This document shows positions 1 to 48,273 of a stretch of 48,273 nt of DNA, in pieces (positions within the stretch are counted from its first letter, which is position 1; each line of letters starts with the position of its first letter). Source of the stretch: a virus. The translations under genes were made by a program, and so were the position numbers. Location of the stretch: positions 1-48,273 of the IMG/VR virus record IMGVR_UViG_3300041809_000332; one strand, given 5' to 3'. Under the pieces are notes generated by a model. The model worked only from the letters and a program-made list of their open reading frames with translations, did no database searches and had not been told where the DNA came from.

Positions 1-1
1 T

Positions 2-61
2 CCAGTCCTGATTGTGGTTATGCTCTTTGAATTAGCCGGGTATGCTGACCCTTCCTTCTAA
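2..61 (+). CDS. Possible 3' end of a gene cut by the window edge
   Basis: One frame is open from the first bases and stops at a TAA at 59-61. It would give a hydrophobic C-terminal tail of about 19 residues (rich in V, I, L and F). Nothing else supports it, and an open frame of this length occurs by chance. It is listed because the structured region that follows would then lie just downstream of a gene. Confidence 0.25.
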   Translation, partial: PVLIVVMLFELAGYADPSF

Positions 62-180
62 CATGCAGAGGCCCGAAAGGGCTTCACCAAAGCAGGTTTG
101 GCGGTTTCCGGCGAAGTGAAGAGGGCGGAGCATCGGGGGCGCAGCCGGTCAACGACTGAAACCCCCGACTCCGACCCTCT
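62..180. ncRNA. Candidate structured RNA or complex terminator region
   Basis: The stretch is almost entirely inverted repeats. A GCCC-GAAA-GGGC tetraloop hairpin lies at 71-82. CTTCAC at 82-87 can pair with GTGAAG at 116-121, enclosing a CCAAA/TTTGG hairpin (87-101). A long interrupted stem joins 121-139 to 162-179 (GAGGG, CGGAG and CGGGGG against CCCCCG, CTCCG and CCCTC), with a further GGTC/GACT pairing in its loop. No U-tract follows the last stem, so a plain rho-independent terminator is not a good fit. The transcribed strand cannot be decided from symmetry. No known RNA family was recognised. Confidence 0.4.
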
Positions 181-189
181 TCTACGTTT

Positions 190-285
190 ATGAAAAAAAC
201 CCTCATCGTATGTGCCGCCTGCATCATCCCCGGAGGTTTTATCGCCCTCGCTGTGTGGGGCATCCTCCGCCGTATCAAGAAGTAA
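190..285 (+). CDS. Possible 31-residue single-pass membrane peptide
   Basis: An ATG at 190 opens a 31-codon frame with a basic start (MKK), one hydrophobic stretch of about 20 residues containing two cysteines, and a basic end (RRIKK). This is the layout of a small inner-membrane peptide. There is no clear Shine-Dalgarno sequence; the ATG sits 10 bases after the strong stem ending at 179. It could be a chance frame. Confidence 0.35.
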   Translation: MKKTLIVCAACIIPGGFIALAVWGILRRIKK

Positions 286-310
286 AAAATCCCTCAAAAT
301 TCATTTCTCC

Positions 311-331
311 GTGGTATACTGATAGTGGGAG
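311..331 (+). promoter_or_regulatory. Candidate promoter, TATACT box fused to the ribosome site
   Basis: GTGGTATACT (311-320) is an extended -10-like box, followed 7 bases later by GGGAG (327-331) and the ATG at 338. The same arrangement recurs in this window (near 3103, 8412, 8575, 9417 and 47504, and on the minus strand near 5540). Transcription would start about where the Shine-Dalgarno sequence begins, giving an mRNA with almost no leader. Confidence 0.45.
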
Positions 332-337
332 AGAACT

Positions 338-529
338 ATGACCATTGAACTAATGAAGTTGCTCAGCAGGGGTGACAAAGTTTCCCGTCCTGATGGCACC
401 ATTGGTTTGGTCAAGGGCTGGAATGCGGACGGCGACGGTTTAAGGATTTTCTGGTATGGGGACCTGACCACGGACGAAGTCCTGTGGATTGCCGCTGACC
501 GGCTAACTTTCGTTTCGAGGGCAAAATGA
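338..529 (+). CDS. Hypothetical protein, small beta-barrel-like (63 aa)
   Basis: The start ATG follows a purine-rich GGGAGAG and the candidate promoter at 311-331. Residues 12-28 (GDKVSRPDGTIGLVKGW) look like the first strands of an SH3/KOW-type small barrel, and the rest alternates hydrophobic and polar residues in the same way. The function is not recognised. The stop overlaps the next start as ATGA, so the two genes are probably translationally coupled. The next protein has a similar size and a similar GD(I/K) opening strand, so they may be diverged relatives. Confidence 0.7.
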   Translation: MTIELMKLLSRGDKVSRPDGTIGLVKGWNADGDGLRIFWYGDLTTDEVLWIAADRLTFVSRAK

Positions 530-717
530 GACAACCCGTTAAGGTTGAAGAGCTTAAAGTGGGAGACATCCTCCATCACAGCAACATTGGGATGGTGCAG
601 TATACGGATGATTGCGCCGAGTTGCAGCGCCGGAACCCCGACCCCACTTCTCTCTTTGTCCAGTACCGGGGAGCGACCATTGAGGTCAGCATCCATCTGG
701 TCTACAAGGCCGGATGA
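526..717 (+). CDS. Hypothetical protein (63 aa)
   Basis: It starts inside the stop of the preceding gene (ATGA) and has the phrase KVEELKVGDILHHSNIGMV near its N-terminus, again suggesting a small SH3-like barrel. Its last 32 bases overlap the 3' end of the convergent endonuclease VII-like gene (686-1018). That is the sort of edge left when a mobile endonuclease gene settles between two genes. The function is unknown. Confidence 0.65.
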   Translation: MRQPVKVEELKVGDILHHSNIGMVQYTDDCAELQRRNPDPTSLFVQYRGATIEVSIHLVYKAG

Positions 718-1018
718 GGTAGGCTTGGAATTTTTTGTCAAGACCCTCGGTGACGATGGCCTCCCACCACCCGAGAGCTTGATTGCATCTGTGGCATAAC
801 CAGCCACGAAATTTTCCGGTAAGGTGACTGTGGTCAACGTATAGTTTCTTCACTTTACCGCAGATTTCACAGGGTCCGGTTCTTCGTTCACCGGGGGGGT
901 CTATCATGCCCCTAGCTTTACGCTTGCTTTTTCTGATTTTGTCCGGGTTGGCTTTTTTCCAAGCGAGCGCCCTGTCGATATATTCTTGACGGTGTTCAAG
1001 ATAGTGTTTTCGGCTCAT
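686..1018 (-). CDS. Endonuclease VII-like HNH nuclease (free-standing)
   Basis: The 110-residue protein has a basic helical N-terminus (residues 1-37) followed by a zinc-bound beta-beta-alpha metal nuclease core. C50-x2-C53 and C75-x2-C78 bind zinc; D62-H63-S-H65 carries the catalytic residues and N79 follows. The phrase VDHSHLTGKFRGWLC is typical of the phage recombination endonuclease VII family (Pfam Endonuclease_7). T4 endonuclease VII resolves DNA branches, but small isolated copies like this usually act as homing endonucleases. It runs against its neighbours, overlaps the gene at 526-717, and has its own GGGGG ribosome site on the minus strand. Confidence 0.85.
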   Translation of the reverse strand: MSRKHYLEHRQEYIDRALAWKKANPDKIRKSKRKARGMIDPPGERRTGPCEICGKVKKLYVDHSHLTGKFRGWLCHRCNQALGWWEAIVTEGLDKKFQAYLIRPCRPDGC

Positions 1019-1019
1019 G

Positions 1020-1093
1020 CAAAACCCCCTATAGTTAAAGGGTTTTGTAGTTGATATTCTGTTCGCACAAACCCCGAAAATTGGGGGGTTTTG
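1020..1093. promoter_or_regulatory. Two related hairpins in a divergent intergenic region
   Basis: CAAAACCC at 1020-1027 pairs with GGGTTTTG at 1040-1047. A second copy pairs AAACCCC (1069-1075) with GGGGTTT (1085-1091). The two stems share sequence and sit about 45 bases apart, between the minus-strand endonuclease gene and the plus-strand DUF262 gene. They could be operators for a dimeric repressor, back-to-back terminators or RNA structures masking the two ribosome sites. The GGGGG of the minus-strand ribosome site lies beside the first stem. Confidence 0.45.
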
Positions 1094-1107
1094 ATGAAAG
1101 GAATAAC

Positions 1108-2001
1108 GTGGCTAAGAGACAGCCCAAAGAGAAACAGCCCGAGACTTACGCCGAGTGGCTGGAGTGGGAAAAGCGCAACTGGCACTCTCAGGGAGAGGAT
1201 TGGGTTGTGCCGCCGAACCCCACCTATCTCTACAAGGTGGGAGAGGAAGTCATTCTCGGTGGTCTAAAGGACGCCCGGATAGAAGAAATTTTTGACAACG
1301 GAATGAGCTACCATATCTCCTACCATGACGTTCAACACGTCTATGGGAATGAGGTTGACTGCGGTCGGAAACCCCGTATCGTCTGGTGGAACCAGATTGC
1401 TCCCAAGTGCCTGCAAGAGAACACCAACTTTGCCCGCCCCCGCATCCACGCCCAATACGTCACCACCGGCATGGATGGCATGATATTGACCGGCTATCGC
1501 CGGGGATACATCGACAACCCGGAGTACCAGCGGGGATACGTGTGGAACCTTGAAGATAAGCAGCGGCTCATCGACTCCATCTTCAATCGGACTGACATCG
1601 GCAAGTTCGTCTTTGTGGAGTATCCCTATCCCGAATACCGGCTGGAAATCGTGGACGGCAAGCAGCGTATCGCTGCCATCCGGGAATATATCGAGGGGCG
1701 CTTTCCCTACAAGGGCAAGACCTTCTACCAGCTTTCCAACGCTGACGTTCATGCGTTCGAGGATACCAATGTGCAGTACGTGATGCTGGATTCCACCAAG
1801 GTCAGCAAGGCGGATATCCTGTGGCTGTTCCTCAGCGTCAACGCTGCCGGGGTGCCACAGACCGAGGAGCACATCGCTAAGGCGAAGGCGCTCTACGAGG
1901 AAACTCTGGCGGAGGAGGCCCGGCAGAAGGCCGACACCGCCCTCCGTAAGCAATACGAGGCCGCAATAAAGGAGCAAAGAAATGGCAATCAGGGTGCTTA
2001 A
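1108..2001 (+). CDS. DUF262 (ParB/GmrSD N-terminal-like) protein
   Basis: I chose the GTG at 1108 (AAAGGA five bases before it), giving 297 residues; an upstream TTG at 1051 would read through the hairpins. The core shows the DUF262 signatures NPEYQRGYVW (about 137-146) and IVDGKQR (about 181-187), the nucleotide-binding ParB-like fold shared with the GmrS half of type IV restriction enzymes. The C-terminus is a charged helix (from about 250) with no HNH domain, so the nuclease part usual in GmrSD is missing. In phages such stand-alone DUF262 proteins have no settled role; interference with or mimicry of host GmrSD restriction is one possibility. An HNH remnant lies at 8427-8573. Confidence 0.85.
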   Translation: MAKRQPKEKQPETYAEWLEWEKRNWHSQGEDWVVPPNPTYLYKVGEEVILGGLKDARIEEIFDNGMSYHISYHDVQHVYGNEVDCGRKPRIVWWNQIAPKCLQENTNFARPRIHAQYVTTGMDGMILTGYRRGYIDNPEYQRGYVWNLEDKQRLIDSIFNRTDIGKFVFVEYPYPEYRLEIVDGKQRIAAIREYIEGRFPYKGKTFYQLSNADVHAFEDTNVQYVMLDSTKVSKADILWLFLSVNAAGVPQTEEHIAKAKALYEETLAEEARQKADTALRKQYEAAIKEQRNGNQGA

Positions 2002-2197
2002 GGCTCCGCCTAAGTCGGAACCAAAGGAAGTCGAGTGTAAGGAATGCACGTCGCTCTTGAGTTACCTGCCCTCCGACGTTAAGATTCATGAGGGGGACGG
2101 TCAGCGGGAGCCGGATTACGCAACCATAGGGTGTCCGACCTGCGGCGATGACGTGATTGTGCCGATGGTGAAAGCATGGGAAATAAGGCGAAAGTAG
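1982..2197 (+). CDS. Small zinc-ribbon protein (71 aa)
   Basis: Two CxxC pairs (C19-x2-C22 and a CPTCG near residue 51) form a likely zinc ribbon. The gene overlaps the end of the DUF262 gene by 20 bases and has a strong AAAGGAG ribosome site inside it, so expression is probably coupled. The function is unknown. It is one of several short CxxC/CxxC proteins in the window. Confidence 0.8.
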   Translation: MAIRVLKAPPKSEPKEVECKECTSLLSYLPSDVKIHEGDGQREPDYATIGCPTCGDDVIVPMVKAWEIRRK

Positions 2198-2493
2198 TAC
2201 AAAAGTTTGCGTGGACTCCTGTCCATACGGTCCACCTTCGGGATGGCGAGCGGACCCTTGCACTTGAAATACGGCATTGGGGTCCATGGGGAAACTGGGC
2301 GTGGCGTTGGGATGCGGAAATCACCATCATGCCCCACCCGGACCTCCGTAACTCCGGGGGATATAGCGGCGTTCGTGTTACGAGAAAGGGACGCTCCGAA
2401 GCAGAGGCTACCCGTAAAGCCATGCGGGAAGTGCAGCGCCGAGGATTATGGGATTTCCGAGGATACTGGAGGAATAATGCTATCGCCCATTAA
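2176..2493 (+). CDS. Hypothetical protein (105 aa), Trp/Arg-rich
   Basis: It overlaps the zinc-ribbon gene by 22 bases. The protein is rich in tryptophan and arginine (GPWGNWAWRWD in the middle), with a predicted beta-rich N-terminal half and a helical basic stretch near residues 75-95. No family was recognised. It lies in the same tightly packed plus-strand run as its neighbours. Confidence 0.65.
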   Translation: MGNKAKVVQKFAWTPVHTVHLRDGERTLALEIRHWGPWGNWAWRWDAEITIMPHPDLRNSGGYSGVRVTRKGRSEAEATRKAMREVQRRGLWDFRGYWRNNAIAH

Positions 2494-2803
2494 ACCACAT
2501 GAAGTTGTTGGAAAGAAACAGGAAATCACTCCTGATTACGTCATTGCGGCGTTCAATGAACTCATCGCCAAAAACTGGAACGGAACTTATTCCGTGGTTG
2601 GTCAGCGGAGTGTTGTTCCCCTCATTCTCAAGAAAGCAGAGGAAGCCGGGGCCTGCATCTATGACAGGAACATCTACGATAACCACTGGCTGGATGTAGA
2701 GGAAATCTACCGGGCGGTGGGCTGGCAAGTGGAGTACGACAAACCCGGCTACAATGAGACTTATGAGCCAACCTTCACGTTCAGGAAAGAGGGAAAATCA
2801 TGA
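2477..2803 (+). CDS. Hypothetical protein (108 aa)
   Basis: The ATG at 2477 follows a strong TGGAGGA site; a longer in-frame start at 2207 has none and would overlap most of the previous gene. Residues 20-60 (NELIAKNWNGTYSVVGQRS and what follows) look helical and then mixed. The last part contains VEEIYRAVGWQVEYDKP. No known domain was recognised. The stop overlaps the next start (ATGA). Confidence 0.75.
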   Translation: MLSPIKPHEVVGKKQEITPDYVIAAFNELIAKNWNGTYSVVGQRSVVPLILKKAEEAGACIYDRNIYDNHWLDVEEIYRAVGWQVEYDKPGYNETYEPTFTFRKEGKS

Positions 2804-3102
2804 ACCCGTTCAAGCGGTATTGGCAGTGGTGCAAGGACACCGAGGCCGAAGCGTTCTTCGAGACCAGCGGTGCTACCAAGGAACCGGCTCGTAACAGCGG
2901 CATATACTACGTCATGATGAAATTCCCCGATGCCGGTATCCAGTGGACCACCGCCTACTATGGCGGAGTGACCATCAACGGTCACACCGGCTATGCTTGG
3001 CAGACCTTTCGGGACCGAAAGCTCCACCCCGATTCCTACTTCACTGCCATAGGCAAACGGATATTTCTCGCCCCGGATGCCTTCGATTCTCCTGCGAAGT
3101 AG
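2800..3102 (+). CDS. Hypothetical protein (100 aa)
   Basis: It is coupled to the preceding gene by an ATGA overlap. The sequence is rich in aromatic residues and glycine (IYYVMMKFPDAG; TTAYYGGVTINGHTGYAW), suggesting a beta-rich fold. No family was recognised. It ends at the candidate promoter at 3101-3119, so it appears to close a transcription unit. Confidence 0.75.
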   Translation: MNPFKRYWQWCKDTEAEAFFETSGATKEPARNSGIYYVMMKFPDAGIQWTTAYYGGVTINGHTGYAWQTFRDRKLHPDSYFTAIGKRIFLAPDAFDSPAK

Positions 3103-3119
3103 TATTATCCAGTAGGAGG
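3101..3119 (+). promoter_or_regulatory. Candidate promoter, TATTAT box before GGAGG
   Basis: AGTATTATCC begins at 3101, with TATTAT at 3103-3108, followed six bases later by GGAGG (3115-3119). It matches the recurrent box-plus-ribosome-site arrangement and lies exactly at a gene border (previous stop ends at 3102, next ATG at 3125). Confidence 0.5.
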
Positions 3120-3124
3120 AGTCT

Positions 3125-3514
3125 ATGGAGTTGACAGTTCATATTGATGCCAGCAGCGGGACCACCGCCGCTCTCGCCGGAATTCTCACCGACATGATTA
3201 AGGAACGGGTGTACGAAGAAAATACATGGGGTACCGTCTTCGATAACAAGAACACCCTGAATGACTGGGTTACCTTTACCAATATCTACCTTGGCGGGGC
3301 GGCGGCTATAAAGGCCACACCGGGAGAGCAACGTAAGGGTGTCCTCAAAGCGGCCACTTTGCTTGTTGCGGCTTTACAGTCCTTTGACCGCAACGGAGGA
3401 TTCGCTCCCCGGCATTACGACCCGGAGAACCCCAACCCGACTGCCCCTCTTGATTTATCCCGAGCACGGGAAATTAACGACGGGTATATCGTTCCGGTGT
3501 GGGAAAGCCTATGA
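3125..3514 (+). CDS. Hypothetical protein (129 aa), helical
   Basis: Residues 35-90 are helical, with the order NDW, then FTNIYLGGAAAI, then GEQRKGVLKAATLLVAALQ. A WVxxxxxYLG...R..L.KxAALxVAAL pattern like this is common in short phage and bacterial proteins of unknown function. Some of those resemble MazG-type helical bundles, but no metal-binding ExxE motif is obvious here. The start has an AGGAGG site from the candidate promoter. Confidence 0.75.
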   Translation: MELTVHIDASSGTTAALAGILTDMIKERVYEENTWGTVFDNKNTLNDWVTFTNIYLGGAAAIKATPGEQRKGVLKAATLLVAALQSFDRNGGFAPRHYDPENPNPTAPLDLSRAREINDGYIVPVWESL

Positions 3515-4143
3515 GAAAAGGCACTAAAAACCTGTTGTTCGGAGAGCACCAGGTTATTCTTCACTCCCTGTTTGTGGCTCGGGCGTGGTGGAAGCTCTTC
3601 GGGTTTCCCAAGGACCTACGCCTGTGGGCTTGCTTCTTCCTGCATGATATCGGCTACTGGGGCAAGGACGACATTGATGGGGAGATGGGCAGGACTCACC
3701 CGGAACTCGGGGCTCAGGTAATCCACTGGCTTTTCGACAAGAAGGCAAGGTCTGACTATTGTTTCGTTCCACCACCCCTCTGGTATGAATTCTGCCTCTA
3801 TCACTCCCGCTACTATGCTAAGAGAGAAGACCACCCCATATCTGCTTTGGCACTGGCCGACAAGATGGCATTTGTTATCATACCATGGTGGATGTTCCTG
3901 TTTCTGTCAAGACTGTCCGGGGGCATCAAGGAGTATGCAAGGCTCTACGGTAAGGGAGGCAAGCTTCCCAACGACTTGAGGGTATGGATTGAGGAACAAC
4001 AGGATAGGACTTGGGACTGGATATGCCGGACGTTGGAGCAACCTCACCCCATGCGTGGGTATTATAACTCTTGGGAGAATGGGAATGGCAAAGTACCTGC
4101 TGTCGAAGCGCCGGAAAAAGGAACTGTGGCGGCTGTTTCTTGA
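3511..4143 (+). CDS. HD-domain phosphohydrolase-like protein
   Basis: The ATG at 3511 gives an ATGA overlap with the previous gene; a GTG at 3499 is the alternative. The 210-residue protein has the HD pattern: H18, H45-D46 in FFLHDIGYWG, a downstream HPELGA, and D117 in ALADK. HD proteins are metal-dependent phosphohydrolases of nucleotides or phosphodiesters. Here the middle (LWYEFCLYHSRYYAK) and a hydrophobic aromatic stretch near 120-135 suggest a diverged subfamily. The substrate cannot be named. Confidence 0.7.
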   Translation: MRKGTKNLLFGEHQVILHSLFVARAWWKLFGFPKDLRLWACFFLHDIGYWGKDDIDGEMGRTHPELGAQVIHWLFDKKARSDYCFVPPPLWYEFCLYHSRYYAKREDHPISALALADKMAFVIIPWWMFLFLSRLSGGIKEYARLYGKGGKLPNDLRVWIEEQQDRTWDWICRTLEQPHPMRGYYNSWENGNGKVPAVEAPEKGTVAAVS

Positions 4144-4216
4144 AAGTGTGGAACGCTGCAAGCACCTTGGGCAGAAGCCACCCATCAAACGTCGTTGGCA
4201 TTCCAAGTGGCATTAG
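4085..4216 (+). CDS. Small basic protein (43 aa)
   Basis: The ATG at 4085 follows GGGAGA at 4073-4078 with normal spacing and overlaps the end of the HD gene by 59 bases in another frame. The product is highly basic (KRRKK, then IKRRWHSKW at the end) and helical. It may bind nucleic acid. The overlap lowers confidence, but the ribosome site and the following AGGAGA-started gene fit a coupled series. Confidence 0.5.
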   Translation: MAKYLLSKRRKKELWRLFLESVERCKHLGQKPPIKRRWHSKWH

Positions 4217-4223
4217 GAGATGC

Positions 4224-4433
4224 ATGATTGACCTGAACTCCATCACGACCCTGTGTTTTTATATCGCAGGGGGTTGTTTCATTATCGTCGTCATCAAACA
4301 CTTGGTTCGTTGGCGCTGGCGGGTACAAGATAAAGAACGAGAACGAAGGAATCTTGACCGGGCAGTTGAAAAAGCCAAGGCAACCACCTACACGGATGTT
4401 GAGTGGCGTGGACCAAGAGGTAACGTAAAGTAG
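4224..4433 (+). CDS. Small single-pass membrane protein (69 aa)
   Basis: The ATG at 4224 has TAGGAGA directly upstream. Residues 5-27 form one transmembrane segment, followed by basic residues (KHLVRWRWR) and a charged helix, so the C-terminal half should be cytoplasmic. The function is unknown; small inner-membrane proteins of this shape are frequent in large-phage early regions. Confidence 0.7.
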   Translation: MIDLNSITTLCFYIAGGCFIIVVIKHLVRWRWRVQDKERERRNLDRAVEKAKATTYTDVEWRGPRGNVK

Positions 4434-4444
4434 CAGGAGGGCAC

Positions 4445-4897
4445 ATGTCCAACTACGACGCTTATTGCGATGAGTATCGGAAACAGAGGGATATTCCAAG
4501 AAGATTTAATATGAGGTTCCCCTCGTCCTTGGAAACGTTACAATTGAGTAAAGAACGTTGCTGGTATTGTGGCGTAGTCTTAATCTGTGACCCAAATAGT
4601 TTGAGTCATAACTATACTAGAGACCATCAAAACCCCGAAGGAGGAAACCAACTATCTAATTTGGTAGCCTGTTGTAAAACCTGTAACTGTAGAAAAGGGC
4701 ATAAAACTGTAGAAGCGTATCGTCAATGGTTGTGGGATAAAACCCCGGTAGGACAAGCGTGGTTTGCTCTTCGGGATGCTTTATCTACAAATCAATTATC
4801 TGAAAGTGTAAGTAGTAAAATCGTAGAGGAAATGACAAGATTAGAAACCGGTAACCCCAAGGGTATATTTTTTGGTGAACGTAATATGTCTAGCTAA
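4445..4897 (+). CDS. HNH endonuclease (homing type)
   Basis: The 150-residue protein has a zinc-type HNH core: C39-x2-C42, catalytic D60-H61 in YTRDHQNPEGG, N72, and C77-x2-C80-N. This is the 5-methylcytosine-restriction/homing HNH layout. Codon use is clearly AT-richer than in neighbouring genes (AGA, TTA and GTA are common), a mark of recent transfer. It starts from an AGGAGG site and its stop overlaps the convergent GIY-YIG gene by four bases, so two mobile nucleases lie back to back between the upstream cluster and the helicase. Confidence 0.85.
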   Translation: MSNYDAYCDEYRKQRDIPRRFNMRFPSSLETLQLSKERCWYCGVVLICDPNSLSHNYTRDHQNPEGGNQLSNLVACCKTCNCRKGHKTVEAYRQWLWDKTPVGQAWFALRDALSTNQLSESVSSKIVEEMTRLETGNPKGIFFGERNMSS

Positions 4898-5526
4898 AGA
4901 TGCTTTCCACAGGTGCAGGACTTCCCACGGTTGATGTTCCATCGAAGACAATTTCCCTTCCGTGGAATACCTCTTTGTGCCTCAGCTATCTTTCGTTTTG
5001 TCTCCTCTGAACGGGGCTTGCCAAAATTGGGATTCTTATCCCCCAGTTTAGATAAACGGATATTTTCCAGCTTACCACGGGGTCCCCGTAACGCCGCCTT
5101 GTGAGCATAAGATTTGGGCACACCTCTTGTAGCCAAGGACATCAACCGCCTGCTGGCCTTGGTATGTTTCCTTCCTTTCCAAGCTTTTGCTAATTTGGCA
5201 CGGGTCTCAGGAGATGGGGATAACCCAAGACAATTGCCCGCTACAGGACAGATGTTGTACCCGTTTTGGGTGGTATTAAAACGGTCTATGAATTCCTGTT
5301 CGTATTTTATAAGTGAATCTCGGTCGCATTCAAGCAGGACCTCAAACTTGAATGCTTTCGGTCCTCGTTTTTTCCAACTACTTTGAAGGTGAGGGGAATG
5401 GTGTTCCCCCCTATCAAGCCTCCAGCGGTGCAGTCTCCACCGATGGTAGATGTTGACGCTTGACCCGATGTACTTTTTTCCATTTTCAGTATTAGTGATT
5501 GAATAGACGCCGCACATTTTACTCAT
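4894..5526 (-). CDS. GIY-YIG homing endonuclease with NUMOD3 repeats
   Basis: The N-terminal GIY-YIG nuclease reads GVY (residues 6-8) with YIG about ten residues later, the catalytic Arg in the HRWRLHR stretch and the Glu in YEQEFID. Residues 100-190 hold NUMOD3-type DNA-binding repeats (SPETRAKLAKAWKGRKHT; SEETKRKIAEAQRG), and a CxCGKH ends the protein. It makes a targeted double-strand cut to copy itself into empty sites. It lies just upstream of the helicase on the opposite strand and is a paralogue of the gene at 7496-8332. Promoter-like AATTATACT and AGGAGGA precede its ATG. Confidence 0.9.
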   Translation of the reverse strand: MSKMCGVYSITNTENGKKYIGSSVNIYHRWRLHRWRLDRGEHHSPHLQSSWKKRGPKAFKFEVLLECDRDSLIKYEQEFIDRFNTTQNGYNICPVAGNCLGLSPSPETRAKLAKAWKGRKHTKASRRLMSLATRGVPKSYAHKAALRGPRGKLENIRLSKLGDKNPNFGKPRSEETKRKIAEAQRGIPRKGNCLRWNINRGKSCTCGKHL

Positions 5527-5529
5527 AGG

Positions 5530-5547
5530 CTCCTCCTAAGTATAATT
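5530..5547 (-). promoter_or_regulatory. Candidate promoter of the GIY-YIG gene
   Basis: Read on the minus strand, TTATACT is followed almost at once by TAGGAGGA and the ATG at 5526. This is the same box-plus-ribosome-site layout as the plus-strand motifs. Confidence 0.4.
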
Positions 5548-5590
5548 TCGGTAGTCATTTAGGTCACGTTTACGAACAAAGTGAGGTTCC

Positions 5591-7528
5591 GTGCAACTTA
5601 CTGACGAGCAAATCAGAGCCGTGGCTCATCCAATAGGGCGTCCCGCTTGTTTGATAGCTGGTGCCGGTTCTGGTAAGACCGCTACCTTGACAGAGAGAGT
5701 GCGATGGTTGATGACTCAAGGGGTGCCTCCTTTTCGGATTGCGGCCATAACCTTTACCTCGAAGGCGGCATCCGAACTGGAGAGACGTGTTTGTGGCTCT
5801 GACGATAACCTTACCACCGAGAGACCGCACATCAGCACCATCCATAGTCTCGCCTTGAACGCCATTCGTAAAGACCCCGAGGGATTTGGGTTCGAGGGCA
5901 GGGTTACACCAATGGATGATTACGACCAGTCTCAAATGGTGAAGAAGCTCATCGAACGGAGTAAGCCTGAACCGGGGGAGGAACACAACCCCTATCGGTT
6001 TCTTGAGAAGCTCGGCTACCATCGGGCACGGGGAATAGGATTCTCTGCCGACTACACTGATGAAGTACATGAGGAGGCTCTCGAACACCACGCCGGATGC
6101 TCTGCCCTAGAAGACTGGGAAACCAAGATTTGGTACAGCTTCGAGGAAGAGAAGAAAAAGTGCCGGATGGTGGATTTTGACGACATGATTCATTTGGTTG
6201 TGCGCCGGGGCGAGACCGAGGAAACATGGCGGACGGCGGTGCAGAAACGCTTCCACCACGTTCTACAGGATGAGTCTCAGGACACCAGTCCTGTCCAGTG
6301 GCGGTTCGTCAACCTGCTCCTCGGGGATGATAACCCTAACCTGTATTGCGTCGGCGACCTTGCCCAGTCCATCTACGCATTTCAGGGGGCGGAGCCACGA
6401 CTGCTCAAGGAGTTTAGTGAGGGTTGGCGTGGACACGTGCCGGACCTTTACCGCATCAGCCGTAATCACCGGAGCCTTCCCGCCATCATCCGGTTGTCCA
6501 ACCGCATCAACGCCACGATGACCGAGGTTATTCCCCTCAAGATGCAAGTGTTCCGGGGAATGGAGGGCGACAAAGAAGTAGAGACCGGCACCGCCCGGCT
6601 TATCCGCTCCAGCACGCCGGGAGAGATTGCCAATATCATCGCTCGGGAGATTCAACACGACAATGGCGTTAAGGGAAAGCACATTGACTACAAGGATAAT
6701 GCCATCCTCGTGCGTAGCGCCATACAGGTCCGGGACCTAGAAGGTGCGCTCGTTCGCCTGCGTATCCCCTATATCGTCCGGGGCGGCAGGGGTCTACTTC
6801 AAACCGAGGAAATCAAAGACCTGCTCTCCTATTTCCGGCTGGCGGTCAATCCCAAGGATTACACCGCTTTCAGCCGGGCAATCAGCACCCCTAAACGGGG
6901 AGTCGGGGACGTGGCTATCGAGAAGATACGGCTCCGGGCGGAAGCTGACCACGGCGGTGACCTACTGGCGGCGTGCGGCAGCAATGACAAGCTGGACCTA
7001 TTCTCTCGGGCAATGGGAGAAGTAAAGAGCCGTCTCTCTTCTCCAATGGCCGCTTTCGAGGAAATCATTAACCTCTTTCGGTACAAGGACTACATCAATC
7101 AGAAGTATGCACGGGAGGCCAGCAAGGCACGGACCAAGTGTGAGAACATTGACCGGTTCGTTTCCTTGGTGGAAGGTTTGGTGAATGAGTCCGGCCTGTC
7201 CGCCGAAGACCTTGTGTTTCAGCTTGCCATGGAGCGCCCCACCGAAGAAGATGACGAAGAGGGGTCCGTAACCATCAGTACCATTCACAGCGCCAAGGGA
7301 TTAGCGTGGAAAAAGGTTTTTCTTACGAATTGTGTGGAGGGCTCACTTCCTCATAAGTTTAGCAAAGGCTCTGAAAGTGAGGTTGAGGAAGAGCGCAGAT
7401 TGTTGTATGTCGCCTGCACGAGGGCTAGAGATTCCTTAGCCATTTGTGTACATTCTCTTGAGCCACGGGGACCGAATACTATATCCGTGACCCCGTCACG
7501 CTTTCTTAAGGAGATTGGGGTCGTCTAG
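5591..7528 (+). CDS. UvrD/Rep/PcrA-type superfamily 1 DNA helicase
   Basis: The GTG at 5591 (GTGAGG upstream) gives 645 residues with the full SF1A set. There is a Q-motif near TDEQ, Walker A AGAGSGKT (23-30), motif Ia ITFTSKAA, and a Walker B-like LQDESQDTSP (DEsQD, where DEYQD is usual). Motif III is GDLAQSIYAFQGAEP, motif IV RNHRS, motif V STIHSAKGLAWKKVFL, and motif VI EEERRLLYVACTRARD. It is an ATP-driven 3'-5' unwinding enzyme, probably for phage replication or repair; T4 Dda and UvsW play comparable roles but are different families. GIY-YIG genes flank it on both sides, and the second overlaps its 3' end by 33 bases. Codon use at both ends looks less GC-rich than in the middle. Confidence 0.93.
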   Translation: MQLTDEQIRAVAHPIGRPACLIAGAGSGKTATLTERVRWLMTQGVPPFRIAAITFTSKAASELERRVCGSDDNLTTERPHISTIHSLALNAIRKDPEGFGFEGRVTPMDDYDQSQMVKKLIERSKPEPGEEHNPYRFLEKLGYHRARGIGFSADYTDEVHEEALEHHAGCSALEDWETKIWYSFEEEKKKCRMVDFDDMIHLVVRRGETEETWRTAVQKRFHHVLQDESQDTSPVQWRFVNLLLGDDNPNLYCVGDLAQSIYAFQGAEPRLLKEFSEGWRGHVPDLYRISRNHRSLPAIIRLSNRINATMTEVIPLKMQVFRGMEGDKEVETGTARLIRSSTPGEIANIIAREIQHDNGVKGKHIDYKDNAILVRSAIQVRDLEGALVRLRIPYIVRGGRGLLQTEEIKDLLSYFRLAVNPKDYTAFSRAISTPKRGVGDVAIEKIRLRAEADHGGDLLAACGSNDKLDLFSRAMGEVKSRLSSPMAAFEEIINLFRYKDYINQKYAREASKARTKCENIDRFVSLVEGLVNESGLSAEDLVFQLAMERPTEEDDEEGSVTISTIHSAKGLAWKKVFLTNCVEGSLPHKFSKGSESEVEEERRLLYVACTRARDSLAICVHSLEPRGPNTISVTPSRFLKEIGVV

Positions 7529-8332
7529 TAACCATTTTTTTGCATGAGCATAAAGGGCTGCCTTTGAGTAATTCCTTTTCTGTTCTTCGGTGCGCCCTGG
7601 TAATTTTCTTCCGATGTTTGCCAAGCTAATTTTCTTCTTAGTCTCTTCGGACAGCTTTCGCCCAAGCTGACCCTCTGAGTTCTTTTTACGGATTTCGGGG
7701 TCCTTTTGCCATCCGGTAGCATTGCGAAGGCTAGTAGCCTCGGACAACTTTTTCCTGCGTTCCTCTGGCCACTGGTATGGTTGTTTTAGTAATTTGAGTT
7801 TGTGTCGTAGTGCCGCCAGCCTCCTACAATGTGCTGCCAGCTTGGCACGGTGCTCGGGGGACTTGGGCTTCCCCTTACCGGCTATCGACATGTTTTTCTT
7901 AGCTTCATCCGTATGCTTGACACCTTTGTTCCAAGCAGGTTTCCCTGATAAAGCAGCACTGAGCTTGTCCCTCGTTGCTTGGGTGCATACCCTGTTTCTG
8001 TTGGCTTCTCCTATCCGCTTGCGGCCATCCTCCGATAGTTCCACCTTTCCTGCCTTGCCGCTCATATTATATCCGCCTTTGAACACGTCAAGCAGGGTAA
8101 TATAGTGGTCTTCCCGTTCTAGCAGAAGCTCCTTCGGGCATTCCTCAACGACCAGCCAGTGCCAGGGGGTCTCCCCGTGCTTGTTCCATGAGTTCTGGAG
8201 CTTTAGGGAGTGGTGCTTGCCACGGCGCAGCATCTCTCGGTGCTTGCGCCAACGGTATTCGATGTTCTTGGCGCTCCCAATGTAGGATTTTCCACTCTTG
8301 GCATTGAAGATGCAATACACCCCGCAGGTCAT
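7496..8332 (-). CDS. GIY-YIG homing endonuclease with several NUMOD3 repeats
   Basis: The N-terminus reads CGVYCIFN with SYIGSA eleven residues on, the catalytic Arg in EYRWRKHR and the Glu in LLEREDHYI. Residues 100-260 contain repeated NUMOD3-like units (SEDGRKRIGEANRN; TDEAKKNMSIAGKGK; SEETKKKISLANIGR) that contact DNA. At 278 residues it is longer than its paralogue at 4894-5526 because it has more repeats. Its 3' end runs 33 bases into the helicase C-terminus, so the helicase gene is likely its ancestral target region. A GGGAGG ribosome site precedes the ATG. Confidence 0.9.
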   Translation of the reverse strand: MTCGVYCIFNAKSGKSYIGSAKNIEYRWRKHREMLRRGKHHSLKLQNSWNKHGETPWHWLVVEECPKELLLEREDHYITLLDVFKGGYNMSGKAGKVELSEDGRKRIGEANRNRVCTQATRDKLSAALSGKPAWNKGVKHTDEAKKNMSIAGKGKPKSPEHRAKLAAHCRRLAALRHKLKLLKQPYQWPEERRKKLSEATSLRNATGWQKDPEIRKKNSEGQLGRKLSEETKKKISLANIGRKLPGRTEEQKRNYSKAALYAHAKKWLLDDPNLLKKA

Positions 8333-8409
8333 ACTCTATGTCCTCCCGTCTTTAGAAGGAAGTCTCCCTCTATAGATACAAATAAAAGTCAAAATTTTTA
8401 AGGTTTGGT

Positions 8410-8427
8410 GGTATTATCTATCGGAGG
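8410..8427 (+). promoter_or_regulatory. Candidate promoter, TATTAT box before GGAGG
   Basis: GGTATTATC contains TATTAT at 8412-8417, and GGAGG follows at 8423-8427. An AT-rich stretch with TTGACTTTTA on the other strand (8383-8392) lies upstream, so the region probably drives both the GIY-YIG gene (minus) and the short genes to the right. Confidence 0.45.
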
Positions 8428-8573
8428 TGTGTAATGAACAAGAGCAGAAGCACTGGGAAATTGAGGAGATGGAGGGGGACCACATCACCCCTTGGCACGC
8501 AGGTGGAAAGACGGTAGCTAACAACTGCCAGATGCTTTGTGCGGAGCACAACCGGAGAAAGTCTGGAAAGTAG
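8427..8573 (+). pseudogene. HNH endonuclease relic (C-terminal half)
   Basis: A frame from GTG 8427 to TAG 8571-8573 encodes 48 residues that match the C-terminal half of an HNH nuclease: [17 protein letters not shown], then NCQMLC and HNRRKSGK. The first CxxC knuckle and the beta-hairpin before the catalytic DH are absent, and the GTG directly abuts GGAGG, so normal initiation is unlikely. A competing 27-codon frame from ATG 8434 shows no such conservation. The piece looks like debris of a lost HNH gene. A DUF262-HNH fusion is a possible source, because EEMEGDH phrases are common there. Confidence 0.65.
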
Positions 8574-8590
8574 TATTAATATGCAGGAGG
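8571..8590 (+). promoter_or_regulatory. Candidate promoter, TATTAA box before AGGAGG
   Basis: TAGTATTAATATGCAGGAGG overlaps the stop of the HNH relic and precedes the ATG at 8595. It is a further copy of the box-plus-ribosome-site arrangement, with TATTAA in place of TATTAT. Confidence 0.4.
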
Positions 8591-8594
8591 ATGT

Positions 8595-8933
8595 ATGGCA
8601 TCTATTATCAAACAGTATCCCGGTCTGATTCCGGGCGACTATCTGGAAATCGGTACTCCTCAGCGCATCACCGCTCAGCTTCCCGATGGCGTGGCGGTCA
8701 GGACGTTCGTTACTCCGTCGTTGACCGACCCCGAGGATGGGTACATTTTGCAAGCAGTCAAGGCTCGGAAGGCAGGTTGGGGCAACGGTTCGGCAAACAT
8801 CATCTGCACCTGCACGGACTGCGCCTTCAAGTTTGGGTTGGTCTTGACCGGCGTCAAGACTCCTTGCAAACACGCCAAGGGCCTCCGGGCACTGTTACGC
8901 ACCACCAGCGAAATTTCGCAGCTTGACGAATAG
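8595..8933 (+). CDS. Hypothetical protein with SWIM-like zinc site (112 aa)
   Basis: Residues 70-100 contain CTCTDC, about a dozen residues, then PCKHAKGL. The CxC...CxH spacing resembles the SWIM zinc finger, a DNA/protein-binding module often attached to helicases and recombination factors. The rest (residues 1-60) is beta-rich. The family assignment is tentative because the protein is short and no partner domain is present. The ribosome site is AGGAGG. Confidence 0.7.
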   Translation: MASIIKQYPGLIPGDYLEIGTPQRITAQLPDGVAVRTFVTPSLTDPEDGYILQAVKARKAGWGNGSANIICTCTDCAFKFGLVLTGVKTPCKHAKGLRALLRTTSEISQLDE

Positions 8934-8941
8934 GGGAGTTT

Positions 8942-9400
8942 ATGCGTTCTCCCGACCCATTTGCTTCGATACTCATCGGGCATATGATTGGGGATTATCT
9001 TCTCCAGAACAAGTGGATGGCGATGAATAAGAGCGCCAGCCACTTCAAGTGCGCCGTTCACTGCCTTCTCTATACCTTGGCAGTTACGGCGACCACGTTC
9101 CCCCTGTTTATTGGGTTGGACCCCTTTATTCGTTTCGTTCTATGGCCGCTTTGGGTTTTTGTGAGCCACTTCGAGATTGACCGTTATGGTTTGGCGGATA
9201 AGTGGCTTAAATTGATAGGGGGGCGGTCCATCGAAGAGTTTGTGGAGCATGGTGAGGAAGGTATTCCCGTCAAGCTTGAACAGGTCGCCAACTATCACGC
9301 ACTCCGGGGGGCATTCACCGGATTGGTCTATGCGGCGGCGGACAACACCATGCACCTAGTCCTCATGTACTACGCTGCCCTCGCACTTTTATCTGCATAA
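8942..9400 (+). CDS. DUF3307-like integral membrane protein
   Basis: The 152-residue protein opens with a region (about residues 12-42) carrying the phrases LIGHMIGDYLLQNKWMA and H-x2-LYTLAV, typical of DUF3307. Two to three further hydrophobic segments follow, with SHFEIDRY at about 75-82 and a last membrane segment at the C-terminus. DUF3307 proteins occur in bacteria and large phages; their role is unknown. It should lie in the host inner membrane. A TAGGGGAG site precedes the ATG. Confidence 0.8.
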   Translation: MRSPDPFASILIGHMIGDYLLQNKWMAMNKSASHFKCAVHCLLYTLAVTATTFPLFIGLDPFIRFVLWPLWVFVSHFEIDRYGLADKWLKLIGGRSIEEFVEHGEEGIPVKLEQVANYHALRGAFTGLVYAAADNTMHLVLMYYAALALLSA

Positions 9401-9411
9401 ACCCCCTTCTT

Positions 9412-9434
9412 CGTGGTATACTGTAAGTGGAGGG
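9412..9434 (+). promoter_or_regulatory. Candidate promoter, TATACT box before GGAGGG
   Basis: CGTGGTATACTGTAAGTGGA closely matches the copy at 311-331 (both CGTGGTATACTG followed by a GTGG purine run), including the preceding pyrimidine-rich TTCTTC. TATACT lies at 9417-9422 and GGAGGG at 9429-9434. Confidence 0.5.
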
Positions 9435-9438
9435 AAGT

Positions 9439-9606
9439 ATGGAGATGACCACGCAAGACCTTGAGCTTCTGAGGAAAATGGGGATAGCTCCCCAAGAAAC
9501 CGAAGAAGAGCGCAAGGCAAGGTATGAGCGTGTGCGTTTAGAGATGCTTCCTTACCTGCTCGCAGATGCCCGCCGATTAGGAAGGAACCTGACGGCTGGT
9601 TGGTAA
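9439..9606 (+). CDS. Small helical acidic/basic protein (55 aa)
   Basis: A strong GGAGGG site and the candidate promoter precede this 55-codon gene. The product is predicted to be wholly helical with mixed charge (EEERKARYERVRLEML in the middle) and ends in TAGW. The function is unknown. Both the promoter copy and the ribosome site argue that it is a real gene despite its length. Confidence 0.65.
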   Translation: MEMTTQDLELLRKMGIAPQETEEERKARYERVRLEMLPYLLADARRLGRNLTAGW

Positions 9607-9665
9607 GACACCAAATTTCAATGGAAGATTGGCCTCTGCTACGGCATTGAGGCAAGGAGTTTAAT

Positions 9666-9947
9666 ATGAAAGAACTTGACCAGCGCCGGGCGGAAGCCCG
9701 AGCGTGGGAGTACTTCCGTGTAATCCTTCCGGTTAGCCGGGAGCGGTTAAAGGGACTTTATAAACAAGCTTCGGACCGTATGCGTCCGGGCTTCCATGCG
9801 GGAAACACCAAGGGTGACTTCATGGAGATGCGGGATTTTTACCACGAACTTTTGGAAGCCAACCCACATTGGGCATTTATCACTGAGCGCCCGGTGCGCC
9901 AGCAAAGACGCCCCAATCGAGGGAGAGGGCACTTCTCACCCAAGTAG
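9666..9947 (+). CDS. Hypothetical protein, J-domain-like helices (93 aa)
   Basis: Residues 28-68 have the spacing of a DnaJ J-domain: a helix ending LKGLYKQASDRM, a loop RPGFHAGNTKG, then a helix FMEMRDFYHELL. The HPD tripeptide that stimulates Hsp70 is replaced by RPG, so it should not activate DnaK in the usual way. It may be a degenerate J-like scaffold or a chance resemblance. The C-terminus is very basic (RRPNRGRG). Confidence 0.6.
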   Translation: MKELDQRRAEARAWEYFRVILPVSRERLKGLYKQASDRMRPGFHAGNTKGDFMEMRDFYHELLEANPHWAFITERPVRQQRRPNRGRGHFSPK

Positions 9948-9956
9948 GGAGTTGTT

Positions 9957-10793
9957 ATGAACACCGCACGATTCGATGTCAGCATTCCCGTAAGTGGGGG
10001 ACGTGTGCAAGGTGCCATCCTCGGCTATGACTTTTGCGCCGAGCACGAGTGGGGCATCGCTAAAATTCTGGACCGCTTCGGAGTTACATCGGACACCCGG
10101 TTCCTCGGCATGAACCGACGCCGGATTACTAAGGTCGCCGAGGGACTCATGTGGGTTAAAAGCGGTAATCGGCAGGGGATTCTTCTTCCCGACGCTTTTT
10201 CTGTCTGGTATGATGACCGTGTACCAGCGGCAGAGCACTATTGGAAAGCTCTCGGGCTGACCAACCGTAAAGGCATACATTCCTCATGGTGTGATGAATC
10301 TTTCTGCATTACCTCTGACGACACGATGGACATCCTGCGGCTCAAACAGGTCTATGAAGCCTTCCTGCACAAAGACATTGCTATTGCCCGGCTCTCCTCC
10401 GGGTGGGCCACTGGCTCCAGCCTCGCCTTCATTATTATCAGTCGGATGCCCAAGGCGGCAAAGAAGGAGTGGGCGGATGCGGACCGTCTGGATAACAAGG
10501 TTCGCCGGGAGTTCAAGCGGACCCGTGTAGAAAATTTGCTGCGCAAAAAGAAAAAAGGCTATTTTGCGCTCTCACCGAGGTATAATAAGAGTGGGGAGCT
10601 TGTTGTCTGGCTCAACCCGTTCGAGCAGAGCAAGTACAACTCCGGGTGGTTCACGATTCAAGACCTCCGGGATTGGGCGAGAGACACGGGGAAGGTCATC
10701 ATAAAACCCGACCCACCCAAGTCTTTTATCCCACAGGAAGTTGACGGATTCGAGGAGTGGTACTCTGCGGGAGGCAATGATGAAGGAACTTAA
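9957..10793 (+). CDS. Hypothetical protein (278 aa)
   Basis: This is a soluble protein with no recognised domain. The N-terminal 100 residues are mixed alpha/beta (DVSIPVSGGRVQGAILGYD). The middle contains a basic helical stretch (KVRREFKRTRVENLLRKKKK, about 180-200), and a beta segment with aromatic residues follows. The basic stretch suggests contact with nucleic acid. It overlaps the next gene by 14 bases. Confidence 0.75.
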   Translation: MNTARFDVSIPVSGGRVQGAILGYDFCAEHEWGIAKILDRFGVTSDTRFLGMNRRRITKVAEGLMWVKSGNRQGILLPDAFSVWYDDRVPAAEHYWKALGLTNRKGIHSSWCDESFCITSDDTMDILRLKQVYEAFLHKDIAIARLSSGWATGSSLAFIIISRMPKAAKKEWADADRLDNKVRREFKRTRVENLLRKKKKGYFALSPRYNKSGELVVWLNPFEQSKYNSGWFTIQDLRDWARDTGKVIIKPDPPKSFIPQEVDGFEEWYSAGGNDEGT

Positions 10794-10986
10794 AGACATG
10801 ACCACCAATGAATTGGTTGAATTCTGGACGGGACATGCGTGCATCGCTATCGGCAAGGGGGAGTTTCGTAGCGCAATTTGCGACATCATCCTGTCCTCCA
10901 TGCAGTTGGGAGCCGAGAATCAGAAATCTTACGAAGAGCGCAGCAAGCGGGAACGTGCTCGGGAACGTCGCAAGAAACGGTCATAG
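10780..10986 (+). CDS. Small protein with basic C-terminal helix (68 aa)
   Basis: The ATG at 10780 is five bases from GGGAGG; ATG 10777 is the alternative. The N-terminal part (TTNELVEFWTGH) is a short helical unit, and the last 20 residues are almost all Arg, Lys and Glu. The function is unknown. It is the last gene before the membrane operon, with nine bases between them. Confidence 0.65.
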   Translation: MKELKDMTTNELVEFWTGHACIAIGKGEFRSAICDIILSSMQLGAENQKSYEERSKRERARERRKKRS

Positions 10987-10995
10987 GGAGGCCGC

Positions 10996-12099
10996 ATGTA
11001 TTTTTTCCTGTTAATGCTTCTACCCATACTTTTTTGTCTCGCCGCTTACCTGCTCCACAAGCAAGGAATTCTCGTGGAGAATCACGGTCTCGGTGAAGCT
11101 CTTTGCACCCTTGTTGTATGCGCCATTATCACGGGTGCCGGGCTGGCACTGGAGTTCTACGGCGTCACGACCGACACTGAGATTTGGAGCGGCTCCATTA
11201 CCCAAAAACAGCGGGAAGAAGTCTCCTGCCGTCACTCCTACAAGTGCAACTGCTACACCACTACCGACAAGGATGGTCACTCCGAGGAACACTGCTCAAC
11301 TTGCTATGAACATAGCTTCGACGTGGATTGGGACCTTTATTTCTCCACGGGCAAGGAAATGAGCATTGACACTGTTGACCGGCAGGGGTTGACCATGCCT
11401 CCCCGGTGGGCTGCTGCCTATGTGGGCGAGCCGACCACCGAGGCCCACACCTTCACCAATTATCTGCTCGCCAGTCCTGATAACGTCCTGATGCACCATG
11501 ACGTGCCAACCGGGTTCTCCGGGCTGATTCCCAAGTACCCGGACGAGGTATACGACTACTACCGCACCAATCGTTTCCTGCTCGCCGGGGGCGTGCCAGT
11601 TAAGGGGGAGAAAGAGTGGCGTTGGCTGCTGGACAAGATGAACGCCGACCTTGGGTCCGTTAAGCAGGTCAACATTATCATCATCCTTGCCTATACCAAC
11701 GACCCCCGCTATGAGTACGCTCTTGAGAAAGAGTGGGTGGGCGGCAAGAAGAACGACCTTATTGTGGTCATCGGCACCACGCAGTATCCCAAGATTGATT
11801 GGGTCCGCATTGTATCTTGGTGTACCTCTGCGGACATCAAGGTCCTGCTCCGGGACGAGATTCAAGACATCGGAACGCTGGACAAACGGGACGAGATTAT
11901 GGGAGACATCCGCAAGGAAGTGACGACTCATTTCCACCGTCGCCACATGAAAGACATGAAGTACCTTGCCGCCTCCCACCAGCCAAGTGGATGGGTTATG
12001 TTCTTCATCCTCTTCTTGGAACTGGCAGCGGCTTTCGTTGTGCCCATCGCCTATAGCAATATTGAGGATAACTATAGCTATCGGCGGCGGTATTACTAA
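10996..12099 (+). CDS. TPM-like integral membrane protein, first gene of the membrane operon
   Basis: The 367-residue protein has two N-terminal membrane segments (about 3-22 and 33-53). A Cys/His-rich segment near 78-102 (CRHSYKCNCY, then HCSTCYEH) may bind metal. A soluble alpha/beta domain spans about 190-320, and one membrane segment lies at about 333-352. The alpha/beta domain reads VNIIIILAYTNDPRYEYALE, then KNDLIVVIGTTQ and WVRIVSW, the strand order and wording of TPM domains (YgcG/Psb32 type). TPM proteins commonly sit beside LemA genes, and the next gene is LemA-like. The TPM assignment is inference from pattern. The ribosome site is AGGGAGG. Confidence 0.75.
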   Translation: MYFFLLMLLPILFCLAAYLLHKQGILVENHGLGEALCTLVVCAIITGAGLALEFYGVTTDTEIWSGSITQKQREEVSCRHSYKCNCYTTTDKDGHSEEHCSTCYEHSFDVDWDLYFSTGKEMSIDTVDRQGLTMPPRWAAAYVGEPTTEAHTFTNYLLASPDNVLMHHDVPTGFSGLIPKYPDEVYDYYRTNRFLLAGGVPVKGEKEWRWLLDKMNADLGSVKQVNIIIILAYTNDPRYEYALEKEWVGGKKNDLIVVIGTTQYPKIDWVRIVSWCTSADIKVLLRDEIQDIGTLDKRDEIMGDIRKEVTTHFHRRHMKDMKYLAASHQPSGWVMFFILFLELAAAFVVPIAYSNIEDNYSYRRRYY

Positions 12100-12113
12100 A
12101 CAGGAGAAAACAC

Positions 12114-12683
12114 ATGAAGGGATTAGTGATTGGAGTGCTCATTTTCGTCGCAGTGCTGATTTTCGGTGGGGTGTCTTTGTTCTTCGGCTACATCGGCTTC
12201 GGTAACGAAGCGAACCGGTTCGAGAACAGCATCACCGCTGCCTACAGCAAGAACCAGACCGTGTATGACAACGGCTGGAAAACCGTCGTGGAGAAGGCGC
12301 AGGTGCCCAAGGAATACACGGCGCAATTGAAAGACTTGTACACCAGCGCTCTGACCAGCCGCTACGGGGCGAATGGAAGCCAAGCGTTGCTCCAGTTCAT
12401 CAAGGAACAGAACCCGACCATCGACGCCAGCGTGTTCAAGGAAATTCAGCAGTCGATTGAAATCTTCCACGCCGACTTCAATCAGTCGCAGGTCGAACTG
12501 GTATCCCGGAAGCAGGAGTATCAGAACCTTTACACGGCGACCACGTCCGGGCGCTTCTATAACATGATTGCGCATTACCCGCACATCGACATGTCGAAGT
12601 ACGATATTGTCACGTCCGCCAAGACGCAGCAGGACTTCGACACGAAGCAAGCCGGGCCGCTGGACGTTTTCGGCAAGAAGTAA
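12114..12683 (+). CDS. LemA-like membrane-anchored helical protein
   Basis: The N-terminal membrane anchor (about 5-27) is followed by a four-helix bundle. Residues 33-60 (NRFENSITAAYSKNQTVYDN) and the later FNQSQVELVSRKQEYQNLY and GRFYNMI stretches follow the LemA layout, in which an N-terminal anchor leads to helices with a conserved YN-like turn. The length of 189 residues is normal for LemA. Cellular LemA proteins have no firmly known function but pair with TPM membrane proteins, as here. Spacing to the upstream gene is 14 bases, with CAGGAGA as ribosome site. Confidence 0.75.
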   Translation: MKGLVIGVLIFVAVLIFGGVSLFFGYIGFGNEANRFENSITAAYSKNQTVYDNGWKTVVEKAQVPKEYTAQLKDLYTSALTSRYGANGSQALLQFIKEQNPTIDASVFKEIQQSIEIFHADFNQSQVELVSRKQEYQNLYTATTSGRFYNMIAHYPHIDMSKYDIVTSAKTQQDFDTKQAGPLDVFGKK

Positions 12684-12694
12684 CGGAGGATGCC

Positions 12695-12952
12695 ATGCAG
12701 TTATGGGTCGGTACGGGGATGGAACCCCATCAGGTGGAGATATTCTTGTCGGAGAAACCCAATGCACGCCAGTGGGTCGCATTCGATGCCCTGTACGGTG
12801 AAGGCGTGGGGGGGTTTTGGGGCACGGCAGACAGCTATGACCTAGTCATGGAACGTGCCGATGTCGCCGGGGAGTTTCCCCTCCTGCCCACCCATGGCAC
12901 GAAGGAGTTGATTGAGTACGAGATTTCCGGTAATGGAAGATTGGCGGCGTAG
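12695..12952 (+). CDS. Hypothetical protein (85 aa) inside the membrane operon
   Basis: A strong CGGAGGA site precedes the ATG. The protein is short, soluble and beta-rich (MQLWVGTGMEPHQVEIFLSE at the start) and contains a Gly/Trp-rich turn (GVGGFWGTADSYDLV). No domain was recognised. Its place between the LemA-like gene and the twin palindromes suggests it belongs to the operon. Confidence 0.7.
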   Translation: MQLWVGTGMEPHQVEIFLSEKPNARQWVAFDALYGEGVGGFWGTADSYDLVMERADVAGEFPLLPTHGTKELIEYEISGNGRLAA

Positions 12953-12956
12953 ACTC

Positions 12957-13004
12957 AGTTGCACGTTTTTGTGCAATCCAGAAAAGTTGCACGTTTTCGT
13001 GCAA
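12957..13004. repeat. Twin palindromic repeats, 28-base spacing
   Basis: The 20-base unit AGTTGCACGTTTTYGTGCAA occurs twice (12957-12976 and 12985-13004), differing at one position. Each holds a perfect TTGCAC...GTGCAA inverted repeat around a six-base loop. They fill the gap between two operon genes, just before the ATG at 13019. Two identical sites almost three helical turns apart suit a dimeric DNA-binding regulator; as RNA they would form twin hairpins upstream of the downstream genes. Confidence 0.7.
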
Positions 13005-13018
13005 GCAAGGAATGCGTG

Positions 13019-13180
13019 ATGAAACTGTTCAACCGATTCCGGGCGTGGAGCAAGACACCGCTAGACAGGACGCAGTACCCCGATTACTTTACCAACGGGG
13101 TCTACCTTCTGATTCTGCTACTGGCGTTGTTTGGGACGTTTATCGTTGGTATAATTTCTATGAGCCGAAAGGGGATGTAA
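13019..13180 (+). CDS. Small single-pass membrane protein (53 aa)
   Basis: The ATG at 13019 follows AAGGA at a rather long spacing; in-frame TTG 12959 would start inside the palindromes. The N-terminal 27 residues are basic and aromatic, then residues 28-48 form a membrane segment (YLLILLLALFGTFIVGIISM), and SRKGM ends the protein. The next gene starts one base after its stop. It is probably an accessory membrane subunit of this operon. Confidence 0.7.
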   Translation: MKLFNRFRAWSKTPLDRTQYPDYFTNGVYLLILLLALFGTFIVGIISMSRKGM

Positions 13181-13181
13181 C

Positions 13182-13832
13182 ATGAGCTTCAAGAGTTTGA
13201 CAAAAGCCTTGCACGACGTTGTTTTGGAAGAGTCACCGGAAGAAAAAACGACGGGGACCCATACGCCGACACCAGCACCGGCACCGATAGCAGCTTACGC
13301 TGCGGCCCCGGCAATGGCTGTTCCTTCAACTTCACCCGTAACCGTGGACGCCGGGGCCATCTATGGTGTTCTCCTCGAAAAGACCAACTTCGAGTCAACA
13401 CCGATGCACCAGACCATCCACAAGTATACCGAGGCGATGAAGTCAGCGCCTTTGGACGACCTTACGAAGTTGAAAATCGCTTTCGCCCAAGCCACGCAAC
13501 TGGACCATATCACCCCGGACATGGTGCGGAAGGAGTTCGCTACCCTGAAACAGAACTTGGCGGCGGAACACGATAAATTTTCCATTGCAATTCAGGGAAA
13601 AACCAGTACTATACAGGGTACACGCCAAACGGCGGACCAACTGGTCTCACAGATTGCTGCCAAGCAAAAGGAAATCGAAGACCTCAACCAGAAAAGGACG
13701 AATCTCTTGGTGGAGGCTGAGACCGAGACACAGCACGTGGCAGCATTGACGGCCCAGTTCGAGGCTGCTTCCGTTCGTCGGACACAGGAACTTGACAAAC
13801 AACTGTCCGATTTAGAAACGGTGATGAAGTAG
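13182..13832 (+). CDS. Coiled-coil protein with proline/alanine linker (216 aa)
   Basis: A short N-terminal helix (1-20) is joined by a Thr/Pro/Ala-rich linker (24-55) to a helical domain. From about 125 to the end there is a long coiled coil (QLVSQIAAKQKEIEDLNQKR is representative). No membrane segment is visible, so it is likely cytoplasmic. Lying before another coiled-coil protein with membrane anchors, it may form a filament or complex with that protein. No family was recognised. Confidence 0.7.
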   Translation: MSFKSLTKALHDVVLEESPEEKTTGTHTPTPAPAPIAAYAAAPAMAVPSTSPVTVDAGAIYGVLLEKTNFESTPMHQTIHKYTEAMKSAPLDDLTKLKIAFAQATQLDHITPDMVRKEFATLKQNLAAEHDKFSIAIQGKTSTIQGTRQTADQLVSQIAAKQKEIEDLNQKRTNLLVEAETETQHVAALTAQFEAASVRRTQELDKQLSDLETVMK

Positions 13833-13868
13833 GGCGGTAACACAAATTCACAGGAAAGGAATACGAAC

Positions 13869-14939
13869 ATGAGCGACTTTAGTCAAGGAATGGCAATTCA
13901 GAATTACACCCCGAAGAGTTTCTGGAAGAAACCCGAGGGCGTACCCGGTATGCTGTTGCTGGCTGCGGGAGTGGTCGGCGGTCTGTACGGCATGTATCTC
14001 GTGTTGCCATTCCTGATTCTCATCGTGGGCAACACTATCGAGCTTGCCGCTCTTCTCGGCGTGCTTGGTCTCATGGGATACATCGTCACCAACGGCACCG
14101 TGCGGACCTTGGCAAAGAACATCTTCCAGTCGATTTGCCGGGGAGTTGCGAGCCTCTATACAACGGTTGACCCAATCGGCATCCTGCGCAATAACTTGGA
14201 TGATATGAAAACCGAAAAGGGTCAGCTTGACCAGACCATCCAGCGCTTCGCTGGCAGTGACAACAAACTCCAAGACAAGATTACGGAGAAGCAGGGGTTG
14301 ATTCAGAAGTCGCTCTCCCTGTCTCAGCAATGCGAGCGAACGCTTGCCACGAAGCGAGACCCTCTGGAGCGTGAGCGCCTCACCCTCAAACAGCAAACGG
14401 AGTTGCAGAAGGCCGGACTGCTCGATACCGGGCTTAAGCAGCTACAGATGCTCAAAGACGAGACGGCTAAGATGCTGGTGACGTTCCGCCACTGGAGCCA
14501 GATAGCTGACAGCAAAATCCAGCGCACGGAATTTCAGGTGGAATTCTTGGCGGACCAGCGCTCCACCATCTTGGATGCCAAGAGCACGCTTAGCATCGGT
14601 CAGCGCTTGCTGCGGGGCAACCCGGAGCAATTGAAGCTGGTGGATGCAGCCATCGAATACTTGGCTGAGGATGCTTCTCGGACCATCGGGGAAATCCGTG
14701 AGTTCAGCCGCTACAGCGATAAGCTGCTGACGGACATCGACATCGAAAACGGAGCACAGGCGGAGTCTGCAAAGGAACACTTCGCCGTGTTCAACCAAAA
14801 GCTTCTCTCGGCAAGTAACAGTCAGCCGGTGAGTATTCTTGACAGCATCGTTCCCGACTCTAACAAGACGCCGGTAGCGGTCCCGGTGCAAGAGAAGAGC
14901 TATGACCAGTTGCTTGAGAAGATAATCGAAGGAAAGTAA
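13869..14939 (+). CDS. Membrane-anchored coiled-coil protein, PspA-like
   Basis: Two membrane segments at about 24-48 and 55-78 are followed by roughly 250 residues of coiled coil. The arrangement of an early helix pair (NLDDMKTEKGQLDQTIQRF), then KRDPLERERLTLKQQTELQK, then a long antiparallel helix recalls PspA/IM30 proteins of the ESCRT-III superfamily, which brace damaged membranes. Here, unlike PspA, the domain is tethered by two helices. The resemblance is by pattern only. The ribosome site is CAGGAAAGGA. Confidence 0.65.
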   Translation: MSDFSQGMAIQNYTPKSFWKKPEGVPGMLLLAAGVVGGLYGMYLVLPFLILIVGNTIELAALLGVLGLMGYIVTNGTVRTLAKNIFQSICRGVASLYTTVDPIGILRNNLDDMKTEKGQLDQTIQRFAGSDNKLQDKITEKQGLIQKSLSLSQQCERTLATKRDPLERERLTLKQQTELQKAGLLDTGLKQLQMLKDETAKMLVTFRHWSQIADSKIQRTEFQVEFLADQRSTILDAKSTLSIGQRLLRGNPEQLKLVDAAIEYLAEDASRTIGEIREFSRYSDKLLTDIDIENGAQAESAKEHFAVFNQKLLSASNSQPVSILDSIVPDSNKTPVAVPVQEKSYDQLLEKIIEGK

Positions 14940-14964
14940 ATCTCACAGAAAAGAGGAAACTGAA

Positions 14965-16770
14965 ATGACCAGAATTAAGCCACAAGCCAAGATTTTCTTG
15001 ATTGTGATTGCGTTAGTCGCCGTGTTCTTCGGGCTACGAACCGCCGCAGAGCATGGGTTGATTCCCACTCCGGGCGTCATGAAGGCGCTCGTCCCACAAC
15101 GGGCTGTGTTGCCGGATGTCAAGGATGCGCAGGTTGCCGATGTCACCCCTGCCGCCCTGCCCTCGGAAGGTGCAACCCAAGTAGCAGCTACTTCCATCCG
15201 TGGAGCAATTTGGGAATGGAACGCACAGATGGGCTTCATCTATGCCAACGGCGGAGCACAGACCACCAAGGGTTCGCTGATGGAAAAGCATGGGGTGAAC
15301 CTGACGCTCTACCGGCAGGACGACACGGGCAAGATGCAGGAAGACCTTATCGCCTGTGCCTCTGAACTGCATGACGGAGCTACGCAATGCTCCAAGGGTG
15401 CGAATTTCGTTGATATCATGGGGGATGGTGCCGGTCAGTTCGCTGCCGCTGTCAACCCGCAATTGGTGAAGCTCGGACCCGCATATAAGCTCAAGGTTAT
15501 CGGTGCGTTCGGCTATAGCCGGGGAGAGGATGCCTTCATGGCACCCCCTGCCGTTAAGCAAGACCCACAGAATGCCAAGGGGCTGTTGGTCGAAGGTGTT
15601 TTACGTGATGGTGACTGGAATATCGCCCTGAAATGGGAAGGCGACAACAGCATCAAGAACAACCCGGACGAGAAGACCTACGACCCGGATGCAGTCAACT
15701 GGGTAAACGCCCCCGATTATAACACGGCTGCTACCGACTATGTCGCCGGGAAATGTGATGACCGCAAGGTGGTCAAGGATGGTCATTTGACGGGCGAGAC
15801 GAAGCACGTATGCGTCAACGCCATTGTCACTTGGACACCGGGCGACGTTACTGCCGTCACACAAAAGGGCGGACTGGTTAAGGTCGTTAGCTCTAAGCAA
15901 TATCGTTCGCAGATGCCTTGCGTGATTGTCGGCCCCGGAAAGTTCTTCTCCGACAACCGGCAAGAATTCGAGGGACTGATGGCTGCGGCGTTCGAGGGCG
16001 GCGACCAGATTAAGGCTTACGACAAGGCGCTCCATAAGGCGTCGGATATCTCCGCCAAGCTCTACAACGACCAAGATGGTGCCTACTGGTACAAGTACTT
16101 CAAGGGCACCACGCAGAAAGACCCGCAGGGGTTGACGGTCGAACTGGGCGGCTCGGCGGTGTGCAATTTGGCGGATAACCTGATTCTGTTCGGGTTGAAT
16201 CCGGGCACCAATGACAACTTCCGCTCCACGTACACCATCTTCTCCAACATCGTGGCGCAGCAATACCCCGATATCGTCAAGGCCACACCTATTCCTCTGA
16301 TTGCCGAGGTTGAGGATAAGTCTTTCGTCACCGGGGCGCAGGCGGTGTTGAGCAACACCAATGAGGTTGGGGCAGTGGCGGATGTTCCCGCTTACACGCA
16401 AGCCGGAACTGAGGTTGTTTCCAAGCGCAGCTACGCCATCAACTTCATGACGGGCAGCGCCGACCTTACGCCAGCCGGTGTGCAGCAGCTTCGTGACTTG
16501 AAAGACAGCTTGGCTATCACGGGACTGTACATCAAGGTGGACGGGTATACCGACAACACGGGAAACGAACAGACCACCAACATCCCGTTGTCGGAAGCTC
16601 GGGCACAGGCAGTGAGAGCCTTCCTCCAGCGGACAGCGCCGGGCACCTTCCCGAGCAAGCGGTTCGCTTCGGTGGAGGGTCATGGGTCAGCCAACCCTGT
16701 GGCATCGAACAGCACGGCTGACGGTCGGGCTTCTAACAGACGAGTTGAAATCACCCTGATTGGAAACTAA
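14965..16770 (+). CDS. Solute-binding-like protein fused to an OmpA peptidoglycan-binding domain
   Basis: The 601-residue protein has an uncleaved-looking N-terminal membrane anchor (9-27) and a linker. A large alpha/beta region (about 78-470) has the look of an ABC-type substrate-binding protein (nitrate/taurine-like class). The C-terminal OmpA-like domain (about 490-600) shows FMTGSADLTPAG, DGYTDNTGN, LSEARAQAVRAFL and ASNRRVEITL; the Asp and Arg of such motifs hold diaminopimelate in peptidoglycan. The protein should span the periplasm, anchored in the inner membrane and gripping the wall. The ABC permease and ATPase follow at once, which supports the binding-protein reading. Six cysteines in the middle domain could form periplasmic disulfides. 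Confidence 0.85.
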   Translation: MTRIKPQAKIFLIVIALVAVFFGLRTAAEHGLIPTPGVMKALVPQRAVLPDVKDAQVADVTPAALPSEGATQVAATSIRGAIWEWNAQMGFIYANGGAQTTKGSLMEKHGVNLTLYRQDDTGKMQEDLIACASELHDGATQCSKGANFVDIMGDGAGQFAAAVNPQLVKLGPAYKLKVIGAFGYSRGEDAFMAPPAVKQDPQNAKGLLVEGVLRDGDWNIALKWEGDNSIKNNPDEKTYDPDAVNWVNAPDYNTAATDYVAGKCDDRKVVKDGHLTGETKHVCVNAIVTWTPGDVTAVTQKGGLVKVVSSKQYRSQMPCVIVGPGKFFSDNRQEFEGLMAAAFEGGDQIKAYDKALHKASDISAKLYNDQDGAYWYKYFKGTTQKDPQGLTVELGGSAVCNLADNLILFGLNPGTNDNFRSTYTIFSNIVAQQYPDIVKATPIPLIAEVEDKSFVTGAQAVLSNTNEVGAVADVPAYTQAGTEVVSKRSYAINFMTGSADLTPAGVQQLRDLKDSLAITGLYIKVDGYTDNTGNEQTTNIPLSEARAQAVRAFLQRTAPGTFPSKRFASVEGHGSANPVASNSTADGRASNRRVEITLIGN

Positions 16771-16771
16771 C

Positions 16772-17554
16772 ATGACTTCTTTGTCTGTGTTTTCTCCAAA
16801 TCGGAATGTCTCGAAGGGGGCGCTTAGGACTATGCTCTTCCTGAGTGCCCTCTTCATCTTCCTGTTCTGGCTAGCGTCCCCGCTGGTGTTTCTGCCCACC
16901 ATGGGCGAAACCTTCAAGGCATTCGGCGAGCTATGGCATCAGGGCATCGCCGGGGAACTGGTCAGCAGTCTTATCTCCAATATGGAAGCGCTCGGATTGG
17001 CTTCCCTGATATCCTTGGTGCTCGCCTACACCACCGTGACAGCCTTTGGGCGTATGATGGTGGAGTTTATCAGCAAGCTGAGATTTTTGTCGATGGTTGG
17101 CTTGAGTTTCTTCTTCACCGTCTTGGCCTCCAACCAACATCAGCTTAAGCTGAGCCTTCTCGTGTTTTCGGTGACCGTGTTCTTCGTCACTAGCATGGCG
17201 GACGTGGTAGCGAACGTGCCGAAGCAACAGTTTGACCTTGCTCGGACCCTACGCATGAGCGACTGGCACATGATATGGGAAGTGGTGGTCTTGGGGCAAG
17301 CTGACCAAGCCTTCGACTGCTTGCGTCAGAACGCCGCCATATCGTGGATGATGCTCCCCATGTTCGAGGGCATGACTCGTTCGGATGGCGGAATCGGAGC
17401 CATGCTTCTCAACGCCAACAAGCATTTCTACCTTCCAGCCGTGATGGCGATTCAGATTTCCATCCTGCTGTTGGGCCTCGGGCAGGACTACATGATTGGG
17501 TTCATCAAAAACACCTTGTGCCCCTATTCCGTGCTGGCTAAGGAAAGGAAGTAA
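16772..17554 (+). CDS. ABC transporter permease (binding-protein-dependent type)
   Basis: The ATG at 16772 is one base after the previous stop and gives 260 residues. Five to six membrane segments are visible (about 24-46, 68-95, 105-125, 130-150, 190-215 and 225-245). A cytoplasmic loop, VPKQQFDLARTLRMSDWHMI (about 150-169), matches the EAA loop of type I importer permeases, where the ATPase docks. It is followed by an ISWMMLPMFEGM segment like the conserved region after the loop in nitrate/taurine-class permeases. A single permease gene implies a homodimer. Confidence 0.88.
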   Translation: MTSLSVFSPNRNVSKGALRTMLFLSALFIFLFWLASPLVFLPTMGETFKAFGELWHQGIAGELVSSLISNMEALGLASLISLVLAYTTVTAFGRMMVEFISKLRFLSMVGLSFFFTVLASNQHQLKLSLLVFSVTVFFVTSMADVVANVPKQQFDLARTLRMSDWHMIWEVVVLGQADQAFDCLRQNAAISWMMLPMFEGMTRSDGGIGAMLLNANKHFYLPAVMAIQISILLLGLGQDYMIGFIKNTLCPYSVLAKERK

Positions 17555-17555
17555 C

Positions 17556-18434
17556 ATGGCCTCACTTTATCCATACAGCTACGGTGCGACCCTGATGAAG
17601 ATAGAGGATGTCAGCCTCTATGCCTCGCCCGATGGAGCAAGTTTGCTGGAATCCCCCGAGGCAAATGGAAGGCCCATATTACGTGGGGTCTCTGCCGAAA
17701 TCAAAAAGATAGTCCGTCCCGGACAGGTGCAGGGTCAGGTGGTAACCATCCTCGGACCTAGTGGCATGGGGAAGACACGGTTATTCCGTATCATTGCTGG
17801 TTTGGACAAGCCTACCTCCGGGCGGGTGGTAGCGAACGGCCTTAACCGTCCCGTCCATGCCGGGGAAGTCGGTGTCGTGGCGCAGGAGTGCCCGTTATTC
17901 GCTCACCGGACAGTTCTCTCCAATCTCATGCTTGCCGCAAAGCATAAGGAAAAGGACTCCAAGGTAGCTCACGATAAGATTATGGCTATGATGGCGCTCT
18001 TCGGATTGGAAGACCACATTCACAAGTACCCCGCTCAGTTATCCGGGGGCCAGCGCCAGCGGTGCGCCATCATCCAGCAGATTCTTTGCAGTGACCATTT
18101 TCTCTTGATGGACGAGCCTTTCTCTGGATTGGATATCGTCACCGAGGATACGGCCCTCCAGCTAATCCTCAAAGTGGCAAACATGGATGACTTGAACACC
18201 ATCATACTGGTCACCCATGACGTGTCAGCGGCGGTCTCGGTTTCCGACCATATCTGGATGCTCGGTCGTGAGCGTGGGCCGGATGGTCAGCCCATCCCCG
18301 GTGCCAAGATTATTCACACGTATGACCTGATTGAGGCCGGGCTATGTTGGGAGCAGTGGAATCCCCGTGGAATCACCCGCCCCGCCATCGCTGAGTTTGT
18401 GCGCCAATTGAAAGAAGATTTCTATAATCTGTGA
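17556..18434 (+). CDS. ABC transporter ATP-binding protein
   Basis: The ATG at 17556 (AAGGAAAGG upstream) gives 292 residues. All ATPase motifs are present: Walker A GPSGMGKT (67-74), a Q-loop in VAQECPLF, signature LSGGQRQR (162-169), Walker B LLMDEPFSGLD (about 183-193) and the H-loop THD. No catalytic residue is missing. It should form a dimer under the permease and drive transport, or a mechanical change in the OmpA-tethered partner as in MacB or FtsEX-type systems. The C-terminal 60 residues form an extra helical extension. Confidence 0.93.
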   Translation: MASLYPYSYGATLMKIEDVSLYASPDGASLLESPEANGRPILRGVSAEIKKIVRPGQVQGQVVTILGPSGMGKTRLFRIIAGLDKPTSGRVVANGLNRPVHAGEVGVVAQECPLFAHRTVLSNLMLAAKHKEKDSKVAHDKIMAMMALFGLEDHIHKYPAQLSGGQRQRCAIIQQILCSDHFLLMDEPFSGLDIVTEDTALQLILKVANMDDLNTIILVTHDVSAAVSVSDHIWMLGRERGPDGQPIPGAKIIHTYDLIEAGLCWEQWNPRGITRPAIAEFVRQLKEDFYNL

Positions 18435-18443
18435 GGAGGCTCC

Positions 18444-19385
18444 ATGAACAAACCAAGCTTTGGGGTCATTGTCGGCAGGTTTCAGGTCCATGAACTTCAT
18501 GACGGACACATGGAGTTGTTCCGCATCGTCAAAGGGCGGCACAACCGTATCATCGTATTCCTTGGCTGCAACAAGGTCGGTCCAACCCGGCATGACCCGT
18601 TGGACTTCGAGACCCGGAAGAAGATGATTCAGGCGAAGTTCCCTGAGTTCACCGTGCTGCCCCTGCGGGACTGCAAGACTGACGAGCAGTGGTCGGACAG
18701 TTTGGATGAACGTATCTCCGAAGCCGTGGGAGAAGTTCCCCACGAAGTGGTATTATACGGTAGTAGGGACTCGTTTGCTCCCTTCTATCACGGGAAGCAC
18801 AAAGTCAAGGAACTGGAAATCGAGGTTCCGGCGTCCCTTACCAGCACGGATATCCGTGCCAAGCTGACCAATAACGTCATGGAAAGCCCCGACTTCCGGG
18901 CGGGCGTCATCTACGCCATGAACCAACTGTGGCCCCGGCTCGTTACCGTGGTGGACATCGCTATCCTGCACAAGGGGGAGCATAAGACTTTTCTTCTTCT
19001 TGGCAAGAAGCCCGATGACACGTTCTGGCGCTTTCCGGGCGGGCACGCAATATTCAGCACGCCAACCTTCGAGGCTGACGCCAAGAAGGAAGCGTTCGAG
19101 GAGACGGGTCTGGACATCCAAGACCTTGAATATGTCGGCTCTCGCAAGGTCGATAGCTGGCGCTGGCGGTCGGAGCCTTCGGAAGGTTTCAAGACCGTTT
19201 TCTTCATGTCGTATAGCATGACCATGGGTGGGAAAGGCAGTGATGACCTTGCTGAAACACGGTGGTTCCCACTTGATGCAATCTCCGTAGAGGATATGGA
19301 AAAAGAACATCAGCCCCTCTTCGAGATGCTGCAACAACATCTTACCAAAAAGGAGAACACACATGCCCAAAGCACTCAAGCTTAA
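18444..19385 (+). CDS. nadM: Bifunctional NMN adenylyltransferase / Nudix hydrolase
   Basis: Residues 1-165 form a nucleotidyltransferase of the NadM type: GRFQVHELHDGH contains the HxGH site (H19-D-G-H22), and TSTDIR near 133-138 matches the ISGTxIR motif. It joins NMN and ATP to make NAD+. Residues 175-300 form a Nudix domain, with a box at about 199-224 ending KEAFEETGLD (Lys where Arg is usual in REUxEExGU); in bacterial homologues this part cleaves ADP-ribose. The next gene, overlapping by 23 bases, makes NMN from nicotinamide, so the pair is a complete two-step NAD+ salvage route. A GAGGAGG site precedes the ATG. Confidence 0.92.
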   Translation: MNKPSFGVIVGRFQVHELHDGHMELFRIVKGRHNRIIVFLGCNKVGPTRHDPLDFETRKKMIQAKFPEFTVLPLRDCKTDEQWSDSLDERISEAVGEVPHEVVLYGSRDSFAPFYHGKHKVKELEIEVPASLTSTDIRAKLTNNVMESPDFRAGVIYAMNQLWPRLVTVVDIAILHKGEHKTFLLLGKKPDDTFWRFPGGHAIFSTPTFEADAKKEAFEETGLDIQDLEYVGSRKVDSWRWRSEPSEGFKTVFFMSYSMTMGGKGSDDLAETRWFPLDAISVEDMEKEHQPLFEMLQQHLTKKENTHAQSTQA

Positions 19386-20793
19386 CCCCATTTTAAGGAC
19401 AGACAGCTACAAGCTGTCGCACTGGTTTCAGTATCCTTCGGATGCGGAATATGTGTACAGCTACCTCATGAGCCGGGGTGGTTTCTGGCAGCACACGCTG
19501 TTCTCCGGGCTACAATACATCCTCGCCGCATACTTCGAGGGCAAGGTGTTCACCAAGAAAGATGTCCACGAAGCTGCCCGCATTTGTCACCGGCATTTCG
19601 GCAACGATGAAGTATTCAACTTCAACGGCTGGATGCGGTTGCTGGAAAAGCATGGCGGCAAGTTGCCCCTGCGCATCCGGGCGGTCAAAGAAGGCACCGT
19701 GGTCCCCATCAAGAACGTGTTGATGACCATCGAAAACACTGACAAAGAATTTCCGTGGCTGACCAACTGGGCGGAAACCCAACTCCTGCAAGTGTGGTAT
19801 CCCATCACGGTTGGGACCCTGTCTTTTGAAATCAAGCAGACCATCGGCAGAGACCTCGTGCGTACCGGTGACCCGGCTGGACTCGGTTTCAAGTTGCATG
19901 ACTTCGGGTACAGGGGCGTTAGCTCTCAGGAGACCGCCGCCATCGGCGGAGCCGCTCACCTTGTTAATTTCATGGGCACTGACACCATGGCGGCTCTTTC
20001 GCTTCTGGAGCAGTTCTACGATTGTCCCTGCGCCGGTTTCTCCATCCCGGCGATGGAGCACTCCACCGTTACCTCGTGGGGTGAGGATGCCGAGGCGGAA
20101 GCTTATGCCAACATGCTGGAGAAGGTCCCGGCTGGCCTCGTGGCACTCGTGGTAGACAGCTACGACACCCACAACGCCGTTGCTAACATCTTCGGCGGCA
20201 AGTTGCGGGAAACAATCCTGCGGCGTGACGGCGTGGTGGTTCTCCGCCCGGATAGCGGTGACCCCTGTGTCGTCATCGAAGACATGTTCAACGCCATTGC
20301 CGAGAAGTTTGGCTTCGAGACAAACGCCAAGGGTTGGAAGGTCCTGCCTAAGCAGGTCCGGGTCATCCAAGGCGACGGAGTCAACTACCAGAACATCTGC
20401 CGCATCAACAGTCACCTGACACGGGCCGGGTGGTCCATGGACAACTGGGGCTACGGCATGGGCGGTGCTTTGCTTCAACAGCAGAACCGTGATACCATGC
20501 GGTTCGCCATCAAATGCTCCGCCATCTGCCGGGACGGTCGTTGGGAAGATGTCCACAAGACGGTCAAGACTGACCCGTCCAAGGCATCCATCGGTGGCAG
20601 GTTCTCCCTCTTGGAGTTGTCGGACGGCGAGTTTGAGACTGTGGAGCAGGAATACGATATGAAGCTCGCCACAGGCCACGAAGACAAGCTGGAGACAGTA
20701 TTTGAAGATGGGGTCATTAAACGGCACCAGACCCTTGACGAAGTCCGGGAAATCTCCAGCGGCTATGACCGCTACAACCGGGAAGATGACTAA
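19363..20793 (+). CDS. nadV: Nicotinamide phosphoribosyltransferase
   Basis: The 476-residue protein has the NAMPT/NadV length and wording: NPILRTDSYKLSHW at the start, FKLHDFGYRGVSS and GGAAHLVNFMGTDTM in the middle, then IPAMEHSTVTSWG, VVDSYD and VVLRPDSGDP. These build the nicotinamide and phosphoribosyl pyrophosphate sites. It converts nicotinamide and PRPP to NMN, which the upstream enzyme turns into NAD+. Such pairs in phages are described as rebuilding NAD+ after host NADase defences (the NARP2-type route). An AAAAGGAGA site lies in the overlapping upstream gene. Confidence 0.95.
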   Translation: MPKALKLNPILRTDSYKLSHWFQYPSDAEYVYSYLMSRGGFWQHTLFSGLQYILAAYFEGKVFTKKDVHEAARICHRHFGNDEVFNFNGWMRLLEKHGGKLPLRIRAVKEGTVVPIKNVLMTIENTDKEFPWLTNWAETQLLQVWYPITVGTLSFEIKQTIGRDLVRTGDPAGLGFKLHDFGYRGVSSQETAAIGGAAHLVNFMGTDTMAALSLLEQFYDCPCAGFSIPAMEHSTVTSWGEDAEAEAYANMLEKVPAGLVALVVDSYDTHNAVANIFGGKLRETILRRDGVVVLRPDSGDPCVVIEDMFNAIAEKFGFETNAKGWKVLPKQVRVIQGDGVNYQNICRINSHLTRAGWSMDNWGYGMGGALLQQQNRDTMRFAIKCSAICRDGRWEDVHKTVKTDPSKASIGGRFSLLELSDGEFETVEQEYDMKLATGHEDKLETVFEDGVIKRHQTLDEVREISSGYDRYNREDD

Positions 20794-20816
20794 TGCCGAA
20801 ATGTGAGGGAGAGAAT

Positions 20817-21809
20817 ATGTCAGCATCCGACGATTGGGCGGAACTGCAAGGTAGGATGAACGATAAGGCAGCAAGGGATTCAGACCAAGGTGTTCCCCGT
20901 GGAAATAAGACTAGCGCCCAAGGTCCCACGGGGAGCGAGGAGGCCGATGATGTTATCACCATGAACGTCTGCCAGTGGCAAGTACATCCTAACGGTAGCT
21001 TTTCCGCTTCCTCCAAGACCACTGATACGCTTCCTCCGGGGGTCTACAATCTCTCTCAGGACAGCGACGGGAGGATATATTTCCTCAAGTCCAAGCCAAT
21101 GACCGATACCCTTTACGACCTTGGGGAGACGGTTACCCAACAGGTCATCGACTCCATCGAAACCTTTTGGGATTCCAAGGCGAAGTTCTCCGCTATGGGC
21201 ATCTTGTTCAAGCGGGGTATCCTCCTGTGGGGCAACGCCGGGTCCGGTAAGACGGCGACGGTCGCTCTGCTTATTGAAAAGCTCATCAAGCGGGGCGGCA
21301 TTGTCATCATCTGCCAGCATCCGGGCATGGCAATCAACGCTCTGCGGGTCCTTCGCCGGATAGAGCCAGACCGCCCGCTTATCGTCATCATGGAAGATAT
21401 TGAGGAAGTGATTGAGCACCGGGGTGAGCACGATTTGCTCAGCCTTCTGGACGGTGAGCATCAGGTAAACAACGTGGTGCATATCGCCACGACGAACTAC
21501 CCTGAAAACCTTGGGCCTCGCATCGTCAACCGTCCAAGCCGCTTTGACGAAGTGATAAAGGTCCCCATGCCGGATGAATCGGCCCGACGCATGTATCTGA
21601 CCCGTGCCATCGGAGAGAAATTCACGAAAGAGCAAATAGCCGGTTGGGCGAAGGAAACCAACGACCTCAGCATTGCCCACCTGCGGGAGTTCGTGGTCGC
21701 TACGCAATGCCTTGACCGGCCATTTGACGAAACCATCGAACGGCTCAAGGGGATGAAGATTAAGCCGAAGTCCAGTGAAGGCGTCTCGCATCCGGGCTTT
21801 AACAAGTGA
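20817..21809 (+). CDS. AAA+ ATPase
   Basis: The ATG at 20817 follows GAGGGAGA; ATG 20793 is an alternative with a TAATG overlap. Of 330 residues, the first 110 are a low-complexity start and a small beta-rich domain. The AAA+ core has Walker A GNAGSGKT (about 139-146), Walker B VIMEDIEEV (about 188-196), sensor 1 HIATTNYPE and the arginine-finger region RPSRFDE. The class looks like FtsH/p97-type remodelling ATPases, and no protease domain is attached. The substrate is unknown. It follows the NAD+ genes in one operon. Confidence 0.9.
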   Translation: MSASDDWAELQGRMNDKAARDSDQGVPRGNKTSAQGPTGSEEADDVITMNVCQWQVHPNGSFSASSKTTDTLPPGVYNLSQDSDGRIYFLKSKPMTDTLYDLGETVTQQVIDSIETFWDSKAKFSAMGILFKRGILLWGNAGSGKTATVALLIEKLIKRGGIVIICQHPGMAINALRVLRRIEPDRPLIVIMEDIEEVIEHRGEHDLLSLLDGEHQVNNVVHIATTNYPENLGPRIVNRPSRFDEVIKVPMPDESARRMYLTRAIGEKFTKEQIAGWAKETNDLSIAHLREFVVATQCLDRPFDETIERLKGMKIKPKSSEGVSHPGFNK

Positions 21810-21816
21810 GGGTAGT

Positions 21817-22011
21817 ATGACTATCAAAGGTGCCGGAATCGTTGAACTGGACATCGACCTGTATTGTTCAAAGTGTGGTCGGCCTCTGACCGCTACGTTC
21901 GATGAGCCTTACATTGAGTACTACGCTCGGGTTTTGAGCCGCCTGCATGTGGACCCGTGCCAGCACTGCAAAGAGGACCCTGACGCAGAATACTGTGGAA
22001 TAATGTCATGA
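21817..22011 (+). CDS. Small zinc-ribbon protein (64 aa)
   Basis: The ATG at 21817 (AGGGTAG upstream) gives 64 residues with CSKCG near 17-21 and CQHC near 48-51, a likely zinc ribbon with a helical insert. The stop overlaps the RNA ligase start (ATGA). The function is unknown. Confidence 0.75.
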   Translation: MTIKGAGIVELDIDLYCSKCGRPLTATFDEPYIEYYARVLSRLHVDPCQHCKEDPDAEYCGIMS

Positions 22012-22628
22012 AGCATTACCCCGAAATCGCCGGGTCAGCCCATGCTCCCCTCGGGAGTCCCTGCCTTGCCTTCGAGAAATACGACGGCATTAACCTGCGG
22101 TGGGAGTGGTCGAAGAAACGAGGCTGGTACAAGTTCGGTACCCGGACACAACTCTTTGACCACACTGACCCCCTCTTTGGTCAGGCGATTCCTATCTTCC
22201 TCAACACCATGGGGGATGAGGTTGCCCGGCGTTGCCTTGAGATTGAAAGGGGGGTTCGGGAAATCATCGTTTTTACTGAGTTCTTCGGCCCCAAGACGTT
22301 TGCCGGTAAGCACGTGCTGGAAGACCCCAAGGAGCTTCGCCTCTTCGACGTGAACCTCTACAAACGGGGTATCATGCACCCTCGCCGGTTTTGGCAGACC
22401 TTTCAAGACCTGCCCTACTGCGCCCGGCTGATTTATCAGGGGAATCTTAATCAACCTTTCATTGATGATGTCCGGGCGGGAAAGTACCCTGTTTGGGAGG
22501 GAGTCGTTGCCAAGCTTACCGAGACCCACATTAACAACATGTTCAAGATTAAGACCGCTGCCTATCTCAAGCGGCTGCAAGAAATCTTCGGGAACGAGTA
22601 CGCCAATTACAAACGCTACTGGGAGTGA
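22008..22628 (+). CDS. RNA ligase (T4 Rnl2/nucleotidyltransferase superfamily)
   Basis: The 206-residue protein carries the covalent nucleotidyltransferase motifs. Motif I is EKYDGINLRW with K24 as the AMP-accepting lysine, followed by a motif IIIa-like stretch VFTEFFGPKTF. Motif IV is WEGVVAK and motif V is MFKIKT. Length and order fit a minimal RNA ligase that seals 3'-OH/5'-phosphate ends with ATP. A HAD phosphatase that could prepare RNA ends lies two genes downstream. No polynucleotide kinase P-loop gene is visible in this window. Confidence 0.85.
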   Translation: MKHYPEIAGSAHAPLGSPCLAFEKYDGINLRWEWSKKRGWYKFGTRTQLFDHTDPLFGQAIPIFLNTMGDEVARRCLEIERGVREIIVFTEFFGPKTFAGKHVLEDPKELRLFDVNLYKRGIMHPRRFWQTFQDLPYCARLIYQGNLNQPFIDDVRAGKYPVWEGVVAKLTETHINNMFKIKTAAYLKRLQEIFGNEYANYKRYWE

Positions 22629-22632
22629 TAAC

Positions 22633-22827
22633 ATGAAACTCGAATGTGAATGCATGGGCATGTGTACGTTGGAAGCCGAAATCTCCGAGGAAGAATATCA
22701 GGAGATGGGACGTAAGCATCAGGTTTTCATCGTGGACGGTTGTTCTTCGGGACCTGAGAAGACCGACGTTTTTGTGGAACAGCGAAACGGCTACAAGGTC
22801 TACACCGACACGAGTTACGCAACGTAG
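22633..22827 (+). CDS. Hypothetical small Cys-containing protein (64 aa)
   Basis: It starts four bases after the RNA ligase stop. Cysteines cluster at the N-terminus (C5, C7 and C11 in MKLECECMGMC) with one more at about residue 37, which could bind one metal. The second half is beta-rich (DVFVEQRNGYKVYTDT). No family was recognised. Confidence 0.7.
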   Translation: MKLECECMGMCTLEAEISEEEYQEMGRKHQVFIVDGCSSGPEKTDVFVEQRNGYKVYTDTSYAT

Positions 22828-22834
22828 GGGGTTT

Positions 22835-23170
22835 ATGGGTTGGATAGGGGTTGATTTGGATGGCACGCTTGCCGACATGAGCAAGCCGCCGATTCCCGGT
22901 ACTAATATCGGACCGCCGATTAAAAAGATGGTGGAACGCATCCAGAAATGGATTGCGGATGGGAAAGAGGTTCGCATCGTCACGGCTCGGGTCGGCTGGA
23001 ACCGGGACCAAGTTCCCATGATTCAGTGGTACCTCAAAGCTTGCGGCATCACAGACAAGGAACTTGTCATCCAAGCCCACAAGGACTACGACATGGAATA
23101 CCTGTGGGATGACCGGGTGGTACAGGTCATCGTCAATACCGGCGAACGGGCGGATGGAATTGAAGATTGA
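22835..23170 (+). CDS. HAD-superfamily phosphatase (small)
   Basis: The ATG at 22835 (TAGGGGG upstream) gives 111 residues. Motif I is D7-L-D9-G-T; motif II is probably the Thr of IVTARV (about 49-54); WDDRVVQVIVNTG near the end supplies the motif IV aspartates. A compact cap-less HAD of this kind resembles the 3'-phosphatase half of T4 polynucleotide kinase and small nucleotidases. With the nearby RNA ligase an RNA-end-healing role is possible but unproven. It ends two bases before the convergent minus-strand structural gene. Confidence 0.82.
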   Translation: MGWIGVDLDGTLADMSKPPIPGTNIGPPIKKMVERIQKWIADGKEVRIVTARVGWNRDQVPMIQWYLKACGITDKELVIQAHKDYDMEYLWDDRVVQVIVNTGERADGIED

Positions 23171-23172
23171 CG

Positions 23173-24846
23173 TTACGTGTAAGACTCTAAGAACTTGGTG
23201 TTGCCAAACACCTTGACTCGGGGCGTAAGCGAGATGCCCGGACCGTAGGATGACACCGTGGCGGTGCTGGTTATTTCCAAGGTGACCAGCCGGGTGACCA
23301 GCGGTACGAATACCTTCCAATCAGCCATAGCCGAAACAGTCAGACTGTAGACAAACTGCGGAGCAGTGCCGCTGAGGTCACGCTGCAATCCCACATATGA
23401 CCGGCTGGCTTCAAACAAGGTGATGCCGTCTGCCTCCATATTCGTCCGGCGCATGATGAGAAGCTCTCGGCGGAGCAACTCGCTGAGGTCGGAAGCGGTC
23501 TGGAGGTCATTTGCCCGGCAGTCCACGGTGAAGGTCAGATTCTCCTTGCTCCCATATACCTCATAGGTCTCGGCGGTGTAGGGCTGCACGATGATAGCCA
23601 CTTGGTCATCCTTGAGGACATTGTCGCCAATAGCTATCCGCAGGCCGGGGAGGACATTCTCATTGAGGTTGTACTTTTTGGCTCGGGCCTTTGTTCTTCC
23701 CGTATCTACTCGAACTTCCCAGCGGCACCATTCCCCCGGCAAGAGAAGAGTGGGCAAGGTACACGTCCCATCCGTATTGGGTACGAGTGACGTGTAGTTT
23801 CCGAGAGAGGTCTGTACGAATACCTGCCCCGGTGCTAGACTGTTTCCCTCCGTCACTTGCGTTTGTAGGATATTCTCCGGGTTGGTCCCCGGTACGCCCG
23901 TGGGGTCAACCTTGACGACCATGTTTGCCGTAATAGTCATTCCGGGCGGCGTGTACGGAGAGAGTTCCAGCCAATCATTGCTGGCAAAATAGGTGTAGTC
24001 CTTCCCCTTGATAAGCTCGTAGCCGTTCTGGTCCGTAAGCGTGAAAGAGAGGAGGGTCTGGACCATCTGCGGTGGGCTGCCGCCTCCCGGAACGTCCACA
24101 AGGCCCAGCGGAATACCAACGACTTCTTGTCCTCCCACGGTACTTTGGCATACCACTTGCTGGACGGTCTGTTGATACCAGTAATCCAACAGGGGAGTAA
24201 GCTGGACGGGTGGGGAACCGGCGAAGAGGACCAACCCGGCTGGGGTATCGGTCAGCAAATAGCCAAAATGCGGAGCGAGGAGCAAATCCACCGGAACAGG
24301 AGGAGAAACGAGCGTAGTTTGCCACGTGCCGTCGTTTATAGCCGTTTCCAGAGGCGTTGGGGGGCTTCCCCTGCCTGAGACATACCCCGAGACCGTAGTG
24401 CCGTCAATTTGGGGAGCGAAGTAGACAAGGGAGCCTTGAGCGTTGACAACCTTACCCTCCTGCCATGTGTATTTCTGGATGGTCAATTCTACATCCCGTG
24501 TCTGCTCATTGACCTCATCCACATTGAAATAGTATACCCCCGCTGCGGGCGTTTGCTGGGTGGAATCCACCTCTTGCACCCACTCGATAAATTCCCCTTC
24601 TTTGCTCTGGATTTTGGCAAGAATCGCCCGCCCGTAGTTCTTGCACATGAAATAGTCAGGAGAGAGGCGGTTGCCGGTGGAGGTGACGTTCTTGATGCTG
24701 ATTTGAGCGTCCTTCCATTGAATGAGGTTGTTGTACTGAGAAGAGACTTCTCCAAGGGTGTACCGGAACCGGGGGGACCGGTTTACGGCATCTTCGATAA
24801 CTCTGCGGAGATAAGCGACGAGATTCCCGCCCGTCAAGTCAAGCAT
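23173..24846 (-). CDS. Putative virion (neck/tail) protein (557 aa)
   Basis: This is the last gene of the minus-strand structural block. The first 80 residues are helical and mixed (LVAYLRRVIEDAVNRSPRFR). The middle is beta-rich with many Pro/Gly loops (SPPVPVDLLLAPHFGYLL; VPGGGSPPQMVQT). Residues about 430-540 look like a compact alpha/beta unit with a long helix (DLQTASDLSELLRRELLIMR) between strands, recalling tail-completion or tail-terminator folds. No exact family was recognised. Size, composition and place next to other virion-like genes point to a neck or tail-junction protein. A GGGAG site precedes the start. Confidence 0.8.
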   Translation of the reverse strand: MLDLTGGNLVAYLRRVIEDAVNRSPRFRYTLGEVSSQYNNLIQWKDAQISIKNVTSTGNRLSPDYFMCKNYGRAILAKIQSKEGEFIEWVQEVDSTQQTPAAGVYYFNVDEVNEQTRDVELTIQKYTWQEGKVVNAQGSLVYFAPQIDGTTVSGYVSGRGSPPTPLETAINDGTWQTTLVSPPVPVDLLLAPHFGYLLTDTPAGLVLFAGSPPVQLTPLLDYWYQQTVQQVVCQSTVGGQEVVGIPLGLVDVPGGGSPPQMVQTLLSFTLTDQNGYELIKGKDYTYFASNDWLELSPYTPPGMTITANMVVKVDPTGVPGTNPENILQTQVTEGNSLAPGQVFVQTSLGNYTSLVPNTDGTCTLPTLLLPGEWCRWEVRVDTGRTKARAKKYNLNENVLPGLRIAIGDNVLKDDQVAIIVQPYTAETYEVYGSKENLTFTVDCRANDLQTASDLSELLRRELLIMRRTNMEADGITLFEASRSYVGLQRDLSGTAPQFVYSLTVSAMADWKVFVPLVTRLVTLEITSTATVSSYGPGISLTPRVKVFGNTKFLESYT

Positions 24847-24891
24847 AAATGCTCCCTACAAAGAACTCGATAGGCGGGAACCCCCGGTTGG

Positions 24892-25116
24892 TTACAGCTT
24901 TGCTTTGATGGCGGCGATGACCTTTTTCGCATCCGTCTCGGCAACGGCTTCTGCCTTGGCAAGTTCTGCCTTGACTGCGGCGAGAACCTTCTCGGCTTCC
25001 GGCTTAACCTTGGCGGCTTCTGCCGTGGCTACGGCCTTGGCCTTTGCCCACCATCCAACAACGATGGCTACAACGTGGCTGATTGCCAAACCGACTACTG
25101 CTGAGGTGATTACCAT
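24892..25116 (-). CDS. Small membrane protein with Ala/Lys/Glu helix (holin-like?)
   Basis: The start at 25116 has a perfect TAGGAGGAAAC site; a longer frame from 25185 has none. The 74-residue product has one membrane segment (about 3-23, VITSAVVGLAISHVVAIVVG) and then a long regular Ala-Lys-Glu-Val helix to the end. A single-pass protein with a charged tail could be a class III-like holin or spanin-type membrane anchor, but no endolysin lies beside it. The function is therefore open. Confidence 0.7.
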   Translation of the reverse strand: MVITSAVVGLAISHVVAIVVGWWAKAKAVATAEAAKVKPEAEKVLAAVKAELAKAEAVAETDAKKVIAAIKAKL

Positions 25117-25153
25117 GTTTCCTCCTACTGTTTCACTGACTCTCTGCCAAAAT

Positions 25154-26227
25154 TTACCAGCTACTTCCGCCACTGACCTTGTCATCGGTCAGTGCATCAG
25201 CACTTCCGATGTTGTCTTCCTTGTCCATGACCTTGACCGGCAGGGCGCTGTAATCGACGCCGGGCGGCGGAGGCGGAACGGTCTGAGTGATGGGTTCAAT
25301 CCACTGGTGAATGCTGCGCCGGATATCTCCGATGGACACAAACCATGAAATCCTCGGGTACCAGCGGTTCTCAATCTGAATGGAGTCGGCCCCGTCGTAA
25401 AACAGGATGTTCCACTCACTGCCATCATGCGCTTGGAAGACGGCTCCCGGTAGCATGTAGGCGAAGAAAATCTCATCTCCCTCGATAGGGCTGAGAGGGT
25501 TGGGAAGCTGCATGGTCCCCGGATTGGGGTGGAACTGGGCAAAGGTGGAAGTACGGACATCCGTGGGGTCGCCCACCATGGCTTGCAGGTCGGAATCAGC
25601 GTTGGGGTGGTCCCCCTCGCACAGTACTCGGGCGGTTTTGGATACCAATGCCGCCAAATCGCTTGCTTTCGTAGAAATTCCCATGAGCGTTCCTCTCTTA
25701 TGGCTTGTATAGTCGCCATCTTTGGATTTTGCCTGCTGCTTTCCAAATTTAGCCGGTGCTAAGATGGCGGATTTAGCATCTGCCAAGACTTCTTCCATGC
25801 TGTCGAACGGAGTGCCCTCCCAGTCCTCGTAAACATTCTCCTCATCATTGAGGCGGTACTCCATCTCATCCCAGTAACCCCCAGCACTCTTTATGGGTTT
25901 CCACCCATGCCATGATATTTCAATAACTTGCGGGGGGATTACCCGCTCGGCATAGAAGGCATGAGTGTCTCCTTTATCCTGCACCATGCCTTGAAGGTTT
26001 CCCACTCTTAATAGGATGGGAGCACCCGCCGCCCCCTCCAACTGTAAGGTATCCCGGAAGACAATTTCTCCGTAATAGTAGGCGTGCTCGGGACTGTCGG
26101 CAAAGAACACTTTTCCGAGGGAAGTATCCCCCAAGTCCCCTCCCCAGTGTGGGTCTACCGAGGGTTGTAACCCTTTGTTTTTAATGCTTTCTACCCGGTC
26201 AGTGGAAGTGCAATGATAAAGGTACAT
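25154..26227 (-). CDS. Virion-region protein with N-terminal ADP-ribosyltransferase-like domain
   Basis: Residues 1-110 read like a small ADP-ribosyltransferase fold. YHCTSTDRVESIKNKGLQPS opens it with a YHxTS strand and a helix ending in GLxPS. GKVFFADSPEHAYYYGE is the second strand-helix unit, and FYAERVIPPQVIEI the Glu-bearing strand before an IPP turn. This is an H-Y-E arrangement. The rest (about 190-357) is soluble and unlike the first part, ending in a Pro-rich segment. Such domains move ADP-ribose from NAD+ to a target. Being among neck/tail genes, the protein may be packaged and injected. Its start overlaps the stop of the upstream gene by one base (TAATG). Confidence 0.7.
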   Translation of the reverse strand: MYLYHCTSTDRVESIKNKGLQPSVDPHWGGDLGDTSLGKVFFADSPEHAYYYGEIVFRDTLQLEGAAGAPILLRVGNLQGMVQDKGDTHAFYAERVIPPQVIEISWHGWKPIKSAGGYWDEMEYRLNDEENVYEDWEGTPFDSMEEVLADAKSAILAPAKFGKQQAKSKDGDYTSHKRGTLMGISTKASDLAALVSKTARVLCEGDHPNADSDLQAMVGDPTDVRTSTFAQFHPNPGTMQLPNPLSPIEGDEIFFAYMLPGAVFQAHDGSEWNILFYDGADSIQIENRWYPRISWFVSIGDIRRSIHQWIEPITQTVPPPPPGVDYSALPVKVMDKEDNIGSADALTDDKVSGGSSW

Positions 26228-27537
26228 TAGTTCTGTATCCTCCCGAAGGTTACGGTCCTTCCCACCGGGGGTTCAATAGTGTTCTCAAAAGGCTTATCCG
26301 GTTGCTCCCGGATATTCACGATGGGTTCTCCATCACCCTTAAGGTGGAGTGGGTCGATGCCTTGGTCCGGGGTATCCCGGTAGATGGGGTTGTAGATTGT
26401 CGGCAGGCCGGTGTTGACGGGAATGAGGTACCGGGTGTCACCCTCGGTCAGTAATTGAACGCCGAAGTCCTGCTGGAGAAGGATACCCCTCGGCTGCTTG
26501 TAGGTGACGCCATGGATGACCAAACGTTCTCCCGTCCGGCGAATGATAAGGTCACCATCCTGTACGATGGGGGTGTTGGTCAGGTAACTTTTCGATTCAC
26601 GGGTCGCCTTGATACCCCCGCCTTCGTCCAGTTCACGGACAAGCGCCGTGTCAGGGGGGACGTAGAGAAAGTCATAGGGACCGTAGTAGCCTCCGACGAC
26701 CCCGGTTTCAAAGCAAACTTTGCATCCGTGACGGGGAGTACCCATTCCCGACTCGGGGCGCACGCAGCCGCAAGGTTCTCCACGGGTCCGGCGAAACATT
26801 ATATAAGCGGGTTCGCCCACCTGTTCAAAAACCCAGTGGTTGCGGTTTACCATTTCTTTGTATTCCCAAGTAATCTGGTCTACCTCTTGGGTATTCACAA
26901 CGGGAGCGCCCATGGCTCCGGGCTTGTGGATTTCTCCGCCGTCACCCACCCCTACTACCGTGTAGAATTGCCGTGCCAGCGAGGTGTAGATATCCACATA
27001 GTTGGCTAGCCTCTTGAAAAACGCCCTTACTTCTTGAATGCCAGCGTAGTTAGCGACGGCTACATTATCCGTGGAAACCACCGCCGTATCTGATACCGCT
27101 CCACCCTTGGCAAGGGTGTTGTCCATGGGGAACCAAACAGTCTGGTCCAAGGCCCTCACCTCTGTGGGACGTATCTCACTCTTATTGTTAAACATGTCGG
27201 TGAGGACAATCTTTACATCATCAGGGTTGTTGGCTACCATGGGACGGGTCGCCACAATGTTGGAGTAGGGAATCTCCGGGAGCTTGAAACCCCAGCGGCC
27301 CAACTCCCCCTGTTCCACCCAGTCCTGTTGGCGCACGATAAACTCCACCTCTTCAAGGTAGGCTTGGTCCCTCCAGAAGTGTCCCCGCCATGTTCCCTTG
27401 TTGAGCTTTTTCCAATTGCTTGGGTGGTCGTAGGCCCGGTAGATATTATAGCCCCTTGTAGCCTCGGGGTCGTCCACCCACCACAGGTCCCGGCTGCCAA
27501 CGTAACTCGAATTGATGACCAGTAGTTCGCTAATCAT
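26227..27537 (-). CDS. Putative virion structural protein with Cys-rich site (436 aa)
   Basis: The protein is large, soluble and beta-rich. A cysteine-rich element near the middle (CGCVRPESG, then HGCKVCFETG) probably binds zinc. Phrases such as VGEPAYIMFRRTRGEPCG followed by a GPYDFLYVPPDT stretch resemble neck or baseplate proteins of large myoviruses, but I cannot name the family. A GAGGTA ribosome site and a 9-base inverted repeat lie upstream. It is translationally linked to the ADP-ribosyltransferase-like gene downstream. Confidence 0.8.
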   Translation of the reverse strand: MISELLVINSSYVGSRDLWWVDDPEATRGYNIYRAYDHPSNWKKLNKGTWRGHFWRDQAYLEEVEFIVRQQDWVEQGELGRWGFKLPEIPYSNIVATRPMVANNPDDVKIVLTDMFNNKSEIRPTEVRALDQTVWFPMDNTLAKGGAVSDTAVVSTDNVAVANYAGIQEVRAFFKRLANYVDIYTSLARQFYTVVGVGDGGEIHKPGAMGAPVVNTQEVDQITWEYKEMVNRNHWVFEQVGEPAYIMFRRTRGEPCGCVRPESGMGTPRHGCKVCFETGVVGGYYGPYDFLYVPPDTALVRELDEGGGIKATRESKSYLTNTPIVQDGDLIIRRTGERLVIHGVTYKQPRGILLQQDFGVQLLTEGDTRYLIPVNTGLPTIYNPIYRDTPDQGIDPLHLKGDGEPIVNIREQPDKPFENTIEPPVGRTVTFGRIQN

Positions 27538-27565
27538 TCATATACCTCTAACCGCCACAATCTTA

Positions 27566-27595
27566 CCGGTTATGACCAAAACAAGGCATAACCGG
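27566..27595 (-). repeat. Perfect 9-base inverted repeat between two virion genes
   Basis: CCGGTTATG (27566-27574) and CATAACCGG (27587-27595) are exact reverse complements around a 12-base loop, in the 64-base gap of the minus-strand operon. On the transcript this is a 9-pair stem with no U-tract after it. It may be an mRNA processing or stability element, or a binding site. Confidence 0.6.
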
Positions 27596-27601
27596 CAATC
27601 T

Positions 27602-28525
27602 TTAACCGAGTAGCCAGCGTTGCTGCCGTAGACCGGCGCTGTAGGGACGGATGGCAGTAATCAGGGGTGCCCACTCTTGGAACTCCTGACCGTAGCTCTG
27701 GGATAAACTCAAGTAAAGACTTGACTTGTTGATGTCCAAACTTACCCCGTTCAAGCTGTAACTGAATTCGTCAGCCGCCCAACGTGCGCCCTCGGCGGAT
27801 AGGCAAGATGCCGCCGCACCTACCGCCGCACAGTTTCCCCAGTCCTTGGGTAGATTCTCAAGACTGTAGTTCGTCAAGTTCTTGGGGTTCCACGTGTTTA
27901 ACTTGCTAATGTTAATGTCAAGCATCCTTAGTATGGTTGAGTCAAGCCAGATATACCCCACACGGGTGGTGTATCCGGCGACCACTTTACCCGGCGTGGG
28001 CGGGCGGAAGTGATAGTTGCGGTCCGGGTTGGTATCGCTGATAAGCTCCCGGACTGCCATAATGGCCGGTGTGTACTTGTTCTTGGTCAGGGGATGCGGA
28101 GTGATGATTACCGAGGGGGCCTCGAAGGCAGAGTCAGCCGGGTCGATAGGCTGAACGACGAAATCCTCATAGACCCGTGTTTCCGGCTCCCCTTCATATT
28201 GGATGAGGTACCAGACCAGTCGGAAGATTCCCCGCCAAAGGGTGGGTATGGTCATGTTGACCCAGTAAGCCCCCACGGATGCCCGGCGAGGGCACATCCG
28301 GGGTTCGGTAGAGAGGATGAGGCTATCTTCGGGCAGCCGTCCCATGTGGTTGGGTTGCTCGGCATCATATTCATATGCCCGCTGCCCCACTTCGGGGACC
28401 TTTTCCGTTACCTGAAATATCGAATAGGAGATTGACACGGGGTCAACCATCCGTCCTTTGGAATCCCGGACAAGGATACTAAGGTCCCCCGGTCCCAGTG
28501 TTTTCCCTTGATTAAGTGTCTCCAT
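27602..28525 (-). CDS. Putative virion structural protein (307 aa), first gene of the minus block
   Basis: The start at 28525 has a strong GCAGGAGAG site; a longer frame from 28558 does not. The N-terminal half is beta-rich (GPGDLSILVRDSKGRMVDPV, SYSIFQVTE), with an Ig-like look and an aromatic stretch IFRLVWYLIQYEG. The C-terminal half is helical (GNCAAVGAAASCLSAEGARW). No family was named. Gene order suggests a neck or head-completion protein. Confidence 0.78.
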   Translation of the reverse strand: METLNQGKTLGPGDLSILVRDSKGRMVDPVSISYSIFQVTEKVPEVGQRAYEYDAEQPNHMGRLPEDSLILSTEPRMCPRRASVGAYWVNMTIPTLWRGIFRLVWYLIQYEGEPETRVYEDFVVQPIDPADSAFEAPSVIITPHPLTKNKYTPAIMAVRELISDTNPDRNYHFRPPTPGKVVAGYTTRVGYIWLDSTILRMLDINISKLNTWNPKNLTNYSLENLPKDWGNCAAVGAAASCLSAEGARWAADEFSYSLNGVSLDINKSSLYLSLSQSYGQEFQEWAPLITAIRPYSAGLRQQRWLLG

Positions 28526-28630
28526 CTGGCTCTCCTGCCTAAAGAAACGGAAAGTCATCCCGCCCTTAAATTGACTTTTACCCTCACTTAATAGGGCAGA
28601 GAATCCCCGCTACGGCGGGCAAGAGGAACT
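28526..28630. promoter_or_regulatory. Divergent intergenic region between the two structural blocks
   Basis: All genes to the left (23173-28525) run leftward and those to the right run rightward, so both transcripts should start here. TTGACTTTTA occurs at 28571-28580 with TTAATAGGG at 28589-28597. The same TTGACTTTTA followed by TATAGAGGG lies on the minus strand at 8392-8367. A short CCCGC/GCGGG hairpin (about 28606-28619) lies in the rightward leader. The spacing does not fit a standard sigma-70 promoter, so a phage-specific signal is possible. Confidence 0.4.
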
Positions 28631-29011
28631 ATGGCAATATACGCTTTCAAGTGTGATACCTGCGGAGTCCTTGTTGAAGAACTCATGCCCATGAACAAGG
28701 CCACTTTTGAAGACCGCCCCTGTATTCGACCCACCTGTAAAGGAAAATGCGTCTACCAGCTTAAGGGTGCGCCGGGCCTCAAGACTGACAATATGTCAAA
28801 TCCCACTTTTGATGTGGTGGTGGGAGCGGATGCCGAAAAGCGCTGGGAGAAAATCCATGAACGCCAAGCAGTTAGGGACAAAGTTCGCAAGGAGTCGGGG
28901 GAAAAGGCCCTCATCGCCACAAGCAGTGAGAGCTACCGCACCCTGCCGGGCACCAAGCTCCGGGAGGTGGTAATTCCACCCTCGGCGCAGCCCAAGGTTC
29001 TGGGGGAATGA
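28631..29011 (+). CDS. FmdB-like zinc-ribbon protein (126 aa)
   Basis: It opens with MAIYAFKCDTCGVLVEELMP and has a second Cys pair around 32-41 (PCIRPTCKGKC), the usual FmdB-type N-terminal zinc ribbon found in many phages near structural genes. The tail is helical and charged (RWEKIHERQAVRDKVRKE). In bacteria the family is annotated as regulatory; in phages the role is unknown. It is the first gene of the rightward structural block, preceded by AAGAGGA. Confidence 0.82.
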   Translation: MAIYAFKCDTCGVLVEELMPMNKATFEDRPCIRPTCKGKCVYQLKGAPGLKTDNMSNPTFDVVVGADAEKRWEKIHERQAVRDKVRKESGEKALIATSSESYRTLPGTKLREVVIPPSAQPKVLGE

Positions 29012-29123
29012 GGGCTTATCTCTTGCAATCGAAGCAAGAATTAGACTTTCATCCCCATAGTTGAGGAGCAAGAAATAAATGCCCGTTCAGCGGCCTAATA
29101 GCTGAAAATTGAGGAGACTTACT

Positions 29124-32100
29124 ATGGCACTCTTTGGAAGCTATGCACCCCCCGGAGTTTACACCTCGGTTATCATTTCTGGAGCGGGTCAGCCCCTCTT
29201 TACGAACAACCGTATCCCGGTCATCATCGGTGAAGGACAGGAGTTCTTTGAACAGGACAACGTGGAGCTTTTCCGTGGTTCGTCCTCTGTCGCTAGCCCG
29301 CAGGTGGTGAACGAGAACATCTCCAACCAAGTCACGGCAATCACCAATACCCTCCATACCACCTATTTCCCGGTGGTCACAGCGGCGGCAGTTGGTCTGG
29401 CAGGTGGAGGAACTGGAGCGGGAACGGTCACCAATGACCCCAGTCAGGTTCAGATAACCATCGACGGCGTGCCCGGCACGGTTATCTCTCTCGTGGGTCA
29501 GACCGGCGAATTCACCACACAGGAGCTTATCACTCCGGGTCAGAACGTGGAAATCAGTTACTACTTCGCCCGGACCGACACCCTCATTACCAATGAGGAT
29601 GACTCAGACCAAGTTCCCTCCTTTGCCACGCTGACGATTTACAACAACATCGCCAGTCCTCCGGGCGGTGACTCCATGGTCATCAGCACCACGCTCCCCG
29701 GCGTTACAGGCAACCTTGTCAGTCTTACCATTTTCGATGACACCCTGTCTTCGCCTCCGGGTATCGGTGTGCTGGACACACAGGCGGTCAGCGGAGCCGG
29801 TACGGACCATATCAGTATCGACATCGCCGAGGTCGGCGGCGGCAAGCGCACCCTTGAGGACATTTATAACCTCGTGCAGGCGGGAATTCCCACCTTGGAC
29901 GCTGGTTACCTCACGGCGACTCAGCCCGCCATCCAATCTCCTCCCATCCCGGCTGCAACCATCTCCCCGACTTTCCTCTCGGGTGGTGCAGGACCCAACA
30001 CCAATACCGTTTTCAAGGTTGAGCATGTTCCCATCGTAGACGGTAGCGGCGGTGGGGTGGTCACTACTGACCCCAGCAAGGTTACAGTCACAGTGAACGG
30101 CACCCCCGTCACGGTCTCCGCCGTTAACGGTGCGGAAGGTCTCGTCACGGTTAAGAATCCCGTGGCCTTCCCGTCCACCGTCACCATCACCTACTACACC
30201 AACACTTACCAGAACACCTACGACATCATTCCGGCGCAGAATGTCACCTCCATCATCGAAGTTGGTTTGGGACCCAACCGGGCTGACTTCGTCCAAGACA
30301 CAGACTACAATCTTGGTTTGGATTCAGTCGGAAATGCGGTTATCAACTGGGGCGCAGGCAGTCAGACCTTGGTGGGAAGTTCCACCACGGGCTTTACTCC
30401 CTTCGGTCCGACCCAGATTCTCACCACCCTCGTGGATGAGAAGGTGTTCCTCCGCACTTGCACGGGAGTTGCCAACGGCAAGAACCTCACGTTCACACTG
30501 CCCGACAGCCCCGTGGATGGCAGCGGTCTCGGCAGGGTAACCGACGACCCAGCAAAAATCATGGTCTTCGTCGGCACCAATCCTGTGGAAGCTCTGGACA
30601 ACTACTATCCCGGCACTTCCGAGCGGGTCATTCAACTGACCGGAAGCACGGGAAGCTTTACCCTCTACAATGCCCCCGGCGCTGGAAACAACGTGTATGC
30701 CAGCTATTACCGCAACACGCTGCATGACCACTCCTATACACTCACCGTGGTCAACCCCGGCATCCCCGGACAGGGCACTTACAAGATGAAGGATGAGGTA
30801 GGACGTATTCTGCCGGTGGTATCGTTTGATGCCGTCCACAGTGTCGTCACCGAATCCGGTGCTTTCAATCAGACAGGCATTGTGTGGCCTTTCGCTTTCC
30901 CGGACCTCTACGATTCTCCGGGTGAAGTGGATGAGACTGTCACCTTGACATTCCAAGATGACGGGTACACCAAGGATGCCAATCCGGGCGCACAGGCATA
31001 CCTCTTGGCACAGGGGATTCTCTTCTTCTCTACGACCCCCGGTTCTGGTGGAGATGCCATTACAGTCGCTTTCAATACCACGGGCAGCTACGGTGTCAGC
31101 GTGGTTGGAAACGCCATCACCTTCAACGGTGTGACGACCACCAGCCAAGTCATCGACCTCGCCGGTTCCGGTATCAGCACCACCTTTGGAACGGTACTTG
31201 CCAACCTTAAGACGGCAGGGACCATCCAGACCGCTGCTCCCCTGAACCTCGCTGGCGGTGTGGACCCCAGTTCCCCGGAGCCTTATGCTCTCCGGTACCT
31301 CGTTACCTCCAGCAATCCCAAGGGTTCGGGTTCCGGTGGAGTAGGCACCAATGTGGGCTACCTTGACCAGACGTATGTTGACGAAATCACCGGTCTCAAG
31401 TTCACCATCGTCAACCCGCAAGATGCCCTTGACTACGGATACACCAGTCTCCCGACGCCCCAGTACAACTTCCAGCCGGGCGACACACTGGTATTCGATG
31501 TCAGCAGCGAAACCCCCCGTGTAACGGGAACCGTTTACGTTCCTTTCAGCACGGCGGAGCCGAACAACTTGGTAGCCATCGCCGGTCTCCACACCGAAGT
31601 CATTACCACTTTCGGTGCCAATGCCGGGGATACCGCCATCATCAACACCTTTGCTCCATCCGCCAATCAGCCGAGCATCGGTGAGTACTACTACATCAGC
31701 TTCCAGACCGAAAAGACGGCAGCGGACATGGCAATCACTCTCTACACCAACCCGTCCGACGCTTACGCCGCATACGGTCAGCCGAGCACCATCAACCGGG
31801 TGTCGCTTGGTGTGCAGTTGATGACTCAGAACGGCGCACAGCAGTTCGGCGTCATTCAGGTACCGAAGCAAGCCGGTCTCAATGTGGCCTCGGACGCTGA
31901 CTTTATCAGCGCCATCCAGACCTTGACAACCGCCCTGCCCGGAACCAACCAGAAGGCGAATGTCATCGTTCCTCTCAGCGTGAGCACCACGGTTCATCAG
32001 TTCTTGAGCCGTCAACTCATCACGCAGGCAACCGTTCGTAACAAGGGCGAGGCCATCGGCTTCGTCGGCTACAGCACTACCACCTCCGCCAATCAAGCAA

Positions 32101-32732
32101 GTGCCAACGCCGTTGCTTTGAAGAATGCCCGCATGATTGCTGTTGGTATGCCAGCGGCGGGAGTCCTTATCACTAACGGCCAGACCGGGCAGCAGATTGA
32201 GTACGCCGTGGACGGCAGCTTTATGGCAGCCGCTCTTGCCGGACTCAATACCAACCCTGCCAACGATGTGGCTACCACCCTCACCAATCAGAATTTGGTT
32301 GGGTTCAGCCGCCTGCTCGTGCAGTACGACGACACCACCATGAACCTCATGGCATCGAATGGTCTGGTAGTTTTGACCAACAACAACGGGGCGCTCAAAG
32401 TGCGTCACTACAAGAGCACCGACCCGAGCAACCCAATCACTTCCGAACCGACCTGCACCACAGTCACCGACTACGTGGCTCAGCAGTTCCGTGCAGACCT
32501 TGCACAGTTCATCGGCAGGAAGTTGGTCACCGGACTGACCACGGATATTCAGGTGGTCTGCAACTCCCGGTTGGTCTCATTGGTGAATAACCAAATCATC
32601 AGTGGATACAAGAGCCTATCCGTGGTGCCGGACCCGAGCGACCCCACCACGGTGGATGTGACCGTCACCTTCAAGCCGATGTTCAGCTTGCTGTACATCA
32701 GCGTGACCTTCACGGTTACAACGACGTTATAA
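29124..32732 (+). CDS. Tail sheath protein, with three repeated inserted domains
   Basis: The ATG at 29124 (TTGAGGAG upstream) gives 1202 residues, far above the usual 400-700 for contractile sheaths. The C-terminus has the sheath signature: a helix-rich core, then NNQIISGYKSLSVVPDPSDP and a last strand pair VTVTFKPMFSLLYISVTFTV. The N-terminus (YAPPGVYTSVIISG) is also sheath-like. Between them lie three related beta domains (about 80-155, 292-371 and 438-547), each reading roughly (V/I)DGSGGGxVTxDPSKVxVxVNG and ending in a YYxNT strand. They probably decorate the outside of the tail. The sheath contracts to drive the tube through the envelope. A short TTCAGC/GCTGAA hairpin and an 8-codon frame (29079-29105) lie in the leader. 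Confidence 0.88.
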   Translation: MALFGSYAPPGVYTSVIISGAGQPLFTNNRIPVIIGEGQEFFEQDNVELFRGSSSVASPQVVNENISNQVTAITNTLHTTYFPVVTAAAVGLAGGGTGAGTVTNDPSQVQITIDGVPGTVISLVGQTGEFTTQELITPGQNVEISYYFARTDTLITNEDDSDQVPSFATLTIYNNIASPPGGDSMVISTTLPGVTGNLVSLTIFDDTLSSPPGIGVLDTQAVSGAGTDHISIDIAEVGGGKRTLEDIYNLVQAGIPTLDAGYLTATQPAIQSPPIPAATISPTFLSGGAGPNTNTVFKVEHVPIVDGSGGGVVTTDPSKVTVTVNGTPVTVSAVNGAEGLVTVKNPVAFPSTVTITYYTNTYQNTYDIIPAQNVTSIIEVGLGPNRADFVQDTDYNLGLDSVGNAVINWGAGSQTLVGSSTTGFTPFGPTQILTTLVDEKVFLRTCTGVANGKNLTFTLPDSPVDGSGLGRVTDDPAKIMVFVGTNPVEALDNYYPGTSERVIQLTGSTGSFTLYNAPGAGNNVYASYYRNTLHDHSYTLTVVNPGIPGQGTYKMKDEVGRILPVVSFDAVHSVVTESGAFNQTGIVWPFAFPDLYDSPGEVDETVTLTFQDDGYTKDANPGAQAYLLAQGILFFSTTPGSGGDAITVAFNTTGSYGVSVVGNAITFNGVTTTSQVIDLAGSGISTTFGTVLANLKTAGTIQTAAPLNLAGGVDPSSPEPYALRYLVTSSNPKGSGSGGVGTNVGYLDQTYVDEITGLKFTIVNPQDALDYGYTSLPTPQYNFQPGDTLVFDVSSETPRVTGTVYVPFSTAEPNNLVAIAGLHTEVITTFGANAGDTAIINTFAPSANQPSIGEYYYISFQTEKTAADMAITLYTNPSDAYAAYGQPSTINRVSLGVQLMTQNGAQQFGVIQVPKQAGLNVASDADFISAIQTLTTALPGTNQKANVIVPLSVSTTVHQFLSRQLITQATVRNKGEAIGFVGYSTTTSANQASANAVALKNARMIAVGMPAAGVLITNGQTGQQIEYAVDGSFMAAALAGLNTNPANDVATTLTNQNLVGFSRLLVQYDDTTMNLMASNGLVVLTNNNGALKVRHYKSTDPSNPITSEPTCTTVTDYVAQQFRADLAQFIGRKLVTGLTTDIQVVCNSRLVSLVNNQIISGYKSLSVVPDPSDPTTVDVTVTFKPMFSLLYISVTFTVTTTL

Positions 32733-32738
32733 AACCAT

Positions 32739-32766
32739 GGGGGAAAGGCTAGGTAGCTTTTCCCCC
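32739..32766 (+). other. Strong intergenic hairpin after the sheath gene
   Basis: GGGGGAAA (32739-32746) pairs with TTTCCCCC (32759-32766), with an inner GCTA/TAGC helix. The T-run is inside the stem and AAAG follows, so a classic terminator is unlikely. A processing or partial-termination site that sets sheath mRNA above the downstream genes is plausible. Confidence 0.5.
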
Positions 32767-32783
32767 AAAGTTAAGGTGGGAAA

Positions 32784-33251
32784 ATGCAAATCACTCCGGT
32801 AGTCACGCAGGCAAACGGCATCCTTAGTATCCGTTTACAGGCTACGTTTGTCGGCGACCCAACGGATGCCCAAGACAAGGCTCTTATTGCGGCCTATGGC
32901 GACCCCCAGATTTCCCTCGTGGGAAATGGGACGTTCGCCAATGTTCCCGTTCCGGGGTCTAGCCCCCCGGCAGTTTTCAGTTTTGTCTTTCCGTGTAGTC
33001 AGTATTACGTGGGGATAACCACCCAGATGTCTTCCAAAACGGTAAAGTTTATGTCCGCTTTGCCCAGTAGTCCGCCCGTCAATAATCCCAATCGTCATGC
33101 ACCGATACAGGGTGAGTTAGATTGCATTACTCCTTATCCGTCAGCGGCCTTGGAGGCTTGGTGGACGGCTATGCAAGCGGAAATCACGGTCGCCCTAACG
33201 GCACTGAGGAATCAGAGCTTAGTCCCCTCACTGCCTTCGGTGGACATTTAG
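32784..33251 (+). CDS. Putative virion-associated protein (155 aa)
   Basis: The ATG at 32784 has GGTGGGA upstream. The N-terminal 90 residues are beta-rich (ANGILSIRLQATFVGDPTDA, VFSFVFPC) and the last 35 residues are helical (SAALEAWWTAMQAEITVAL). No family was recognised. Lying between sheath and tube genes, a tail or virion role is likely. Confidence 0.75.
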   Translation: MQITPVVTQANGILSIRLQATFVGDPTDAQDKALIAAYGDPQISLVGNGTFANVPVPGSSPPAVFSFVFPCSQYYVGITTQMSSKTVKFMSALPSSPPVNNPNRHAPIQGELDCITPYPSAALEAWWTAMQAEITVALTALRNQSLVPSLPSVDI

Positions 33252-33258
33252 GAGACAC

Positions 33259-35325
33259 ATGAAATCGCATCTCGTATCACATCGCAAGCAGGCAAGGGTT
33301 CTGGTTACTCCGCAGACCATCCAACAGGCCGCTCAAGAGGCGGAGGGCCTCATCGCCATCATGGAATCTACCGGAGATGCTCGTCTCCAGCAGATGCAGC
33401 AGGTAGCCAAGTGGTTGAAGAACGTGGCAAGCAACGCCGCCATGCAAAATCAGCTTGATGACCAAGCTTATCCTCAATTTGCTCAGCAGGCGGAAAAGTA
33501 CGTTCGGTGGGTAAGCCAGATGAGTAACCTACCCCAGTTTCAAACTCACGGTATCGAACAGACCGAGATGCCGCCCGTAGCCTCCCAGACCGCCGCCAAA
33601 AAGCGAGGCGCTGGTAGTGCCGGTGAGAATTGGGTCACCGACCGTAACGAAAAGGCAGAAGCCAAAGAACCCGTGAAGGCGGAAGTTCCTCGTGTGGCAG
33701 CTAAGAAGGTTGCCCAGCCCGGAGCACCGGCCCCCGCCGCAGCACCAGCCGCTCCTGCCGCCGCAGGCGCACCCGCTGCCGCCCCGGCACCACCGCCCCC
33801 GGCCCCTCTAGTAACCAAGCCGGGAAACGGCAACATCTCCGCTGATATCAAGCAAATGAGCAGCGAGTCACTTTCCAACATCGTCACCGCCATCTCCAAA
33901 GGTCTTGACCCCAATGACAAGGCGGCATGGGACTTTGTGCAATCCCTTAGTGGAGAACTCAAGACCCGTCCCGTGGAAGTAGAGCAGGGAGCCGCTCGGT
34001 CGGCATCGGTGAAGACCGCTCTGGGCCTCTACGATGATACTCCAGTGGGAGCAGAAGTACCGGGAGAAGAAATGGAAGAAGAGCCGATGGGAACCGGGCC
34101 GGGCAAGTGCCCGCAATGTGATTCCGCTACCATCAATGGCACCTATTGCCACGAGCAGGGATGCCCTAACGAAAGGAAAGTCTGGGACCCCGAAGTTGGA
34201 GATTGGGTCCGGGAATCCGAGTGTCCCGAGTGCGGCAGCAAGTTAAGAGAAGGGGAGACGTGCAACTGTATGGAACCCATGAATGAAGAACCGACCGACA
34301 TGCAGCACTTCTGCTTCGGTGGACTCAACACCGCCTCCGTTGACAAGCAGTCAGCCGAGGACGCAAAGTTCGAGCGTTGCGTGCATCACGTAAAGGAGCA
34401 GAACAAGGAAGAAGGCGGCAGTGAGAAGAAGCCATACAACCCATGGGCCGTCTGTCACCAGTCTGTAGGCTCCAAGTCGGGAAGCATCAAGGTCGCAGTG
34501 ACCCCGCCCGGCATCAGTGAAGAAACGGCGCACGACATCAAGAAAGAATACCCCGGTGAGAAGGACAAGGCGTATGCCACGATGTGGGCTATCCACAATA
34601 AGCAGAAGGAGAGCAGTGTGTCTCCACACGAAGTTGCTTATCAGGCATACCGGGAAGGCAAGCTCTCCACCGCTGACTGGACGAAGATACAGGCAGCACA
34701 GGCAGAGATTGTCAACACCATCACCGCCGCAGGCGATGCGGGCGGATGGTTTATCCATGATGAGGAAACCGGTGACGTTACGGAAAGCGGCGGGGCTACA
34801 CCCGAAGTAGAGGAAGCCCACAAGTTGGAGGATGAGGCCCCGGCGAAGCTGGACCGTCCCGAGACCACCGAACCCATCAAGCTGAATGACAACCCCTTGA
34901 ACAGCAAGTCGGCTACCGAGAAGAAACGGGATGCCAGCACCGCTCTCAAGAAGGTGAAGTCTCTCGCCGATAAACTCCAGAGCATGTACCTTGATGCCAA
35001 GGAAATCACTCAGGTCAACGACAGCCGGATGGTCCGGGAAGCCGTGGAAGCCATCTTCCTTGCCTATGACCTGCTCGGTCAGGCAGCCAAGGTTCTTGGC
35101 AAGCAGGAGATGCAGGAGAAGGCCGAAGAGGAGGCCGTCAAGGTGAAAGAAAAGAGTAAGAAGTCCTCGATTCTCGGTGACTTGATTCTCGCCGCCGAGG
35201 AAGAAGAGCGTTGTGAGTCTTGTGGCAAAGAGCTAAGTGGTTCTGAATCTGAGCTTTGCCACCAGTGTGCAAAGAAACAACGGAAGGGTGAAGGACCGAA
35301 AAAGCCTTCCAAGAAGGACTGGTAA
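33259..35325 (+). CDS. Large zinc-ribbon/low-complexity virion-region protein (688 aa)
   Basis: The N-terminal 90 residues are helical (QQAAQEAEGLIAIMESTGDA). Residues about 153-190 are an Ala/Pro linker. A zinc-ribbon pair sits near 280-345 (GKCPQCDSA ... CPECGSKLREGETCNC). A conserved-looking unit (FERCVHHVKEQ, then YNPWAVCHQSVG) lies around 370-410 and an AHDIKKEYPGEKDKAYATMW unit near 425-444. A final helical domain ends in a second ribbon, CESCGKELSG ... CHQC, and a basic tail. The mosaic of small modules suggests an internal head or tail-associated protein, perhaps processed by the prohead protease. The NPWAVC phrase is known from other phage virion proteins. No enzyme site was seen. 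Confidence 0.8.
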   Translation: MKSHLVSHRKQARVLVTPQTIQQAAQEAEGLIAIMESTGDARLQQMQQVAKWLKNVASNAAMQNQLDDQAYPQFAQQAEKYVRWVSQMSNLPQFQTHGIEQTEMPPVASQTAAKKRGAGSAGENWVTDRNEKAEAKEPVKAEVPRVAAKKVAQPGAPAPAAAPAAPAAAGAPAAAPAPPPPAPLVTKPGNGNISADIKQMSSESLSNIVTAISKGLDPNDKAAWDFVQSLSGELKTRPVEVEQGAARSASVKTALGLYDDTPVGAEVPGEEMEEEPMGTGPGKCPQCDSATINGTYCHEQGCPNERKVWDPEVGDWVRESECPECGSKLREGETCNCMEPMNEEPTDMQHFCFGGLNTASVDKQSAEDAKFERCVHHVKEQNKEEGGSEKKPYNPWAVCHQSVGSKSGSIKVAVTPPGISEETAHDIKKEYPGEKDKAYATMWAIHNKQKESSVSPHEVAYQAYREGKLSTADWTKIQAAQAEIVNTITAAGDAGGWFIHDEETGDVTESGGATPEVEEAHKLEDEAPAKLDRPETTEPIKLNDNPLNSKSATEKKRDASTALKKVKSLADKLQSMYLDAKEITQVNDSRMVREAVEAIFLAYDLLGQAAKVLGKQEMQEKAEEEAVKVKEKSKKSSILGDLILAAEEEERCESCGKELSGSESELCHQCAKKQRKGEGPKKPSKKDW

Positions 35326-35388
35326 TTGTAAGGAAAGAAACTTTCGGGTTTTTGAATAGAACGCCGCTCGGCGGCAATGGAGGAACGT

Positions 35389-36084
35389 ATGGCGCAAGGT
35401 GGTTACATCTATCAGCAGGGAGCAAGCCCTCAGACGGAATCGGTGATTTCGTCTCGCTTCAAGATTTTCACCGACGTGGTGGGCGTGGGCAAGTTTGTCA
35501 AGTTGGGCGTCACCTCCCAGTTCAACATTTCTGAAACCCGCACGGTGGAGACCATCCGTGGCTTGGGGTACGGCGACCAAGTTGCCGAACTCGTGCCCGG
35601 CGTCACCGAGCCGTTGAGCATCACCATCCAACGGACCTGTCTCTATCTTGCCAACATCATGCAGGTCTTGGGCTACAAGGCTGGTGTTAGCGGCGGTGTG
35701 AGGTCCATCCGTCAGCATCGTTGGCCGTTTGACATCAAGACGGAAATCGTGTTCAGTCAGTTGGCGTCCACGACTCCCGGAACCCCAACCCCCAACTCGG
35801 GCGGGGCACAGCCAGACCTTACCAACGCCGACATTCCCAATGAGGGTGGGTTCAACAATCTGGGCAATCCGGGCCTCTTCGCCGTTGCCACGGTGTATGA
35901 AGGCTGCTGGATTTCCAACTACACGACTGGCTATGTCATCGAAACAGCGGCAGTCAATGAGAACGTCACAGTCAGTGTCACGGACATCTTCGATGTCAGC
36001 GGCACGGTCTACGGCGAGTTCCTTGACAGCGGTCTTGGACCGGGTGACCAAACTGGTCAGAGCTTGCTCTACTCCATATCCTAG
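35389..36084 (+). CDS. Putative tail tube protein
   Basis: The ATG at 35389 (GGAGGA five bases before) gives 231 residues; ATG 35377 is the alternative. The layout is a beta-barrel-type protein with TSQFNISETRTVETIRGLGY, then ELVPGVTEPLSITIQRTCLY and a C-terminal VTDIFDVSGTVYGEF. The phrase (V)PGxTEPxxITIxR is typical of myovirus tube proteins that stack inside the sheath. It lies close downstream of the sheath gene, as tube genes usually do. Confidence 0.7.
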   Translation: MAQGGYIYQQGASPQTESVISSRFKIFTDVVGVGKFVKLGVTSQFNISETRTVETIRGLGYGDQVAELVPGVTEPLSITIQRTCLYLANIMQVLGYKAGVSGGVRSIRQHRWPFDIKTEIVFSQLASTTPGTPTPNSGGAQPDLTNADIPNEGGFNNLGNPGLFAVATVYEGCWISNYTTGYVIETAAVNENVTVSVTDIFDVSGTVYGEFLDSGLGPGDQTGQSLLYSIS

Positions 36085-36088
36085 TTGG

Positions 36089-36120
36089 GTCAGTATTATA
36101 GAACTGACTCTCTATTTTTC
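36089..36120 (+). terminator. Weak candidate terminator after the tube gene
   Basis: GTCAGT (36089-36094) pairs with ACTGAC (36103-36108), followed by TCTCTATTTTTC. The stem has only six pairs with half A/T, so efficiency is doubtful. The loop holds TATTAT, so the same bases also match the recurrent promoter box; a GGAGG follows only 26 bases later. Confidence 0.4.
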
Positions 36121-36136
36121 AGCGGAGGTGTGGTTA

Positions 36137-36403
36137 ATGTCCAGCCCCGTAACCCGAGAACAGGTTTGGGTTAACGTTTCCCCGGAGTATAAATGCTGGC
36201 GGCTCGTGTACAACTCCATGACCAAGCGGGTTTTTATCCTCTTTGAGAAATCGGGACTGAGTAAGACCATGCAATCGTTGTTCTGTTCTACTCGAACAGA
36301 TGGTGAGCCGGGTGCGGTAAGCAGTGCTGAGGGTAAACAGGAGTGCCTTGACAAGGTTGCTTCCCTTGGTCTCGTTCTTACCAAGTCAACTGTTGTGGAG
36401 TGA
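36137..36403 (+). CDS. Hypothetical protein (88 aa)
   Basis: The ATG at 36137 lies nine bases after GCGGAGG. The protein is short, mixed alpha/beta and soluble (VWVNVSPEYKCWRLVYNSMT; CLDKVASLGLVLTKS). No family was recognised. The stop is two bases before the next gene. Confidence 0.65.
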   Translation: MSSPVTREQVWVNVSPEYKCWRLVYNSMTKRVFILFEKSGLSKTMQSLFCSTRTDGEPGAVSSAEGKQECLDKVASLGLVLTKSTVVE

Positions 36404-36405
36404 GT

Positions 36406-36561
36406 ATGCCCTATTACCAGACAGCAATGACCGACAGAAAATGTTCCAAGTGCGAAAAGACCATTCCCGCTGGGGCACAGTTCATCACCCTTCCCACAAT
36501 TACCCGAATGACGTTGTATACCTGCAAGGAATGCAATGAGGGTTCGGATAAGAAGGCGTAA
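36406..36561 (+). CDS. Small zinc-ribbon protein (51 aa)
   Basis: The 51-codon frame begins at ATG 36406 with GTGGAG upstream. Two knuckles, CSKC (13-16) and CKEC (40-43), make a treble-clef or ribbon-like zinc site. The stop overlaps the next possible start as TAATG. The function is unknown. Confidence 0.7.
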   Translation: MPYYQTAMTDRKCSKCEKTIPAGAQFITLPTITRMTLYTCKECNEGSDKKA

Positions 36562-36821
36562 TGGCTACATCGGTCGGTCTAATCATTGGAGTACTCGCTG
36601 TTATTCCCATAGGCACTTTACTGTTTATGGGATTGGCAAGGGCCTGTTCCCCCCACTCTCTCCAGCAATCTGCTACATCTTTGACAAGGTCCTTTTGTGA
36701 GGAAGCCGCATCCTCTTCCCCGTTCGTAGGGGACTCTCTCCCTCCACTGGTTAACGGTGGGGTCTGCTATATCTCCCTTGTCATTAAAGAGAAACCAGTG
36801 AGTTCCTCGGGAACCTCGTAG
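36561..36821 (+). CDS. Possible membrane peptide overlapped by an antisense gene
   Basis: An ATG in a TAATG overlap opens a frame of 86 codons. Only the first 28 residues look like a protein (one membrane segment, SVGLIIGVLAVIPIGTLLFM); the rest lies opposite the gene at 36618-37004 and has a random composition. It may be a small membrane protein whose original 3' part was replaced when the antisense gene arrived. Confidence 0.35.
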   Translation: MATSVGLIIGVLAVIPIGTLLFMGLARACSPHSLQQSATSLTRSFCEEAASSSPFVGDSLPPLVNGGVCYISLVIKEKPVSSSGTS

Positions 36822-37004
36822 TACCCCCGGCCTGTATCCTCTTGATTTACCCCATAGATAATAAAGGGCTTCTGTTGCCGTGTAACAATGGCTGAAAGTG
36901 GGGTCATCACCCGGCTGGCGTTTCTCCAGCCACTCTTTTTTCAACAAATCGTCGGATAAGGCTCGCTGCAAGAGCCTGATGGCTCTCTTCTTTGTCATCC
37001 CCAT
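36618..37004 (-). CDS. Conserved-type phage protein with possible Cys-His-Asp site (128 aa)
   Basis: The wording FSHCYTATEALYYLWGKSRG, then THWFLFNDKGDIADPTVNQW and ending GRGCGFLTKGPCQR matches a protein type seen in several large phages. A Cys in HCY, a His in THW and an Asp in DPT are placed like a papain-like triad, but activity is inference. It is the only minus-strand gene between the tube and capsid genes that is not a homing nuclease. Confidence 0.7.
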   Translation of the reverse strand: MGMTKKRAIRLLQRALSDDLLKKEWLEKRQPGDDPTFSHCYTATEALYYLWGKSRGYRPGVLRGSRGTHWFLFNDKGDIADPTVNQWRERVPYERGRGCGFLTKGPCQRCSRLLERVGGTGPCQSHKQ

Positions 37005-37048
37005 ATTGCTTGATACTGAAAATCAAAGCTATACGGTGCTTTAGTTGA

Positions 37049-37062
37049 GGAGAAGTATCTCC
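37049..37062 (+). promoter_or_regulatory. Hairpin covering the ribosome site of the 37065 gene
   Basis: GGAGA (37049-37053) is exactly complementary to TCTCC (37058-37062) around AGTA, and the ATG is two bases on. The Shine-Dalgarno sequence is therefore in the stem. This could hold translation down, or shorten an otherwise long 12-base gap to the ATG. Confidence 0.55.
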
Positions 37063-37064
37063 AT

Positions 37065-40000
37065 ATGCTTATAACCAAACCGCACAACCCCTTGCTCATA
37101 AAAGCCGAAATGCTTCCTGTCCCCGGAGGCGGGGTGGGGGGATTCGACAAAGAGGAGCTTTTTGATAGCCCGGATTATGCGACCCAGCAACATCACGCCG
37201 AGCCGACTACCGATATCCCCTACAACAAGCCATTTGGGGAGAAGGGCACAGAGATTGAGCAGAATAAGCATGGGTCAGCGGATGCGGTAGACGGACTATC
37301 CGATGGAGTGGGCGACTTTTGGGAACCACGGACCAAGCCTAAGCTACGAACAGCCTCCGATTCTTCCATGTGCCGGTGTGGTCATCAGTTCCACGAGCAT
37401 TGGAACCGAGGCAGGTTTGGTTGCAAGAGTCCCCGCTGCCGGTGCAAGAAGTTTACGGCTAAGACCGGAAGCGTGAGCGCCATGCCCGTCAAGATTGTTA
37501 GTGATTCAGACAACGAACTCCTGAAAGCAAAACATGACCCCATTACTCAGGTAGCCGCCGAGGAGTTCCACCCCTCCGGTAAACGGATACAGGACCGGGA
37601 AGAATTCCGGGCCTCCCTCAAGAAAGAATGGGAAGAGCCGGACGGATATCTCTTCCGGTCGGAAGTCTACTGTCCTCGCTGCGGGATGGAGATGATTGAC
37701 GAGATGTTGGACAAGGGGCAGGTTGGCCCTCCGGGACCAGTTGATGACCCGGATTATGTGACCGACTCAGAGGTCATCCCACAACCCCTGCTTTCTTTGG
37801 AATCCGGGGCGGAGACGTGTGCAAATTGCGGAGACCCGATTGAGAAGGAAGCAATCGTCCCCGGTGAATATACCCCCGAGGATGAGCAGTTCATGAAGGA
37901 GATGAAGATTTGGGGGTCTCTCAAGGGATTGGTAGATACCGTTCAGCCCCATAATCCCCTTCTCCAGCCGCCCGACCCGGAGACAGCGACATTCTTCAAG
38001 GAGAGCGAGGGAGACGGCCCCCATTGTCCCCACTGCGGTTCTTCGGATTACGGTCTCATGCCCACCGATTTTGAAACCGCTAAATGTAATGCCTGTGGAA
38101 AGAATTGGAATCATGGTATTGTGAAAGGGATTAACGACCCTAAAACCGCCGCCGAACCCGGTCCCGAGGGTTTTCCTCCACTCCAACGTGAGCTTGATTA
38201 TTCCGGGTGGTCTACTATTGGAAATCTAAATAAATACCTTACACAACTTTACAATGCTTGGCTTAACAAAGAAATCACTCGTGAAGAATATGAGGCCGAG
38301 CATTACTTGGCAAATGCGGCTTATAATGCCGCTAAAGCAGCATGGGTGGACCCGGAGTACCGGGAATTAGCTAAAACTATAGACTCATCAGCGGCTAGGC
38401 ATGATGTAGATTTTATGAAATCTATAGGAATCTCCTCCTCCAAGACTGCTACAGAAAAGTCCTTTGGAACCGGCACTCCCATTGGAGGAGCACCCGGCGC
38501 TCCCGTGCAGAATGACCCCAATCAGCCCCGGTGGACGGCTCCTACACCACCGAAGCCTGCTCAGACAAACCCACAGACAAACAGTAAGGCACTGCCATCG
38601 TCAGCGCCGGACCAACAACAAGCAAAACCCACGGGAACTGAACAGCAGCAGGTTAAGCAAGTAGTTAACGACCTAGCCAAAGATAACCCGCAGGTTAATA
38701 GGGCGGAGATGGAAGATGTGGTGGAGAAGGTGCAGGATAAGATGTCCGCCTTGGACTCAGAAGTGAAGATATATGACAGCACCGATATGCTGCCGCCGAG
38801 GACCGAGCTTCGCAAGCACCTTGACCCCACTTTGATTGATGAAAGCACCAAGCCGCCTCGTCCCCTTAAGAAGGGAGCGGATTGGACGGGAGAGGATGAG
38901 CCGGAAGGTGAAGTCACCGACATGGGTACGCTCTATGGCAAGCCCCTTGGCGGTCCAAAGGCTGACGACTCAGTAAAGGACCGGTTGGAGTATCTGAGAA
39001 GTAAACTTAGAGCCGAAAACATAAGCACAAGTGAGTTGCTTGAGTTACAGGAGTTGGCTGACCATATCGAACCCGGTGACGTTGAGTTACTGGAGGCAGC
39101 CGGGGTTCCTGAGAACGAAGAGACCTCCTCAGAACCCATTATTGGTAAGCCCGCATTTGCAGGTCCGGGTATACCCCACATCAACCTCAAATGTAAGCTG
39201 TGCGGTGTTACGAGCGATGAACTGAATCGCACAGACATCGCTATGGGCAACAGGTTCAGCAAGCCCTCCATCCATGGAGCCGAGGGGCTTATGCACAGGC
39301 ACTTTGGTTATTCTCACTGGGACACTCCTTTCGGCCCGGAAGGTTATGAGGATGTGACTCGTGCCAAACCATTCAGGCCCACTAAGGGAGATAAGGACTT
39401 CATGAAGTCTCTTGGCATCAAGAGTTCCAAGATTGCCGCCGATGCCGAGGGATGGTGGAGAAGCACCCAGAACACCGAGCGTCGTAATGTAGCCGACAAG
39501 CTTGGAATCGACAAGTACTGGAGCCACTTTACATGGGATTCTCTCCCCGAGGAAATCAAGCAGAAAGTGAATGTCACCCTGCCGGAACTGGAAAGAAAGA
39601 CGCAGATTGAAAAGGCGTGGGAAGGTCCCGCTCATGTTTCCGAACGAGACCAACAAATCCGGGAAGCGTGGAATGCTCCTGCTCATACGGCAGCAGGGAA
39701 AGACTGGGACCCTCTCGTTGCCAAGAAACTCTATGACGAAGGGGCAGCCGCCGCCAAACAGGGCAACTGGGATGTAGCCCACAGTAGCCTTGTTCAATCC
39801 CTTGTACACAATCCATATAACGGACAAGCCAACTTTCTTCTGGGTATTGTGTTTGCTCAGATGGGCGAGAACAAGGCAGCCATCCAGCAGTTGGAGCAAG
39901 CGTTGCGAACCGACCCCAAGGAACGCTACGCCTATCACAGCATGGTAATGCAGATGGACCGTGACGGGGACCTTGAGAGCCTCGAACCCGAGGTGAAGAA

Positions 40001-40181
40001 TTTCCTCTTGGACAACATGGTATCAAAGGCAGCCGCAGCTAAGATTGCTGTGCCGATAGAGGAGGGCAATCTCGTTTGTCCCCATTGCAAATGTGACAAG
40101 ACCAAACCTGTGGAAGATTCTGAGGCTGAGGGAGTAAACCTCGTGGAATGTATGAATTGCGGGGTGTTCTTTAGCAAGTAG
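37065..40181 (+). CDS. Very large zinc-ribbon/TPR virion-region protein (1038 aa)
   Basis: The protein is a chain of small modules. A CxC/CxxxC cluster lies near 102-128 (CRCGHQFHEH ... CRCKKF). CPRCG is near 207, CANCG near 253, CPHCG ... CNACGK near 323-348, a CKLCG finger near 709, and a final ribbon CPHCKC ... CMNCG ends the chain. Between them are Pro/Gln-rich linkers and helical parts. Residues about 885-970 form three TPR-like helix pairs. PHNPLL occurs twice (near 6 and 294), and FMKSxGIxSSK occurs twice (about 448 and 780) with a weaker third copy. It precedes the protease and scaffold genes, so it is probably an internal head protein or a substrate of the protease. No enzymatic motif was seen. 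Confidence 0.8.
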   Translation: MLITKPHNPLLIKAEMLPVPGGGVGGFDKEELFDSPDYATQQHHAEPTTDIPYNKPFGEKGTEIEQNKHGSADAVDGLSDGVGDFWEPRTKPKLRTASDSSMCRCGHQFHEHWNRGRFGCKSPRCRCKKFTAKTGSVSAMPVKIVSDSDNELLKAKHDPITQVAAEEFHPSGKRIQDREEFRASLKKEWEEPDGYLFRSEVYCPRCGMEMIDEMLDKGQVGPPGPVDDPDYVTDSEVIPQPLLSLESGAETCANCGDPIEKEAIVPGEYTPEDEQFMKEMKIWGSLKGLVDTVQPHNPLLQPPDPETATFFKESEGDGPHCPHCGSSDYGLMPTDFETAKCNACGKNWNHGIVKGINDPKTAAEPGPEGFPPLQRELDYSGWSTIGNLNKYLTQLYNAWLNKEITREEYEAEHYLANAAYNAAKAAWVDPEYRELAKTIDSSAARHDVDFMKSIGISSSKTATEKSFGTGTPIGGAPGAPVQNDPNQPRWTAPTPPKPAQTNPQTNSKALPSSAPDQQQAKPTGTEQQQVKQVVNDLAKDNPQVNRAEMEDVVEKVQDKMSALDSEVKIYDSTDMLPPRTELRKHLDPTLIDESTKPPRPLKKGADWTGEDEPEGEVTDMGTLYGKPLGGPKADDSVKDRLEYLRSKLRAENISTSELLELQELADHIEPGDVELLEAAGVPENEETSSEPIIGKPAFAGPGIPHINLKCKLCGVTSDELNRTDIAMGNRFSKPSIHGAEGLMHRHFGYSHWDTPFGPEGYEDVTRAKPFRPTKGDKDFMKSLGIKSSKIAADAEGWWRSTQNTERRNVADKLGIDKYWSHFTWDSLPEEIKQKVNVTLPELERKTQIEKAWEGPAHVSERDQQIREAWNAPAHTAAGKDWDPLVAKKLYDEGAAAAKQGNWDVAHSSLVQSLVHNPYNGQANFLLGIVFAQMGENKAAIQQLEQALRTDPKERYAYHSMVMQMDRDGDLESLEPEVKNFLLDNMVSKAAAAKIAVPIEEGNLVCPHCKCDKTKPVEDSEAEGVNLVECMNCGVFFSK

Positions 40182-40221
40182 GGTAAAATCCTGAATAGGG
40201 GAGTGCTTTAGTAGAGGATAC

Positions 40222-41121
40222 ATGTCATTTCCGAAGACGGCAAACGCAGTAGTTCGGGAGCCAATGCTCACCCCGCAGGCTTGGGAACAGCATTTCGGTT
40301 CGAGGGCTTTCCACATCCCCTTGTCCCCACCCGCCAAGTCTTTCTGGAAGACTGCCTCCACTAAGCAGACCAAGTACCTCCTGAGTCACTGCACTATCAT
40401 GTCCTCGGTCGCCGTGGAAGCGGAGCCGTATGAGTACCTCATCCGCCCGGCCTCCGCCCACCTTGTAAACAACAACGATGACGCTTGGTCCTCCGAAGTG
40501 CTCAAGAAGTCTTACAAGAGCTTCGTGGGAGCTTTCAATTTTGTCGAACATTTCCAGAACAGTAAATATGCCAAAGGGCACATAATTGATTCTGTTTTGA
40601 GGAAGATACACCTTACTCAAGACCCACGAGATAACGTTTTCTTCGTGGATATTCTGGTAGCTACTGACCTTTCTCACAAGAAGCTTGCCGCTCAGATTCG
40701 TGATGGACAAGTCAAGTACCTATCCATGGGGTGTGTCACCGACCTCGTAATCTGTTCTTTCTGCGGTCAGCATGTGACCGACTCCAGCAGCTATTGTCAC
40801 CACCTCCAGTTCAACAAGGGCAGCTTCATGCCGGATGATGACGGCGTGCCCCGGCGTGTAGCGGAACTCTGCGGACACAAGAACCTACCGGGTGGGGGAG
40901 TCAAGTTTGTGGAGGCTTCTTGGGTCCAGACCCCGGCTTTCCCCGGCGCAGTCAAAAGGTCTATCGTGGCTGAGGAGTGGTTGGGTCCGGCTACATCCTA
41001 CACACGGGTTACAGCGGGTAAGGAAGCTTTTGCTAAGGCAGCCTCAGAAAATGGCAACTATGAAGGTCTTAATGTGGGAGAGCTTCTTCTCTCTCGGGAC
41101 GACGGAAGGAACCTACGCTAA
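40222..41121 (+). CDS. Putative prohead (capsid maturation) protease
   Basis: The 299-residue protein has the order expected for the prohead protease of large myoviruses. A beta-rich core contains GAFNFVEHF and YAKGHIIDSVL (a possible catalytic His). VDILVATDLSHKKLAAQIRD follows, then YLSMGC with the probable catalytic Ser, and a CSFCG ... CHH zinc-like element. The gene is followed immediately by a scaffold-like gene and then, after fibre genes, by the major capsid gene. Such proteases cut scaffold and capsid tails during head assembly. The catalytic assignment is inference. The ATG follows TAGAGGA. Confidence 0.65.
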   Translation: MSFPKTANAVVREPMLTPQAWEQHFGSRAFHIPLSPPAKSFWKTASTKQTKYLLSHCTIMSSVAVEAEPYEYLIRPASAHLVNNNDDAWSSEVLKKSYKSFVGAFNFVEHFQNSKYAKGHIIDSVLRKIHLTQDPRDNVFFVDILVATDLSHKKLAAQIRDGQVKYLSMGCVTDLVICSFCGQHVTDSSSYCHHLQFNKGSFMPDDDGVPRRVAELCGHKNLPGGGVKFVEASWVQTPAFPGAVKRSIVAEEWLGPATSYTRVTAGKEAFAKAASENGNYEGLNVGELLLSRDDGRNLR

Positions 41122-43469
41122 TGGCAACAAATCCACTTATCGCCGCATATAAGCGCAAGGTTGCAGAGCTTGGCGCTTTGGACAATGAAATCAAGAACTT
41201 GGATATGACTCTCCCCGAGGGTGAAGGCGGGAAGACATTCGATTACTTGGCTGAGAAGCGTAAGGAAATCGAGAAAGATATTCAAGGAATGAAGGAGAAA
41301 GTGGAGTTCCTAAACGCTTGGGAACGCTTCAAGCAAGGCCCATGGTCTCCCGAACTTAAGAGCGAGTTGGATGGACTGGACCAGATCCTCGGAGATATCG
41401 CTACCGGGGATAAGCTGGGAAATACCACCCCGCCCGGCCCGGCCCCCGAGGCAGAACCGCCCGCAGAACCCCCTCCCGCCGAAGCACCTGAATCACCCGC
41501 TGAGGCACCCATGGCAGAACCACCCGCTGAGATACCCGCTGAACCACCGCAAACCCCCGAGGGAACCACTGGGGTATCCCCGGAACCACCGCCCGCCCCC
41601 GCCCAACCAATGATGGCGAGCAAGAAACAGAACTATCAAATACCTGATAAGAAGGGCAGCAACAGCCCTAACTCCGAGAGGGGAAAGATTATGGCAAAAG
41701 ACACTAAGGTTTCAATGAAGGAATCCATCGCCGCTGTCAAGGCGGATAAGGACGCTATCAAGCGGGAAGCCAAGACTCGTGTGGCTGCTGCTTGGACTAT
41801 CGCCAAGACGATGCTGCCCACTGCTCCGGTGGAAGCCCAGAAGGCATTTGCTCAAAGCCTGCTCGCCAACAAGACGAGCGCTTTGAAGGCTGCTCTCAAG
41901 CAGACAGCCGTCAATGCCCACTATACCCGGCTTGCTGACCTCGGCACGCTCAAGGAAGTCCACAGGGACGAGATGAACGACACCGAAAAGCATGACAAGC
42001 CCGGTGACTTGGCGGCAGAGAAGAGTGCCGTGAAGTCTGAAGTCAAGGGAGAGGCCGTTAATGCCTCCGCCAAGAAAGCGGATGACCGGCAGGATGCCGG
42101 ACCGCAGACCCCGACCTATAATGACGGGCGTGGTCATGGTGGTGGTACCGCCTCGGAGCCGAAGGAAGTCGATGCCGGTAAGGCAGCCGAGCGTCCCGGT
42201 GCTGGTGAGCGCCCCGGAGACACGGTGAACCTGTCGGAAGGTGCATCCAAGGCCGAAGGTGGAGATGGAGCGCCCAAGGCAGCCGCCAAGACAGCCACAT
42301 GCCCGAATTGCAAGGGTGGTAAGATGTGCGCCAAGTGTACCGCTGCCAAGGCAGCAGCCGCCAAGAGCAAGAAGGCGTATCCCGGACCCGAGGCAGCCGC
42401 CCCGGCAGCCCCCGCCGCTCCGCCCGCCGCACCCCCAGTAGAAGCCGCACCGATGGATGCCGCCCCCGTGGAAGGCGAGATGCCGCCCATGGAAGGCGAG
42501 ATGCCACCGATGGAAGGCGAAGGTATGCCGCCTGCCGAAGGTGGAATGCCGCCCGCAGAAGGCATGGGAGATGCAGCCGGTGCCGGTGAGATGGTGACCG
42601 AGGAGAAGATTAAGGACCTCGGCGAAAAGGCACAGGAACTCGTAACCGAAATCCACGAGCTTGAAGAAGCGGTTGCCAAGGAAGAGACCAAGGGAGAAGA
42701 AGTTCCCGAGGGCGTCCTTGAGACCGAAGGTGAGGAACTTGAGCAGGTGGGTGAGACCCTCGAAGGTGAGGGACAGGCCGTTGAAGGTGAAGGAGAGAGC
42801 CTCGAAGGCGAAGGTGCCGAACAGGAACTCAACCTTGAGAACATCTTTAACGAAGACAACATGGAAGAGAAGACCTCCGCACTGGCAAACGAAGGAGACA
42901 ACTCCGGTGCCGACTTCTTCTCGCCGTCCGCCGCCTCCACCATGGAAGCTGCTCTGGACAACAACGGCATTCAGGAATTCGGGGATGTCGTAGCCTCCAT
43001 GTTCAGCCGCCAAGGTGCCGATGACGACCCGCTGGCAACCCTGCTTGGTCAGGTCCGTACCGCCGCCTCCGTGGCGGGTATGGAAGTTCTCCCGGCCTTT
43101 GATGGGTCCGCCGCCAAGCACTTCGAGCAGAAGGAAACTTCCGCCGATAGCCGTAACAACGAGGAAGACCACAAGGACGACCTGTGGGCCGAAGTCATCA
43201 CTGACGCCGCCCCCGAGCCGCAGGAGTTCAAGGAAAACTCCACCGGCACTGGTCCCGTCCGTACTCCGCAGGACGCCGTTCCCGCTTTGAAGGAACCCGC
43301 CCCCGGACAGACTCCTCAATCCCAAGGGAAAGCAGCCGCCCCCAAGGCAGCCGCCAAGCCGACGCTTAAGAAGATTAAGCCGGTGATGGCTTCCGACGCC
43401 TCCACGCCAAAGGCAATCAATATTGGCGATGCGATGTTCGGACCCAACGACGGTATCCCGCAGGACTAA
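41121..43469 (+). CDS. Putative head scaffold/core protein, acidic and repetitive (782 aa)
   Basis: It starts in a TAATG overlap with the protease gene. Residues 1-95 are coiled coil, followed by a Pro/Glu/Ala-rich linker (100-165). A basic helical unit (190-270) follows. A Cys cluster CPNCKGGKMCAKC lies near 394-406, and Ala/Pro linkers surround repeated acidic units (EGEMPPMEGEMPPMEGEGMP near 453-472; LEGEGQ/VEGEGE/LEGEGA near 547-570). The composition, length and position between protease and capsid genes fit a scaffold or core protein removed by proteolysis. A clear terminator follows. Confidence 0.72.
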   Translation: MATNPLIAAYKRKVAELGALDNEIKNLDMTLPEGEGGKTFDYLAEKRKEIEKDIQGMKEKVEFLNAWERFKQGPWSPELKSELDGLDQILGDIATGDKLGNTTPPGPAPEAEPPAEPPPAEAPESPAEAPMAEPPAEIPAEPPQTPEGTTGVSPEPPPAPAQPMMASKKQNYQIPDKKGSNSPNSERGKIMAKDTKVSMKESIAAVKADKDAIKREAKTRVAAAWTIAKTMLPTAPVEAQKAFAQSLLANKTSALKAALKQTAVNAHYTRLADLGTLKEVHRDEMNDTEKHDKPGDLAAEKSAVKSEVKGEAVNASAKKADDRQDAGPQTPTYNDGRGHGGGTASEPKEVDAGKAAERPGAGERPGDTVNLSEGASKAEGGDGAPKAAAKTATCPNCKGGKMCAKCTAAKAAAAKSKKAYPGPEAAAPAAPAAPPAAPPVEAAPMDAAPVEGEMPPMEGEMPPMEGEGMPPAEGGMPPAEGMGDAAGAGEMVTEEKIKDLGEKAQELVTEIHELEEAVAKEETKGEEVPEGVLETEGEELEQVGETLEGEGQAVEGEGESLEGEGAEQELNLENIFNEDNMEEKTSALANEGDNSGADFFSPSAASTMEAALDNNGIQEFGDVVASMFSRQGADDDPLATLLGQVRTAASVAGMEVLPAFDGSAAKHFEQKETSADSRNNEEDHKDDLWAEVITDAAPEPQEFKENSTGTGPVRTPQDAVPALKEPAPGQTPQSQGKAAAPKAAAKPTLKKIKPVMASDASTPKAINIGDAMFGPNDGIPQD

Positions 43470-43490
43470 ATTCGCAGACGTGCAACCCCA

Positions 43491-43526
43491 CCCCCGGCAA
43501 TCAGTACTCGCCGGGGGTTCGTTTTT
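43491..43526 (+). terminator. Rho-independent terminator after the scaffold gene
   Basis: CCCCCGGC (43491-43498) pairs with GCCGGGGG (43510-43517), followed by TTCGTTTTT. The eight-pair G/C stem and T-run make a strong terminator. The 220 bases between it and the tRNA hold no convincing gene; TTTTATAAATC near 43645-43655 may be a promoter box. Confidence 0.85.
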
Positions 43527-43746
43527 AGGCCCTTATGAATCCTACCACAATACGCCCGGAGCCGCTTTTAACAGTAGTTTCGGGCGTCCTTCCTTGGCAC
43601 GCCAGTGAATAAAAGTTCCACCAAAATATTCAATTTTCTTTGTGTTTTATAAATCAAGCGAGGAGAATACGAAATACCGGTCTCATCTATAACCCGCTCT
43701 CATGGGGTCTACTTTGTGGGCTTATTCCCTATGGGGAAAGTTTGGC

Positions 43747-43850
43747 GGAGGGGTGGCCGAGTGGTTTAAGGCACTGGATTGATAATCCAGAGACCGGTAA
43801 ATCTTGGAAGGATGAACGGTCCGTGGGTCCGAATCCCACCCTCTCCGCCA
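43747..43850 (+). tRNA. Type II tRNA, serine-like body with GAT anticodon, CCA encoded
   Basis: The acceptor stem pairs GGAGGGG (43747-43753) with CCTCTCC (43840-43846), then G73 and an encoded CCA. The D arm reads GGCCGAGTGGTTTAAGGC. The anticodon stem CTGGA/TCCAG encloses the loop TTGATAA, so positions 34-36 are GAT (43781-43783), the isoleucine anticodon. The T stem GTGGG/CCCAC encloses TCCGAAT, with C at position 55 where T is normal. The variable arm is 32 bases (43791-43822), stemmed by GACCG/CGGTC, longer than normal for Ser or Leu. Body, long arm and G73 are serine identity elements; SerRS does not read the anticodon. Either it decodes Ile codons with Ser or it has a non-standard role. 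Confidence 0.85.
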
Positions 43851-43875
43851 GTTAAAGACTAACTCTTACTATGAA

Positions 43876-43907
43876 GTTAAAAGTCCAACTACCACACTCC
43901 TATATAA
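43876..43907 (+). promoter_or_regulatory. Possible promoter of the fibre gene
   Basis: TATATAAA at 43901-43908 could be a -10 box, with TTAAAA about 17 bases upstream. The fibre ATG is 46 bases downstream, preceded by AAAGGAGAG. The support is only positional. Confidence 0.3.
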
Positions 43908-43953
43908 AGGCAGTCCCCGGTAAACAACTTTTAGTTTTCAAAGGAGAGTAATC

Positions 43954-44847
43954 ATGTCTTCTTCTACATTCACTGGAACTCTTCAATTTCGCCATGACCC
44001 CGCAGCCGATTGGACATCCGATAATCCCACCTTAGCAGTCAGTGAGATGGGAGTAGAAACGGATACTAGCCTCTTCAAACTTGGAGATGGTTCAACTCCA
44101 TGGGACACATTACCCTATGGCGGTTTAGCGGGGCCTACCGGTCCCACAGGTTATACCGGACCTAGCGGTTCCTCCGGTCCTACCGGATACACGGGCTACA
44201 CCGGGCCAAGCGGGTACACCGGGTTTACCGGCTACACAGGGCCGGGTCTTCTTGGGCCTACACAAGTGCAAGATGCTTTTGCTACCATCAATCCCGGTAG
44301 TGGGGGTCAAAATCTGACATTGACGTTTGGTTCCACACCGACAGTCGGAAATATCCTATTATTTATAGCATTAACTCCAAATTCATGGAATAGTATTCCA
44401 TCGGGAGCTATCCGACTTCTTACTCCAAGCTACAGTCCCGTTTCAGCGTGGTGTAAGATAGTCCAAAGCGGGGATGGTGTAAATTGGACCTTCCAAGCGA
44501 CGTATGCATACCCTGCGGGCATCGCCGGATATGAGTTTTCAGGGGTTTCTGGTATTCAAGTGGCCTACAGTGGCTCATATGTTGTTAACGGTAACACCGT
44601 TTCTTTTCCTCCAATGCTGATGTCAAACGGGGTTTCCAACATTTTCAAGTTGCTGTTCAGTCAAAGTAACCAAACCCAAGTTGCTTACTCTTCGACCTCG
44701 GGAACTTTGGACTACAACAACAACACCGGGTCTTCTTACTGGTCAACATTAGTGACAGCAACAAGCTCATCCCCGGCTGTTCCGCCGACTGTAACATATG
44801 CAAGTGCGCCTCAAATGCAAAGCGGATTGATTGTTTCCGTACAGTAG
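43954..44847 (+). CDS. Fibre/receptor-binding protein with Mtd-like N-terminus and collagen-like repeat
   Basis: Residues 1-57 follow the N-terminal domain of the major tropism determinant family ([20 protein letters not shown], then [20 protein letters not shown], then LPYGG), which attaches receptor-binding proteins to phage tails. Residues about 58-98 are Gly-x-y collagen-like triplets ([13 protein letters not shown] and more), giving a trimeric rod. The C-terminal 190 residues are a Ser/Thr/Asn/Gly-rich beta domain likely to contact the host. The gene has its own AAAGGAGAG site. A GIY-YIG gene follows on the other strand, ten bases past the stop. Confidence 0.85.
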
Positions 44848-44857
44848 ACGCCGACGC

Positions 44858-45502
44858 TTATTGAGTTGTGGGGGAATGCCAGTATAAACAAGCCTTGCGG
44901 TGTCCACCATAGACACCTTTAGTAACTTGTTTGAATTCCTGCCCGCAAGTGGGGCATGTATAGTCTTTCAATTTAATATTCTCAATAGCGTTAACTTGGC
45001 GGGCGACCCCCGCCTGTTTTTTACGACGGTTTCTACCTTGTTCAGTTTCAGTATTCCAGTGAGCAGCCATCTTCTGGCGTTGAGATAGGGGTTTGGGTTT
45101 CCCTTTGAACCTTCTTCCAGTTGAATCTCTTGTTCCTTGTGGACATGGCCTACCTGACATTGCCTCACTCACTGCCTTTCTCATTTTCTCTTTTACTTCT
45201 TCGATACCGGAGCACCCATCTCCCCCGAGTGTCATATTATACCCGTATTTGTAGTCATGGGTTCTAAGTAAAACCACCCAAAGACTCTCAAGCCGATTCA
45301 TCTGTTCTTGATTTTCACATTCAGTCACCCCCTCGGCTACGAATGCCTCCGGTCCATACTTGCGTATGGCACAATAAAGACGATTACTTTTTCCGGCTTT
45401 GGTTTTTTTGAGGTGCTCCTTCCACCGTTCTTCTACTGAAAGAGTAGTCTGACCCACATACTGTTTTCCGTTGACCAAATTCGTTACCAAGTAGATGTGC
45501 AT
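44858..45502 (-). CDS. GIY-YIG homing endonuclease with C-terminal zinc finger
   Basis: The N-terminus reads IYLVTN with QYVGQT ten residues on, a diverged GIY-YIG core (YVG for YIG). The catalytic Arg lies in VEERWKEH and the Glu in NRLESLW. The middle carries a NUMOD-like stretch (IEEVKEKMRKAVSEAMSGR). The C-terminus has a C2HC-type finger, CPTCGQEF ... GGHRKAC. It is AT-richer than its structural neighbours and sits between fibre and capsid-type genes, so it is an insertion. It is more distant from the two helicase-flanking copies than they are from each other. The ribosome site is GGGGAGAG. Confidence 0.87.
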   Translation of the reverse strand: MHIYLVTNLVNGKQYVGQTTLSVEERWKEHLKKTKAGKSNRLYCAIRKYGPEAFVAEGVTECENQEQMNRLESLWVVLLRTHDYKYGYNMTLGGDGCSGIEEVKEKMRKAVSEAMSGRPCPQGTRDSTGRRFKGKPKPLSQRQKMAAHWNTETEQGRNRRKKQAGVARQVNAIENIKLKDYTCPTCGQEFKQVTKGVYGGHRKACLYWHSPTTQ

Positions 45503-45551
45503 ATCTCTCCCCTTATGGTTTGGATAGTCTTTATTTTATGGGCAGGCTTTT

Positions 45552-45665
45552 ATGGGCAAACGCAAGAGATACATTTTTGAACTACCTACCCTATATATGA
45601 GAAGTGGTCTGGTCCCTATAGTCCCGAAGTCTACTCCTAGACAGAGGATTGGGGATACAGGCTAA
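45552..45665 (+). CDS. Possible 37-residue basic peptide
   Basis: A short frame (MGKRKRYIFELPTLYMRSG and on) fills part of the 217-base gap between the GIY-YIG start and the next gene. The ribosome site is poor (CAGG), and no domain is visible. It may be chance; the region also has to hold promoters for both flanking genes. TTATAT before GGAG at 45687-45694 resembles the recurrent box-plus-purine signal. Confidence 0.28.
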   Translation: MGKRKRYIFELPTLYMRSGLVPIVPKSTPRQRIGDTG

Positions 45666-45719
45666 TCCAAACTTCTTATATGGAGACTTAAATCTTCATG
45701 AGTTCATCAAGGAGAACTT

Positions 45720-46352
45720 ATGGGTTTGAAATTAGTCTACTACGGTCAGAACGATAGCGTCAATGCTACGCCGGACGTTCTCCTCACTGGAGACCCCGGA
45801 ACCGACCAGACCACCCTGATTAACGCAGGGTATCTGGCAGGCCGCATCATGGCTATCGCAGGAAACCCCCAGAATGCCTCCAACGTGGAGACGGTCATCG
45901 TTCCCTGTGACGTAGACGCAACTCTCGGCAGCATCGAGACTGCGACTGCGGGCATCATCGGAACGGGTCCGTTCAACCCCGGTGACAGGCAGTATACCTC
46001 CAATGCAACCACTACAGTGGCAGCAGGTAACAAGCCGTTCGCTGCACTGCTCAACGGTCCCGGCGAGTTTTCCGGCGCTATCGGACCTGCGGGCAGCAAG
46101 AAAGCTCCCGTGGTTCGTGGTCTCTGGCAAGGTAACATCAACCAAGAGTCGTATGACACACAGGCCGGTGTAACTTTTGTTGCCGGTGACTATGTGTACT
46201 GCGGTTCTCACAGCCCTGCGGCTGGGAGTGCGAATGTTGGGTTGTATACCGACAAGGCCCATACATCCGCCACGAACATCATCCCGGTCGGCATCTGCAC
46301 TCACGTCCCCAGCACTCAGGAGCCGTGGCTGGGCGTAGCAAGTCTGCTCTAA
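45720..46352 (+). CDS. Putative head decoration-type protein (210 aa)
   Basis: An AAGGAGA site precedes the ATG. The protein is beta-rich, rich in Gly, Ala and Thr, and has almost no long helices (NAGYLAGRIMAIAGNPQNAS; GVTFVAGDYVYCGSHSP). It lies directly upstream of the major capsid gene, where decoration or capsid-stabilising proteins often lie, and shows the GC-rich codon use of highly expressed structural genes here. The role is inferred from position and composition. Confidence 0.65.
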   Translation: MGLKLVYYGQNDSVNATPDVLLTGDPGTDQTTLINAGYLAGRIMAIAGNPQNASNVETVIVPCDVDATLGSIETATAGIIGTGPFNPGDRQYTSNATTTVAAGNKPFAALLNGPGEFSGAIGPAGSKKAPVVRGLWQGNINQESYDTQAGVTFVAGDYVYCGSHSPAAGSANVGLYTDKAHTSATNIIPVGICTHVPSTQEPWLGVASLL

Positions 46353-46358
46353 TTGGAA

Positions 46359-46374
46359 GGTAGCTTAGGCTACC
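46359..46374 (+). other. Hairpin between decoration-type and capsid genes
   Basis: GGTAGC and GCTACC form a perfect six-pair stem with a TTAG loop, seven bases after the stop codon. No T-run follows, so it is more likely an mRNA processing or stability element than a terminator. Confidence 0.4.
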
Positions 46375-46414
46375 CCACCGATTAGGCAAGGAACAGGAAA
46401 AAGAGGTAATTCAA

Positions 46415-47416
46415 ATGGCAAATCTTTCCCGTACCCAACAGCAGACTGCTATGTTGGGTCAGCTTCTCAAGACCGCTGGCGGACGCCAAAAGCTCGCCGC
46501 TAGCCTCGGACCGTCCCTTCGTCGGCGTCGTGACTATATGAGCATTGCTCGCAAGGCTCTCATGGTCGAAACGCTACCGGACGGCGCACTCCCCATCTAT
46601 GACAAGGAATTTGACATCATGGCACAGACGGTGTCCAGCACACCGGGTGGGTCGTTTGTTGAAGCCTTCGTCGTTGGTGAGGAAGGCGGAGACATCGTTC
46701 GGGTCACCAAGCCCAAGCGGGTCACCGTTCCGACCTTTGAAATCGTCAGCAACCCGATGATTCCCATCACCCAGATTAAGGAACGTCGGTTCGACTTGGT
46801 CGCTCGTTCTCTGAACCTCGCCAAGGCAGAAGTCGGCGCAGCCGAAGACGGATACGTTTTCGGATTGTTCGACGCAGTTGCCGCCGCAGCCAACACGCAA
46901 GTGGCTGCCGACAACGCCGCCAAGGCAGGCTCGGGCCTGTTTGACCCGGTCTACAATGGGGACATCGCCATCAGCGCTCCCATTGACATCAACTCCATGG
47001 CTGATGGATTCGGACAGGTACAGCGGCACGACCTGTCGGTTGCGTTCTGTTTCTTTAACCCCCGTGATTACACGGACTTACTGAAATGGACGCAGCAAAA
47101 TATCGACCGTGAGACGCAGCGTAAGCTACTCAAGACCGGCGTCATGGGCTACCTGTGGGGGGCTACACTCCTCCAGTCCCGTAAAGTCGGCTACGGCTGC
47201 GTATACATCCTCGCTGATGCTGAGTTCCTCGGCGTCATCCCGGAGCGTATCCCGCTCACCGTTATGTCGGCAGACCGTCCTGACCTCCGCCAGATTGGTT
47301 TCTCGATTTTCGAGAACCTCGGGTTCCTCGTATTCAACCCGTCCGGCGTGCAGCGGCTTACCGTCAATGGTCGGTTCGAGTCCTTCATCAGCGGTCAGAA
47401 CATCGGCGAGAACTAA
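46415..47416 (+). CDS. Major capsid protein (HK97 fold)
   Basis: The 333-residue protein begins with a helical arm (RTQQQTAMLGQLLKTAGGRQ). An E-loop-like region follows (VSSTPGGSFVEAFVVGEEGG), then a P-domain with long helix (ERRFDLVARSLNLAKAEVG ... LFDAVAAAANTQVAADNAAK) and an A-domain (RIPLTVMSADRPDLRQIGFS, then a final beta end). This order is the HK97 capsid fold of large-phage capsid proteins. It is preceded by protease and scaffold-type genes and followed by a strong terminator. It should form the hexamers of the head shell. Confidence 0.85.
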   Translation: MANLSRTQQQTAMLGQLLKTAGGRQKLAASLGPSLRRRRDYMSIARKALMVETLPDGALPIYDKEFDIMAQTVSSTPGGSFVEAFVVGEEGGDIVRVTKPKRVTVPTFEIVSNPMIPITQIKERRFDLVARSLNLAKAEVGAAEDGYVFGLFDAVAAAANTQVAADNAAKAGSGLFDPVYNGDIAISAPIDINSMADGFGQVQRHDLSVAFCFFNPRDYTDLLKWTQQNIDRETQRKLLKTGVMGYLWGATLLQSRKVGYGCVYILADAEFLGVIPERIPLTVMSADRPDLRQIGFSIFENLGFLVFNPSGVQRLTVNGRFESFISGQNIGEN

Positions 47417-47440
47417 TCGCCCTCTGATTGCCCAACTCCA

Positions 47441-47478
47441 CGGCGGGGGTCTTTCGAGACCCTCGCCGTTCTCTTTTT
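47441..47478 (+). terminator. Rho-independent terminator after the capsid gene
   Basis: CGGCGGGGGTCT (47441-47452) pairs with AGACCCTCGCCG (47457-47468) around a TTCG loop, with one G-T pair. TTCTCTTTTT follows. It is the strongest terminator in the window. Confidence 0.92.
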
Positions 47479-47501
47479 AGCCCACCTTTTCTCCGAAACT
47501 C

Positions 47502-47518
47502 AGTATTATCCTACGGAG
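47502..47518 (+). promoter_or_regulatory. Candidate promoter, TATTAT box before GGAG
   Basis: AGTATTATCCTACGGAG is very close to the copy at 3101-3119 (AGTATTATCCAGTAGGAG). It lies just past the capsid terminator and starts a new unit with the ATG at 47525, which makes a promoter role likely. Confidence 0.55.
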
Positions 47519-47524
47519 AACTCT

Positions 47525-47959
47525 ATGCCCCGATTCGTGGTTTCACTCTACTGCCCGGATGATGAGAACTTGGAGTCTGACCTTCACTCTTTCGCCCGCC
47601 AAAACAAGCTCTCTTACGATAAGGTTGAGGAGCTTGTAGGCCGCTACCTCATTGACGGTGAATATCTTAGGATACAGTTTGACACCGACTTGGAAACCTG
47701 CGTCATTCTGCCTGATGGTTTCGAGGGAGTGAACGATTACGACCCCTACCTGCATGTTCCCAGCGTTGAGGAGGAAACGGCACTGGCAAAAGCAAAGAAG
47801 AGGGTTGCCGACCTGCAACGACAAATCACTCAGACCAAGGCTGATTATGAGGCCCTTTCCGGGGACGAACGGCAGACCAAGTATGCCGAGGGGTTGATTA
47901 AGTTCATCGCCGGGAATCGGAAGGAAATTAAGGAAATCAAGCAGGAGTACGCTATCTGA
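47525..47959 (+). CDS. Hypothetical protein (144 aa)
   Basis: The first 85 residues are mixed (RFVVSLYCPDDENLESDLHS; YLRIQFDTDLETCVILPDGF). Residues 85-144 are helical and charged (ALAKAKKRVADLQRQITQTK) and may form a coiled coil. No family was recognised. It is the first gene after the capsid terminator. Confidence 0.7.
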   Translation: MPRFVVSLYCPDDENLESDLHSFARQNKLSYDKVEELVGRYLIDGEYLRIQFDTDLETCVILPDGFEGVNDYDPYLHVPSVEEETALAKAKKRVADLQRQITQTKADYEALSGDERQTKYAEGLIKFIAGNRKEIKEIKQEYAI

Positions 47960-47981
47960 CCCATTAACAGGGGTGTGAAAA

Positions 47982-48273
47982 ATGAAGAGTTTTGTGGCAA
48001 ATAGTACGATAAACTTTGAGGGTTACAAGTTCTATGTGCGACCGGGGGACCAGCTATCCTATGACCCCAAGCATGGAAACTCTCTCACGGTTTTTCGGAA
48101 TGGTAAATTTGAGAAGGTCATCAAGGTCGCTCCGTTGGTCATTGAGGCTTTTCTGAAAAGCAAGTTCCTCTTGGAAGTCAAGGTTCCTGCCGGTAAGGTG
48201 GAAGGCATGGCGATTATCTCCGCCGCAGCGGCAGAGCAGGTCGCCAAGGATGTCATGGAGAATCTCCCCCACA
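47982..48273 (+). CDS. Hypothetical protein, cut by the window end
   Basis: An ATG at 47982 (AGGGGTG upstream) opens a frame that runs to the last base without a stop, giving 97 visible residues. It begins MKSFVANSTINFEGYKFYV and continues with a beta-rich part, then a helix near the end (ISAAAAEQVAKDVMEN). The beginning could be a small barrel. The function is unknown. Confidence 0.65.
   Translation, partial: MKSFVANSTINFEGYKFYVRPGDQLSYDPKHGNSLTVFRNGKFEKVIKVAPLVIEAFLKSKFLLEVKVPAGKVEGMAIISAAAAEQVAKDVMENLPH

Follow-up and report, generated by a model that had tools for sequence, protein, structure and literature searches.

We describe a phage-borne cassette of five genes that recurs in very large phages and that, in the window (the whole stretch of DNA analyzed, 48,273 nucleotides of IMG/VR virus record IMGVR_UViG_3300041809_000332), forms a tight block on the + strand in the order soluble coiled-coil protein, transmembrane PspA-like protein, solute-binding protein–OmpA fusion (SBP-OmpA), ABC permease and ABC ATPase. 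The novelty lies in the cassette being carried by phages, whereas the domain order of the fusion and the corresponding bacterial operon are already known, because Ravi et al. 2024 (PMC11237479), writing on the phage-shock-protein response, described them. The preliminary description of this DNA recognized the fusion but missed the tailed phage, the five-gene cassette, the PspA/ESCRT-III-like partner and the bacterial precedent for this architecture in the paper of Ravi et al.

The third, middle gene of the cassette (14965–16770, + strand) is an uninterrupted reading frame of 601 residues that starts with ATG. The AlphaFold2 model of its product, built on an alignment with 11 homologs (mean pLDDT 82, pTM 0.76), shows a membrane helix at the N-terminus, then a large domain of two lobes, and a further domain at the C-terminus. 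The helix (residues 6–29; 14980–15051, + strand), which encloses a hydropathy peak at residues 10–28, agrees with the membrane anchor proposed earlier. Because the fusion has no lipobox cysteine, this anchor is most simply read as a plain, uncleaved helix.

The two-lobe domain (residues 72–465; 15178–16359, + strand) superimposes on TauA with a Z-score of 27.2 and an rmsd of 3.1 over 291 residues, followed by CmpA (Z 25.2), NrtA (24.5) and SsuA (23.0). Foldseek concurs (E 1e-10 to 1e-6), and the model thus displays the periplasmic-binding fold of the NitT/TauT (NMT1-type) cluster, as anticipated for the middle region when a binding-protein-like domain was first suggested there; the matches to TauA, CmpA and NrtA are the very similarity whose absence would have spoken against that suggestion. 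At the level of sequence the middle region of the window's own fusion matches no Pfam or NCBIfam model, and the best NCBIfam names for the fusion (YiaD, PA1041 and TssL) concern its OmpA part only and lie far under their cut-offs. Three phage homologs do reach the family: those of the 735 kb phage (LR756501) and Lak-A1 match NMT1_2 (PF13379; E 7e-10 and 2e-9, respectively), and gp250 of phage G matches NMT1 (PF09084, E 5e-8). Mean identity over all homolog pairs is 57% in the binding domain versus 20–25% in the anchor and linkers, which speaks for a specific ligand. The two linkers flanking the domain, of about 40 and 18 residues, are poorly conserved.

The C-terminal domain (residues 484–601; 16414–16767, + strand) is an OmpA peptidoglycan-binding domain. 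Pfam OmpA covers residues 494–592 (E 5e-16, 59.2 bits against a curated cut-off of 27.2), and residues 485–600 superimpose on the peptidoglycan-binding domain of TagL, and on others of the OmpA type, with a Z-score of 16.8. In OmpA, diaminopimelate is held by an aspartate and an arginine, here D530 and R546. These two residues, together with N591-R592-R593, are kept in 92 of the 92 homologs that cover the positions, and the DGYTDNTG and ASNRR motifs are intact, just as the preliminary description had them. It also proposed that the protein is fixed to both membrane and wall at a transporter. Since the binding fold, the anchor and the OmpA domain reside in one chain and the permease and ATPase genes lie directly downstream, such dual tethering is a fair expectation from sequence and model.

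The permease (260 residues; 16772–17554, + strand) has six hydrophobic segments by hydropathy and an EAA-type loop, ARTLRMSDWHMIWEVV..., whose conservation is supported by an alignment with phage and bacterial homologs; it matches NtrB (TIGR01183) with an E-value of 2e-7. The ATPase (17556–18434, + strand) matches ABC_tran (E 7e-25) and retains Walker A (GPSGMGKT), the LSGGQ signature, Walker B (LLMDEP) and the H-loop. These are the features of a type I ABC importer, and judged by its motifs the cassette is a complete set of binding protein, permease and ATPase. The first gene of the cassette (13182–13832, + strand) encodes a soluble coiled-coil protein of 216 residues with no informative Pfam match; most of the phage loci and of the Acidobacteriota loci have a homolog at the equivalent position.

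The second gene (13869–14939, + strand) encodes a protein of 356 residues, which is very probably a membrane-anchored, remotely similar member of the ESCRT-III superfamily, of the PspA/Vipp1 type. Its model contains helices at residues 27–53 and 56–74, followed by a long hairpin (102–161/165–248) of the kind formed by α1 and α2/3 in PspA and Vipp1, with a pLDDT of about 90 in the hairpin region and 65 overall. The top ten PDB matches in Foldseek are all Vipp1 or PspA (E 7e-4 to 2e-2). The model gives a Z-score of 12.8 against Vipp1 (7o3w), a value that for helical folds is suggestive only, and in VIA-align other helical proteins score almost equally to Vipp1/PspA. The window protein itself has no Pfam match; two of its 16 homologs match PspA_IM30 weakly (best E 7e-5), and hhalign aligns the family with a bacterial PspA set over 90 columns at a probability of 72. 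In the phage fragment MT835556 the protein in the equivalent place exceeds the PspA_IM30 cut-off (locus L105; E 8e-11) and carries one membrane segment. A tblastn search with the window protein against annotated phages returned no match, and the Lak and phage G versions are reached by profiles only. Among the Pfam-scanned subset of window ORFs, PspB, PspC and PspF of the classical PSP system have no match.

The window is a tailed phage contig, as shown by its matches to phrog_2839, a tail sheath family (E 2e-24), and to phrog_2522, a family of major head proteins (E 8e-41). Relatives of the fusion occur on ten IMG/VR contigs at 42–68% identity, with more from further scans, and the five-gene order is kept in phage loci L001, L003–L006, L009, L011 and L012 as well as in Lak megaphages; most IMG/VR loci with sufficient flank have the identical order, sometimes with small ORFs interposed. 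Hallmark genes accompany several carriers: a capsid gene on the 479 kb IMG/VR contig of L007 and on the contig of L010, a terminase on the contigs of L004 and L005 and on LR756500 and LR756501, and a sheath on the contig of L096. This search used a few capsid, terminase and sheath families, so that a contig with no match is not thereby argued to be anything other than phage; the phrog_2839 sheath has no match on the other carriers, an uninformative result, as the control was likewise silent.

A search of annotated phages, with the fusion from the 735 kb phage as query, shows it to be encoded in all 15 Prevotella Lak megaphage records (540–552 kb), and the two Lak genomes examined, translated with code 15, contain the full block in order. 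The fusion is also present in Bacillus phage G, in the 595 kb LR756511 and in a 38 kb fragment, and the cassette is found in phages of 735 kb and 462 kb and on the 479 kb IMG/VR contig; the complete carrier genomes among annotated phages are all at least 462 kb. Phage G has a rearranged cassette, comprising permease gp243, ATPase gp245, coil-like gp246, gp247, which has a single membrane segment, and the fusions gp249 and gp250. The last two are adjacent SBP-OmpA genes (L101, 6992–10197), although the host is Gram-positive, and the TDN motif of the OmpA domain is changed to VNN in gp249. LR756511 (L104, 6282–14844) likewise has a rearranged set of two divergent SBP-OmpA proteins, permease and ATPase; one of the two fusions has a degraded OmpA C-terminus from which NRR is missing. 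A scan of viral contigs with the 735 kb phage protein returned no relative. Some records filed as phages (CAKLQH02/CAKLQF02 and AGRM01/AFYI01), which carry genes such as yiaD, tauA and artP, have the look of bacterial contigs.

The cassette is not a module of all giant phages, a notion ruled out by six phages of 385–642 kb (LR756502, LR756504, LR756508, Atu_ph07, SCTP-2 and XacN1) in which profile A7 has no match; giants without it include phages of 642, 636, 490 and 484 kb. Because several very large phages do without the cassette, it is recurrent, and neither universal nor essential to being giant.

The preliminary description had put forward, as a check, a search for the same domain order in bacteria. 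Two peptide patterns were scanned against 84,980 species genomes and picked out 92 loci that encode the fusion, from Acidobacteriota, Armatimonadota, Myxococcota, Bacteroidota and a small number of other phyla. Sampled prevalence is low, about 2–3% (five of 199 Acidobacteriota, and full-length matches in four of 198 Bacteroidota, both samples including the genome that served as centre). In the Acidobacteriaceae loci L014–L016 the gene order is exactly that of the phages, and L014 adjoins ordinary chromosomal genes (CofH/MqnC-like, nitroreductase and MFS). In Solibacter-like Acidobacteriota a genuine PspA (PF04012, E 3e-15) takes the place of the membrane protein, and a 300-residue protein and an AAA+ ATPase come after; the operons at L050 (6541–14030), L036 and L059 read coil, PspA, SBP-OmpA, permease, ATPase, 300-residue protein and AAA+. 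The 300-residue family (alignment A6) is spread over several phyla and has no informative Pfam match; kinship between it and the PspA-like gene is unsupported (hhalign probability 5).

The closest relatives of the window fusion are on Acidobacteriota chromosomes, at 70% identity. On the fusion tree, the window and seven other phage sequences are nested in an Acidobacteriota clade, and the phage locus L007 lies among Armatimonadota-type sequences, whose extra genes it shares. The distribution of phage sequences needs at least five changes, of which at least two are forced by well-supported branches; the tree was built quickly and several of its branches are long, so that the number of transfers is indicative only. 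The topology suggests more than one acquisition by phages. Between the window and L014 the fusion has a dN of about 0.23 and a dS of about 2.2, and for the permease and ATPase a dN of 0.3 stands against a dS of 1.8 and 4.1, respectively. With dN well under dS in all three, these genes are, by codon comparison, under strong purifying selection.

Directly after the cassette lie a nadM/Nudix-like gene (18444–19385, + strand) and a nicotinamide phosphoribosyltransferase gene, nadV (19363–20793, + strand), which are possibly a phage NAD salvage pair. NadV-like genes are also found within 10 kb of the cassette in L001 (512–2050) and L005 (4174–5700). A tie between the cassette and NAD salvage is a weak lead only, as most other loci have no adjoining nadV or nadM/Nudix-like genes. 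The next gene encodes an AAA+ ATPase (20793–21809, + strand) with CDC48/FtsH-like matches. It lies three genes away from the cassette. Its candidacy as a missing Vps4-like partner was rejected, as phmmer finds no homology to the AAA+ of the bacterial operon at L050. Just upstream of the cassette (10996–12683, + strand) are two proteins of conserved phage families, phrog_2087 (367 residues) and phrog_1383 (189 residues), the latter having an N-terminal membrane segment, an annotation as virion structural and a sequence that by eye is LemA-like. Elsewhere in the window, 22008–22628 (+ strand) is RNA ligase-like by eye (KYDG motif), and 7496–8332 (– strand), which overlaps the end of a helicase gene, resembles a GIY-YIG homing endonuclease by eye.

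We propose, at about even chances, that the cassette is a phage version of a bacterial envelope module, in which a wall-tethered importer and an ESCRT-III-like partner maintain the envelope of the infected cell. The OmpA domain would hold the importer in place at the wall, and the permease would receive a small ligand of the NitT/TauT class from the binding domain; the ESCRT-III-like partner would assemble on the inner membrane at importer sites, organizing or repairing the membrane. During the long infection by a giant phage, the module could keep the cell membrane sealed and a needed solute taken up. The five genes are found together in very large phages of unrelated lineages and in several phyla of bacteria; what counts against the proposal is that some bacterial operons include an AAA+ ATPase to which no gene of the phage cassette corresponds. 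The wider statement, that some of the largest phages repeatedly captured a wall-anchored importer and an ESCRT-III-like remodeller as an envelope maintenance and feeding station for long infections, is made more tentatively, as a possibility somewhat short of probable.

The main rival to envelope maintenance is a plain auxiliary importer for one scarce nutrient (an organosulfonate, a nitrogen source or a vitamin precursor), the tether and the PspA-like gene being passengers of the bacterial operon from which it was acquired. The complete ABC set and a fold nearest TauA, CmpA, NrtA and SsuA fit this, as do the nicotinamide phosphoribosyltransferase-like genes that the window, L001 and L005 have close to the cassette, and the contrast in conservation between binding domain and anchor or linkers is what a specific ligand would lead one to expect. 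Passengers, however, would hardly be retained as the coil and PspA-like genes are across strongly diverged phages, and no conserved metabolic-enzyme neighbor was found at the bacterial cassette loci; we consider this explanation rather unlikely, if still a serious contender. The module might instead alter the inner membrane or wall and so block DNA injection by other phages. In the PSP response, PspA-family proteins do react to proteins of phages located in the membrane. In addition, Al-Shayeb et al. (PMC7162821) suggested that membrane and surface proteins of huge phages may influence susceptibility to other phages. Yet exclusion needs no full ATP-driven importer with a strongly conserved binding domain, and the same operon is chromosomal in bacteria, which makes superinfection control improbable.

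Slightly less probable again is a mechanosensor along the lines of the wall-tension sensing raised in the preliminary description, in which the two anchors, in membrane and wall, would exert a pull on the binding domain and wall tension would gate the permease: both anchors are indeed on one chain, with loosely conserved linkers on either side of the binding domain, but the fusion contains no identified mechanical element and OmpA-type anchors usually just position proteins. Misfiling of bacterial fragments as virus contigs could be suspected from the shortness of some IMG/VR carriers (L008, 14.5 kb) and from the Acidobacteriota chromosomes nearest to the window protein. The head and sheath genes of the window, the terminase, capsid or sheath genes on other carriers, and the complete Lak and phage G genomes with the cassette make this explanation scarcely credible overall, and such misfiling is refuted for the window itself, for the Lak phages and phage G, and for LR756500 and LR756501.

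How phages above 450 kb keep the host intact and supplied while their genomes are copied and packed is an open problem, for which a module that the 735 kb phage shares with the Lak megaphages and with Bacillus phage G, which can be cultured, is a concrete, testable candidate. The envelope-maintenance proposal connects viral infection with the bacterial ESCRT-III superfamily and wall-tethered transport, and the cassette gives a little-studied bacterial operon an experimentally accessible phage relative.

No report of the phage-borne module was found in the literature searched, which mostly left aside subscription journals and supplements, and the main texts of the Lak, huge-phage and marine megaphage papers examined mention neither the transporter nor OmpA. 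The Jug huge phages (PMC12363816) have a pspA-like gene adjoining terD; they resemble the present carriers in having a PspA-family gene in a huge phage, but that paper mentions neither an ABC transporter nor an OmpA protein. The closest known system is the bacterial operon of Ravi et al. (PMC11237479), in which PspA/Snf7 and an AAA+ ATPase occur with an ABC ATPase, a permease and a PBPB-OmpA protein (e.g., OGG56892.1), and which was tied to PspA/Snf7 membrane remodelling and solute transport. Its gene set recurs here, PspA/Snf7-like protein, SBP-OmpA, permease and ABC ATPase together, the fusion again having a PspA or a membrane-anchored Snf7-like protein as its neighbor; in contrast, the present cassette is phage-borne and lacks the AAA+ ATPase of the operon, and SBP-OmpA is present twice in phage G and in LR756511. 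With the NitT/TauT importers (TauABC, SsuABC, NrtABCD and CmpABCD) the cassette shares the predicted binding-domain fold, the NtrB-like permease and the class of ATPase, whereas the phage binding protein carries a membrane anchor and an OmpA domain on the same chain, and its binding domain exceeds TauA in length by about 100 residues. Like the domains of OmpA, Pal, MotB and TagL, the C-terminal domain of the fusion has the fold and the diaminopimelate Asp/Arg pair, but its partner is a solute-binding protein rather than a barrel, a motor or a T6SS anchor.

What the first reader, a model, noticed from the sequence alone, without database searches (positions are those of the whole stretch)
25154..26227. 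ADP-ribosyltransferase-like domain fused to a neck/tail-region protein
The first 110 residues carry a YHxTS opening, a helix ending in GLQPS, and a Glu-bearing strand before an IPP turn, as in small ADP-ribosyltransferases. The gene lies within virion genes, so the protein may enter the cell with the DNA and modify a host target using NAD+, as T4 Alt does. The phage also encodes NAD+ synthesis.
Basis: inference. Interest (0 to 1): 0.75.

Follow-up and report, generated by a model that had tools for sequence, protein, structure and literature searches.

The report
Phage neck protein carrying ADP-ribosyltransferase cargo
A soil jumbo-phage gene joins a small enzyme-like domain with the ADP-ribosyltransferase fold to the front of a conserved head-to-tail region protein, and related phages carry other domains at the same place, which suggests a swappable way of loading cargo onto the virus particle.

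Summary
Confirmed, with corrections. The ORF is on the minus strand (357 aa). Residues 1-106 are an ART domain: a deeper alignment gave an AlphaFold2 model (pLDDT 81.7) whose PDB matches are headed by ARTs (Tpt1/KptA Z 9.7, pertussis S1 8.0, DarT1 7.1). The active-site pattern is H5-F41-E94 with Y51, not literally H-Y-E, and differs from KptA (H-H, plus an N-lobe absent here).

The "fusion partner" (residues 182-357) is a conserved protein encoded between minor-tail and tail-terminator genes of jumbo myophages. In most relatives it stands alone. In one clade the ART and a histidine-phosphatase domain are fused in frame before it. The window has lost the phosphatase through two in-frame deletions (150 and 504 nt). 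All 7 distinct fused ART/phosphatase genes keep the partner's own ribosome-binding site and ATG, so two products (free, and cargo-bearing) are likely. Other relatives carry different small domains there.

Best explanation: exchangeable N-terminal cargo on a neck/tail-junction protein, on a fraction of subunits. Virion loading, injection and catalysis are inferred, not shown. ARTs fused to head proteins are already proposed in print; this is a new variant.

The parts
25910..26227 (-). ART domain core, residues 1-106 (H5 at 26213-26215, F41 at 26105-26107, Y51 at 26075-26077, E94 at 25946-25948)
   Evidence: AF2 pLDDT 81.7; Foldseek and VIA matches to ARTs; column conservation
25748..25909 (-). 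C-terminal extension of the ART (residues 107-160), two short strands and a helix; WHGW and DWxGTP motifs conserved in the clade
   Evidence: alignment A1, model
25733..25747 (-). Scar FGKQQ left from the deleted histidine-phosphatase domain; two in-frame deletions of 150 and 504 nt relative to L002
   Evidence: comparison with L002
25692..25699 (-). Internal Shine-Dalgarno-like AAGAGAGG, 7 nt before the ATG at 25684
   Evidence: sequence; kept in 7 of 7 distinct fused ART/phosphatase genes, one as AAGGGAGG
25157..25684 (-). C part: conserved 176-aa neck/tail-junction protein with its own start (stop codon at 25154-25156)
   Evidence: stand-alone in most relatives; between minor-tail and tail-terminator genes in Tunturi_5
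26227..27537 (-). Upstream gene P0002, homologue of Tunturi_5 ORF322 (annotated minor tail protein); its stop overlaps the ART start by one base (TAATG)
27602..28558 (-). P0005, homologue of Tunturi_5 ORF319 (annotated head-tail connector)
24892..25185 (-). P0004, small membrane-like alanine/lysine-rich ORF overlapping the gene's 3' end; a likelier start with AGGAGG upstream is at 25115
23173..24846 (-). P0003, homologue of Tunturi_5 ORF324 (annotated tail terminator)
   Evidence: weak Pfam tail-terminator match E 0.0088, below cut-off
29109..32732 (+). Homologue of the Tunturi_5 tail sheath (ORF326)
   Evidence: 45% identity over residues 1-1195
19363..20793 (+). NAMPT (nicotinamide phosphoribosyltransferase)
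   Evidence: PF04095 2e-49, PF18127 2e-31
18444..19385 (+). NadM-like adenylyltransferase fused to Nudix
   Evidence: PF00293 9.5e-11; CTP_transf_like 0.0027, below its cut-off

Best explanation
The gene makes two proteins. Translation from the first ATG, coupled to the upstream tail gene, gives an ART domain fused to the N-terminus of a neck/tail-junction protein (C part). Translation from the internal ATG at 25684 gives the C part alone. The free form supplies most subunits; the long form places a minority of subunits carrying an NAD+-using enzyme in the virion, to act on a host (or phage) target at the start of infection. The P0002-to-C gap is a cargo site where different domains have been fused in frame to the C part: ART, histidine phosphatase, both, or other small domains. 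Shown here: the fold, the fusion frames, the retained internal start, the variable cargo. Inferred: that both forms are made, that the long form enters the virion, that it is delivered, and that it catalyses ADP-ribosylation. The target is unknown.
For: ART fold. Purifying selection on the ART. One open frame ART-phosphatase-C in three distinct lineages (L002-L006, from five metagenomes; L009/L010; L011), plus L013 with a rearranged phosphatase. In L009 the phosphatase has no in-frame ATG, GTG or TTG between residue 138 (inside the ART) and 243 (inside the phosphatase), so an intact one can only be made as a fusion. Both window deletions are multiples of three. Retained SD and ATG of the C part in 7 of 7 fused ART/phosphatase genes. 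In-frame cargo in 11 of 34 distinct loci with five unrelated-looking cargo types. C part among head-tail junction genes. Nearest outside ART relatives (3 of 3: L227-L229) carry a shared N-terminal MIKLKxLLxE-like peptide also found on neighbouring genes (10 of 65 frames, against 0 of 766 in control loci), resembling a capsid-targeting sequence. Published precedent for ARTs fused to head proteins: PMC9503650, sections 13 and 27.
Against: No proteomics or activity data. The C part has no recognisable family and was not modelled, so its place in the virion rests on gene order and on annotations of Tunturi_5 that are themselves predictions. A neck protein need not lie on the DNA path, so injection is uncertain. 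The second active-site position is F, not Y. Most relatives manage without cargo. The window's exact ART-C joint is seen in one contig only. Cargo was recognised by its open frame, which favours fused cases.
Confidence: 0.55

Rival explanations
1. Incidental read-through: the cargo genes sit in a mobile-gene hot spot and simply share the C part's stop codon; the long form is a by-product, only the free C part is structural, and the ART acts free or not at all.
For: Homing-endonuclease-like genes also insert in this gap (7 of 34 loci, called by eye). The C part keeps its own start in all 7 fused ART/phosphatase genes. The ART cassette is exchanged by recombination: ART dS 1.54 against C dS 0.14, window to L002.
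Against: The fused frame survives in several divergent lineages with all length changes in frame; L009's phosphatase has no start of its own; the endonuclease-like genes are in other frames, the cargo domains are in frame.
Confidence: 0.2
2. The fusion is real and in the particle or assembly complex, but acts late inside the infected cell (for example shielding assembly from a defence, or modifying phage proteins) rather than being delivered.
For: The gene lies with virion genes, presumably expressed late. PMC9503650 section 27 itself raises countering of immune processes that target packaging components as an alternative.
Against: The outside relatives with capsid-targeting-like peptides point to packaging, but they are a different phage group.
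Confidence: 0.2
3. KptA/Tpt1-like RNA 2'-phosphotransferase (RNA repair) tethered to a virion protein.
For: Closest solved folds are Tpt1/KptA (Z 9.7, rmsd 1.5 over 82 residues).
Against: The ORF begins three residues before YHxT, so the RNA-binding N-lobe is absent; the KptA second-His column is F; H is found there only in the 5 KptA rows of A7.
Confidence: 0.06
4. Catalytically dead or NADase-only ART domain.
For: F instead of Y at position 41; PMC9503650 section 13 notes fast-evolving phage ARTs and possible NADases.
Against: H5, Y51 and E94 are conserved in 5 of 5 clade members and E94 in 8 of 9 of A8.
Confidence: 0.15

Closest known systems
Phage ARTs fused to MuF or portal head proteins, and ARTs in polyvalent proteins (PMC9503650; PMC5512222)
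   Same: ART domain joined to a protein of the packaging/virion module, predicted to be delivered with DNA; enriched in myophages and jumbo phages; co-occurs with NadV/NadM
   Different: Partner is a small neck/tail-junction protein, not MuF or portal; cargo at the N-terminus; partner keeps its own start; histidine phosphatase in tandem; the ART matches no Pfam ART family above cut-off
T4 Alt
   Same: Proposed role: NAD+-dependent modification early in infection from a virion-carried enzyme
   Different: Alt is an R-S-E ART packaged as a free internal protein; this one has H5 at the first position and is fused to a junction protein
Tpt1/KptA RNA 2'-phosphotransferase
   Same: Closest solved fold of the ART lobe
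   Different: No N-lobe, no second histidine, E at the third position
Tunturi_5 ORF321, annotated MutT/NUDIX hydrolase
   Same: ART-containing protein in the same virion module of a related phage, next to the same minor-tail gene
   Different: 1362-aa polyvalent-type protein with ART-PolyVal, 2H-like, GNAT and SprT-like matches; no counterpart found in the window by tblastn

Membership tests
ART superfamily | ART split beta-sheet fold with a strand-1 His motif | tested here: met
   AF2 model pLDDT 81.7, pTM 0.77; all 13 Foldseek rows at E <= 0.001 and the top VIA rows are ARTs. Caveat: 5 of 35 alignment rows are viral KptA-like sequences
H-Y-[EDQ] ART clade | H, Y, and E/D/Q at the three positions | tested here: inconclusive
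   H5 9 of 9; position 41 is F in 8 and C in 1 of 9; E94 8 of 9; a further Y51 8 of 9 (A8). Clade names from PMC9503650 section 27
H-Y-[EDQ] ART clade | Spatial clustering of the three residues | not testable with these tools
KptA/Tpt1 (PF01885) | N-terminal RNA-binding lobe before the ART lobe | tested here: not met
   ART begins at residue 1 of the ORF; the lobe is recalled, and visible as chain residues before 91-94
KptA/Tpt1 (PF01885) | Second histidine (H-H-h) | tested here: not met
   F41; H in exactly the 5 KptA rows of A7
T4 Alt / R-S-E ARTs | Arg at the first catalytic position | tested here: not met
   H5 in 5 of 5 clade members and 9 of 9 in A8
ART-PolyVal (PF18760) | Score above the Pfam cut-off | tested here: not met
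   No match at E <= 1 for P0001 nor at E <= 10 for the 5 members of A1
Virion-delivered ART effector | Presence in virions and delivery to the host | not testable with these tools
   Context and fusion only
Histidine phosphatase branch 1 (relatives' middle domain) | PF00300 above cut-off, RHG motif and second His | tested here: met
   L002 2.8e-32, L052 2.7e-33 and L013 2.4e-32; RHG and THS/SHS conserved in 4 of 4 of A3. Absent from the window

The most novel reading that the evidence does not exclude
The neck/tail-junction protein is a general docking platform: jumbo phages of this group swap enzymes onto its N-terminus while its retained internal start sets a low ratio of cargo-bearing to plain subunits, giving a graded, modular effector-loading system at the head-tail junction unlike MuF/portal fusions or capsid-targeting peptides.
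Probability: 0.35. Interest if true: 0.75.

Novelty: new variant of a known kind. Interest (0 to 1): 0.58.

Why it matters
If true, it shows a loading route for virion enzymes that differs from head-internal proteins and MuF/portal fusions: a dual-start structural gene whose long form carries exchangeable cargo. That makes the cargo identity, stoichiometry and delivery of enzymes in uncultured soil jumbo phages directly testable, and offers a place to look for new host-modifying enzymes.

Tried and rejected
Single-sequence and small-profile searches gave nothing significant for the ART: PDB phmmer 0 hits, Pfam PARP 0.05-0.18 and PTS_2-RNA 0.3, PHROG KptA 0.36, NCBIfam KptA 0.013 for one relative, PDB profile KptA 0.6 and 0.044 with 9 sequences. 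These are weak but converge on the same motif. tblastn of the ART in 50,697 phage records: none. Two genome-contig scans: none.

First AF2 run with 5 sequences failed (pLDDT 40.7). PDB and PHROG searches for the C part: nothing meaningful.

The PDB profile search with A7 (KptA 1e-12, DarT1 1.7e-6) is partly circular, because A7 holds 5 KptA-like rows and its distant rows were picked by a motif pattern, without the KptA rows, is the less biased version and is only suggestive. E-values are conditional on that motif too.

Considered and dropped: that the window fusion is the ancestral form (relatives show a middle phosphatase); that it is Alt-like; that it is KptA. Counts that depend on my choices: of 34 distinct loci with both genes I counted 11 as cargo-bearing and left out L089 and L090, whose 80 open codons lie over the upstream gene (gap 49 nt). 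Homing-endonuclease calls in the gap are by eye except L002, which matches NUMOD3. The capsid-targeting-like pattern was written after seeing the peptides; 9 of its 10 hits lack a Shine-Dalgarno; an earlier version of the scan with a Shine-Dalgarno demand found only 1.

Full report
What is there. The ORF at 25154-26227 lies on the minus strand and encodes 357 aa. The record is a 48,273-base virus contig with no other copy. The gene starts within the stop codon of P0002 (TAATG) and is followed by P0004 and P0003. Tunturi_5, an isolated jumbo myophage of Acidobacteriota (PMC11924767; search listing and passages seen), has homologues in the same order: head-tail connector, minor tail, the C part (annotated hypothetical), tail terminator; its sheath homologue is at 29109-32732 on the other strand. 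These names are the depositors' predictions.

The N-terminal domain. Sequence searches alone were weak but hit PARP and KptA at the same YHxT...GL motif. From 111 distinct segments, an HMM of the five clade members picked clear relatives (L220 5.5e-21, L178 1.3e-19), and a further scan added L229. With 35 rows (A7) AlphaFold2 gave pLDDT 81.7 and pTM 0.77, against 40.7 with 5 rows. Foldseek lists 13 PDB chains at E <= 0.001, all ARTs (Tpt1/KptA and pertussis S1). VIA gives Tpt1 Z 9.7 (rmsd 1.5, 82 residues), pertussis S1 Z 8.0 (rmsd 3.6, 114), DarT1 Z 7.1 (rmsd 4.1, 121). Z under 8 alone would be weak; the agreement of rows and the alignment are what persuade me. H5 is invariant. Position 41, the second signature position, is Y in 18, F in 11, C in 1 and H in exactly the 5 KptA rows of A7; ours is F. 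E94 is kept in 8 of 9 and Y51 in 8 of 9 of the close set A8. So it is an ART of the H-type, outside KptA and outside the R-S-E clade of Alt, and not cleanly H-Y-E.

The partner and the true architecture. All 30 loci first found by the whole protein had their best matching segment in the C-terminal part only. In L002-L006 (five metagenomes) the ORF is 575 aa: ART, a histidine phosphatase (PF00300, 2.8e-32), then the C part. L009/L010 and L011 have the same order; L013 has ART, a phosphatase with its two halves in swapped order, and the C part; L007/L008 and L052 have phosphatase and C part without ART. The A1 scan found the ART in 9 contigs, all of them fused loci. The window differs from L002 by two deletions of 150 and 504 nt with TGGA and AGGCA at the joints, leaving an FGKQQ scar in frame. 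ART divergence from L002 (dS 1.54) far exceeds that of the C part (0.14), so the cassette has been exchanged by recombination, yet dN/dS is 0.03.

Two starts. The C part's ATG is preceded by AAGAGAGG or AAGGGAGG in 7 of 7 distinct fused ART/phosphatase genes, and AGAGAGG also occurs before many unfused ones (33 distinct genes examined). The phosphatase has its own SD and ATG in L002 and L011, but in L009 no start codon lies between residues 138 and 243, so there it needs the fusion. I infer a long and a short product. T4 gp21 is a precedent for an essential second start in a head gene (passage in PMC9026906).

Other cargo. Among 34 distinct loci with both flanking genes, 11 carry an open, in-frame domain in the gap before the C part: window, L002, L007, L009, L011, L013, L052 (ART and/or phosphatase), and L024, L029, L066, L085, whose domains differ from these and from each other. 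L029 has weak zinc-finger matches, L066 a sub-threshold DUF7576 match, L024 and L085 none. Seven loci carry endonuclease-like genes in the gap in another frame (by eye). Since I recognised cargo by its open frame, this count favours fusions, and the ART/phosphatase members share ancestry, so I count about five independent cargo types.

Hints of virion loading. The nearest outside ART relatives (L227-L229) start with MIKLKSLLEEN-type peptides shared by neighbouring genes: 10 of 65 frames, against 0 of 766 in 14 control loci including the window. This resembles T4 capsid-targeting sequences, described as short N-terminal propeptides. The window's group lacks them and instead shows fusion to the C part. 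Iyer et al. (PMC9503650; abstract, passages, sections 13 and 27 read) report ARTs fused to MuF/portal proteins, about 44% of phage ARTs in packaging contexts, and NadM always with NadV; the window has NAMPT and a NadM-like gene. The polyvalent-protein paper (PMC5512222; passages only) describes MuF and portal fusions of effector domains. PMC9503650 holds no mention of histidine phosphatase, and none of the 8 papers listed of 95 counted held the term. My searches of the open library listed no paper on a neck-protein ART fusion, judged from listings only.

Verdict. The deeper picture, exchangeable in-frame cargo on a junction protein with a kept internal start, is a new variant of a known kind. 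Virion presence, delivery, catalysis and target are open.

Noticed in passing
L013:2897-3622: The histidine-phosphatase domain appears circularly permuted: its C-terminal part (VTHSR...) precedes its N-terminal part (RHGHT...), in frame between ART and C part. One contig only, so an assembly artefact is possible.
   Followed up: partly
L032:2482-6570 (Tunturi_5 ORF321): Annotated MutT/NUDIX hydrolase, but 1362 aa with ART-PolyVal (6e-48), 2'-5' RNA ligase-like, GNAT and SprT-like matches: looks like a polyvalent protein.
   Followed up: partly
L227, L228, L229: Many neighbouring genes share an N-terminal MIKLKxLLxE-like peptide, possibly a capsid-targeting signal in an unrelated phage group; most lack Shine-Dalgarno sites.
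   Followed up: partly
L107-L226: A large sample of phage ORFs with the YHxT...GLxP motif, including a recurrent family YHIT...GLVPKSKSK..HPERIYL and KptA-like ORFs; most are unnamed.
   Followed up: partly
L002:2860-3738; also L013:6497-7426 and gaps of L024, L026, L029, L092: GIY-YIG-like homing endonuclease genes (NUMOD3 in L002) inserted near the neck genes of relatives; absent at that place in the window.
   Followed up: partly
window 24892-25185: Small membrane-like alanine/lysine-rich ORF overlapping the 3' end of the ART gene; a likelier start with AGGAGG is at 25115.
   Followed up: no
window 27602-32732: The sheath and next genes are on the plus strand while connector, minor tail, C part and terminator are on the minus strand; in Tunturi_5 all are on one strand, so the module is split or inverted here.
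   Followed up: no
window 14965-16770: 601-aa protein with an OmpA domain (5e-16), not expected in a phage contig.
   Followed up: no

Follow-up and report, generated by a model that had tools for sequence, protein, structure and literature searches.

A phage-borne tRNA with a serine-type body and a GAU anticodon, and similar RNAs in phages and bacteria

Our analysis of a 48,273-nt stretch of phage DNA (IMG/VR record IMGVR_UViG_3300041809_000332; hereafter the window) indicates that the gene at 43747-43850, on the plus strand, encodes a complete class II tRNA in which a serine-type body carries the isoleucine anticodon GAU. From its identity elements we predict that this tRNA is charged with serine and reads AUC and AUU codons. 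The best reading of the gene, to which we give a probability of about 0.45, is that of a host-derived, serine-acceptable missense tRNA. The combination of serine-type body and GAT anticodon had been proposed, with the same coordinates, in an initial annotation made from the letters alone; that description proved correct, and its interpretation as a whole is partly supported.

Structure and identity of the tRNA

The gene, which includes G73 and an encoded CCA, is the sole Rfam match in the window (RF00005, 43747-43847, 58.7 bits, E 3.1e-10), and its minimum-energy fold is predicted to be a cloverleaf of -41.3 kcal/mol (z -1.9). All its parts lie on the plus strand. The acceptor strands GGAGGGG (43747-43753, with G1 and G2 intact) and CCUCUCC (43840-43850 together with G73 and CCA) form 7 bp, including G5-U68, and the 5' strand is followed by U8 and G9. 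The D arm GCCGAGUGGUUUAAGGC (43756-43772) is of serine type, with C11-G24 and a 3-bp stem GCC/GGC, and it matches Acidobacteriaceae tRNA-Ser; A26 precedes the anticodon stem. In the anticodon arm CUGGA-UUGAUAA-UCCAG (43774-43790) the seven-base loop places GAU (43781-43783) at positions 34-36, followed by A37 and A38, and GAU is the true anticodon because a shift of one base to the serine anticodon UGA breaks the anticodon stem. The T arm GUGGG-UCCGAAU-CCCAC (43823-43839, with C55 at 43829) has a stem of 5 bp and completes a 7/5 class II tRNA. Between these arms the variable arm takes up 32 nt (43791-43822) and, from its fold and from comparison of lineages, appears to be two-tiered, with an outer 5-bp stem GACCG/CGGUC, a 4x3 internal loop and an inner 5-bp hairpin. 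Since its stem pairs throughout, the arm looks undecayed. The length of this arm, G73, the serine-like D arm, the seven-base loop and C55 had all been listed in the initial annotation and are confirmed by direct reading of the sequence.

When run on the window, ARAGORN did not find the tRNA at 43747-43850, probably because of the overlong variable loop. An identical sequence is present in two further IMG/VR records, of 237,553 bp and 7,823 bp; with three records in agreement, an assembly error in a single contig is unlikely to be the source of the gene.

The tabulated serine determinants of bacteria are G73, C72, G2-C71 (absolutely conserved in most bacterial tRNA-Ser), R4-Y69, C11-G24 and a large variable region, and those of isoleucine are A73, C4-G69, U12-A23, C29-G41 and G34 A35 U36 A37 A38 (PMC9976931). 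The window tRNA carries every member of the serine set, the long variable arm included. From the isoleucine set it has G34 A35 U36 A37 A38 and none of the rest, which read G73, G4-C69, C12-G23 and G29-C41 instead. With the variable arm set aside, its core is identical at 65 of 72 positions (90%) to Acidobacteriaceae Ser(UGA) and at 43 of 72 (60%) to Ile(GAU). Thus, as far as sequence can tell, the earlier prediction of a SerRS substrate holds. It is nearly identical to Acidobacteriaceae tRNA-Ser in the acceptor, the D and T arms and the discriminator, and departs from bacterial tRNA-Ser by GAU in place of NGA or GCU, by its 32-nt variable arm and by C55. Its anticodon loop UUGAUAA agrees with that of tRNA-Ile(GAU), which however has a short class I variable loop rather than one of 32 nt, while tRNA-Sec differs in having a 13-bp acceptor domain (8/5 or 9/4) and UCA, against 7/5 and GAU here.

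Could the tRNA be a remodelled isoleucine tRNA, charged by IleRS through its anticodon loop and supplying the Ile(GAU) that is missing from the phage's tRNA arrays? G34 A35 U36 A37 A38 are all IleRS determinants, and ARAGORN finds no other Ile(GAU) in those arrays. However, G73 stands where A73 would be required, three stem determinants are missing, the serine set is complete and the core bears only a 60% likeness to Ile(GAU), and we therefore regard this reading as very improbable.

As to ancestry, the top match in 41 Acidobacteriaceae genomes (L141) is itself a serine-bodied GAU tRNA, 90% identical over nucleotides 3-42. The anticodon arm differs at three positions from that of the phage's own Ser-GCU tRNA, CUGGU-UUGCUAA-ACCAG, namely by C35 to A and by a swap of the pair 31-39. 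The missense reading would begin with an Acidobacteriaceae-type tRNA-Ser gene copied into the phage, where the anticodon would have become GAU and the variable arm would have grown to 32 nt. As a separate observation, one Acidobacteriaceae genome (G102, contig 16, 139312-139419; L487) holds a serine-bodied tRNA that carries the cysteine anticodon GCA, has its acceptor intact and spans about 36 nt in the variable arm; ARAGORN misses this one as well.

Genome setting and distribution among phage relatives

The 237,553-bp record opens with 12 kb that are identical to window positions 35919-47918, and the 7.8-kb record is identical to 39699-47521. Because the window overlaps the start of the longer record, the virus measures at least 273 kb, which makes it a very large peat-bog phage, kin of Tunturiibacter phage Tunturi_5. 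Its major head protein (46415-47416, plus strand) is closest to that of Tunturi_5, with 68.9% identity, and more distantly related to that of Bacillus phage G. Since the host of Tunturi_5 is an acidobacterium, the host group of the present phage is probably Acidobacteria.

The 237-kb record holds about 40 tRNA matches, among which the window tRNA stands alone at 7.8 kb, about 85 and 112 kb away from the two tRNA arrays: a class II array (L034, 92.0-93.6 kb) with Tyr, Leu and Ser, and a class I array (L035, 119.5-126.6 kb) with His, Arg, Asn, Lys, Phe, Met, Pro, Gln and Trp. In these arrays ARAGORN found no Ala, Gly, Val, Thr, Asp, Glu, Cys or Ile(GAU). The separation of class II from class I tRNAs into distinct arrays is an observation in its own right, as are the six-base anticodon loops of two array tRNAs. 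Neither the 237-kb record nor two relatives contain a SerRS-type (PF00587) or IleRS-type (PF00133) domain.

The neighbours of the tRNA are structural genes and a homing endonuclease gene, with no adjoining integrase gene such as might mark the tRNA gene as an integration (att) site. Upstream lies a plus-strand gene for 782 amino acids (41121-43469) with no PHROGs family, for which we assume a scaffold position since it sits between the head-maturation protease gene and the major head protein region; downstream follow a collagen-like tail fibre protein with an Mtd_N domain (43954-44847, plus strand) and a GIY-YIG homing endonuclease (44858-45502, minus strand). Elsewhere in the window, 19363-20793 is a nicotinamide phosphoribosyltransferase gene (PHROG 448, E 1.3e-148). 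A sequence scan around the tRNA detected no sigma-70-like promoter or terminator. At 43640-43675, upstream of the tRNA, TTTATAAATC is followed by a GAGGAG motif, resembling an orphan late promoter and ribosome-binding site.

With the major head protein as query we found 80 loci in relatives, and apart from identical copies the window tRNA is missing at the equivalent place in all of them, which rules against a conserved phage gene at this site. In the nearest relatives (L038-L040, 86-90% DNA identity) sequence comparison shows that the whole plus-strand stretch 43596-44887, with tRNA and fibre gene, is missing, so that the counterparts of 43595 and 44888 lie 41 bp apart; in L042 and L043, which do have the fibre gene, the intergenic stretch is short and the tRNA is absent. 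As relatives lack the tRNA at the same site, it must have been gained here, or lost elsewhere, very recently. Searched with blastn against named phages, it gave no homologue; similar queries also match plasmids, in matches without an established GAU. All known copies, in the three IMG/VR records that probably come from neighbouring samples, are identical, and with no diverged copy there is no direct evidence of purifying selection on the window tRNA. A hairpin-like element GCGCCCGGA...TTTCGGGCGTCC at 43557-43600, 3' of the 782-aa gene, is found also in L038, L042 and L069 and is conserved in relatives where its flanks are not.

This distribution would suit a recent neutral passenger, a host tRNA-Ser captured beside the fibre and homing endonuclease genes whose anticodon and variable arm then drifted, leaving it functionless and with little or no expression. 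The empty site in all relatives examined and the existence of identical copies only are what such a reading leads one to expect, as are C55, the want of a recognisable sigma-70 promoter and a variable region that houses a homing endonuclease. On the other hand, all stems are intact, including the 10 bp of the variable arm, and CCA is encoded. We hold a passenger to be somewhat unlikely, also in view of what is found outside this group of phages.

Serine-bodied GAU tRNAs elsewhere

We searched for a D arm of serine type with the anticodon loop YUGAUAA behind it, which yielded 13 matches in viral contigs and 53 in bacterial contigs, one genome per species. Matches were kept if both the anticodon stem and the T stem paired, a T-loop was present and the variable region was long; there remained 33 distinct Ser-GAU tRNAs in 32 lineages of many phyla, in phages and diverse bacteria. 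In essentially all 32 lineages the bases of the anticodon and T stems pair, and since many different base pairs are used, these stems covary; the variable-arm hairpin is present in almost all, and acceptor pairs 4-7 are mostly kept. Drift alone predicts neither that some 32 lineages should have GAU on a serine body and covarying stems, nor that in six out of the seven other phage records with such a tRNA, some of them fragments, no further tRNA should be matched; both points count against a passenger. The initial annotation had also suggested a degenerate relic, an idea that the perfectly paired stems and these scattered similar RNAs weaken.

The acceptor end behaves differently. Of the 32 lineages, 26 have a mismatch at pair 2-71, mostly C-C, G-A or G-G, and in these pair 1-72 is usually non-Watson-Crick too. 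In viral contigs searched with the same D-arm pattern the mismatch occurs in 0 of 94 ACU, 2 of 36 GUU and 0 of 4 UAU tRNAs (Fisher p 1e-21 against ACU and 6e-11 against GUU), which suggests a special status of GAU, in a comparison that sets viral controls against a mostly bacterial GAU set and uses a pattern in which D arm and anticodon loop are fixed. The acceptor is intact in the window tRNA, with G2-C71, and in four others (L124, L129, L153, L158). The rest of the set includes a 5'-changed form, with C at position 2 and the 3' CC-G-CCA kept (L118, L122, L128, L133, L166, L170), and a 3'-changed form that keeps 5' GG, has A or G at 71 and lacks CCA; by eye, several RNAs of the latter form have promoter-like sequence up to position 1 and an inverted repeat after the body. 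C55 is shared by the window tRNA and L133/L135 (2 of 33 distinct tRNAs) and by one of the four UAU tRNAs, and occurs in none of 130 controls. For the anticodons GGU, CCU, UCU, CAU and AAU, one step away from GCU, no class II tRNAs were among the matches listed, and for further anticodons the matches listed were for the most part tRNAs for Cys and Tyr of the ordinary kind.

For such RNAs there is no Rfam family of their own, the matches being RF00005 and a reverse-complement plastid match, and ARAGORN misses them or labels them tRNA-Ile. They share no neighbouring gene family; integrase, portal, methylases, DUF4238, DUF5131, HNH and transposase are all found beside them. In Acidobacteriota they are present in 1 of 396 genomes, the one being the query genome. 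One Opitutaceae genome carries three identical copies (L132, L154, L163), two of which are set 62 bp into a 2.5-kb repeat that resembles an insertion element and whose ends are GGTAGTGTCC/GGACACTACC. Viral contigs also contain at least 36 distinct class II tRNAs (L183-L236) with a serine-like D arm, G73 and the asparagine anticodon GUU, whose pair 2-71 is mostly C-G or U-A and not the serine G2-C71.

The open-acceptor RNAs, whose stems covary and which occur on phage, plasmid-like and chromosomal contigs, resemble the window tRNA in serine body, GAU and hairpin variable arm, and differ from it in the broken pairs that it retains. Because 26 of 32 lineages are mismatched at 2-71, serylation of Ser-GAU tRNAs appears to be generally selected against. 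The simplest reading of these sequences would be that a serine-bodied tRNA with GAU does harm once it is charged, and that charging was therefore lost and the RNA kept, with a role as decoy or regulator or a linkage to mobile DNA as candidate reasons for its retention. This 2-71-broken set is more surprising than the window tRNA itself. We entertain, as a rather unlikely extension, that the set represents undescribed tRNA-like RNAs in phages and elements of several phyla, several of them apparently beginning at position 1 and ending at a terminator directly behind the body, uncharged GAU mimics with 2-71 opened against SerRS that may serve, for example, as decoys of tRNA-Ile-directed nucleases or as regulators, the window copy then being a still-chargeable member whose lengthened variable arm offers an added binding site.

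A related proposal concerns the window tRNA directly, namely that it is a decoy or sink, mimicking the tRNA-Ile anticodon loop and so distracting an anticodon nuclease of the host, or some other defence factor that binds tRNA, with the serine body barring IleRS. Lone Ser-GAU copies in unrelated phages are consistent with this, as is the fact that most Ser-GAU tRNAs have lost the 2-71 determinant of SerRS and kept the anticodon and variable arms, like a non-translating mimic. Phage tRNAs are moreover known to counter tRNA-cleaving defences (PMC10264068, PMC11555353); like the window tRNA these are phage-encoded and have an unusual anticodon arm. However, they act by functionally replacing the host tRNA that is cleaved and are not wrong-bodied decoys, whereas in the window tRNA body and anticodon disagree, and the window copy retains its serine determinants. 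A decoy thus seems to us quite unlikely.

Codon use, known systems and consequences

How would a missense tRNA act in this phage? When codons from five window genes are compared with relatives, AUC aligns with Ile in 70% and AUU in 75% of cases, and Ser is outside the top six residues aligned to either codon in these genes. We therefore reject a reassignment of these codons from Ile to Ser; the earlier idea of Ser at Ile codons fails as general recoding. AUC and AUU together make up about 43 per thousand codons, so that a fully active Ser-GAU tRNA would be a burden to the phage. SerRS ignores the anticodon. If transcribed, the window tRNA would be charged with serine by host SerRS and would read AUC and AUU against abundant host tRNA-Ile; the outcome would be a natural missense tRNA causing low-level Ile-to-Ser substitution, allo-tRNA-like in action. 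The phage might gain proteome noise, host damage or a spare anticodon loop against nuclease, or might merely tolerate the gene. Several points weigh against the missense reading: the scan around the gene showed no sigma-70-like promoter or terminator, only identical copies exist, most Ser-GAU lineages have a broken 2-71 pair, C55 removes pseudouridine 55, and a tRNA that puts Ser for Ile is expected to harm the phage's own proteins. Hairpin tags at the tip of the variable arm leave allo-tRNAs active and a single bulge in its stem blocks SerRS (PMC7590224), so the long arm alone leaves charging undecided; by analogy with that bulge the 4x3 internal loop may disturb SerRS binding.

The nearest known systems are the allo-tRNAs, reported from Clostridia, Proteobacteria and Acidobacteria, which accept serine although their anticodons are not those of serine and whose stems are 8/4 or 9/3. 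Two allo-tRNAs from Silvibacterium (Acidobacteriaceae) brought serine to codons for other residues when expressed in E. coli (PMC7609411). Like the window tRNA, allo-tRNAs have serine identity elements, a long variable arm and non-serine anticodons, including the isoleucine anticodon UAU; they come from Acidobacteriaceae and from peat or soil data, and some have stem-destabilising changes and lie by transposon-related genes (Mukai et al. 2017; PMC7609411). The window tRNA is nevertheless phage-borne and 7/5, its eighth pair U8-C65 being unformed, and it has a 3-bp D stem GCC/GGC where the 9/3 allo-tRNAs have a long one. As its stems are neither 8/4 nor 9/3, we do not file it as an allo-tRNA. 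In tRNA-ProX of Streptomyces, tRNA-Sec with GCA and the yeast CUG-Ser tRNAs, body and anticodon are likewise mismatched and the body's synthetase does the charging; unlike the window tRNA, the hybrid-identity tRNAs described there concern other amino acids and none is phage-borne (PMC11415595).

More generally, a natural tRNA with a body for one amino acid and an anticodon for another introduces local ambiguity into the genetic code. If the window tRNA is charged with serine, the phage would encode a means of miswriting a hydrophobic residue that is among the commonest; an uncharged window tRNA would instead point to tRNA mimics in phages. In either case the roughly 32 serine-bodied GAU RNAs, most of them without the 2-71 determinant, form a testable collection for the question of why mismatched tRNAs persist in phages.
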